From Candidatus Thalassarchaeaceae archaeon (GTDB lineage Archaea; Thermoplasmatota; Poseidoniia; Poseidoniales; Thalassarchaeaceae): 34,626 nucleotides of DNA. Each line of letters opens with the position of its first letter. Position 1 is the stretch's first letter. The stretch covers positions 1 to 34,626 of the forward strand of contig JAPYUB010000004.1 of the NCBI GenBank assembly GCA_029942125.1, in the 5' to 3' direction. The notes below the pieces were generated by a model that made no database searches, was not told the origin of the DNA, and saw only the letters and a program-made list of their open reading frames with translations. A program made the translations under genes and the position numbers. Of the stretch, positions 1 to 34,626 are shown piece after piece.

Positions 1-514
1 CATCTTGTCCCAACCAATCGGGGCGGGCAAATTCGTGGTCAGCGGAAGGCACCTCTAATTCAGCCATTACCAATCCGTGATTGTCCCCCTCGAAGAAGTC
101 AATCTCCCAGAACAAATCATCCGCGGGCACCTCATATCGTGTCTTCATGACATGAGGAAATCTGAATGAGGTCACCAAATCCTGTACATCTTCGACCATC
201 ACTTCGAATTCCCATTCTGCTCGTGCATAATCGACCACTGGCCCTTTCACCGTCACGAAGGCCGATTCACCTGCCAAACGAATTCTTGGAGTGATATTGG
301 CCGTCTCAATGAGCGCTGAGAGTTGCCGATTCACATCAATCGGCAGATTTCGGACCAAGACCCGTTCTTCAAAGCACAGATTGTCACTTACAATCTCAAT
401 CTTCCATCGTGGCAGATAGCACTGAACCATCTTGACACCCCTTCCGAGTGGCGGCAACACAGTTGGGTCCGGAACGAAGAATCGATACTCGATCTCCACA
501 CCGTCTCCCGACAT
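1..514 (-). CDS. CYTH-domain protein (triphosphate tunnel metalloenzyme-like), 3' part truncated by window edge
   Basis: Hand translation of the reverse strand from ATG at 514: MSGDGVEIEYRFFVPDPTVLPPLGRGVKMVQCYLPRWKIEIVSDN...PRIRLAGESAFVTVKGPVVDYARAEWEFEVMVEDVQDLV...KTRYEVPADDLFWEIDFFEGDNHGLVMAELEVPSADHEF. Matches the CYTH layout (ExExRF, RxR, TVKGP, E.E, KTRY, W.ID.FEG, AE.E). Open at base 1; not in the ORF track. Confidence 0.85.
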   Translation of the reverse strand, partial: MSGDGVEIEYRFFVPDPTVLPPLGRGVKMVQCYLPRWKIEIVSDNLCFEERVLVRNLPIDVNRQLSALIETANITPRIRLAGESAFVTVKGPVVDYARAEWEFEVMVEDVQDLVTSFRFPHVMKTRYEVPADDLFWEIDFFEGDNHGLVMAELEVPSADHEFARPDWLGQD

Positions 515-592
515 GAGCCCCGGTTTCCCTCGACGGGCTTTGAGCATGATGGAACCGACCCATTCAAGCGAGAGATTCACCCCGCCTTCACC

Positions 593-1051
593 ATGGGCGA
601 GCCCCGAATCCACAAGAACGGCATCGCCGACGTTGAGTTCGGCGAGGACGTAACATTGGTCGATCCTGTCAACCTCTACGGTTGCACTTTGGGCGACGAT
701 GTATTTGTTGGCCCCTTTGTTGAAATCCAGCGCCGTGTGTCCATTGGCGCACGTACACGCGTGCAAAGTCACGCTTTCATTTGCGAACTCGTGACCATTG
801 GTGAGGACTGCTTCATCAGTCATGGTGCGATGTTCATCAATGACCCATTCCGCATTGGAGGGCCAGCTCGCGGAGATCAAACCCAGTGGAAAGAGACCAC
901 CATCGGTAATCGCGTGAGCATTGGCACGAATGCGACCATCATGCCCGTCAGCATCTGCGACGATGTCGTAATTGGAGCGGGCAGCGTGGTAACCAAGGAC
1001 ATCACAGAATCAGGGACATACGCAGGAAACCCTGCACGACTCATGTCTTGA
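593..1051 (+). CDS. Left-handed beta-helix (hexapeptide-repeat) N-acyltransferase, WbpD/WlbB-like
   Basis: MGEPRIHKNGIADVEFGEDVTLVDPVNLYGCTLGDDVFVGPFVEIQRRVSIGARTRVQSHAFICELVTIGEDCFISHGAMFIND...IGNRVSIGTNATIMPVSICDDVVIGAGSVVTKDI. Hexapeptide repeats are clear. The track start at 323 would overlap the CYTH gene antisense, so the start is moved to the in-frame ATG at 593. Confidence 0.8.
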   Translation: MGEPRIHKNGIADVEFGEDVTLVDPVNLYGCTLGDDVFVGPFVEIQRRVSIGARTRVQSHAFICELVTIGEDCFISHGAMFINDPFRIGGPARGDQTQWKETTIGNRVSIGTNATIMPVSICDDVVIGAGSVVTKDITESGTYAGNPARLMS

Positions 1052-1052
1052 G

Positions 1053-1310
1053 ATGGTGTTAATGAGAACTGAAACCGGATTCCAACGGTTTCGGTCGAAT
1101 AAATTCGTTCAATCTTTCATTGCCTACTCAATATTCCGTGCTTTCTATGGCTCGGGCATCCTTCTCTTCACCTGGCTTTTCGCAACGAAAACCGAGGCTC
1201 CTTTGTGGATGTCAATCGCCTTCCTTCTTTGTTCAATGGTATTCTCTCGGATGTTATTCAAATACATCAAGAAGAGACGTGAAAGCAATTCTCCGCAGGG
1301 AGATAACTAA
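1053..1310 (+). CDS. Small membrane protein (two predicted TM helices), DUF4229-like
   Basis: 85 aa, hydrophobic segments FIAYSIFRAFYGSGILLFTWLFA and PLWMSIAFLLCSMVFSRMLF followed by a basic tail; immediately downstream of the acyltransferase. Confidence 0.55.
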   Translation: MVLMRTETGFQRFRSNKFVQSFIAYSIFRAFYGSGILLFTWLFATKTEAPLWMSIAFLLCSMVFSRMLFKYIKKRRESNSPQGDN

Positions 1311-1318
1311 GCAAAACA

Positions 1319-2236
1319 TCAGAATGGTAACGGCTTATCCAATCTCTCGGCCATTTCCACATATCGATTGGTGTGTTCAGTTCCGGGTACGTGAATCACG
1401 AATTGCCAATAACGCCAGGCGGCGACTGCTAAGACCGCATATCGGTGCAGGTCAGGGAGGGCTGCATGTTCTGCCCCTGTCAACGGCCGAACCGACTCGT
1501 ATCCAGCCAACAACGCATCCCACAATTCAGGAACTGCCAAACCATTTTTCCAGCCAAAACCAACATAGGTTGTCACAAGATCCATTGCGAATGATTCAAT
1601 ACAAATTTCCTCAAAATCAAGTAGAGCGAGAACCTCCCCCTCTCGCCCAATCACGTTGTCAGGATACAGATCACCGTGGATAATACCACAGGGCAAATCC
1701 TCTGGAATACGTTGTTTGAGAAGAAGCGTTTCCTTCTCCAACATCTGCAGGAACGGCGTCATTGAACCATCCTTCTTCGCATCTTTGACAAGTTTTTCCC
1801 AGAGGACATATCCAATGGCGAATGTCGTCGGAATGCTCTCATGAACCGGAACCTCGTGCATCTGGGCCTGCGCCTTGCCAAGTTCGTAAAGTGAAGCAGA
1901 GTCTGAAGGTAGCCAACCGCCGTCGATAAACGGCATCAGCATCCATGCCAGATTGTCCTTGACAAGCATCCGTACGCCCCCCTCCAACAGCAATGGGGCG
2001 GGCGTAAGCACACCGTGTTCTGCAAGCCAACATGTATGCTGGATGATTTGCTCCACCTCATCAGGTGGCCTTTCGTCCCAGACTTTCAGAACGAGCCGCG
2101 TCTCATCATCGAGCGTGACCAAATAATTCGAATTGGCCCACCCTCCAGCTAGTGGCTCCATCTTGTTCAGTGGTGCCACTCCAGCCGCTGACAGCAACCA
2201 CGACGCCTCTTCCACACTGACATTGGTATACGCCAT
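1319..2236 (-). CDS. APH/ChoK-like phosphotransferase (homoserine kinase type II-like)
   Basis: MAYTNVSVEEASWLL...GGWANSNYLVTLDDETRLVLKVWDERPPDEVEQ...CGIIHGDLYPDNVIGREGEVLALLDFEEICIESFAMDLVTT: HGDLYxDN and LLDFEE catalytic motifs. Start trimmed from 2452 to the ATG at 2236. Confidence 0.82.
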   Translation of the reverse strand: MAYTNVSVEEASWLLSAAGVAPLNKMEPLAGGWANSNYLVTLDDETRLVLKVWDERPPDEVEQIIQHTCWLAEHGVLTPAPLLLEGGVRMLVKDNLAWMLMPFIDGGWLPSDSASLYELGKAQAQMHEVPVHESIPTTFAIGYVLWEKLVKDAKKDGSMTPFLQMLEKETLLLKQRIPEDLPCGIIHGDLYPDNVIGREGEVLALLDFEEICIESFAMDLVTTYVGFGWKNGLAVPELWDALLAGYESVRPLTGAEHAALPDLHRYAVLAVAAWRYWQFVIHVPGTEHTNRYVEMAERLDKPLPF

Positions 2237-2246
2237 CCAACCACCT

Positions 2247-3503
2247 TCACTGTTGGAGCACATCGCGAATGGTACTTCTGAACATGGCAATTGAACGCCG
2301 ATGATCAACGACACCAGCATGCTCCTTTGCCGCAACCCCATACTCTTCTCGATTATCGTAAGTATCTTTGATGGCAGACACCCAATCATCCAAATCACCA
2401 TCTTTGGCGACCACGATTCCACCATTACCCACCGCTTCAGGTTGACTTCCAATGTCGATGGTCACAGAGGGAACGCCAAACAGGCCCGCTTCGTTGATGA
2501 CGCGTCCCCAAGAACCCGTACTTGCCACAGTCAGAACGTGAACATCACAATTCGAAAACACATCTTCCACAGAGGTATGCCCTCGCCAGATCGTGTTGCC
2601 GAACTCACCCAGCGCTTCTGCATATGAGCCACCCCCATAGACATCGACCCGTGCATCCGGCCATGCTTCCTGAAGATGGGGCAGCAGTCGTTTGTAGAAT
2701 TCGTATCCTTTTTCTGGAGTGACGCCGACGACTGCAATTCGGGGTACACCACCATCGTTCATCTCGACCCGTGTCGTTAGGCCAACCAATCGCTTCTGTG
2801 AAACATCCTCTGCGTTTCCAAACCGTTCGGCGTAATTCACTGGAAGGGGCACATGTGCGCTATACTCTATGTTGAAGACTCCACGAATCTGTTTGATGAG
2901 CCCCTGTCCAGCCCCGCACACGGCTGCAGCACCCTCTAGTGAGTCACGATACAACCGGGGGTGATTGAACTGCAATTCATCGCGTACGAAGGCAAGGTAT
3001 GGGATTCCAGCATCAGAGAAGGCCTTGGCTGCACCGGCCGACCAATGAAGTTGAGTTACACCGAGCAGCACATCCCCGCTGCTTCTGGCCGCTCCGATCT
3101 CTGCCTCGAGTAGTGGCGCTAACCACTTTGCGAAGACGCGATTGCTCTTGGAGAGATGTTGCCGCTGAAGACCAGAATGCTGCTTCCCCGTTCGCCGACT
3201 GCGCAGACGCCAAGCAAGACCCGACCACAGATCCTCAACTGGATGATTACAGACTGCCCGTTCGAGACCACCGTCTTTGGTCAAATCGGTGATATCACCT
3301 CGACTGGAACTCTGGAAGACCTTGACAGACCAATCACTCGCTTCACCGCTACCCGAATCATCCTCTAGTGGAATGTAATTGGGTGCATTTTCGATGAACG
3401 GTCCCTTTCGAGCCACTCCTTTCAGGAGTGTTGCAAGTGACATCTCTGCCCCTCCAGCAGGCGGGTCAAGGTCACGTAGAGCCGCTAGAATACGGACACC
3501 CAT
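2247..3503 (-). CDS. Glycosyltransferase (GT4-like, GT-B fold)
   Basis: MGVRILAALRDLDPPAGGAEMSLATLLKG...; C-terminal half VVGVTPEKGYEFYKRLLPHLQEAWPDARVDVYGGG...SVEDVFSNCDVHVLTVASTGSWGRVINEAGLFGVPSVTIDIGSQPEAVGNGGIVV typical of GT-B enzymes. Start trimmed to ATG 3503. Confidence 0.78.
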   Translation of the reverse strand: MGVRILAALRDLDPPAGGAEMSLATLLKGVARKGPFIENAPNYIPLEDDSGSGEASDWSVKVFQSSSRGDITDLTKDGGLERAVCNHPVEDLWSGLAWRLRSRRTGKQHSGLQRQHLSKSNRVFAKWLAPLLEAEIGAARSSGDVLLGVTQLHWSAGAAKAFSDAGIPYLAFVRDELQFNHPRLYRDSLEGAAAVCGAGQGLIKQIRGVFNIEYSAHVPLPVNYAERFGNAEDVSQKRLVGLTTRVEMNDGGVPRIAVVGVTPEKGYEFYKRLLPHLQEAWPDARVDVYGGGSYAEALGEFGNTIWRGHTSVEDVFSNCDVHVLTVASTGSWGRVINEAGLFGVPSVTIDIGSQPEAVGNGGIVVAKDGDLDDWVSAIKDTYDNREEYGVAAKEHAGVVDHRRSIAMFRSTIRDVLQQ

Positions 3504-3603
3504 GTGAACCGCGGTAAGCCACAACCACATCAAATCGCCCCATATTCGTAGACGAACAACCCTTAGTCGACACCGTCATGAACAAGACCGGAGTCGCGCG
3601 ACT

Positions 3604-4632
3604 ATGGGATTCACCGTTGCAGTGGTTGGAACCGGTTACTGGGGCCGCAACCACGTTCGAACTTGGGTGTCCCTCAAACAAGAGCGACTTATCGATCAGT
3701 TGATTGTTTGTGATGTTGATGAAAACAGAGCTCGCGAACTTGCAGAAGAGTTCGATTGTGAATGGCATTCAGACGCACTCACACTTCGTGAAAAATACGA
3801 AATCGACGCGGCCACCATCGCAACACCCACACCAATGCACGCGCCCCTTGCTATCGCCCTGATGGAGCAGGGCGTCGACGTTCTTGTCGAGAAACCCTTG
3901 GCCATGGATGAGGCTGAAGCACAATCCATCGTCGCCTGTGCCGAAGAGCATGGACGGTTGCTGTGTGTAGGCCATCTGTTTCGCTATCACGTTGCCATTC
4001 GCAAGGCTGCAGACATGATTGCAGCCGGCGAGATTGGCCCTGTCCTTCACATCGAATCTGAACGCTTGTCGGTTCGTGAACCACGGCCTGATATTGGTGT
4101 CATCGCAGCCCTCGCCATTCACGATATGGACATCTGTCGAGATTTGATGGGTGATATGGATCCAGAAGAGATAGATGCATTCTCATTACCAAGCGAAATC
4201 GAAGGCATCGAAGATCACGCAGTCATCCATATGCGCTTCCCTTCAGGTACGTGTGGTAATCCACTGGGACCATCTGCTCAAATCACTGTTTCATGGCGCA
4301 GTCGCGTACGCGGAAAGGTTCGTGAATTACGCATCATCGGTAGAGATGCATCACTCCACATCGACTATCTAGATCATACAGGATTGTGGTTGCACAACCA
4401 CCCAGACAACATTCGTGGGCCGGAATGGGGTGGATTTGGTGCAGCGCCACGCGAACGTGTGGAGATTGAAGGTGGCGAACCTAGTCTGACTGCTGAATTG
4501 CGGGCTTTCGCTCAGGCCAGCCAATCTCTCGTTTCGGGTAATTCACTGGATTCACTCAACCTACTAGCACCAGGCCACATTGGCGTTGTTGGTATGCGTT
4601 TGGTAGAAGCCGCACTGCGCGCAACGAAATAA
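3604..4632 (+). CDS. GFO/IDH/MocA-family NAD(P)-dependent oxidoreductase
   Basis: FTVAVVGTGYWGRNHVRTW Rossmann motif; ATPTPMHAPLAIALMEQGVDVLVEKPLAMDEAEA (EKP signature); GHLFRYHVAIRK. Confidence 0.88.
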   Translation: MGFTVAVVGTGYWGRNHVRTWVSLKQERLIDQLIVCDVDENRARELAEEFDCEWHSDALTLREKYEIDAATIATPTPMHAPLAIALMEQGVDVLVEKPLAMDEAEAQSIVACAEEHGRLLCVGHLFRYHVAIRKAADMIAAGEIGPVLHIESERLSVREPRPDIGVIAALAIHDMDICRDLMGDMDPEEIDAFSLPSEIEGIEDHAVIHMRFPSGTCGNPLGPSAQITVSWRSRVRGKVRELRIIGRDASLHIDYLDHTGLWLHNHPDNIRGPEWGGFGAAPRERVEIEGGEPSLTAELRAFAQASQSLVSGNSLDSLNLLAPGHIGVVGMRLVEAALRATK

Positions 4633-4642
4633 CGCCGATGAG

Positions 4643-5017
4643 ATGATTCAAGAAGCACCCCCGCTTCGCACGGCCATGGACCTCAATTTGGGTGAATCCC
4701 TCTTGGGTGGCGTGTACGATCTCTATGTGGACGCATTGGGTAGCACTGTAGCTTGGTGGCTTGGTAATCTTACGATTTTCGCCATCCTCGCTTTGGCTTA
4801 TTGGGTCATTACGAATTGGAACGACGTTTCCAGTGGTTTGGGTATTACGGGGACACGAGTCACAGCATGTTTGGCCATCCTCGGTTTTACCGTTGGCCAA
4901 TTCGTGTTTTACCAAGATCAGTTCGGTTTTCCAACATCTGGCGCATTTCTCACTGCACTCAGCACCAGTGCCTATCTGTGGTGGCAATGGTATCAACTCG
5001 AACCACAGAAGGCTTGA
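4643..5017 (+). CDS. Small multi-pass membrane protein, unknown function
   Basis: 124 aa with hydrophobic stretches (WLGNLTIFAILALAYWVI; VTACLAILGFTVGQFVFY; AFLTALSTSAYLWWQWY); starts 10 bp after the previous stop. Confidence 0.5.
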   Translation: MIQEAPPLRTAMDLNLGESLLGGVYDLYVDALGSTVAWWLGNLTIFAILALAYWVITNWNDVSSGLGITGTRVTACLAILGFTVGQFVFYQDQFGFPTSGAFLTALSTSAYLWWQWYQLEPQKA

Positions 5018-5061
5018 CCCTCTAAGAGCATTCATGAGCCGTAGGCAACGCCATCCACACA

Positions 5062-6408
5062 ATGGCGACCTTTGGTGACCACCCTCCTCTTCCCGACTCC
5101 CTTGAGTCCCTGCTAGCTGATGAAACGGTATCCACCCTATTCCTGAAAGCGGAGTGTCCACCGCGTGTCAAAGCGGGCCATATCACCGAATTAAGATTGG
5201 AAGAACTGGATTCTCCAGCGTGGGACAAGCCGACAATGGAATCACTCGCCGATGAACTAGTGATCATCATCGATCAACACGACCACCGCTCGGATTGTTT
5301 TGTTGAGATTGAGCGAGACGGATGTCGAATTATCCAAGCAGGTGATCTACGAATCACCTGTGCATGGCCCCCCTTCTCAGAAGCATGGGAAATCACAGTT
5401 GTACGTCCAGTGGCCCACCTCTCTCTCAGTGATTACGAATTGGATCCACGTCTCATCGAGCGCCTTTCTGATCACCACCGAGGCGTATTTGTCGTCGGCA
5501 AACCAGGCTCTGGAAAAACAACGTTTGCTCAAGCGATTGCCGCCTATTTGGACGAAGATATTGGTGCAATGGTCAAGACCATGGAATCCCCTCGCGATTT
5601 GCAAGTTCCACATAGGGTGACGCAATATGCACCCCTCGAGGGAGATCTCGAAAAAACCGCTGAAGTAATTTTCTTGGTCCGGCCCGATTTTGTCATTTTC
5701 GATGAAGTCCGTCGTGCTCGAGATTTCGAGATATTTGCAGATGTAAGATTGGCCGGCGTTGGCTTACTTGGCGTTACTCACGCGAATAGCGCACTGGAAG
5801 CGGTTCAACGATTGATAGGAAAGGTTGAATTGGGTATGATTAGCCAAGTTCTCGACACAGTAATCCATATCGAAAAAGGCCAAATTGCACAAGTTCTAGA
5901 ACTGAAAATGGTGGTTAAGGCACCGAGTAGTATGGAGTCCGACCTATCTCGTCCAGTCATTGAAGTTCGTTCGTTCCCTTCCAACAAGATGACTCACGAG
6001 ATCTTTTCATTTGGTTCTGAATGTGTGGTCGTCCCAGTCGATGGTTCTGGGTCACAGAGTCCAGCCAAGAAATTAGCATCCGCGGAACTTGCTCGCCAGA
6101 TTCAACGTTGGTCGGGCGCTAGGGTACATCATGTTGAGATGGCATCAGATACGGCAGCCACAATTTTTGTTGATGATGGGGCCATTGGCGCTATCGTAGG
6201 GCAAGGCGGTTCCAGCATTCGAGGAATGGAAGAAGAATTTGGTATCAAACTCAAGGTCAAAGGTGCTGCTGAAATACCTCGTGGCACAAATAAAATCGGT
6301 AGCAATGCCCCCGAATGGGATATGCAGGCAGAACGATCGAAGGGCGGCCATTCATGGGAACAGGGCGGCGGCGGACGCCGTGGAAAGAAGGGAAAGCGCC
6401 GTAGATGA
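5062..6408 (+). CDS. PINA-like secretion-superfamily ATPase with C-terminal KH domain, lacking the N-terminal PIN domain
   Basis: N-terminus MATFGDHPPLPDSLESLLADETVSTLFLKAECPPRVKAGHITELRLEEL; Walker A VVGKPGSGKTTFAQAIA; FVIFDEVRRARDFEIFADVRLAGVGLLGVTHANSALEAVQR; KH-like AIGAIVGQGGSSIRGMEEEFGIKLKV; basic tail GGGRRGKKGKRRR. Confidence 0.8.
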   Translation: MATFGDHPPLPDSLESLLADETVSTLFLKAECPPRVKAGHITELRLEELDSPAWDKPTMESLADELVIIIDQHDHRSDCFVEIERDGCRIIQAGDLRITCAWPPFSEAWEITVVRPVAHLSLSDYELDPRLIERLSDHHRGVFVVGKPGSGKTTFAQAIAAYLDEDIGAMVKTMESPRDLQVPHRVTQYAPLEGDLEKTAEVIFLVRPDFVIFDEVRRARDFEIFADVRLAGVGLLGVTHANSALEAVQRLIGKVELGMISQVLDTVIHIEKGQIAQVLELKMVVKAPSSMESDLSRPVIEVRSFPSNKMTHEIFSFGSECVVVPVDGSGSQSPAKKLASAELARQIQRWSGARVHHVEMASDTAATIFVDDGAIGAIVGQGGSSIRGMEEEFGIKLKVKGAAEIPRGTNKIGSNAPEWDMQAERSKGGHSWEQGGGGRRGKKGKRRR

Positions 6409-6434
6409 TGCCCATAGGGCATCGCGAAGGCTTC

Positions 6435-8021
6435 ATGAGTACCGCTTTGGCCGAGTCAATCATGGGCGACGAAGGTGCCGGCTCCCCTCCCGTGGTGATT
6501 CTACGTGAGGAAACCAACGTCACAAGCGGCACCGCGGTCCAAGAGTCACTTATTGCAGCCGCACGAGTGGTCGCAGATATTCTTCGGCCGACATACGGGC
6601 CACGCGGATTAGACAAAATGCTCTACAATCCAGTCGATGGAAGAACTGCAGTCACCAATGATGGTGCCAAAATAGTTGCAGAATTGATGATTAAACACCC
6701 TGCAGGAAAGATGCTCGCCGCAATGGCTGAATCACATGAGAATTCCTGTGGTGATGGTGTAACGGGAACAATTCTGTTGAGTACAGAACTATTGATTGAA
6801 GCGGGCCGATTATTGGAGAAGGGCTTGCATCCATTGACAGTCATTGATGGGTACAACAAGGCGTGCTCGATAGCGCTGGATACAATCTCTGAATTGGCCA
6901 TGCCCTCTACCCCTGATTTACTCGAACAGGTCGCAATCACCTCGTTGACTGGTAAGGGAGCAGAAGGCGCTGTAGGGGTACTTTCGAAGATGATTGTTGA
7001 GGCCCTGAACATGGTTGAAGCGGATGCAGATTTCATCACCATGCACAAGACCAATGTTGGAAGCCTCGTAGATAGCAAACTCATTCACGGAATAGTTGTA
7101 CGTCGTCGCATTCTATTGGATGCCCTTCCCTCACAAATTGATGATGCAAAGGTTGCTACAATCAATGGGGATTTAGTACCAAGAAAGCAGATCCGTTCCG
7201 CCGAAATTGAAATTGAGCACACATCTCAATTAGATGCATTCTTGGAGGCCGAAGAAGCCACCCGGGATAGTCTTGCAAAAACATTGCTTGCTTCGGGCGC
7301 CAACGTATTCATCTGCTCAGGATCCGTCGACAAGGGCCTGTTTCATCGCTTGATGAGAGCGGGATGTTTTGTGGCCGGTGAATTTGATATTCAGGAATTG
7401 CGAAACACTTCTCTAGCAACAGGCGCTCGAATCATCGAGCATATTGCGGATATATCTTCAGATGATATCGGACTAGCGGGTCGTTTGTCCACTGAACGAC
7501 GTACGCCCACTGACCAGGTCGAAGATATCATTCGCCTAGAATCATGCCCATCTCCAAAGGTAGTCACTTGTGAAATCGGCGGGGCCAATAATCTCGCAGC
7601 CGAAGAAGCCATTCGCGCTATTCACGACGGCCTTCGAGCTACGGGCATGGCCATCCGCCACAATCGCATTATCCATGGTGGTGGCGCAACATCCATGGCT
7701 TGCGCGCTAGCCATCAGAGAAACTGCTGAACACGAAGCGGGACGAAATCGATTAGCCATGGAGTCCTTCGCGTGCGCACTCGAAACCATACCCACGACCT
7801 TAGCACAAAATGCAGGTGCCGATGTATTGGACCGAATTTTGGAGTTGCGAGCAGCTCATAGAAATGGTATTGGCGATGCAGGAATAACTGCCAACGGGGA
7901 AGTAGGCCCGACTGTAGCCAAGGAGGCAGCCAACAATCTTGAATCTGCTTTGAGTGCAGCCACAGAGACCTGTACGAGTATGCTAAGAATAGATCAAGTC
8001 GTGTCTGCACGTGGCGATTGA
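6435..8021 (+). CDS. Thermosome subunit (group II chaperonin)
   Basis: AARVVADILRPTYGPRGLDKMLYN, VTNDGAKIVAELMIKHPAGKMLAAMAESHENSCGDGVTGTILL, RIIHGGGATSMACALAIRE. Start uncertain: in-frame ATG at 6435 (alternative 6405, overlapping the upstream stop). Confidence 0.95.
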   Translation: MSTALAESIMGDEGAGSPPVVILREETNVTSGTAVQESLIAAARVVADILRPTYGPRGLDKMLYNPVDGRTAVTNDGAKIVAELMIKHPAGKMLAAMAESHENSCGDGVTGTILLSTELLIEAGRLLEKGLHPLTVIDGYNKACSIALDTISELAMPSTPDLLEQVAITSLTGKGAEGAVGVLSKMIVEALNMVEADADFITMHKTNVGSLVDSKLIHGIVVRRRILLDALPSQIDDAKVATINGDLVPRKQIRSAEIEIEHTSQLDAFLEAEEATRDSLAKTLLASGANVFICSGSVDKGLFHRLMRAGCFVAGEFDIQELRNTSLATGARIIEHIADISSDDIGLAGRLSTERRTPTDQVEDIIRLESCPSPKVVTCEIGGANNLAAEEAIRAIHDGLRATGMAIRHNRIIHGGGATSMACALAIRETAEHEAGRNRLAMESFACALETIPTTLAQNAGADVLDRILELRAAHRNGIGDAGITANGEVGPTVAKEAANNLESALSAATETCTSMLRIDQVVSARGD

Positions 8022-8075
8022 GTCACCATTGGGTTCAAAGGCGGACATACATTCGCTGCCTAACGGGTTCCTCTC

Positions 8076-9743
8076 ATGGTTGACCTCGACCAGCCGACAC
8101 TCACTACTTCTGTGCCGGGCAAAGAAGGTGCAAATGCACCCCGTGCTCTGATTTCTGTTTATGACAAAACAGGCGTGACCGCCTTCGCGACAGCATTGAC
8201 GGCGATGGGCTGGCAAATCCTTTCCACAGGAGGAACCGCCCGTCTTCTTCGTGAGAATGGACTTGAGGTAATCGATGTCACTGATGTGACGGGGCACCCC
8301 GAAGTATTCGATGGCAGGGTTAAGACCCTCCATCCTGCCATTCATGCAGCCATTCTTGCGCGGGGAGACAATCCAGATGACATGTCAACCCTCGATGAAC
8401 TAGGTTACCCTCGAATCGACTTGGTTGCTGTGAATCTTTACCCATTCGAGGAAGTAGCTGCTCAGGACCCACCAGTAAGCGAGGCGGATTTGATTGAAAT
8501 GATCGATATCGGTGGCCCGACATTGGTTCGTGCATCTGCCAAGTCCCATGCAGACGTCCTCATCGTAACCAACCCTGATGATTATGGCGAACTTCTAGAA
8601 ACTATTCAGGAAGCTAATGGCGATCCGGCTGCAGTAGACATCAGCGTCCGCCAAAGATTGGCACTTATCGCATATCAGCGCACGGCCGCATACGACGTTG
8701 CGCTCGCCAACACCCTCGCAAACCGCTTCGAATCTTTGGGAGATGAAGCGGAAGAAACCCTTCCCGAAAAACTCCTTGTTTCAGGTGGACATCGCAACCC
8801 ACTCCGTTACGGCGAGAATCCCCATCAACCCGCCGCCTTCTATCCAAGTCAAGGGCCTGGTGAAGCCCCGAGTGGATTGGCTGCCGCCCAACAACATGGA
8901 GGTAAGGCGCTCTCATTCAACAATTATCTCGATCTAGACGCCGCCTTACGATTCTGTCGCTCTTGCGTCGGCCCTGAATGGTCCAAATGGCCGCACTGCT
9001 GCGTCATCATCAAGCATACGAACGCCTGTGGCGTGGCACTTTCTACTGATCAGGTTGCAGCATGGGATGACGCCCTGGCCAGTGACCCAGAATCCGCTTT
9101 TGGTTGCGTTATCGCATTCAATTCACCCATTACAAAGGAGACAGCAGAACGGATTGGCCCTCACTTCGTAGAGTGCATCATCGCTCCGGGTTATGAGGGC
9201 GGTGTATTGGAAATTCTCTCCGAGAAGAAAAATAGACGCTTGCTAACCCTTGAGGGAATGACGCCCCTAGATATGCAAACCCAATTCCGTCAAATCGATG
9301 GGGGCTGGCTGGCACAGACAGAAGGCGCACCAATCATTGATTGGTCAGATGTTCAATGCGTGACCAAGGAAGAAGTCAACCCAGAACAAATCGATCTTGC
9401 TAGGTTCGGCGTCACAGTCTGCGCTCAGGTGAAGAGCAATTGTGTAATTTTCATACAACCCACCGAGACTGGATTCGCAACAGTAGGAATTGGTCCAGGA
9501 CAGACCAGTCGCGTTGAAGCGGTTCGAATTGCAGCCAGAAGGGCGGGCGTCCGCGCCCAAGGCGCGATGATGGTTTCAGACGCCTTCTTCCCATTCAGAG
9601 ATGGAATTGACACCAGTCATGAAATTGGCATCACTGCAGTCATTCAGCCTGGCGGAAGTATCCGTGATTCAGAAGTTATCGAAGCCGCCGACGAGCATGG
9701 AATGATGATGCTGTTCACAGGGACCCGTCTGTTCCGGCACTGA
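8076..9743 (+). CDS. purH: Bifunctional AICAR transformylase / IMP cyclohydrolase
   Basis: RALISVYDKTGVTAFATALTAMGWQILSTGGTARLLRENGLEVIDVTDVTGHPEVFDGRVKTLHPAIHAAILARG; LRYGENPHQPAAFY; IIKHTNACGVA; SDAFFPFRDGIDTSHEIGITAVIQPGGSIRDSEVI. Confidence 0.95.
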   Translation: MVDLDQPTLTTSVPGKEGANAPRALISVYDKTGVTAFATALTAMGWQILSTGGTARLLRENGLEVIDVTDVTGHPEVFDGRVKTLHPAIHAAILARGDNPDDMSTLDELGYPRIDLVAVNLYPFEEVAAQDPPVSEADLIEMIDIGGPTLVRASAKSHADVLIVTNPDDYGELLETIQEANGDPAAVDISVRQRLALIAYQRTAAYDVALANTLANRFESLGDEAEETLPEKLLVSGGHRNPLRYGENPHQPAAFYPSQGPGEAPSGLAAAQQHGGKALSFNNYLDLDAALRFCRSCVGPEWSKWPHCCVIIKHTNACGVALSTDQVAAWDDALASDPESAFGCVIAFNSPITKETAERIGPHFVECIIAPGYEGGVLEILSEKKNRRLLTLEGMTPLDMQTQFRQIDGGWLAQTEGAPIIDWSDVQCVTKEEVNPEQIDLARFGVTVCAQVKSNCVIFIQPTETGFATVGIGPGQTSRVEAVRIAARRAGVRAQGAMMVSDAFFPFRDGIDTSHEIGITAVIQPGGSIRDSEVIEAADEHGMMMLFTGTRLFRH

Positions 9744-9790
9744 CCCCTTCAAATAGCCCGGACTTGGCGGCCGGTGTGGGGCATTGAACA

Positions 9791-11077
9791 ATGGACGCCA
9801 GTTTCTCAGATTTGGGCATTGACCCAGGCCTTGTTCAAACCTTAGAGAAACAAGGTATTACCGCGCCCTTCGAAGTTCAACTAGAAGCGATTCCAGATGT
9901 CATGCTTGGTCACGACATTTGCTGTCGCGCACCGACAGGCTCTGGCAAGACATTGGCATTCGGCCTTCCATTGATTTCTAGAACACCTCGGGCAGATCCT
10001 GAGTTTCCTACTGCACTCATTCTTTCACCCACCAGAGAATTGGCTGAACAAATTTGTAGTGTTTTGACTCCCCTTGCTGCAACATTTGATCTTGAAGTGA
10101 TGGCTATCTATGGTGGCGTTCCTTATGGCCGACAACGAAAGGCATTGTCTAGGGGCACCGACATCGTCGTCGCCTGCCCTGGGCGCCTCCTTGACCTCCT
10201 TGACAATGGAGCATTGAGTCTCGAGGATGTTGGCATGGTCGTTCTTGACGAAGCGGATCGAATGGCCGACATGGGATTCATGGAGCCGGTATGCGACATT
10301 CTTGACCGATGCGCCCCAAATCGCCAGACAGTTTTGTTCAGTGCAACACTTGATGATGAGGTTGGCGATTTGGTTGATAACTATCTCCACGAACCCGTGA
10401 CCATCGAGGTCGGGCCCAAAGAGGTCAGTATGGAGAGTATGGAGCATTTCTTCTGGCTCATGAAGAGTTCAATGAAACCAGGAATCGCTTCAGAAGCTAT
10501 ACGTAAATGTGGTAGAACAGTCGTGTTTTGCCGTACCCGTAGAGGTGTTGATCGCGTCGGCGATGAATTGGTCGATGAGGGCATCAGTGTGGCAACATTA
10601 CACGGCGGACTCGATCAAAGAAAACGCGACCGAGCGATGGCAAAATTCGTCGAAGGCCGTTGTATGGCCCTCATTGCAACCGATGTTGCTGCACGTGGAA
10701 TCGATGTTGAGGGGATTAATTGCATCATTCATTATGATCCACCAGAAAATGGCAAGGCGTACAAACATCGTAGTGGAAGAACTGCGAGAGCGGGTTCATC
10801 GGGCACTGTCATTTCATTTGTTCAAAATCCCCAGAGGAAGATGTGTAACGCCATTCAGAAAGAGGTCGGTATTTTTGTCAAATTCAGTCCACCCGATTTC
10901 AACAATTTACCCAAGTACGATGTACAATACATCCCACCTCCACGTCGAAAGGATAAGCCACGTAAGCCAAAGAGAGATGCGAAACGATCCCGCTTCCACA
11001 ATAAATCTAGTCGTCGTCAAGATGATCGTCGCTCAAATCGGGGATACAAACCCCGTCGTGGGTCTTCTCGCCGGTAA
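9791..11077 (+). CDS. DEAD-box ATP-dependent RNA helicase
   Basis: APTGSGKTLAF, SPTRELAEQ, GRLLDLL, VVLDEADRMADMGF, LFSATLDDEV, ATDVAARGIDVEGI, HRSGRTARAGSSG; basic C-terminal tail. Confidence 0.95.
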   Translation: MDASFSDLGIDPGLVQTLEKQGITAPFEVQLEAIPDVMLGHDICCRAPTGSGKTLAFGLPLISRTPRADPEFPTALILSPTRELAEQICSVLTPLAATFDLEVMAIYGGVPYGRQRKALSRGTDIVVACPGRLLDLLDNGALSLEDVGMVVLDEADRMADMGFMEPVCDILDRCAPNRQTVLFSATLDDEVGDLVDNYLHEPVTIEVGPKEVSMESMEHFFWLMKSSMKPGIASEAIRKCGRTVVFCRTRRGVDRVGDELVDEGISVATLHGGLDQRKRDRAMAKFVEGRCMALIATDVAARGIDVEGINCIIHYDPPENGKAYKHRSGRTARAGSSGTVISFVQNPQRKMCNAIQKEVGIFVKFSPPDFNNLPKYDVQYIPPPRRKDKPRKPKRDAKRSRFHNKSSRRQDDRRSNRGYKPRRGSSRR

Positions 11078-11086
11078 TATCCACAA

Positions 11087-11431
11087 TCAACTTGTGGAAA
11101 ATCCGATGTGTACTTCTTGACCATCGGTTTTCATGATGTAAAGAGATGTGAGATTCACTCCATTTTCTGCAAGTCCTCGGGCGAAGTCACCGAGGGCGCC
11201 GGGCTGATCCTGCAAAACAACAGTTTGTAATTTTCTGGTTGAGTATGTGATGCCGATTGCATCCAACACCGCCGCTGTTCCCTCCGAATCATCTGTGACG
11301 AGTGCAGCCGCAGCAGACGAACTGGCAATGCCTGCACCCGCGACGATGTTAATTCCCGCCTCACCGATTGCTTCGCAGCATTCAGCAAGTGTTCCGGGGC
11401 GGTCTTCCAATGCGATTAGAAATTCGTTCAT
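11087..11431 (-). CDS. ACT-domain protein (tandem ACT)
   Basis: MNEFLIALEDRPGTLAECCEAIGEAGINIVAGAGI...LQTVVLQDQPGALGDFARGLAENGVNLTSLYIMKTDGQEVHIGFSTS: two ACT-like halves (DRPGTL / DQPGAL). Start at ATG 11431. Confidence 0.8.
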   Translation of the reverse strand: MNEFLIALEDRPGTLAECCEAIGEAGINIVAGAGIASSSAAAALVTDDSEGTAAVLDAIGITYSTRKLQTVVLQDQPGALGDFARGLAENGVNLTSLYIMKTDGQEVHIGFSTS

Positions 11432-11484
11432 GAATCGCCGACCGAGCAATTTGATTTCAAATTACCGAATCAGCCAAAACGGGG

Positions 11485-11973
11485 TTATTTCCGCGTTTCC
11501 ACTTTGGTATACAGCCACCAAACACCGATGCACCCAACAAGAATTATTGTGGCTGCACCGTATCCAGGGTCTGCCCCATTCCACGAGGAAGGATCAGCCA
11601 TCATTCCATCGCCCCGAGTTGAAACATACCAAACAAAAGTGGCTGAGGACATGGTCATCACGGCAATCATCCCCATGATTCCATTTTTCGCATGCTGTGG
11701 CACAGTCTTTCCAGTCGCATAATATTCAAACATCGCTGGACCAAAATATCGATTTGTCAAAGTCCACCTAAACATACTTTCACTGGAACATGAAAAGAGA
11801 AATGCTGCAGGAACCGCCCATGAAACGGTGGGCCAACCAGGAATCCAAATTCCAACTATTGCGAATACAACGAAAAGCAATCCAATTGCGATGTACAAAC
11901 GACTCTTGGCTGAACTGCTTGCAACGCAATACCGTTCGACGATGTCATCAATCGTCTCAAGCCGCTCACCCAT
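11485..11973 (-). CDS. DUF454/YbaN-like membrane protein
   Basis: MGERLETIDDIVERYCVASSSAKSRLYIAIGLLFVVFAIVGIWIPGWPTVSWAVPAAFLFSCSSESMFRWTLTNRYFGPAMFEYYATGKTVPQHAKNGIMG resembles the DUF454 pattern (PxxPT..AA..F.RSS...W....R.FGP...). Start trimmed to ATG 11973. Confidence 0.6.
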   Translation of the reverse strand: MGERLETIDDIVERYCVASSSAKSRLYIAIGLLFVVFAIVGIWIPGWPTVSWAVPAAFLFSCSSESMFRWTLTNRYFGPAMFEYYATGKTVPQHAKNGIMGMIAVMTMSSATFVWYVSTRGDGMMADPSSWNGADPGYGAATIILVGCIGVWWLYTKVETRK

Positions 11974-12063
11974 GATTGGTCCCCCAATATCATGCCTATC
12001 ACCCTTCGTGTGTGCGTGCCAAGGCTCTTGAGTTGGTACTATTTGGCCCAACCAGTGAGTGGG

Positions 12064-12684
12064 ATGGAAGCAATGCGCGTTGCGACGGCAGAAGCCCCCC
12101 TTCGTCTTGCAGTATTCATTTCGGGGTCCGGGTCAGGGATGCAGGCCCTACTCTATCATCAGGAATCCAAACCATGTTTACATGAAACTACACTTGTGGT
12201 CTCAAACATTGCAGGAGTCGCTGGTTTGGACAAAGCTGAAGCCCACAATGTCAACACAGTCACAATCGAATTGGATCGGTCAATCACAGATCGTAACGAA
12301 CGTCGTGAAGCCCATGAAAGAGACATTATGGCAGCCATGGAAGAACATGGAATTGAAGCAGTCATTCTATCTGGATATATGCGAATATTGTCTTCTTTAT
12401 TCGTCCGTGCATGGAAAGGACGATTACTCAACATCCATCCTTCTCTTTTGCCAAAATATCCGGGCGCCCATGCACATAGGGATGCCTTAGCAGATGGCGC
12501 TACTGTGACGGGTTGTACCGTTCATTTGGTTGATGAGGGTGTAGACTCAGGCCCAATCTTGGCCCAACGAGAGATTGAGATTTTACCTGACGACGATGAG
12601 GATAGTTTGTCAGAACGTGTCAAGGCACTCGAACACAAATTGTATCCAGAAGTCATCGATGACTTCTCTGCAGGCCTCTTGTGA
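12064..12684 (+). CDS. purN: Phosphoribosylglycinamide formyltransferase
   Basis: RLAVFISGSGSGMQALL, VVSNIAGVAGLDKAEAHNV, VILSGYMRILSSLFVRAWKGRLLNIHPSLLPKYPGAHAHRDALADGATVTGCTVHLVDEGVDSGPILAQREIEI. Confidence 0.92.
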   Translation: MEAMRVATAEAPLRLAVFISGSGSGMQALLYHQESKPCLHETTLVVSNIAGVAGLDKAEAHNVNTVTIELDRSITDRNERREAHERDIMAAMEEHGIEAVILSGYMRILSSLFVRAWKGRLLNIHPSLLPKYPGAHAHRDALADGATVTGCTVHLVDEGVDSGPILAQREIEILPDDDEDSLSERVKALEHKLYPEVIDDFSAGLL

Positions 12685-12880
12685 GTTCTCAGACCGTACT
12701 TATAGGTTAATTTGACCATATGCATTAGCTCAAATCAAGTGTATTTACTTGAATAAGAGCGATCGCAGGACCCCTCTCTCTCACCCCGCTCTCTTCATGT
12801 ATATTTTTCACATACAAGCATTTTGAAGAAGAAACCTAAACCACCCATAAAACGTATTAATTAGTTTTTTTTCAGTCTTT

Positions 12881-12894
12881 TTCAATTAATTGAA
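12881..12894. promoter_or_regulatory. 14-bp perfect palindrome TTCAATTAATTGAA (candidate operator)
   Basis: Read directly in the AT-rich intergenic 12685-13086. Confidence 0.4.
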
Positions 12895-13047
12895 CACATT
12901 CCACATTCAATGTAGTTGATAATTATCTGTAAGGACCAACAGCTCTGTCAAAACCCCCGTGACGATCACAGTCCCCTCCCTAAAACCAAACAACCCCTCT
13001 GTTATTCTAACTAATATTGCAATTAATACCAAATACAAAGATTTTTG

Positions 13048-13061
13048 ATGAATTAATTCAT
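13048..13061. promoter_or_regulatory. 14-bp perfect palindrome ATGAATTAATTCAT (candidate operator), 26 bp before the 13087 start
   Basis: Shares the core AATTAATT with 12881-12894; just upstream of a gene with a ribbon-helix-helix-like N-terminus. Confidence 0.4.
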
Positions 13062-13086
13062 TAACCCCTACACACCCGAGAACCAC

Positions 13087-14043
13087 ATGGAGGCCACTGT
13101 CACACTCCCTTCACAACTCGTTGAGCGGCTAATGAGCAGTGCAAATGAACTGGACCTTTCAATCAGCCAATATTGTCAATTAATTCTCGAAAATTATCTA
13201 CAGGATGAAGATAACATCGTAGCAGCGGACCCTTCCATATTAGACCCTTTGAAATTAACCAATCTAGACGAAAGCAGGCTGAATTCGACCATTATCGGCA
13301 ACCCACTCGAGGGTGGTGCAGTATCAGGGCACATCAATCGTATGTTGCCTTTGAAGTATGGGTGCAGAATGCTTTGGTCCCTGTTAGATGAACAAGGTAC
13401 AGGGCCGACTATACACGATTTCCGTTCAGCAATTAGGGCTAGTGTGGACCCCATCCGAACACTATTGAAACAATTTGACGAACACCAAGGCCGTGAAAGG
13501 GGATCGAGAACCCATTCTTCCTTCCCGAACGGCGAACGCGCAGCAACAAACCGATTCTTGAATCACTACATGATTCGCAGAGCTCGTGCTGGAGAAACCA
13601 ACCCATCTGGTGCATTGTATGATTTCGGATTGATTGGTGTGGATGATTCCGGCCGGGTACAATTTACTGATTCAGGAAAAAGATTCACCAGGGAACCAAA
13701 TCCCATCATCGACGAATCACTCGAGGGGGGCCCTTCTTTGTCCCCAACAGAACGAGCACTAATCGTATCCCAAGTTCGAAACAACATGGGTAATGAATGG
13801 ATGTACATGCGGCACATTATTGACGGTATCCATATCGGATCCAACACCCCTTCGTCATTGCTTTCCCGCATACAGCGAAGGTATGGCCCAGGGACCAAAT
13901 CGAACTGGAGTGAATCAGTCATCCCCCACATGAGGAGTGGTGTGCTGGGTAGGATGCAGGCCCTGGGTTTCATCGAGAGAATTTTCACCGCAAATCGGGT
14001 TGAATACACCATTACCCCGGCCGCAATCCACATCCTAGATTGA
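13087..14043 (+). CDS. Putative DNA-binding protein: RHH-like N-terminus plus winged-helix-like C-terminus
   Basis: N-term MEATVTLPSQLVERLMSSANELDLSISQYCQLILENYLQDED fits beta-strand/helix/helix of RHH proteins; C-term SVIPHMRSGVLGRMQALGFIERIFTANRVEYTITPAAIHIL resembles a winged-helix recognition/wing segment. Confidence 0.5.
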   Translation: MEATVTLPSQLVERLMSSANELDLSISQYCQLILENYLQDEDNIVAADPSILDPLKLTNLDESRLNSTIIGNPLEGGAVSGHINRMLPLKYGCRMLWSLLDEQGTGPTIHDFRSAIRASVDPIRTLLKQFDEHQGRERGSRTHSSFPNGERAATNRFLNHYMIRRARAGETNPSGALYDFGLIGVDDSGRVQFTDSGKRFTREPNPIIDESLEGGPSLSPTERALIVSQVRNNMGNEWMYMRHIIDGIHIGSNTPSSLLSRIQRRYGPGTKSNWSESVIPHMRSGVLGRMQALGFIERIFTANRVEYTITPAAIHILD

Positions 14044-14084
14044 AGTGCGATCTGTAGAGATTATTGCAATGAATCATAAACTGT

Positions 14085-14107
14085 GGCATATCTCTAAGAG
14101 ATATGCC
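14085..14107. promoter_or_regulatory. 23-bp quasi-palindrome GGCATATCTCT-A-AGAGATATGCC overlapping the start codon of the 14103 gene
   Basis: 11-bp perfect inverted repeat with 1-nt centre; the right arm contains the ATG at 14103-14105. A TATA-like CATAAAC lies about 25-30 bp upstream. Confidence 0.55.
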
Positions 14108-14945
14108 TTGGGCAGCATATGCGTTTTTCAGCATTTTAGCAGCCATGTTTGTTTACGGTGTATTTCGAATCCTTAACGGCGAAGAGAATCCCGCCCACAC
14201 AACTCGTCTTGGCAATGTACGGGCAACCCCCGTCGAGGTATCCGAACCTAGGCCCAACCGATTTGCTTTGGAAGAAGATATGGAACGACTACCAACACCA
14301 ACAGTCGCTACCGATTCTGAGAAAGCACAATCTGATGCCACACCTGAGGATGAGGGCGTTGAAGAGTCAATTGAAGCTGAGTATGCAGAGGCTGAAGAAC
14401 CAGCATCATCCGGCGATTTACTAGATTCGTCAGAAGCACTTCTTGCTGAAATCGGCGCAGAGTGGGACACAAATCCCAGAAAGAAACCCGATTCAACCAA
14501 ACTCAATGTCGAAACCGGAGAAGAGGTTTCAAATCCAGATCTATCAGACTTCCATAACCGCCTTGAAAGAGAAGGGGCACAATCTGGCCAAGTACAAGTC
14601 AGTCTAATTTGGGACAATAAAAACGATCTCGATCTCAGCGTAATTTGCCCATCTGGTGAGCGGATATCGTTTGATCACAAATTGTCAACATGTGGCGGGC
14701 AATTGGATGTCGACATGAATGAATCACCCACAAGCGAACAACCGGTTGAGAACATTTTCTGGCCCTTAGGAGCAGCCCCCAAGGGCGAATACAAGGTTTT
14801 AATTGAGCATTTTGAACAACACGCTGAAGAAGATCTCACCCCTTACAGGGTTCTGGTGGATGATAGTAACGGCCCCAAAGAGTACCGGGGTGAAATTACT
14901 AATGACGAACCACCCCGTTTGGTGTGTGTGTTTACAGTTGAGTAG
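14103..14945 (+). CDS. N-terminally membrane-anchored acidic protein with C-terminal DUF2135/YfaP-like beta-sandwich domain
   Basis: N-term AAYAFFSILAAMFVYGVFRIL TM; Glu/Asp-rich linker; C-terminal QVQVSLIWDNKNDLDLSVICPSGERISFDHKLSTCGGQLDVDMNESPTSEQPVENIFWPLGAAPKGEYKVLIEHFEQ. Confidence 0.7.
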   Translation: MPWAAYAFFSILAAMFVYGVFRILNGEENPAHTTRLGNVRATPVEVSEPRPNRFALEEDMERLPTPTVATDSEKAQSDATPEDEGVEESIEAEYAEAEEPASSGDLLDSSEALLAEIGAEWDTNPRKKPDSTKLNVETGEEVSNPDLSDFHNRLEREGAQSGQVQVSLIWDNKNDLDLSVICPSGERISFDHKLSTCGGQLDVDMNESPTSEQPVENIFWPLGAAPKGEYKVLIEHFEQHAEEDLTPYRVLVDDSNGPKEYRGEITNDEPPRLVCVFTVE

Positions 14946-14956
14946 GGGGAAATCAG

Positions 14957-15394
14957 ATGCGCCTTTCAAGAAAATCGCGGAAATTCCAACGGCGTATCAA
15001 TCGTAGTAAGACTATTGATTCACTCCAAATGATTGCTAATGAGGTACAGGTTGAATATGATAGCCGAGAAATAACTCATAATGAAGCAATGATATTGGGT
15101 AATCAGCTCCAACTTAGGGCGGAACAAATTGACAACAGCCAACTTGTCTATGCAATTTCAGATCGAGATACCTATCGGCGTCTCATCGAAGTATATCTCG
15201 ACGATGGGATTTTAACAAGGACTGAACAAATTCTTCTTTGGGATGAACGTAGGAAATTAGGCATATCCGAAGATTCCCATGATGCACTTCTATTATCACT
15301 GGTTGCACGATATCAAAAGCAAGGCCGTTCCATTCACATTCATTTAATGCCAAACCCACCTGAGATTGAAGAAGAAGAACAACCAGAGGAGTGA
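14957..15394 (+). CDS. Small soluble protein with TerB-like motif
   Basis: YRRLIEVYLDDGILTRTEQILLWDERRKLGISEDSHDALLLSL resembles the 'DGxLtxxExxxLxxxRxxLgIs' pattern seen in TerB-like helical domains; acidic tail EIEEEEQPEE. Confidence 0.5.
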   Translation: MRLSRKSRKFQRRINRSKTIDSLQMIANEVQVEYDSREITHNEAMILGNQLQLRAEQIDNSQLVYAISDRDTYRRLIEVYLDDGILTRTEQILLWDERRKLGISEDSHDALLLSLVARYQKQGRSIHIHLMPNPPEIEEEEQPEE

Positions 15395-15398
15395 TTCG

Positions 15399-18300
15399 AT
15401 GGATAATATGGCTGGATATGCAATAGTATCCACCACAGTCTTAGTCATGGCGTGGCAAGCAATTTCTCACTTAAATCAGGGTAGGAGAAAATCAGAATCA
15501 CTCTTGAGTTCCTTGAAAATAGAAGATATCGAAGTTGAAGACACCCTTCCTCCATCACGTGCATCCTTGTCACAATCTCTCGTCAGTCCCCGAATCGATT
15601 ATGCCTCCGATATGACCCCGTTTCCAACCCATTCACAGCAACGGCAAACGGATAAACGCCATACAATGAAACAAGAAATTAGTGAGTTACAGGAGACCAA
15701 CATCGGAAGATATTCGATTCTTGATCGAACCGCCGAAAAACTGGCTGAATGCCAAGGCATCATCGAATTAATCCAAGGGCTGAGCGTGGAATACAATATA
15801 GAAGCTAACCAAGACCTCATTGAAGCACCCCTTGAAGGGGCGACTCTTGCCGAATTGGAATTACGTCAGGCATCGTTGTTGGAATTATACGAACGAATGT
15901 ATCAACTCACATTTGAAGACACAATTCAGGAAATTCGAAAGAGAGAATTGGGGTTGCAAGAAAACCAAGAAAAAATAACCAAGGCAATCGTCGATACCGA
16001 AACGAGCGAACTTTCCACTCAACTTGAGCAGTTGAGGCGAGAAGAGGAAATGTATCGCGAAATCCGTTCCGCACAAACAGTAAGTTCCCTAGAAAAACTA
16101 GATTTTTCGAAATTGAATGAAGATGGTTCAATACGTCTCAAAGCCCACTTCAAATTTTACCATTCACGATTGAGTGAGAAAGAACGCCTCCAATTCGAAG
16201 CAGAACTATACCGTCATTTCGCTGATTTGATCCATGATTGCGAAGAGCAAGAAGAATTACACGAAATGGAATTCGAAGATTTACCTACTCATCTGCTAAC
16301 TGAATTGAATGAACGCCGTAACAAACGCATTGTAGCCCTGAATGCTAAAGATGAGAAAGAGAGAAAAGCCGCTCGTACCGAAGAGATACGTTTGGCAATC
16401 GAATCTGCAAAGTCATCATCCGAACTCGATAGAATTCGAATTACTGGAGTGGATACAACCCAACAAGAAGAATTGAAGGAACTCCTTGCCCGAACTAGAG
16501 AGAACCTTGTGTGCGACGAACTCAATTCCAAAATTTTAGATTGTGAATATGTGCTTGAACTGGATGCCATCAACATCAGAGGTGTTACAGATGAACAATC
16601 TGAATTGCTAACAGAATTCAAAACCGCGAGGCGTACCGAATTGGTCGAAATCGCCCGCCAACGGAAATTTACTGAACAGTATACTCGATATTTGAACTCA
16701 ATCCCACGAATAGAAGATATTGAAAAACTCCTTTCCGTAGACATTGTGAACACCACCGAGAAGCAGCACCAAGAATTGGAAGAATTACGTCTTACACGTT
16801 TTGATTATCTGGAAGAAATCGAAAAACAAAGAGTCGAAGAAGCGCAAGCCAAACAATACCAACTTCTTCGGGGCTTGCTTGAAACGGCTAAATCTTCAGT
16901 CATTTTAGATAAAATAGAAATCGAAGAAGTCAACGAAGATCAGGAAGCACGTTTGATCGAAATTAAGGAAGAAGTAAGGGAGATTCTCGTAGAAGACGAG
17001 ATGATAACAACACATGTCGAGAAAGCAGAAAAAAAATCCAAGAAAGCACCCACCCCCGACGAATTCGATTATGAACCCGAATCTGCATTCAGAACCCGCA
17101 TCAAGACACTGGACGCTGGTGACGGCCACCTACGATTCAGCTTACTGTGGGATAACATGAATGATTTGGATCTCATTGTGAGAACCCCCGGTGGAGAGAT
17201 AATCCACAGAGGGAAACGCAAATCATCTTGCGGGGGTCATCTCGATCTCGAAATGAACTCTCAACCCGAAATGAAATCCGCTTTGGAGAATATTGTATGG
17301 CCAAAAGGTACTACACCCCCACCTGGAATTTTCAACGTATTCATTTGGCATCGTAAACGCCATCAAAGATTGCGAAAATCAGATCCAACCATTTTCACTC
17401 TGCGGAGTAAAGTTGGTGCAGATTATCTTCAATATTCAGGAAAAACTAGTTTTGGCGACAATCTCAAACTCATCGCATCTATCGAAGTCCCTGACGCGGA
17501 AACAATGGAGAAACGAACGCAATCAGAAATCGAACTTTATCGCCACCAACGAGCAGATGTGATGTCTGCCCAATCTGTTGAGGAATTCCCTACAATCGAT
17601 GACGATATTTCAACCGTCCACAGGGTCATGCTAAACAGATTGATGGAGAAAAGAGAATCCGAACTTGAAGAGGCGCAAAGGAAGCAATACATTGCAGATC
17701 AAGAAACTCAGTATAACCAAATCATGGCAGAAATTAATGAATCAACAGACCTTGATGAATTATCTGCAATACGTTATTCACATGTATCAACCGATGTCGT
17801 GAAATATATCGAAAAAGCAATTGTCAACCGACGTAAATTAATCGAAGCCGGGTTGAAGAAACAACAGCAAATTGAGTCTCAACAGCAAATTGAGAATTAC
17901 CGCGCCCAAATCAATGAATCAGAAAATTTGACTACACTCTCATCAATTGTCTTTGAGGGCGTTGAAGATCGCCAAGCAAAAGCGCTTCAACAACTCAGAA
18001 TCGCCCGCCGAAAAGTCATCCAAAATACAGCAAATAGTGTTGAAATTGAGCAAGACAAACAGGTCAGATTGCATGCTGCACTTAATGAGGCATACAAACG
18101 CGGAGGACTCCAACCATTGGGTGCCGATGAATGGCGTAAGGAAGATTTTGAAGAACGACTCCAACTCGCCGGCGCAAATTCCGGAGGCGTTCAAATTTCT
18201 CTACTGTGGGATAACAAGAACGACTTCAATTTACTCGCCATTTCACCGAGTGGAGAAATAGTTCATCCTAGAAATAGAGAATCCAAAGATGGAGGGATTT

Positions 18301-18551
18301 TAGATATTGAAATGAATCAAAAAGGCAGTTCTCGAGCCCCTGTGGAGAATATTTATTGGCCAGAGAAAAAGGTACCCAAAGGCACATATTACGTGTATGT
18401 ACACTTCTACAAAGAACACGAATTGTTCAAGAGAACAAATTTATCCGAATGCCGAATTCAAATTCTAAACAAAGGCGAACGATCTGAATTTTCCGCTCAG
18501 ATGTCCACGTCAAATAAATTGCAATTCATCACAATGGCGAAGGTGGGATAA
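15399..18551 (+). CDS. Large membrane-anchored coiled-coil protein with two DUF2135/YfaP-like domains and ~8 degenerate helical repeats
   Basis: N-term AGYAIVSTTVLVMAWQAISHL TM; domains ...LRFSLLWDNMNDLDLIVRTPGGEIIHRGKRKSSCGGHLDLEMN... and ...VQISLLWDNKNDFNLLAISPSGEIVHPRNRESKDGGILDIEMN...; repeated I...SxxLxxL..I.h..V units. Start trimmed from 15366 to ATG 15399. Confidence 0.72.
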   Translation: MDNMAGYAIVSTTVLVMAWQAISHLNQGRRKSESLLSSLKIEDIEVEDTLPPSRASLSQSLVSPRIDYASDMTPFPTHSQQRQTDKRHTMKQEISELQETNIGRYSILDRTAEKLAECQGIIELIQGLSVEYNIEANQDLIEAPLEGATLAELELRQASLLELYERMYQLTFEDTIQEIRKRELGLQENQEKITKAIVDTETSELSTQLEQLRREEEMYREIRSAQTVSSLEKLDFSKLNEDGSIRLKAHFKFYHSRLSEKERLQFEAELYRHFADLIHDCEEQEELHEMEFEDLPTHLLTELNERRNKRIVALNAKDEKERKAARTEEIRLAIESAKSSSELDRIRITGVDTTQQEELKELLARTRENLVCDELNSKILDCEYVLELDAINIRGVTDEQSELLTEFKTARRTELVEIARQRKFTEQYTRYLNSIPRIEDIEKLLSVDIVNTTEKQHQELEELRLTRFDYLEEIEKQRVEEAQAKQYQLLRGLLETAKSSVILDKIEIEEVNEDQEARLIEIKEEVREILVEDEMITTHVEKAEKKSKKAPTPDEFDYEPESAFRTRIKTLDAGDGHLRFSLLWDNMNDLDLIVRTPGGEIIHRGKRKSSCGGHLDLEMNSQPEMKSALENIVWPKGTTPPPGIFNVFIWHRKRHQRLRKSDPTIFTLRSKVGADYLQYSGKTSFGDNLKLIASIEVPDAETMEKRTQSEIELYRHQRADVMSAQSVEEFPTIDDDISTVHRVMLNRLMEKRESELEEAQRKQYIADQETQYNQIMAEINESTDLDELSAIRYSHVSTDVVKYIEKAIVNRRKLIEAGLKKQQQIESQQQIENYRAQINESENLTTLSSIVFEGVEDRQAKALQQLRIARRKVIQNTANSVEIEQDKQVRLHAALNEAYKRGGLQPLGADEWRKEDFEERLQLAGANSGGVQISLLWDNKNDFNLLAISPSGEIVHPRNRESKDGGILDIEMNQKGSSRAPVENIYWPEKKVPKGTYYVYVHFYKEHELFKRTNLSECRIQILNKGERSEFSAQMSTSNKLQFITMAKVG

Positions 18552-18595
18552 TTTTGAAAGATGACACTTCGATGGAGACGTTCATAGTCCGGCCA

Positions 18596-18612
18596 CTACA
18601 CCGTAGGTGTAG
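18596..18612 (+). promoter_or_regulatory. Intercistronic hairpin CTACACC-GTA-GGTGTAG
   Basis: 7-bp perfect stem with 3-nt loop in the 18552-18647 spacer; no clear T-tract afterwards. Confidence 0.4.
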
Positions 18613-18647
18613 AACCATAGATTTGAATACAATTAGGAGTGTTCCCA

Positions 18648-21600
18648 ATGCGTAACAAAACCCTCATTGTTTTCGCAATAATGTTACTACATTGTTTCAC
18701 GCCATTTGCATTCAATTTGTCAAACAACCTCCCTGCCACGAATGCCGAATCTACCACCTCAAGAGACGCAAATACCGACATCAACGTAACCCAAATAGAA
18801 TGGATTGGCCCCTCGTATTATTGCAATCCATGTGTAAGTAACGTGCTCGCTCCCGGATTTCAAGAAGTCCGCATCACTGTTGTGAATGACGGCTTACTTC
18901 CGGGGGCCGGCGCGGTAACCGTGTTCATTGATAGTGGAGATGGCATGGGACTAGTTTCGATTGGTAGCCAATCAATTTCGCTGGCACCAGGAGGCGTATC
19001 CCAATATGTGTTCAGTTGGACAGCTACATCAGGCATAGGGCAGCAGATTGAAACTTATGCAGCAATGATTTCAGACATCGATTTGACTAACAATCTTCTC
19101 AATCAAAATTTCGAAGTGAGCGCAGATAATGCAGGCGAAGTTTACTCTGACACCTTGCCCGCGGATGGATCACGTCTAGCCCAAGAAAACGAAGTCGTTT
19201 CAGTCGGTGTCCGAAATGTAGGGAACATCGACACCGAGGCAACGCCAATCATTACTCTCACATCTACTGCTGGTGGGACGCCTGTAACGTTCATTGGAAC
19301 ATCAGTCTCTCTTTTGGCTGGCAGTATTACCTTCCCACCATCGGTGGAACTTGCATCACTCATCATCAATGCAACAGGCCTGTCAGGCAATTACATATTG
19401 TCGGGTGATGTATACTTCAATTCTACAACCCCACTCTTTTCCGATTCTGTTGGCATAACTCCCCGTACAATTACGTTCAGCCCCTACCGAACCACCTTGA
19501 TTGCGCCAAGTGATCGAGCGATTGAACCAGGCGATTTAACGACCCTGACTTTCATAGTACAAAATATCGGGGAAGCACCCGATCGATACAATTTCACCAT
19601 CACCGATGTCCAGGGTTGGGCCGACACATCCTCCAATCCATCTCAAACCCAAATCGTTAATGCATCTTCCTCGACAACCATTGTCGTTACAGTCGCAGTT
19701 CCCTTGGGCACAGACCGCTCTTTGTCCGATTTAATCACAGTAGAAATCGAAAGTGAAGGGGGCGAATACAATCTTTCAGATTCCACGGCAGTAATGGCGG
19801 GGGATTTGCTATTGGGTGAGTTGAGTCACGGCAGTTGGTTCGTACCAATTATCCCCGGAACCGAAGAAATAATCCAGTACACTTTACGCAATAACGGAAC
19901 CTCACCAGCTATCTTTATTCTTGATGCAGGATTTTGGCAAACTGCGCCGGGGTGGACGGTTGAAGTTTATCCAACAACCACTCCTTACATGACAGTTGGT
20001 GAAGAGATAATCGTCAACGTTGTTGTCCAACCACCAGCCCTCTCACTACCTTTTGATCCCACTTCCAAACTCGCAGAAGGCAATCAGTTGACCCTGTGGA
20101 CATCCATTACACCATTGGGCGGTGGCCCCAATGTGCAACAGACAACCCTCGAGGTCCAATCTACAATCATGGTAGAATTATTCGCGGAACAAACTGAATT
20201 CCTAGTAGACCCATCTGAATTATCAATAGGGCCCGTATCACGTTTCGTCGACATCGAAATGGAATTGCGACACAATCTCATTCTAGGTATTTCGACCACT
20301 GTAGAAATTCAATTATCGGCAGAACCGATTACATTCACATCCTTAATACCGTCAAATGGTCCCAATGAGATTATGCGATGGAATAGCTCAATCACACCAA
20401 ATCAAACTAGTATGAACTTGGGGGAAACAGAATCTCTTGTTGCTACTATTCTAGGCCCTTCAGATCTGCTGCCACTTGCAGGATCACTCGTGATCGATGT
20501 CGTTGCAAACCTCACTCTATCTGGGGCATTGAGCGGTATCCAGGCGCCCGAGTCGAATATCAGCATCACAATCACCATCCCCGAACTAACTCTAGTGGAT
20601 GTTGAAATTCCAACTCCAACAATTGTGACCCCTGAGATTCTTTCGACAACACCCATCATCGTGTCGAATACAGGTAATCATCAAACAAATTTCACACTAA
20701 GTACCGACGGGCCAGAAGGTTGGATTGTATCTATATCCCCAACAATAATTTCTGACCTACATTCAATCATAGACGCATGGCCTTCTGTTGGGGGGGATAA
20801 TGTAACCACATCACTTAGTGTGACGGCACCTCAAAACACCCGTGCGGACACCCCCTTCAATGTCAATGTCACCGTGTCGAGCGATACGGGGGAAATTTTG
20901 ACGGTGACTCCAATACCCTTCCTCGTAGAGGAAGTCATAGGGGCTTCACTTACTCCAGATTATGCTGTTGCCGTCATTCCGGTGAACGGCAATTCATCCA
21001 TTGCATTAGAAGCTAACAATACTGGAAATTCTTTGCAAACATTTACAATTTCAATCGAGGAACCACTCGATGATATCAACTTAACATTGACCTCCGATAC
21101 TGAAATTTCTATTGAGCCAGGGGAAATCAGCATTGTTCAGATAGAAGTAACATCAGAACAATTTGCACGCGCTGATGAAAATCACAGTGCTCAGGCGGTA
21201 TTGTATCACAATGGAGTGGAACTTGATCGAATCGATATTTATGTGGAAATAATCGCCAATCATCAAATTGAATTTGAACATACCAGTGAATATTCAGTTG
21301 TACCTGGAATGAGCCTCAGCATCCTAGTCAATGTGACCAACGTAGGTAATCTCGAGGAGTTCATCAATTTCACAACAACCGCCCCTAGTGGTTGGCAATC
21401 ATCAGTCACACCATTGAATATGACAATTGATGGCGAAGGTGTTGAAATTTTGCCATTGATCATTGATGTTACAGTACCCCCCATGTCAAATGATGCAGAC
21501 CTCAATCCAGGTTCAATCCACAATCTCATGGTTTTGGCAAACAATGTTAGTGATTCAATCCAAGTAGGATCGTCCTCGATACAATTCAATGTCGAACCCG

Positions 21601-23351
21601 TATTCGTCCTGTCCTCGGATGATTTCCCAGATGTGGTGGATCTATTGCCTGGTGAATTGAGAACATTCGACATCGAAATCTCAAATGATGGAAATCAAGA
21701 TGTCATTCTAGATCTTGATTGTGAAGTGAATAGCCCAAGTCGTTGGGATGTATCTGAATGCGACGCCAGTAACTTGACTCTAGCCAGTGGGGAAGTGCGC
21801 ACAGTTTCCTTTAGCGTTGAAGGAATCGCACCAGATCATTACAATCTCGAACAATCTGATTTACGTCTTACATTCTCACCGCAAGACAATCATTCAGGAG
21901 ATGCTCTTCTTGCGACGGTGTTACGCATTAGCCGAATGCATTCAGATCCCCCCCTAGAACTCTCTGGCGGGGAGCCAATACACGATATCGAGGTAGATTG
22001 GATGCATGTGCAAGCGGTCGGCCAAACCGCAGATTCTCGCGCGATAGCGTACGAATTAGAATTGGTAAACGCCAGTCGTTACATCAACGAAACATTGTAT
22101 TCAGGAGATGTCAATTGGTCGCTTGAAATTGATTATGGTAGTGGATTCACCTCAATTTATAACTCTCCATTCACACTGAACCCAGCAACTCCAATGCAAT
22201 TGAAGACAATGACAATTCAAGCAATCTTGCCACCTGCAACTAGCATACCTCCTGGTGACGGATGGACACTGATTTTCAATCTGACACATCCCGAAGAAAT
22301 GACCAGTACTCAGATTATTATCAATTTTCGAGTGGATGCGTGGGCCGACCCTTCTGTCATCACCATCAAGATTGATGGCGGTTCTGATTTCATCGAATCA
22401 AATTCGGGAACATTGGTGGCCCAAATCACAAATGCAGGAAATGCCGGCACTGCTCTTGGAATTGTAGCAACATTGGATTGCGAACCGGGCATAGATATTC
22501 AAGATGAAGTGACACAAGCGATCATCAGTATGCAACCATTTGAGACAAAGGAATTAGAGTGGGAAATCGAGTCTGATGCCCTCAATTGGTGGGTCTCGAT
22601 GAACACAGTCCCATGTACCGTCACAATCGAATCACCAGAAATGGCGGGTGACAATGAATCGAACGACATCAAATCAATATCGGTTGATGTTCAATCGTGG
22701 TCCCTCCCCCTCCTCGCCCTCATACCGATCACCCTCGCTTTAGTGACACAGTCGAGTCGCCTGTTGCGTAGAGCATCAGAGGATGAAAGATCTCTCATGT
22801 TGTGCGCATATTCGGGTTCAGCATTATTGGGCCTAACTACACAGTACAACCTAGGTTCTTACGTGAATTTCTCTTTGGCAGCCGCTGCGTTGCTATGGGT
22901 AGTTTTCATCGCATCGCGTTCCTCTGCCTTTGAGATACCTGCAATCCTTTCCGATAAACAGAATATGCAACGAGGCTCCGGATCAATTATTGAAGATCAT
23001 GAAGCTGAAATGAAACGAGTTCTGAAGCAACTCACGATAAAATTGGCTTTCGCACCATTGGGTTTCATCCTAGTCGCGATGGTTATGCCAAATGACATTT
23101 CTTGGTCGCTTGCAAACATCAGTACAATCATTTTGTACGCAACCATCGGGACACTCCTCGTCGTATACATGACTCTTCGAACTAGAAATATCTGGCTCAA
23201 CATCTTTAATCAGTTGGCTGCTATGGAAATTGAATCGCAAGAATTGTTAATTCAACTGGGCAACCCATCAGCAGATTTGCGCAGAATCACCATCGGGCAG
23301 AGATGGGGAGAGGCACATGACGTAAGCGTGGAGGTGGATTCGAATGTCTGA
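18648..23351 (+). CDS. Giant surface protein: signal peptide, tandem NEW3/CARDB-like Ig-fold repeats, polytopic C-terminal membrane domain with cytoplasmic tail
   Basis: MRNKTLIVFAIMLLHCFTPFAF signal; repeated 'xNxGxxxxxFxxxxxxPxGW' motifs (VQNIGEAPDRYNFTITDVQGW, VSNTGNHQTNFTLSTDGPEGW, VTNVGNLEEFINFTTTAPSGW); C-terminal hydrophobic segments LPLLALIPITLALV, VNFSLAAAALLWVVFIA, LAFAPLGFILVAMVM, ISTIILYATIGTLLVVYM. ATG 18648 preceded by TTAGGAGTG. Confidence 0.75.
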   Translation: MRNKTLIVFAIMLLHCFTPFAFNLSNNLPATNAESTTSRDANTDINVTQIEWIGPSYYCNPCVSNVLAPGFQEVRITVVNDGLLPGAGAVTVFIDSGDGMGLVSIGSQSISLAPGGVSQYVFSWTATSGIGQQIETYAAMISDIDLTNNLLNQNFEVSADNAGEVYSDTLPADGSRLAQENEVVSVGVRNVGNIDTEATPIITLTSTAGGTPVTFIGTSVSLLAGSITFPPSVELASLIINATGLSGNYILSGDVYFNSTTPLFSDSVGITPRTITFSPYRTTLIAPSDRAIEPGDLTTLTFIVQNIGEAPDRYNFTITDVQGWADTSSNPSQTQIVNASSSTTIVVTVAVPLGTDRSLSDLITVEIESEGGEYNLSDSTAVMAGDLLLGELSHGSWFVPIIPGTEEIIQYTLRNNGTSPAIFILDAGFWQTAPGWTVEVYPTTTPYMTVGEEIIVNVVVQPPALSLPFDPTSKLAEGNQLTLWTSITPLGGGPNVQQTTLEVQSTIMVELFAEQTEFLVDPSELSIGPVSRFVDIEMELRHNLILGISTTVEIQLSAEPITFTSLIPSNGPNEIMRWNSSITPNQTSMNLGETESLVATILGPSDLLPLAGSLVIDVVANLTLSGALSGIQAPESNISITITIPELTLVDVEIPTPTIVTPEILSTTPIIVSNTGNHQTNFTLSTDGPEGWIVSISPTIISDLHSIIDAWPSVGGDNVTTSLSVTAPQNTRADTPFNVNVTVSSDTGEILTVTPIPFLVEEVIGASLTPDYAVAVIPVNGNSSIALEANNTGNSLQTFTISIEEPLDDINLTLTSDTEISIEPGEISIVQIEVTSEQFARADENHSAQAVLYHNGVELDRIDIYVEIIANHQIEFEHTSEYSVVPGMSLSILVNVTNVGNLEEFINFTTTAPSGWQSSVTPLNMTIDGEGVEILPLIIDVTVPPMSNDADLNPGSIHNLMVLANNVSDSIQVGSSSIQFNVEPVFVLSSDDFPDVVDLLPGELRTFDIEISNDGNQDVILDLDCEVNSPSRWDVSECDASNLTLASGEVRTVSFSVEGIAPDHYNLEQSDLRLTFSPQDNHSGDALLATVLRISRMHSDPPLELSGGEPIHDIEVDWMHVQAVGQTADSRAIAYELELVNASRYINETLYSGDVNWSLEIDYGSGFTSIYNSPFTLNPATPMQLKTMTIQAILPPATSIPPGDGWTLIFNLTHPEEMTSTQIIINFRVDAWADPSVITIKIDGGSDFIESNSGTLVAQITNAGNAGTALGIVATLDCEPGIDIQDEVTQAIISMQPFETKELEWEIESDALNWWVSMNTVPCTVTIESPEMAGDNESNDIKSISVDVQSWSLPLLALIPITLALVTQSSRLLRRASEDERSLMLCAYSGSALLGLTTQYNLGSYVNFSLAAAALLWVVFIASRSSAFEIPAILSDKQNMQRGSGSIIEDHEAEMKRVLKQLTIKLAFAPLGFILVAMVMPNDISWSLANISTIILYATIGTLLVVYMTLRTRNIWLNIFNQLAAMEIESQELLIQLGNPSADLRRITIGQRWGEAHDVSVEVDSNV

Positions 23352-24207
23352 AGTGACCACAATTTCAACTCAAGGCTCCTACAGAGCCCAAGTCACCCGG
23401 CTCAATCTTATTCTAGACGAGCACCTTCGATTAATTCAAGAATCAGTGACTGACAAACATGCAAGGGACGCCCGTCGAAGTATACGTCAAGCCCGTCAAG
23501 ACATCGATCAACTCAAGGCCCAAGTCGGCCGAATGCATCGCTCCATTGGTATGTTACACACCATCATCAGAGAGCGTTCAACAACTGAAACTGAACTCGT
23601 TGATGTGTTACTTACAATGAAGACTGCAGAGACTCTCATCCTGCGTGGTTCTTTCGATGAAGCATCTCTACAATTGGAAAGATTGGTGGAACACTTGCTC
23701 ATTAATAGTGCTGCTTTGAACCCATTCATTTTCTATGAATTTTGGATGGGCGTTGAAGCGCGTTGGGATGTCAATTCTGAGCACGGACAACTTTTCGTCA
23801 GGGTCGAGAATACAAGCTCCGGACTTCTTCCAGGCTTCAACGTCAAAGCACCCGTCCCGCCGAATTGGCGTTCATCACCTCCATCTCAAGCGATTATGGC
23901 CCTGAATCCAGGTCAATCATGTGATCTTGTTTTCAATATCACACCATCTGCAATGGCGGCCATTCGAGAGGTAGGGGCACCGGGAAGTTTACAGGAACGC
24001 CTTGCGATCCAATCTGGCTACAATTTGACTCAGGAGGGACTTACAATTGATTGCCGAGTTGAGAACAAAACGGGGGAGCCTATGACTGAAGTTTTGGTGA
24101 CTCCATGGATCCCCCCCGGGTGGAAAACCAACTCATGGCCATTCATCAATAAACTAGAACCGAATCAGATTGAATTCGTTACAATATATCTTGATTTGGC
24201 TAAATAA
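23344..24207 (+). CDS. Coiled-coil protein with C-terminal NEW3-like domains, no signal peptide
   Basis: ATG overlaps the upstream stop (ATGTCTGA). N-terminal helical/coiled-coil; C-terminal LFVRVENTSSGLLPGFNVKAPVPPNWRSSPPSQAIMALNPGQSCDLVFNITPS and IDCRVENKTGEPMTEVLVTPWIPPGWKTNSWPFINKLEPNQIEFVTIYLDLAK. Confidence 0.6.
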   Translation: MSEVTTISTQGSYRAQVTRLNLILDEHLRLIQESVTDKHARDARRSIRQARQDIDQLKAQVGRMHRSIGMLHTIIRERSTTETELVDVLLTMKTAETLILRGSFDEASLQLERLVEHLLINSAALNPFIFYEFWMGVEARWDVNSEHGQLFVRVENTSSGLLPGFNVKAPVPPNWRSSPPSQAIMALNPGQSCDLVFNITPSAMAAIREVGAPGSLQERLAIQSGYNLTQEGLTIDCRVENKTGEPMTEVLVTPWIPPGWKTNSWPFINKLEPNQIEFVTIYLDLAK

Positions 24208-24218
24208 CCACACGGGGG

Positions 24219-24231
24219 CCCGAGTATAAAC
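24219..24231 (+). promoter_or_regulatory. Possible archaeal TATA-type promoter element upstream of flaB
   Basis: AGTATAAACG in the 80-bp spacer before flaB; placement relative to the start is plausible but untested. Confidence 0.25.
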
Positions 24232-24287
24232 GTGGAGTAGAATAAAATACCTTCTCGGCAGAAAATAAAGTACTGGAACGTGAACCA

Positions 24288-24869
24288 ATGTCCCGAGAGA
24301 ATCGATACCTGAAAGAGAATGAGAGCGGCGCCATCGGAATTGGCGCGATGATTATCTTCATCGCACTGATTTTGGTTGCTGCAGTAGCATCAACGATTAT
24401 CATCAAAACAGCTGAAGAACTTCAACAAAGAGCTGAAGCAACTGGCGATGATACTCGCGATGAAATCAGCGGTAAAATCACCCTAGTTGGCGCATATGTG
24501 AGCGATGATACGGGCGGCGGCGCCGGTACAGCAGACGAAGTCACGTTGATATTGCAACTCAGTGCTGGATCTGACACAACTCTACTTTTAGATATGGATT
24601 GGTTCATCGTTTGTGACGGTGGTGCCGGTACAGCAGAAGTCAATACAGGTACCTTTGACACGATTGCAACCGATTTAGATGGAACTGCAATTGCTACAGG
24701 TACATCAGTAGATTCCGGTGAAACTTTCCTCTTACCGATTGACACCTCCGCCCTCTGCACACCGGGTGTTGGTGACGAACAAGAACTCCGGGTAATCATC
24801 ACAGGTGGGGGCGAAACTTACGCCCAATTACACTACAACAGTGTAGATAATGGCGCAACCATCGTATGA
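24288..24869 (+). CDS. flaB: Archaellin (class III signal peptide)
   Basis: KENESGAIGIGAMIIFIALILVAAVASTIIIKTAEELQQRAEAT: canonical archaellin N-terminus; followed by F/G/H/I/J homologues. Confidence 0.93.
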   Translation: MSRENRYLKENESGAIGIGAMIIFIALILVAAVASTIIIKTAEELQQRAEATGDDTRDEISGKITLVGAYVSDDTGGGAGTADEVTLILQLSAGSDTTLLLDMDWFIVCDGGAGTAEVNTGTFDTIATDLDGTAIATGTSVDSGETFLLPIDTSALCTPGVGDEQELRVIITGGGETYAQLHYNSVDNGATIV

Positions 24870-24882
24870 TACTATGATAACC

Positions 24883-24909
24883 CCTCTGCCCCCCTACGGG
24901 GGGCAGAGG
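24883..24909 (+). promoter_or_regulatory. Strong intercistronic hairpin CCTCTGCCCCCC-TAC-GGGGGGCAGAGG after flaB
   Basis: 12-bp perfect GC-rich stem with a 3-nt loop starting 13 bp after the flaB stop; not followed by a U-tract. Confidence 0.65.
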
Positions 24910-24928
24910 ACATCATGGAGGGATTGTG

Positions 24929-25756
24929 ATGGGATTGCTGTCATTTCTAGGATTTAGTGCAGACGGCGATCTTGACGCGATAGATAGTGCTTCAGTACAG
25001 CGTTTAGAATCCTTATCTGAACATGCTGTTGAGGCAGTCATGGTCCCTGAGGAATCAATTCCCATTGAAGAGGATGCCTGGACCCTTGCCCCATCCCCTG
25101 TTAGGGCACGTGTTGGTGCCAGCGGCCTTGAACTGGCAGATATTGAGAATAAGCCTGCTGCCGCTGCAGCTGCGACAATAGACACCAAAGCAATTGAACA
25201 GCGATTGGATGATCGGTTCGATCGCATCGAAGCGACCATGAGCATCATTGATGCTCGTCTGACCCAATTACATGCCTCTGATATTTTGTCACACGCCCTT
25301 CCTACGGATACTTTGGTAACTGCAGATGGCGATGATAGGGAGGTCGCGGAACAGGAAACAGAATCTTCAGATGATGCTGATGATTTAGAATCGCCATCAG
25401 TTGAGACCGTTAATTTGCTTGATTTGTATGAAGGGAGTGTTACAGATCTCAATCCATTCCTCAACCATCGTCCGGATTCTCTCTCTAAGGGGCCTTCAGT
25501 GACCGTGAGTGAAATATCTGCATTATTACTCGATCATCTTTCATCCGAATCCGCCACGACCTTCATCGAGAAAGCAAAAACCAGCGGAATGATTTCTAAG
25601 ATCGAATCAGCCGAGTTAATTGCCATCATTGGTTTAGCAAATCCAGCAATCAACGATGACGGGTCTGAACATCTGCCACACCGTACACTACTGATGTTTG
25701 GTGCAATGGTGGATGCCTGGAGAAATTCCCGAACCATCTCTGGCGAGGGGGCCTGA
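24929..25756 (+). CDS. FlaC/D/E-like archaellum cytoplasmic protein
   Basis: Position between flaB and flaF; C-terminal NLLDLYEGSVTDLNPFLNHRP...TVSEISALLLDHLSSESATTFIEKAKTSGMISKIESAELIAIIGLANPAI...HRTLLMFGAMVDAWRNS similar to the FlaD/E C-terminal region. Confidence 0.65.
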   Translation: MGLLSFLGFSADGDLDAIDSASVQRLESLSEHAVEAVMVPEESIPIEEDAWTLAPSPVRARVGASGLELADIENKPAAAAAATIDTKAIEQRLDDRFDRIEATMSIIDARLTQLHASDILSHALPTDTLVTADGDDREVAEQETESSDDADDLESPSVETVNLLDLYEGSVTDLNPFLNHRPDSLSKGPSVTVSEISALLLDHLSSESATTFIEKAKTSGMISKIESAELIAIIGLANPAINDDGSEHLPHRTLLMFGAMVDAWRNSRTISGEGA

Positions 25757-25759
25757 GAT

Positions 25760-26161
25760 GTGGGTGGCTCAGTGAGTATCTCTGCTCTGATTGTCGGGAC
25801 AGCATTTCTCGGTATCTTTGCCCTCGCATCGTTGTCGCTCAATAACACTGCAATTATAGCATCAGAAATTCTTGAAGAGAACTCTGATGAGCCTGAAATT
25901 CGCCTCATCAATGCTTCTGAAGTTGGGGGCGTTATCCATCTTAACATGACCAATACAGGAGATGAAACTGTTTCATTTAATCAAACATGGTTCAGTATTG
26001 ATGGTGCATCCCCGATTAGAGCGAGCGATTACCATACACAGAGCACAATTCTCTTTCCTGGAGAAACTCAACATATACAGTTGAACGGTACAGGAATAAC
26101 ATCTCCCTCGCGAATCTTTGTCGCAAGCATGGGCGGTCAATCCGGAGTATCATTCTCATGA
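25760..26161 (+). CDS. flaF: Archaellum protein F (GTG start)
   Basis: Short N-terminal TM (SISALIVGTAFLGIFALASLSL) plus beta domain; syntenic before flaG. Confidence 0.75.
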   Translation: MGGSVSISALIVGTAFLGIFALASLSLNNTAIIASEILEENSDEPEIRLINASEVGGVIHLNMTNTGDETVSFNQTWFSIDGASPIRASDYHTQSTILFPGETQHIQLNGTGITSPSRIFVASMGGQSGVSFS

Positions 26162-26164
26162 GGT

Positions 26165-26653
26165 GTGGCAATGGCTGATGGTGGTACTAGTGAATTGATT
26201 ATGCTGATAACCGGCTTATTGGTTGCAGGCATCGTCACCACCTTACTCGTCGCATCATGGGGCGGACTCGCAAATTCTATGGACACAGCCCAAAACCAAA
26301 TAGAAGCCAATTCGAAAACCAAAGCAGCATTTGCCGGCGATCCAATGCAAGTTTCCTGGAACCAATCAGCATGCCACTTCACTTTGTACATTCAAAATAC
26401 AGGTACCCTTGAGCTGACCACCGTTGAACTTGGCGTAATCATCAATGGGACAGCATCCACAGTCAACCAAACACGATTACTTAGCAATAGTTCTGTTTGG
26501 ATTGCGGGGGAAGTAGCTGAATTGTATGTTTGTCCTTCGGGAATTACGCTATCAGCAGGGCAGGAAATCATCGTCACAATCTTGGTTCGAAGTGAACACT
26601 ACAAAGGCATATCTGGTCAGTATTCATTCAGTGAGGTGGTCCGCCTTGTCTGA
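26165..26653 (+). CDS. flaG: Archaellum protein G (GTG start, or ATG at 26171)
   Basis: ELIMLITGLLVAGIVTTLLVASWGGLANSMD N-terminal TM plus beta-sandwich; syntenic before flaH. Confidence 0.75.
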   Translation: MAMADGGTSELIMLITGLLVAGIVTTLLVASWGGLANSMDTAQNQIEANSKTKAAFAGDPMQVSWNQSACHFTLYIQNTGTLELTTVELGVIINGTASTVNQTRLLSNSSVWIAGEVAELYVCPSGITLSAGQEIIVTILVRSEHYKGISGQYSFSEVVRLV

Positions 26654-27341
26654 CGATATTGGGTTTTCCTTTGAATTGGAAACTGATAGTCTTTCAGATA
26701 GTTTAGGGCGGTACCTTCCCCGCAGGGCCCTCTACATTGTAACTGGTCATATTGGGGCGGGAAAGAGTTTGATTGCTCAGCGATTTATCTTTGGCTTAGT
26801 TTCGAATAATGTTAGTACAACCACGGTAACAACTGAACTGACAACACGGGGTTGGTTGGAACAGGTGAACAGTTTGGGATATCCATTGGAGGATGCAGCC
26901 AATTCAGGCAAATTCACATTGCTTTCTCGCTTCGGAGTCGTCTCCGAAGAAGTAGAAGAGAACGTGGATATCGAAGACATATTGCAGTCCGAAGCGTTGC
27001 AGCATGCAGATATTTCCATTATTGATCGTGCATCAGCGATTCTTCAGCATTACGATGGTACACCAGATCAACTTCTGAGTCGTCTCCGAACATTTTGTTC
27101 TGAAGAACGCTCCCTCATGTTGTTATTGGACCCAGATGAAATTTCATCTGAAATGATGCGAACTCTATCAGCCTCAGCTGAGGTTTCTATCGAGATGCGA
27201 ACATCAGAGGTTGGAGGTAGCCTTTCACGAGTTCTAGCGGTTAATCGCTTCCTACGTGCCGCGGGTCCAGTGCAACCTAGAATTGGTTGGAGAGTTGAAC
27301 CGGGCATGGGCTTTATTGTCGATATTACAGCAGTCAGTTGA
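26646..27341 (+). CDS. flaH: Archaellum ATPase-like protein H (TTG start overlapping flaG stop)
   Basis: LSDDIGFSFELETDSLSDSLGRYLPRRALYIVTGHIGAGKSLIAQRFIFGLVSNNVSTTTVTTELTTRGWLEQ: KaiC/RecA-like Walker A. Start trimmed from 26526. Confidence 0.88.
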   Translation: MSDDIGFSFELETDSLSDSLGRYLPRRALYIVTGHIGAGKSLIAQRFIFGLVSNNVSTTTVTTELTTRGWLEQVNSLGYPLEDAANSGKFTLLSRFGVVSEEVEENVDIEDILQSEALQHADISIIDRASAILQHYDGTPDQLLSRLRTFCSEERSLMLLLDPDEISSEMMRTLSASAEVSIEMRTSEVGGSLSRVLAVNRFLRAAGPVQPRIGWRVEPGMGFIVDITAVS

Positions 27342-27351
27342 GGGGTAAATC

Positions 27352-29067
27352 ATGCAAACCGAAGAACCCGAATTCGCTAGAGGGGACCTCGACGGCGTCT
27401 TAGCTCGGTTCGACCATGTTCGTGAATGGGTTGAGGATTTTGAAGCACGTCACGGCACCCGTCCAATGTATTACGGCCCATTGGATCGCGCCGCTTCTAA
27501 AATGGAACCACTCAATCTGATTTACCATCTTCGTGGCCCTCTATTCGCTCATGTCTATCGACCCACACAAGACGAAGAAGGAGGTGGTAGCACACTGTGG
27601 TTCGGTATCGAACCATATCTCACCGAAGAAGAGGAAATTATCAAACAGATCCTAGTCGAAAGATTACTGAAAGAAGCACCCAACTCCCCATCCTTCTCTA
27701 CTGATGCTGAATTCGAGGCCATGTTGGGGAACATGATGAAAAAACATACGAGAATTTCCAATGTTCCAACTTCGATCAATGACCTCATTACACCTGTCAG
27801 AAGAGTTCTAGGGTTATCTGATCCACCACTTAATGTTACAGAACAACAGATGGAACGACTACAATACACCGTGATCCGAGACCTTGTTCGTTCAGGCCCA
27901 CTTGAGACCTTACTTTCTGATGAAATGCTTGAAGATATTCATGCTGTTGGATTACGATATATTAGCATGGATCACAAAGTGTTTGGAATGGTCACATCAA
28001 ACATCCGTTTCCGAGATCGAGAGATGCTAGAGAGGTATTTGCGTGCCATGTCTGAGCGTATTGGTCGCCCAGTATCTGATAGTAAACCAATCATCGATGG
28101 GGCTCTTTTGGATGGCAGCCGAATCAACATCATCTATTCTGATGACGTCTCAATGCTGGGTTCATCTTTCACAATTCGGAAATTCGCTGAAGAAACAATC
28201 TCAATTACTCAATTGATTCAATGGAAAACCATGTCAGCTGAAGTTGCCGCTTACATCTGGCTCGGTTTGGAAAATGGAATGTCACTCTTGGTGTCTGGCG
28301 AAACCGCATCTGGAAAGACAACGACATTGAATGCAATCCTGCCATTTATTGACCATAACGTGAAAATTTACTCCGCAGAAGACACCCCTGAGGTGAAAGT
28401 TCGCCACCGATTATGGCAACGCCTAGTCACTCGCGATTCTAAGAATGAAGACTCAAGAGTCGAGATGTTTGACCTCCTTAAAGCAGCACTAAGAAGTCGG
28501 CCACGCTACATCATTATTGGCGAGATTCGTGGTGCTGAAGGCGCAACAGCGTTTCAAGCGATGCAGACAGGCCATCCGGTTATTGCAACATTCCACGCAT
28601 CATCTATTGTGAAAATGATTCAACGATTTACAGGCGATCCAATTAACGTTCCAATACGTTTCTTTGACAACCTAAACTTCGCTATTTTCCAAGAAGTGGT
28701 TGAAGCTCCTGGGGGAGGCATCGCTCGCAGAATTACAGGAATAGACGAAGTGATTGGATACAACAAACACGAAGATGGAGTCCTCACCAGAGGTATGTTT
28801 GATTGGGATCCTGTCCGAGACAAGCACTACTTCCGCGGTATGTTCCAGTCACATTTGATGGAGAATAAGATGGCAGCCATCATGGGCTTTGAAAATAAAC
28901 GAGATATTTATGAAGAAATGTCCCGCCGTGCTGAAGCACTACAGCGAATGGTGGATAGAGATATTACTCATTATGACGATGTCTTTGATCTTCTCGACAT
29001 ATACTATCAACAGGATTGGGAAGCGTTCTCAAATGCAATTGATATTTGGGTGCCAATTGGAGAATGA
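27352..29067 (+). CDS. flaI: Archaellum assembly/rotation ATPase I
   Basis: LLVSGETASGKTTTLNAILPF Walker A; RPRYIIIGEIRGAEGATAFQAMQTGHPVIATFHASS (Walker B/His box) of type IV filament ATPases. Confidence 0.95.
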   Translation: MQTEEPEFARGDLDGVLARFDHVREWVEDFEARHGTRPMYYGPLDRAASKMEPLNLIYHLRGPLFAHVYRPTQDEEGGGSTLWFGIEPYLTEEEEIIKQILVERLLKEAPNSPSFSTDAEFEAMLGNMMKKHTRISNVPTSINDLITPVRRVLGLSDPPLNVTEQQMERLQYTVIRDLVRSGPLETLLSDEMLEDIHAVGLRYISMDHKVFGMVTSNIRFRDREMLERYLRAMSERIGRPVSDSKPIIDGALLDGSRINIIYSDDVSMLGSSFTIRKFAEETISITQLIQWKTMSAEVAAYIWLGLENGMSLLVSGETASGKTTTLNAILPFIDHNVKIYSAEDTPEVKVRHRLWQRLVTRDSKNEDSRVEMFDLLKAALRSRPRYIIIGEIRGAEGATAFQAMQTGHPVIATFHASSIVKMIQRFTGDPINVPIRFFDNLNFAIFQEVVEAPGGGIARRITGIDEVIGYNKHEDGVLTRGMFDWDPVRDKHYFRGMFQSHLMENKMAAIMGFENKRDIYEEMSRRAEALQRMVDRDITHYDDVFDLLDIYYQQDWEAFSNAIDIWVPIGE

Positions 29068-29076
29068 GGTGAAACG

Positions 29077-30870
29077 ATGGAACGGCTACCACTGTACCAA
29101 ATCGCCTTTCGGAGAATGGAAATTCCAATTAATGAATATGCCATTAAGATTGTATTTCCTGCCTTTGCTGGAGGATTGATTGTTTCATGCATCCTTTTCT
29201 TCACCTTAAGTTCATTTTTCATCGGTGCTTCCGGCATCATCCTTCTGATTTTATTTCCAATGCTTTCAACAATGGCTGCAATTTCTTGGCCAATCATCCA
29301 GACACTCAGGGAAGCGGTCCTAATCGAGAAAGAAATGCACATGTTCATCACAAGAATGGGTATTCTCAGTATTGGTGAAATCACCTCTCAATCAATGTTT
29401 GCAATCCTGCGTCAAATGAGCGATTATGGAGCCCTTGCAAAAGAAGTGAAAGCCATTGAGACATTGGTGCAAAAGTGGCACACTAGTTTACCCGAAGCAT
29501 CCCGTGTTGTTGGACGCCAAAGCCCATCTCCAATTTGGGGGGATTTTCTGGATCGTATGGCATTTTCAGTTGAGGCTGGACAGCCTATTGATGAATTCAT
29601 GAAAGCAGAGCAGCAGACCTTCGCCAAGGAATTTGACACACTCTATGACACACGCCTTGAATCCATTGACATGCTCAAGGAGATTTACATCTCTTTGACT
29701 ACAACAGGCATTTTTGGCCTAGTAATCGCTGGTATACACTTGGTTCTGTTCATCACAGATGACTATGGCTCTACACCATTTGATGTGCTGGTTAGAATCC
29801 GATGGGTTCTTCTTGCTGCATTGTTATTTATCGCCATGCAAATTTCGATGTTGGTTGCATTCCGCGCAATGATTCCTGACGATCCAATTTTTGGCAGACA
29901 TGAATTTGAAACAAGATTTCACGCCCGCTCCCGACAAACATGGTTGACTGCTGGAGGCATGGCCCTCCCCCTCTTTTTGTCGACCCTTGTTGTCGCTATT
30001 CTGTATAGTGAAATCATCACTTCATCATGGGATAAATACGGTCTCGTTTTGATTGCCCTGTTATTCACCCCCTTTCTAGTACCAGGGGTCACTGCATCCC
30101 GAGAAGAAAAGAACATCAAGCGCCGAGATGAATCTTATCCAGGTTTTATTCGAGCATTGGGGGGAACAGCACAGGCCCGTGCAGCCGAGCCATCAGCGAC
30201 AATTAAGGCACTACGAGGAATTGATTTCGGTTCCCTCAATGAATCGATTGCGAGCCTAGAAAGCCGCTTAATGTTACGAATTGATTCAGAACGTAGTTGG
30301 GATTGGTTTTCAGCGGAAGTCAATTCGTCCATGGTATCCAGATTTAATCGCATTTATTTGGAAGGCGCCCAAACGAGTGGGGAGCCTGCCGCAGTCGCCA
30401 GTCTTGTCAGTCAAAATACGACTAATCTTTTGTCATTGCGTCGTCGTAGATCATTGTCAGCGAGCACTATGAATGGTGTTGCGTATGGACTGTTGGTGGC
30501 TACGATCGTATCATTCAATATCGCAATCGCAGTTGTTTTCCAATTGGGCTCAAATGTTGCTGGCGTTGCTCAAGGTATGGAAGACATGGATTTTGGTGAT
30601 ATCACCACCAATGCAGGCGGCCTTGGAATACCGGTACTGGGGGATGCAGGCGGCGTTGAAGCGAATATCGCCTTGTTCAAAATAGTCACATCCATACTGA
30701 TTATTTTCATGATATTCATTCTCTCATCCATTGCATCTCGATTGCGAGGTGGTGGGTTCACATTGGCCATGGGTCAAGTTTCCACCATGATGTGGGTCGC
30801 TGCAATCACGAGTCTTCTCACAGGCGTTTTACTCGAATCAATTCTCGGTACATTCTTTACTTCAACATAG
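29077..30870 (+). CDS. flaJ: Archaellum membrane platform protein J
   Basis: Polytopic; T2SF-type region WGDFLDRMAFSVEAGQPIDEFMKAEQQTFAKEFDTLYDTRLESIDMLKEIYISL; follows flaI. Confidence 0.92.
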   Translation: MERLPLYQIAFRRMEIPINEYAIKIVFPAFAGGLIVSCILFFTLSSFFIGASGIILLILFPMLSTMAAISWPIIQTLREAVLIEKEMHMFITRMGILSIGEITSQSMFAILRQMSDYGALAKEVKAIETLVQKWHTSLPEASRVVGRQSPSPIWGDFLDRMAFSVEAGQPIDEFMKAEQQTFAKEFDTLYDTRLESIDMLKEIYISLTTTGIFGLVIAGIHLVLFITDDYGSTPFDVLVRIRWVLLAALLFIAMQISMLVAFRAMIPDDPIFGRHEFETRFHARSRQTWLTAGGMALPLFLSTLVVAILYSEIITSSWDKYGLVLIALLFTPFLVPGVTASREEKNIKRRDESYPGFIRALGGTAQARAAEPSATIKALRGIDFGSLNESIASLESRLMLRIDSERSWDWFSAEVNSSMVSRFNRIYLEGAQTSGEPAAVASLVSQNTTNLLSLRRRRSLSASTMNGVAYGLLVATIVSFNIAIAVVFQLGSNVAGVAQGMEDMDFGDITTNAGGLGIPVLGDAGGVEANIALFKIVTSILIIFMIFILSSIASRLRGGGFTLAMGQVSTMMWVAAITSLLTGVLLESILGTFFTST

Positions 30871-30943
30871 AAATTGGGAAACACAACACCTTTGAGTGAT
30901 TGATACAGCCCAATGGCTACAATAGGTAAGGAGGTGGACAAAT

Positions 30944-32269
30944 TTGCAGCAACTTTTCGATGAATTATCAGGTGTAAAGGATTGGGCCGATGCCCTTCCA
31001 ATTTACGGTCGAATCGCAATCTGCATTGCCCTCAGTCTTGCGCTTTTCGGCTTCACGAAATTTGTAATACTCAAGAAATTTGGAGTGTTTGTCAACAAAA
31101 CCAAGGTGGGTTGGGACAACGATTTGTTCACTCCACTTTCATCACGTACACTTGCATTTTGTGCTGTATTCTGTGTCAATGGCTCATTAGCTTGGTTGTC
31201 CCCGGATGCTTTGAACGCTTCATTCCATGCATTGAACGCTGCATACATACTCATTTTCACCAGTATGATTAGCAGTTCTATCGGTGTCATTACACCCCCA
31301 TTCATGACATGGATTAATTCCAACAGTCAAGGAGTCGCAGTCACAGGACGCAATCACTTCGTGAGTGGGCTTTCTCGAATACTTGTTTGGGCGCTTGGAA
31401 TATATTTGGTGCTTGATGAGTTACAGTTGGAGCTCACAGGTTTACTAGCCTCACTGGCGGTATTTTCTTTAATTGCAGGTTTGGCTCTACAACAAACACT
31501 GGGTAACATTCTGAACTCATTCTTGCTCGCAATGGACCGTCCATTTGATGTCGGTGATCGAATCCAGGTTGATGATATTGAAGGCAAGGTTATCTCTACA
31601 GGAATTCTATCCACCAAAGTATTGACATGGTCCGAAGAACTGGTAATTATTCCAAACAACACATTGGTGTCAAGCACCATCTTGAACAAAGCCCGAGGTG
31701 GCGGAGATGGGGTACCAAAACGCATCAATTTACTAATTGATATTAGTGTGGCCTACGATGAAGACCCACCTCATGTGAAGCAAGTATTGACCGATGTTGC
31801 TCAAAATTGCCCATATACACTTGATACACCTAAATCACGTGCGCTAATCATTAGTTTAGGCGACTATTCAATTGATTTCAGATTATACACTTGGATTTCT
31901 GATTATTCCGATGAGTGGCCAGCACGCGATTGGATTATGCAGAAGATAACTGATAGATTCCGGGAGGAAGGAATCGTCATTCCGTATCCTGTTAATATCG
32001 AACTTAAATCTCAACCTTCAGGTGCCTTTGGACGTGAAGGAAGTCACGAATTAAAAGTACGACGTAAGGCCGCCAGACAACAGACTGCTCGCTTACAAAT
32101 GGCAAGAGCAGATGAGATCCACCGAGAGGAAAGGGATACAATCAAATCCGAGATTGAGTGGCTAGAAAATCAGATATCGGACACCTCATTGAGTACAAGA
32201 GAGAAGGAAAAGCTTCGTGCCGAAATTACAGCTCTCGCATCTACATTGGATATGTTTGATGGAGATTAA
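30944..32269 (+). CDS. MscS-family mechanosensitive channel (TTG start, strong Shine-Dalgarno)
   Basis: LLASLAVFSLIAGLALQQTLGNILNSFLLAMDRPFDVGDRIQVDDIEGKVISTGILSTKVLTWSEELVIIPNNTLVSSTILN; GGAGGTG upstream of TTG 30944. Confidence 0.93.
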   Translation: MQQLFDELSGVKDWADALPIYGRIAICIALSLALFGFTKFVILKKFGVFVNKTKVGWDNDLFTPLSSRTLAFCAVFCVNGSLAWLSPDALNASFHALNAAYILIFTSMISSSIGVITPPFMTWINSNSQGVAVTGRNHFVSGLSRILVWALGIYLVLDELQLELTGLLASLAVFSLIAGLALQQTLGNILNSFLLAMDRPFDVGDRIQVDDIEGKVISTGILSTKVLTWSEELVIIPNNTLVSSTILNKARGGGDGVPKRINLLIDISVAYDEDPPHVKQVLTDVAQNCPYTLDTPKSRALIISLGDYSIDFRLYTWISDYSDEWPARDWIMQKITDRFREEGIVIPYPVNIELKSQPSGAFGREGSHELKVRRKAARQQTARLQMARADEIHREERDTIKSEIEWLENQISDTSLSTREKEKLRAEITALASTLDMFDGD

Positions 32270-32275
32270 TTCAAC

Positions 32276-32300
32276 CACCGCCATAGGCGGTGTTATTTTT
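32276..32300 (+). terminator. Hairpin plus T-rich tract after MscS gene
   Basis: CACCGCC-ATA-GGCGGTG followed by TTATTTTT; 7-bp stem in the 55-bp spacer. Confidence 0.55.
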
Positions 32301-32324
32301 AATCAACACACCGTCGGATAAACC

Positions 32325-34626
32325 ATGTCCACTGGTAAGTATTGGCAAACCCTGATTTTGACCACATTGTTGGTGCTAATGTCCAGCCTCGCATTTTTCG
32401 GAACACAAATTAGCGACGTAGATGCAACTGAATTGCAAATGGATGACACCAACGAGAATTCTGGAACAGCAAATATCCCAGGTTTCCAATCGGGGTCAAT
32501 TTTCACCCATGATTCATTGGCAGCAGGTTCTGAGCATACGTGTGCCATCCTTTCCGATGAGACCATGTCTTGTTGGGGAGCCAATACATTCGGCCAATTG
32601 GGTACTGGGGATACAATTGCATCTTCCACCCCCGTCGGAGTATCATTTGTCAACCCCGGGGGCATTACAACATTGTATCCGGTCAGCGTATCATCAAGTC
32701 AATACCACACTTGTGCAGTATTGAATGACGGTTCAGTACAGTGTTGGGGAGACAATGCATACGGCCAACTTGGTGATGGAACAAACATATCACAATCTTC
32801 ACCGACAGATGTCGATCTCGGACAAGGCCACAGTGCAGTGATGGTTGGCGTAGGCAAGACACATACTTGCGCCGTTCTTGAAGATGCAAGCGTATCATGC
32901 TGGGGTTACAACATTCATGGACAACTCGGCGACGGAACGAACACGCAACGAAATACTCCAACAAGTGTCGATTTAGGTCAAGGCCGTAGTGCAGTAGCGA
33001 TTTCTTTGGGCGAATCACACACTTGTGCTCTTCTAGATGATACGACACTCAAGTGCTGGGGATTCAACAACCATGGCCAACTTGGTGATGGTACACTAAC
33101 ATCTTCAAACACATCAACAACAGTTGATTTCGGTGACGATACAGCGGTTGTTATGAGTGCAGGTAGACACCATACTTGCGTACTTCTTTCGGATGAAACA
33201 ACTTCCTGTTGGGGCTGGAATGACCGCGGACAATTGGGCGATGGCACCATTGTAAGCCAACCTTCACCTACTTCGGTAGATACTGGTGGTACGGGCTTAA
33301 TTTCACTCTCTACGGGTGACCGCCACACTTGCGCCGTTCTAGACAACGGAACTGCTATCTGTTGGGGAAACAACATCTTCGGCCAATTGGGTAATGGAGC
33401 TAATTCGAATTCTCAAATTCCAGTATATGTTGGATTTTCTTCTGGAATAAATGTCGTTGGAATGGTCACAGGCACACACCATACTTGCGCGGCAATCGAT
33501 GACGGCTCAGTGCAATGTTGGGGCGGGAATAACGAAGGACAACTTGGCGATGGAAGCAACTCCAGTACAAATTCCCCAGGTTCAGCAATTTCCTCACTCA
33601 CATTGGCATTGGATGATCGAGACCGTGACAATGATGGAACTCTCGATATCTATGACACTCACATTGTTGGCGACGAAGATGGCGACGGCATTCCCACACC
33701 AGATGATCAGTTCCCAACCAACCCAGCTCGTTCAGAATCATGCAATGCCGGATTCTATGGCCGATATTCGTGTCAGGAAGCTGATGCAGGGTATCATGCT
33801 CCAGTTGGGTCCATTATTCAACTACGATGTGATGCAGGTACATACCAGCCAAGCACAGGCCAGGAAAGTTGCATAGATGCAGATACGGGGCACTATGTTC
33901 CCGAAGAAGGTGCAACGTTTCAAGAATCCTGCATAATTGGCCAATATCAGGCTTTGACCGGTCAACCATCTTGTGATGATGCAGCCCCCGGCCATTTCGT
34001 TGACGCTGCTAATGCCACTACACAGAGTGAATGCGCAATTGGCACCTACCAATCCAATTCAGCACAATCATCCTGCATCGATGCCTCTCCGGGATATTAC
34101 GTAGACAACTCCGCATCTGCTAGTCAAACAGCATGCTCTCCGGGTTCATACAACCCCGATACTGCATCAAACAACAGCTCCGCTTGTCAGAGTGCAGATA
34201 TTGGGCACTACGTGAGCCAATCAGGTCAATCATCCCAAACTACGGCCTCACCTGGGTACTATGTTGACATCACTGGCGCATCGTCCCCGACACCTTGCTT
34301 GGCTGGAACATACAATCCCGATACAGCCTCTAACAGCAGTTCCGCTTGCGTCGATGCAGATCTTGGTTACTATGTGAATCAGCAAGGCCGCTCATCACAA
34401 ACACCAGCCTCATCAGGATACTATGTCGACACAACAGCAGCCACTGGACAGATTGCTTGTTCACCAGGAACCTACAATCCGGTAACAGCCTCCACAGATG
34501 CTTCTGCTTGCTTGGATGCCGATCTTGGTTACTATGTGAGTCAGTCAGGGCGTTCCTCACAAACGCCAGCATCATCAGGATACTATGTCGACACAACAGC
34601 AGCCACTGGACAGATTGCTTGTTCAC
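32325..34626 (+). CDS. Large secreted/surface protein: signal peptide, ~7 RCC1-like repeats, TSP3-like Ca-binding segment, Cys-rich ephrin-receptor/GCC2-GCC3-like repeats; 3' end outside window
   Basis: Hand translation: MSTGKYWQTLILTTLLVLMSSLAFFGTQ...AAGSEHTCAILSDETMSCWGANTFGQLGTGD... repeated; DRDNDGTLDIYDTHIVGDEDGDGIPTPDDQFP; then ...CSPGTYNPVTASTDASACLDADLGYYVSQSGRSSQTPASSGYYVDTTAATGQIACS. No stop to window end, so it is missing from the ORF track. Confidence 0.85.
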   Translation, partial: MSTGKYWQTLILTTLLVLMSSLAFFGTQISDVDATELQMDDTNENSGTANIPGFQSGSIFTHDSLAAGSEHTCAILSDETMSCWGANTFGQLGTGDTIASSTPVGVSFVNPGGITTLYPVSVSSSQYHTCAVLNDGSVQCWGDNAYGQLGDGTNISQSSPTDVDLGQGHSAVMVGVGKTHTCAVLEDASVSCWGYNIHGQLGDGTNTQRNTPTSVDLGQGRSAVAISLGESHTCALLDDTTLKCWGFNNHGQLGDGTLTSSNTSTTVDFGDDTAVVMSAGRHHTCVLLSDETTSCWGWNDRGQLGDGTIVSQPSPTSVDTGGTGLISLSTGDRHTCAVLDNGTAICWGNNIFGQLGNGANSNSQIPVYVGFSSGINVVGMVTGTHHTCAAIDDGSVQCWGGNNEGQLGDGSNSSTNSPGSAISSLTLALDDRDRDNDGTLDIYDTHIVGDEDGDGIPTPDDQFPTNPARSESCNAGFYGRYSCQEADAGYHAPVGSIIQLRCDAGTYQPSTGQESCIDADTGHYVPEEGATFQESCIIGQYQALTGQPSCDDAAPGHFVDAANATTQSECAIGTYQSNSAQSSCIDASPGYYVDNSASASQTACSPGSYNPDTASNNSSACQSADIGHYVSQSGQSSQTTASPGYYVDITGASSPTPCLAGTYNPDTASNSSSACVDADLGYYVNQQGRSSQTPASSGYYVDTTAATGQIACSPGTYNPVTASTDASACLDADLGYYVSQSGRSSQTPASSGYYVDTTAATGQIACS
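34199..34626 (+). repeat. Tandem 162-bp (54-aa) coding repeats
   Basis: Units begin at 34199, 34361 and 34523; 'TCAGGATACTATGTCGACACAACAGCAGCCACTGGACAGATTGCTTGTTCAC' is identical at 34413 and 34575 (offset 162). Confidence 0.85.

Follow-up and report, generated by a model that had tools for sequence, protein, structure and literature searches.

A proposed palindromic operator between TATA box and start codon ahead of an archaellum-linked gene cluster in Marine Group II archaea

In a stretch of 34,626 nucleotides from a Candidatus Thalassarchaeaceae archaeon (contig JAPYUB010000004.1, here called the window) we found a conserved palindrome that contains the start codon of gene 14103 and is followed by an archaellum gene cluster. 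Judged from sequence comparison, it is probably a two-fold symmetric operator located between the TATA box and the start codon of a leaderless promoter opening the 14103 unit, and it most likely serves repression. Such a site is ordinary in kind and new in its place and organism. No planktonic archaea are more abundant in the surface ocean than Marine Group II, which is without cultured representatives (PMC6461757). Its archaellum genes have been described (PMC6336850, PMC6461757), and in the literature searched we found neither a published regulator nor an account of the control of these genes. With a precisely placed, strongly conserved single-copy proposed operator and a neighbouring candidate regulator, control of this motility/attachment cluster becomes directly testable in vitro.

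Sequence, rarity and conservation of the palindrome

Positions 14085-14107 read GGCATATCTCTAAGAGATATGCC. The two 11-bp arms form a perfect inverted repeat around a 1-nt centre, and the ATG of ORF 14103-14945 lies inside the right arm. The original prediction had described this repeat as well as a TATA-like CATAAAC upstream of the ATG, and we could confirm the former on the sequence and locate the latter (Table 1). As a chance control, 30 first-order Markov versions of the window were searched for perfect arms of at least 11 bp with a centre of up to 8 nt, which gave one inverted repeat in all 30 versions (0.03 per window). Two places qualify in the real window, namely 14085-14107 and a hairpin at 24883-24909 described below.

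Table 1. Coordinates of the palindrome, the predicted promoter elements and the surrounding genes in the window.
Feature	Position	Strand	Remark
Palindromic site GGCATATCTC-TAA-GAGATATGCC	14085..14107	.	Proposed dimer operator; conserved 10-bp arms, variable 3-nt centre
Predicted TATA box CATAAAC	14075..14081	+	ATAAACT (14076-14082) invariant in 10 loci, ATAAACTC in G082
Candidate BRE region gcaatgaat, partly conserved	14066..14074	+	Just upstream of TATA box; GCAA nearly invariant
Candidate regulator 13087	13087..14043	+	Predicted N-terminal ribbon-helix-helix and two winged-helix-like domains; 59 nt upstream of 14103
Second palindrome ATGAATTAATTCAT	13048..13061	.	13087 promoter; with up to one mismatch, a single occurrence per locus in most genomes of the own clade
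14103, first gene after the palindrome	14103..14945	+	N-terminal membrane-like segment, linker, C-terminal domain; start ATG in right arm
Two further genes, probably same transcription unit as 14103	14957..18551	+	14957-15394 and 15366-18551
Remaining cluster	18639..30870	+	Large Ig-like protein 18639, 23344, archaellin 24288, 24926, 25760, FlaF/G-like 26165, FlaH 26526, FlaI 27352, FlaJ 29077

In order to follow the site in relatives we searched 17 Ca. Thalassarchaeaceae (MGIIb) genomes of the same genus with up to three mismatches. It is present in nine of them at ten loci, once per locus and with identical arms, and the reversed pattern used as control gave zero matches in the 17 genomes. 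In the assembly G012 the locus is present in two diverged copies (L138, L151), each with the palindrome, which may reflect a strain mixture or a duplication. Across the ten loci the conserved unit is GGCATATCTC-N3-GAGATATGCC, with arms of 10 bp and three variable centre bases (TAA, ATA or GTA). Among these loci, only that of the source genome has the eleventh inner pair. The intergenic alignment shows the block ATAAACTnnGGCATATCTCnnnGAGATATGCCTTGG set in diverged sequence. A neutral tree with a length of 7.9 substitutions per site was built from 143 four-fold sites in the two genes on either side. On this tree, all 20 arm columns and also ATAAACT show no parsimony change, whereas the four-fold sites change 3.3 times on average and only 2 of the 143 are invariant. 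Three changes each were counted for the two bases directly before the site and for the first centre base.

A diverged form of the site was found in genome G082, which shares 63% identity with the window in 13087 and about 54–58% in 14103 and which groups with the palindrome clade in the 13087 protein tree (support 76). At the equivalent position it reads TGCCATGACTCTAAAGAGTCATGGCA, with the arms GCCATGACTC-TAAA-GAGTCATGGC, and here too the ATG falls within the right arm. Three of the ten pairs differ from the main form, each on both sides and with none broken, so that pairing has been kept through compensatory change at three pairs, while partner-slid controls for the alignment gave no compensated pair; as one diverged sequence, G082 counts as a single evolutionary comparison. 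The arms are thus identical in ten loci and compensated at 3/3 changes in G082, where variation without compensation would have spoken against the original prediction. The centre comprises 4 nt in G082 and 3 nt in the main clade. In the sister clade (G002, G005, G006 and G013), 13087 and the cluster are kept, 13087 and 14103 nearly abut and a TATA-like box precedes 13087; the palindrome is absent between 13087 and 14103 in these four genomes.

The Markov controls and the arm conservation at saturating neutral divergence rule out a chance palindrome, and the site is real and under strong selection. A recombination or chromosome-maintenance site of the dif type would also be expected as one copy per locus with perfect symmetry, but the invariable linkage to the TATA box and ATG of one gene, the absence in close relatives, the compensated change in G082 and the 3-nt centre all argue against it, which leaves a dif-like or chance origin hardly credible. 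A global regulon was rejected as well, since none of the nine carrier genomes has a second copy elsewhere with up to three mismatches. Among 293 genomes of the order the remaining matches are singletons with three mismatches, and beside the one checked in its context (G074) no homologue of the cluster was found. In archaeal records with names, all matches of the site belong to Marine Group II / Ca. Thalassarchaeaceae assemblies, and the search of viral contigs came up empty. Bacterial matches of the 18-base pattern (14 of 23 matches) were rejected as homologues, being hairpin-like and in many cases having longer complementary flanks and T-runs.

Operator, RNA hairpin or activator site

The proposed function follows from the promoter geometry. 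In the main form as well as in G082 the TATA box lies 27–28 nt before the ATG and at equal distance to the left arm (CATAAAC itself occupies 22–28 nt before the ATG of 14103), which places the left arm upstream of the predicted transcript start. Widespread use of leaderless mRNAs has been reported in Thermoplasma and Halobacteria (PMC7531240). With its two-fold symmetry and conserved sequence the palindrome overlaps promoter and start, and on a leaderless promoter it is predicted to cover about -18 to +5. A homodimer or a dimer of dimers would bind this region and block the loading of RNA polymerase, resulting in repression that some signal would relieve. We observed a site that occurs once per locus and is invariant, its compensation in G082, the fixed order of TATA box, palindrome and ATG and the synteny, and from these we infer the leaderless start, the protein binding and repression rather than activation. 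An operator is favoured because the arms are identical in ten loci with one site per locus, and the arm invariance favours sequence-specific recognition. The location of the site on the downstream side of the TATA box suggests a repressor by analogy with TrmBL1, which blocks RNA polymerase recruitment from a palindrome in this position and activates when bound upstream (PMC4706686).

The original prediction had named both an operator over a leaderless start and an RNA hairpin masking the start, of which the operator is our best reading and the hairpin an unlikely alternative. The hairpin would sequester the start codon of 14103 in read-through mRNA from 13087 and thereby confine translation to leaderless transcripts without the left arm, or it would be a regulated start-masking structure in a leadered mRNA. 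The 23-mer can form a 10-bp stem with a 3-nt loop (-13.8 kcal/mol, z -5.9), the G082 version folds well too, and the gap of 59 nt between 13087 and 14103 has no T-run. All three differences in G082 are compensated with the ATG still in the right arm and a changed loop length, although this compensation does not separate RNA pairing from DNA symmetry. The main point in favour of RNA is the change of the spacer from 3 to 4 nt, to which a hairpin loop would be indifferent; it counts against an operator, as the half-sites would be turned relative to each other and the binding dimer must have adapted. On the other hand, the TATA box 27–28 nt before the ATG leaves the left arm outside the main RNA, and not a single G-U or single-sided change is seen in the ten loci. 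We simulated selection for pairing only on the neutral tree and determined the probability that none of the five coding-free pairs changes, which is about 5e-8 with free wobble, about 0.006 at 30% wobble acceptance and about 0.18 at 10%, meaning that invariance alone does not rule against RNA if wobble is strongly disfavoured. A search against Rfam gave no match within the window.

Another point against the operator is the sister clade, which has 13087 and the cluster without the palindrome. The same retention would suit a symmetric site that is protein-bound but acts as an activator or promoter-architecture element, whoever binds it, and known archaellum regulators such as EarA do activate (PMC10665913, PMC13286277). 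Activators act from upstream, however, and sites on the downstream side of the TATA box typically serve repression (PMC4706686), which makes this reading quite improbable. Slightly less probable still is a combination of operator and RNA switch, in which the bound site would block the leaderless promoter and mRNA reading through from the upstream regulator gene would fold and hide the start codon. If true, production of the archaellum-linked unit would depend on its own leaderless transcript alone.

Gene 13087 as candidate regulator and comparison with known systems

Returning to the preferred operator, the original prediction had assigned its binding to the product of the adjacent gene 13087, which we regard as quite possible but somewhat short of probable. 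The predicted protein looks DNA-binding and its gene is syntenic with the site, but relatives that lack the palindrome also retain 13087, and the promoter of 13087 itself contains a different palindrome. The predicted structure (mean pLDDT 81) shows two N-terminal helices (9–21 and 26–40) in a ribbon-helix-helix (RHH)-like order, preceded by a stretch of low confidence, and two winged-helix-like domains. Sequence matches to RHH proteins of the CopG, CcdA and FitA-like type are weak and below the cut-off, ORF56 and CopG chains match weakly at E 0.05–0.7, and several members of the 13087 family show weak matches to Pfam RHH families and the PaaX-type winged helix. Foldseek returned generic winged-helix regulators only, with E above 0.1 in the PDB. 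Homologues of 13087 occur in the clades carrying the cluster and, in G241, also in one genome stretch that lacks it; none was found in 58 genomes of the other family, an empty answer that carries little weight.

The promoter of 13087 contains ATGAATTAATTCAT and an AATTAATAC element, both conserved in the own clade, and AATTAAT elements upstream of 13087 also occur in the sister clade. As this palindrome differs from that at 14103, any autoregulation of 13087 would use a different sequence, and the sister clade without the site suggests that 13087, if it is the regulator here, has another role or target there.

Arc/Mnt-type RHH repressors of phage P22 bind as cooperating dimers to palindromic, two-fold symmetric operators of about 20 bp over promoters. 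Compared to these, 13087 adds the two winged-helix-like domains, and it is a candidate binder only. TrmBL1 from Pyrococcus furiosus likewise recognises a symmetric site that follows an archaeal TATA box, the Thermococcales Glycolytic Motif TATCAC-N5-GTGATA (PMC4706686), whose TATCAC resembles the inner half-site TATCTC of our palindrome. The consensus itself is not present, as the core at 14085 reads TATCTC-N3-GAGATA, and the site further differs in its spacer of 3 instead of 5, its longer arms and its one target per locus instead of dozens per genome. Moreover, Pfam does not identify the neighbouring 13087, with its predicted RHH and winged-helix domains, as a TrmB protein. EarA from Methanococcus and Pyrococcus, a known euryarchaeal archaellum regulator acting from upstream at arl promoters, is similar to our proposal in being a dedicated regulator that works at the first promoter of an archaellum cluster (PMC10665913). 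In contrast, its TACATA-type sites lie upstream of the BRE and activate, whereas the site described here is palindromic, of unrelated sequence and downstream of the TATA box; reading positions 13980-14075 revealed no TACATA. CdrS (RHH; PMC8406309) and CsmR (Lrp/AsnC; PMC13286277) from haloarchaea are likewise archaeal regulators of the RHH or winged-helix type, and CsmR adjoins archaellin genes and is required for motility (PMC13286277), but their families and organisms differ from those of 13087.

The gene cluster behind the site

The C-terminal domain of 14103 (14532-14942), for which no Pfam match above the cut-off was found, recurs twice in the 1061-aa protein encoded by 15366-18551. Gene spacing suggests several transcription units, namely 14103-18551, 18639-24207 and one starting from 24288, so that the site would directly govern the first unit only. 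The core archaellum genes would then be controlled by read-through from this unit or merely be linked to it by position. Genus g7 (L126-L133) shows a different arrangement, in which 14103 is followed by 13087 and the homologues of 14957 and 18639 are oriented divergently from this pair; by gene order, the cluster is rearranged there and the regulator-like gene 13087 is retained.

Directly after the archaellin gene, the very stable hairpin CCTCTGCCCCCC-TAC-GGGGGGCAGAGG at 24883-24909 has a folding energy of -28 kcal/mol (z -6.4). It is kept in relatives with small changes in length, with other stems in G013 and in G002-type genomes, and it may set the mRNA levels of archaellin relative to those of the downstream genes.
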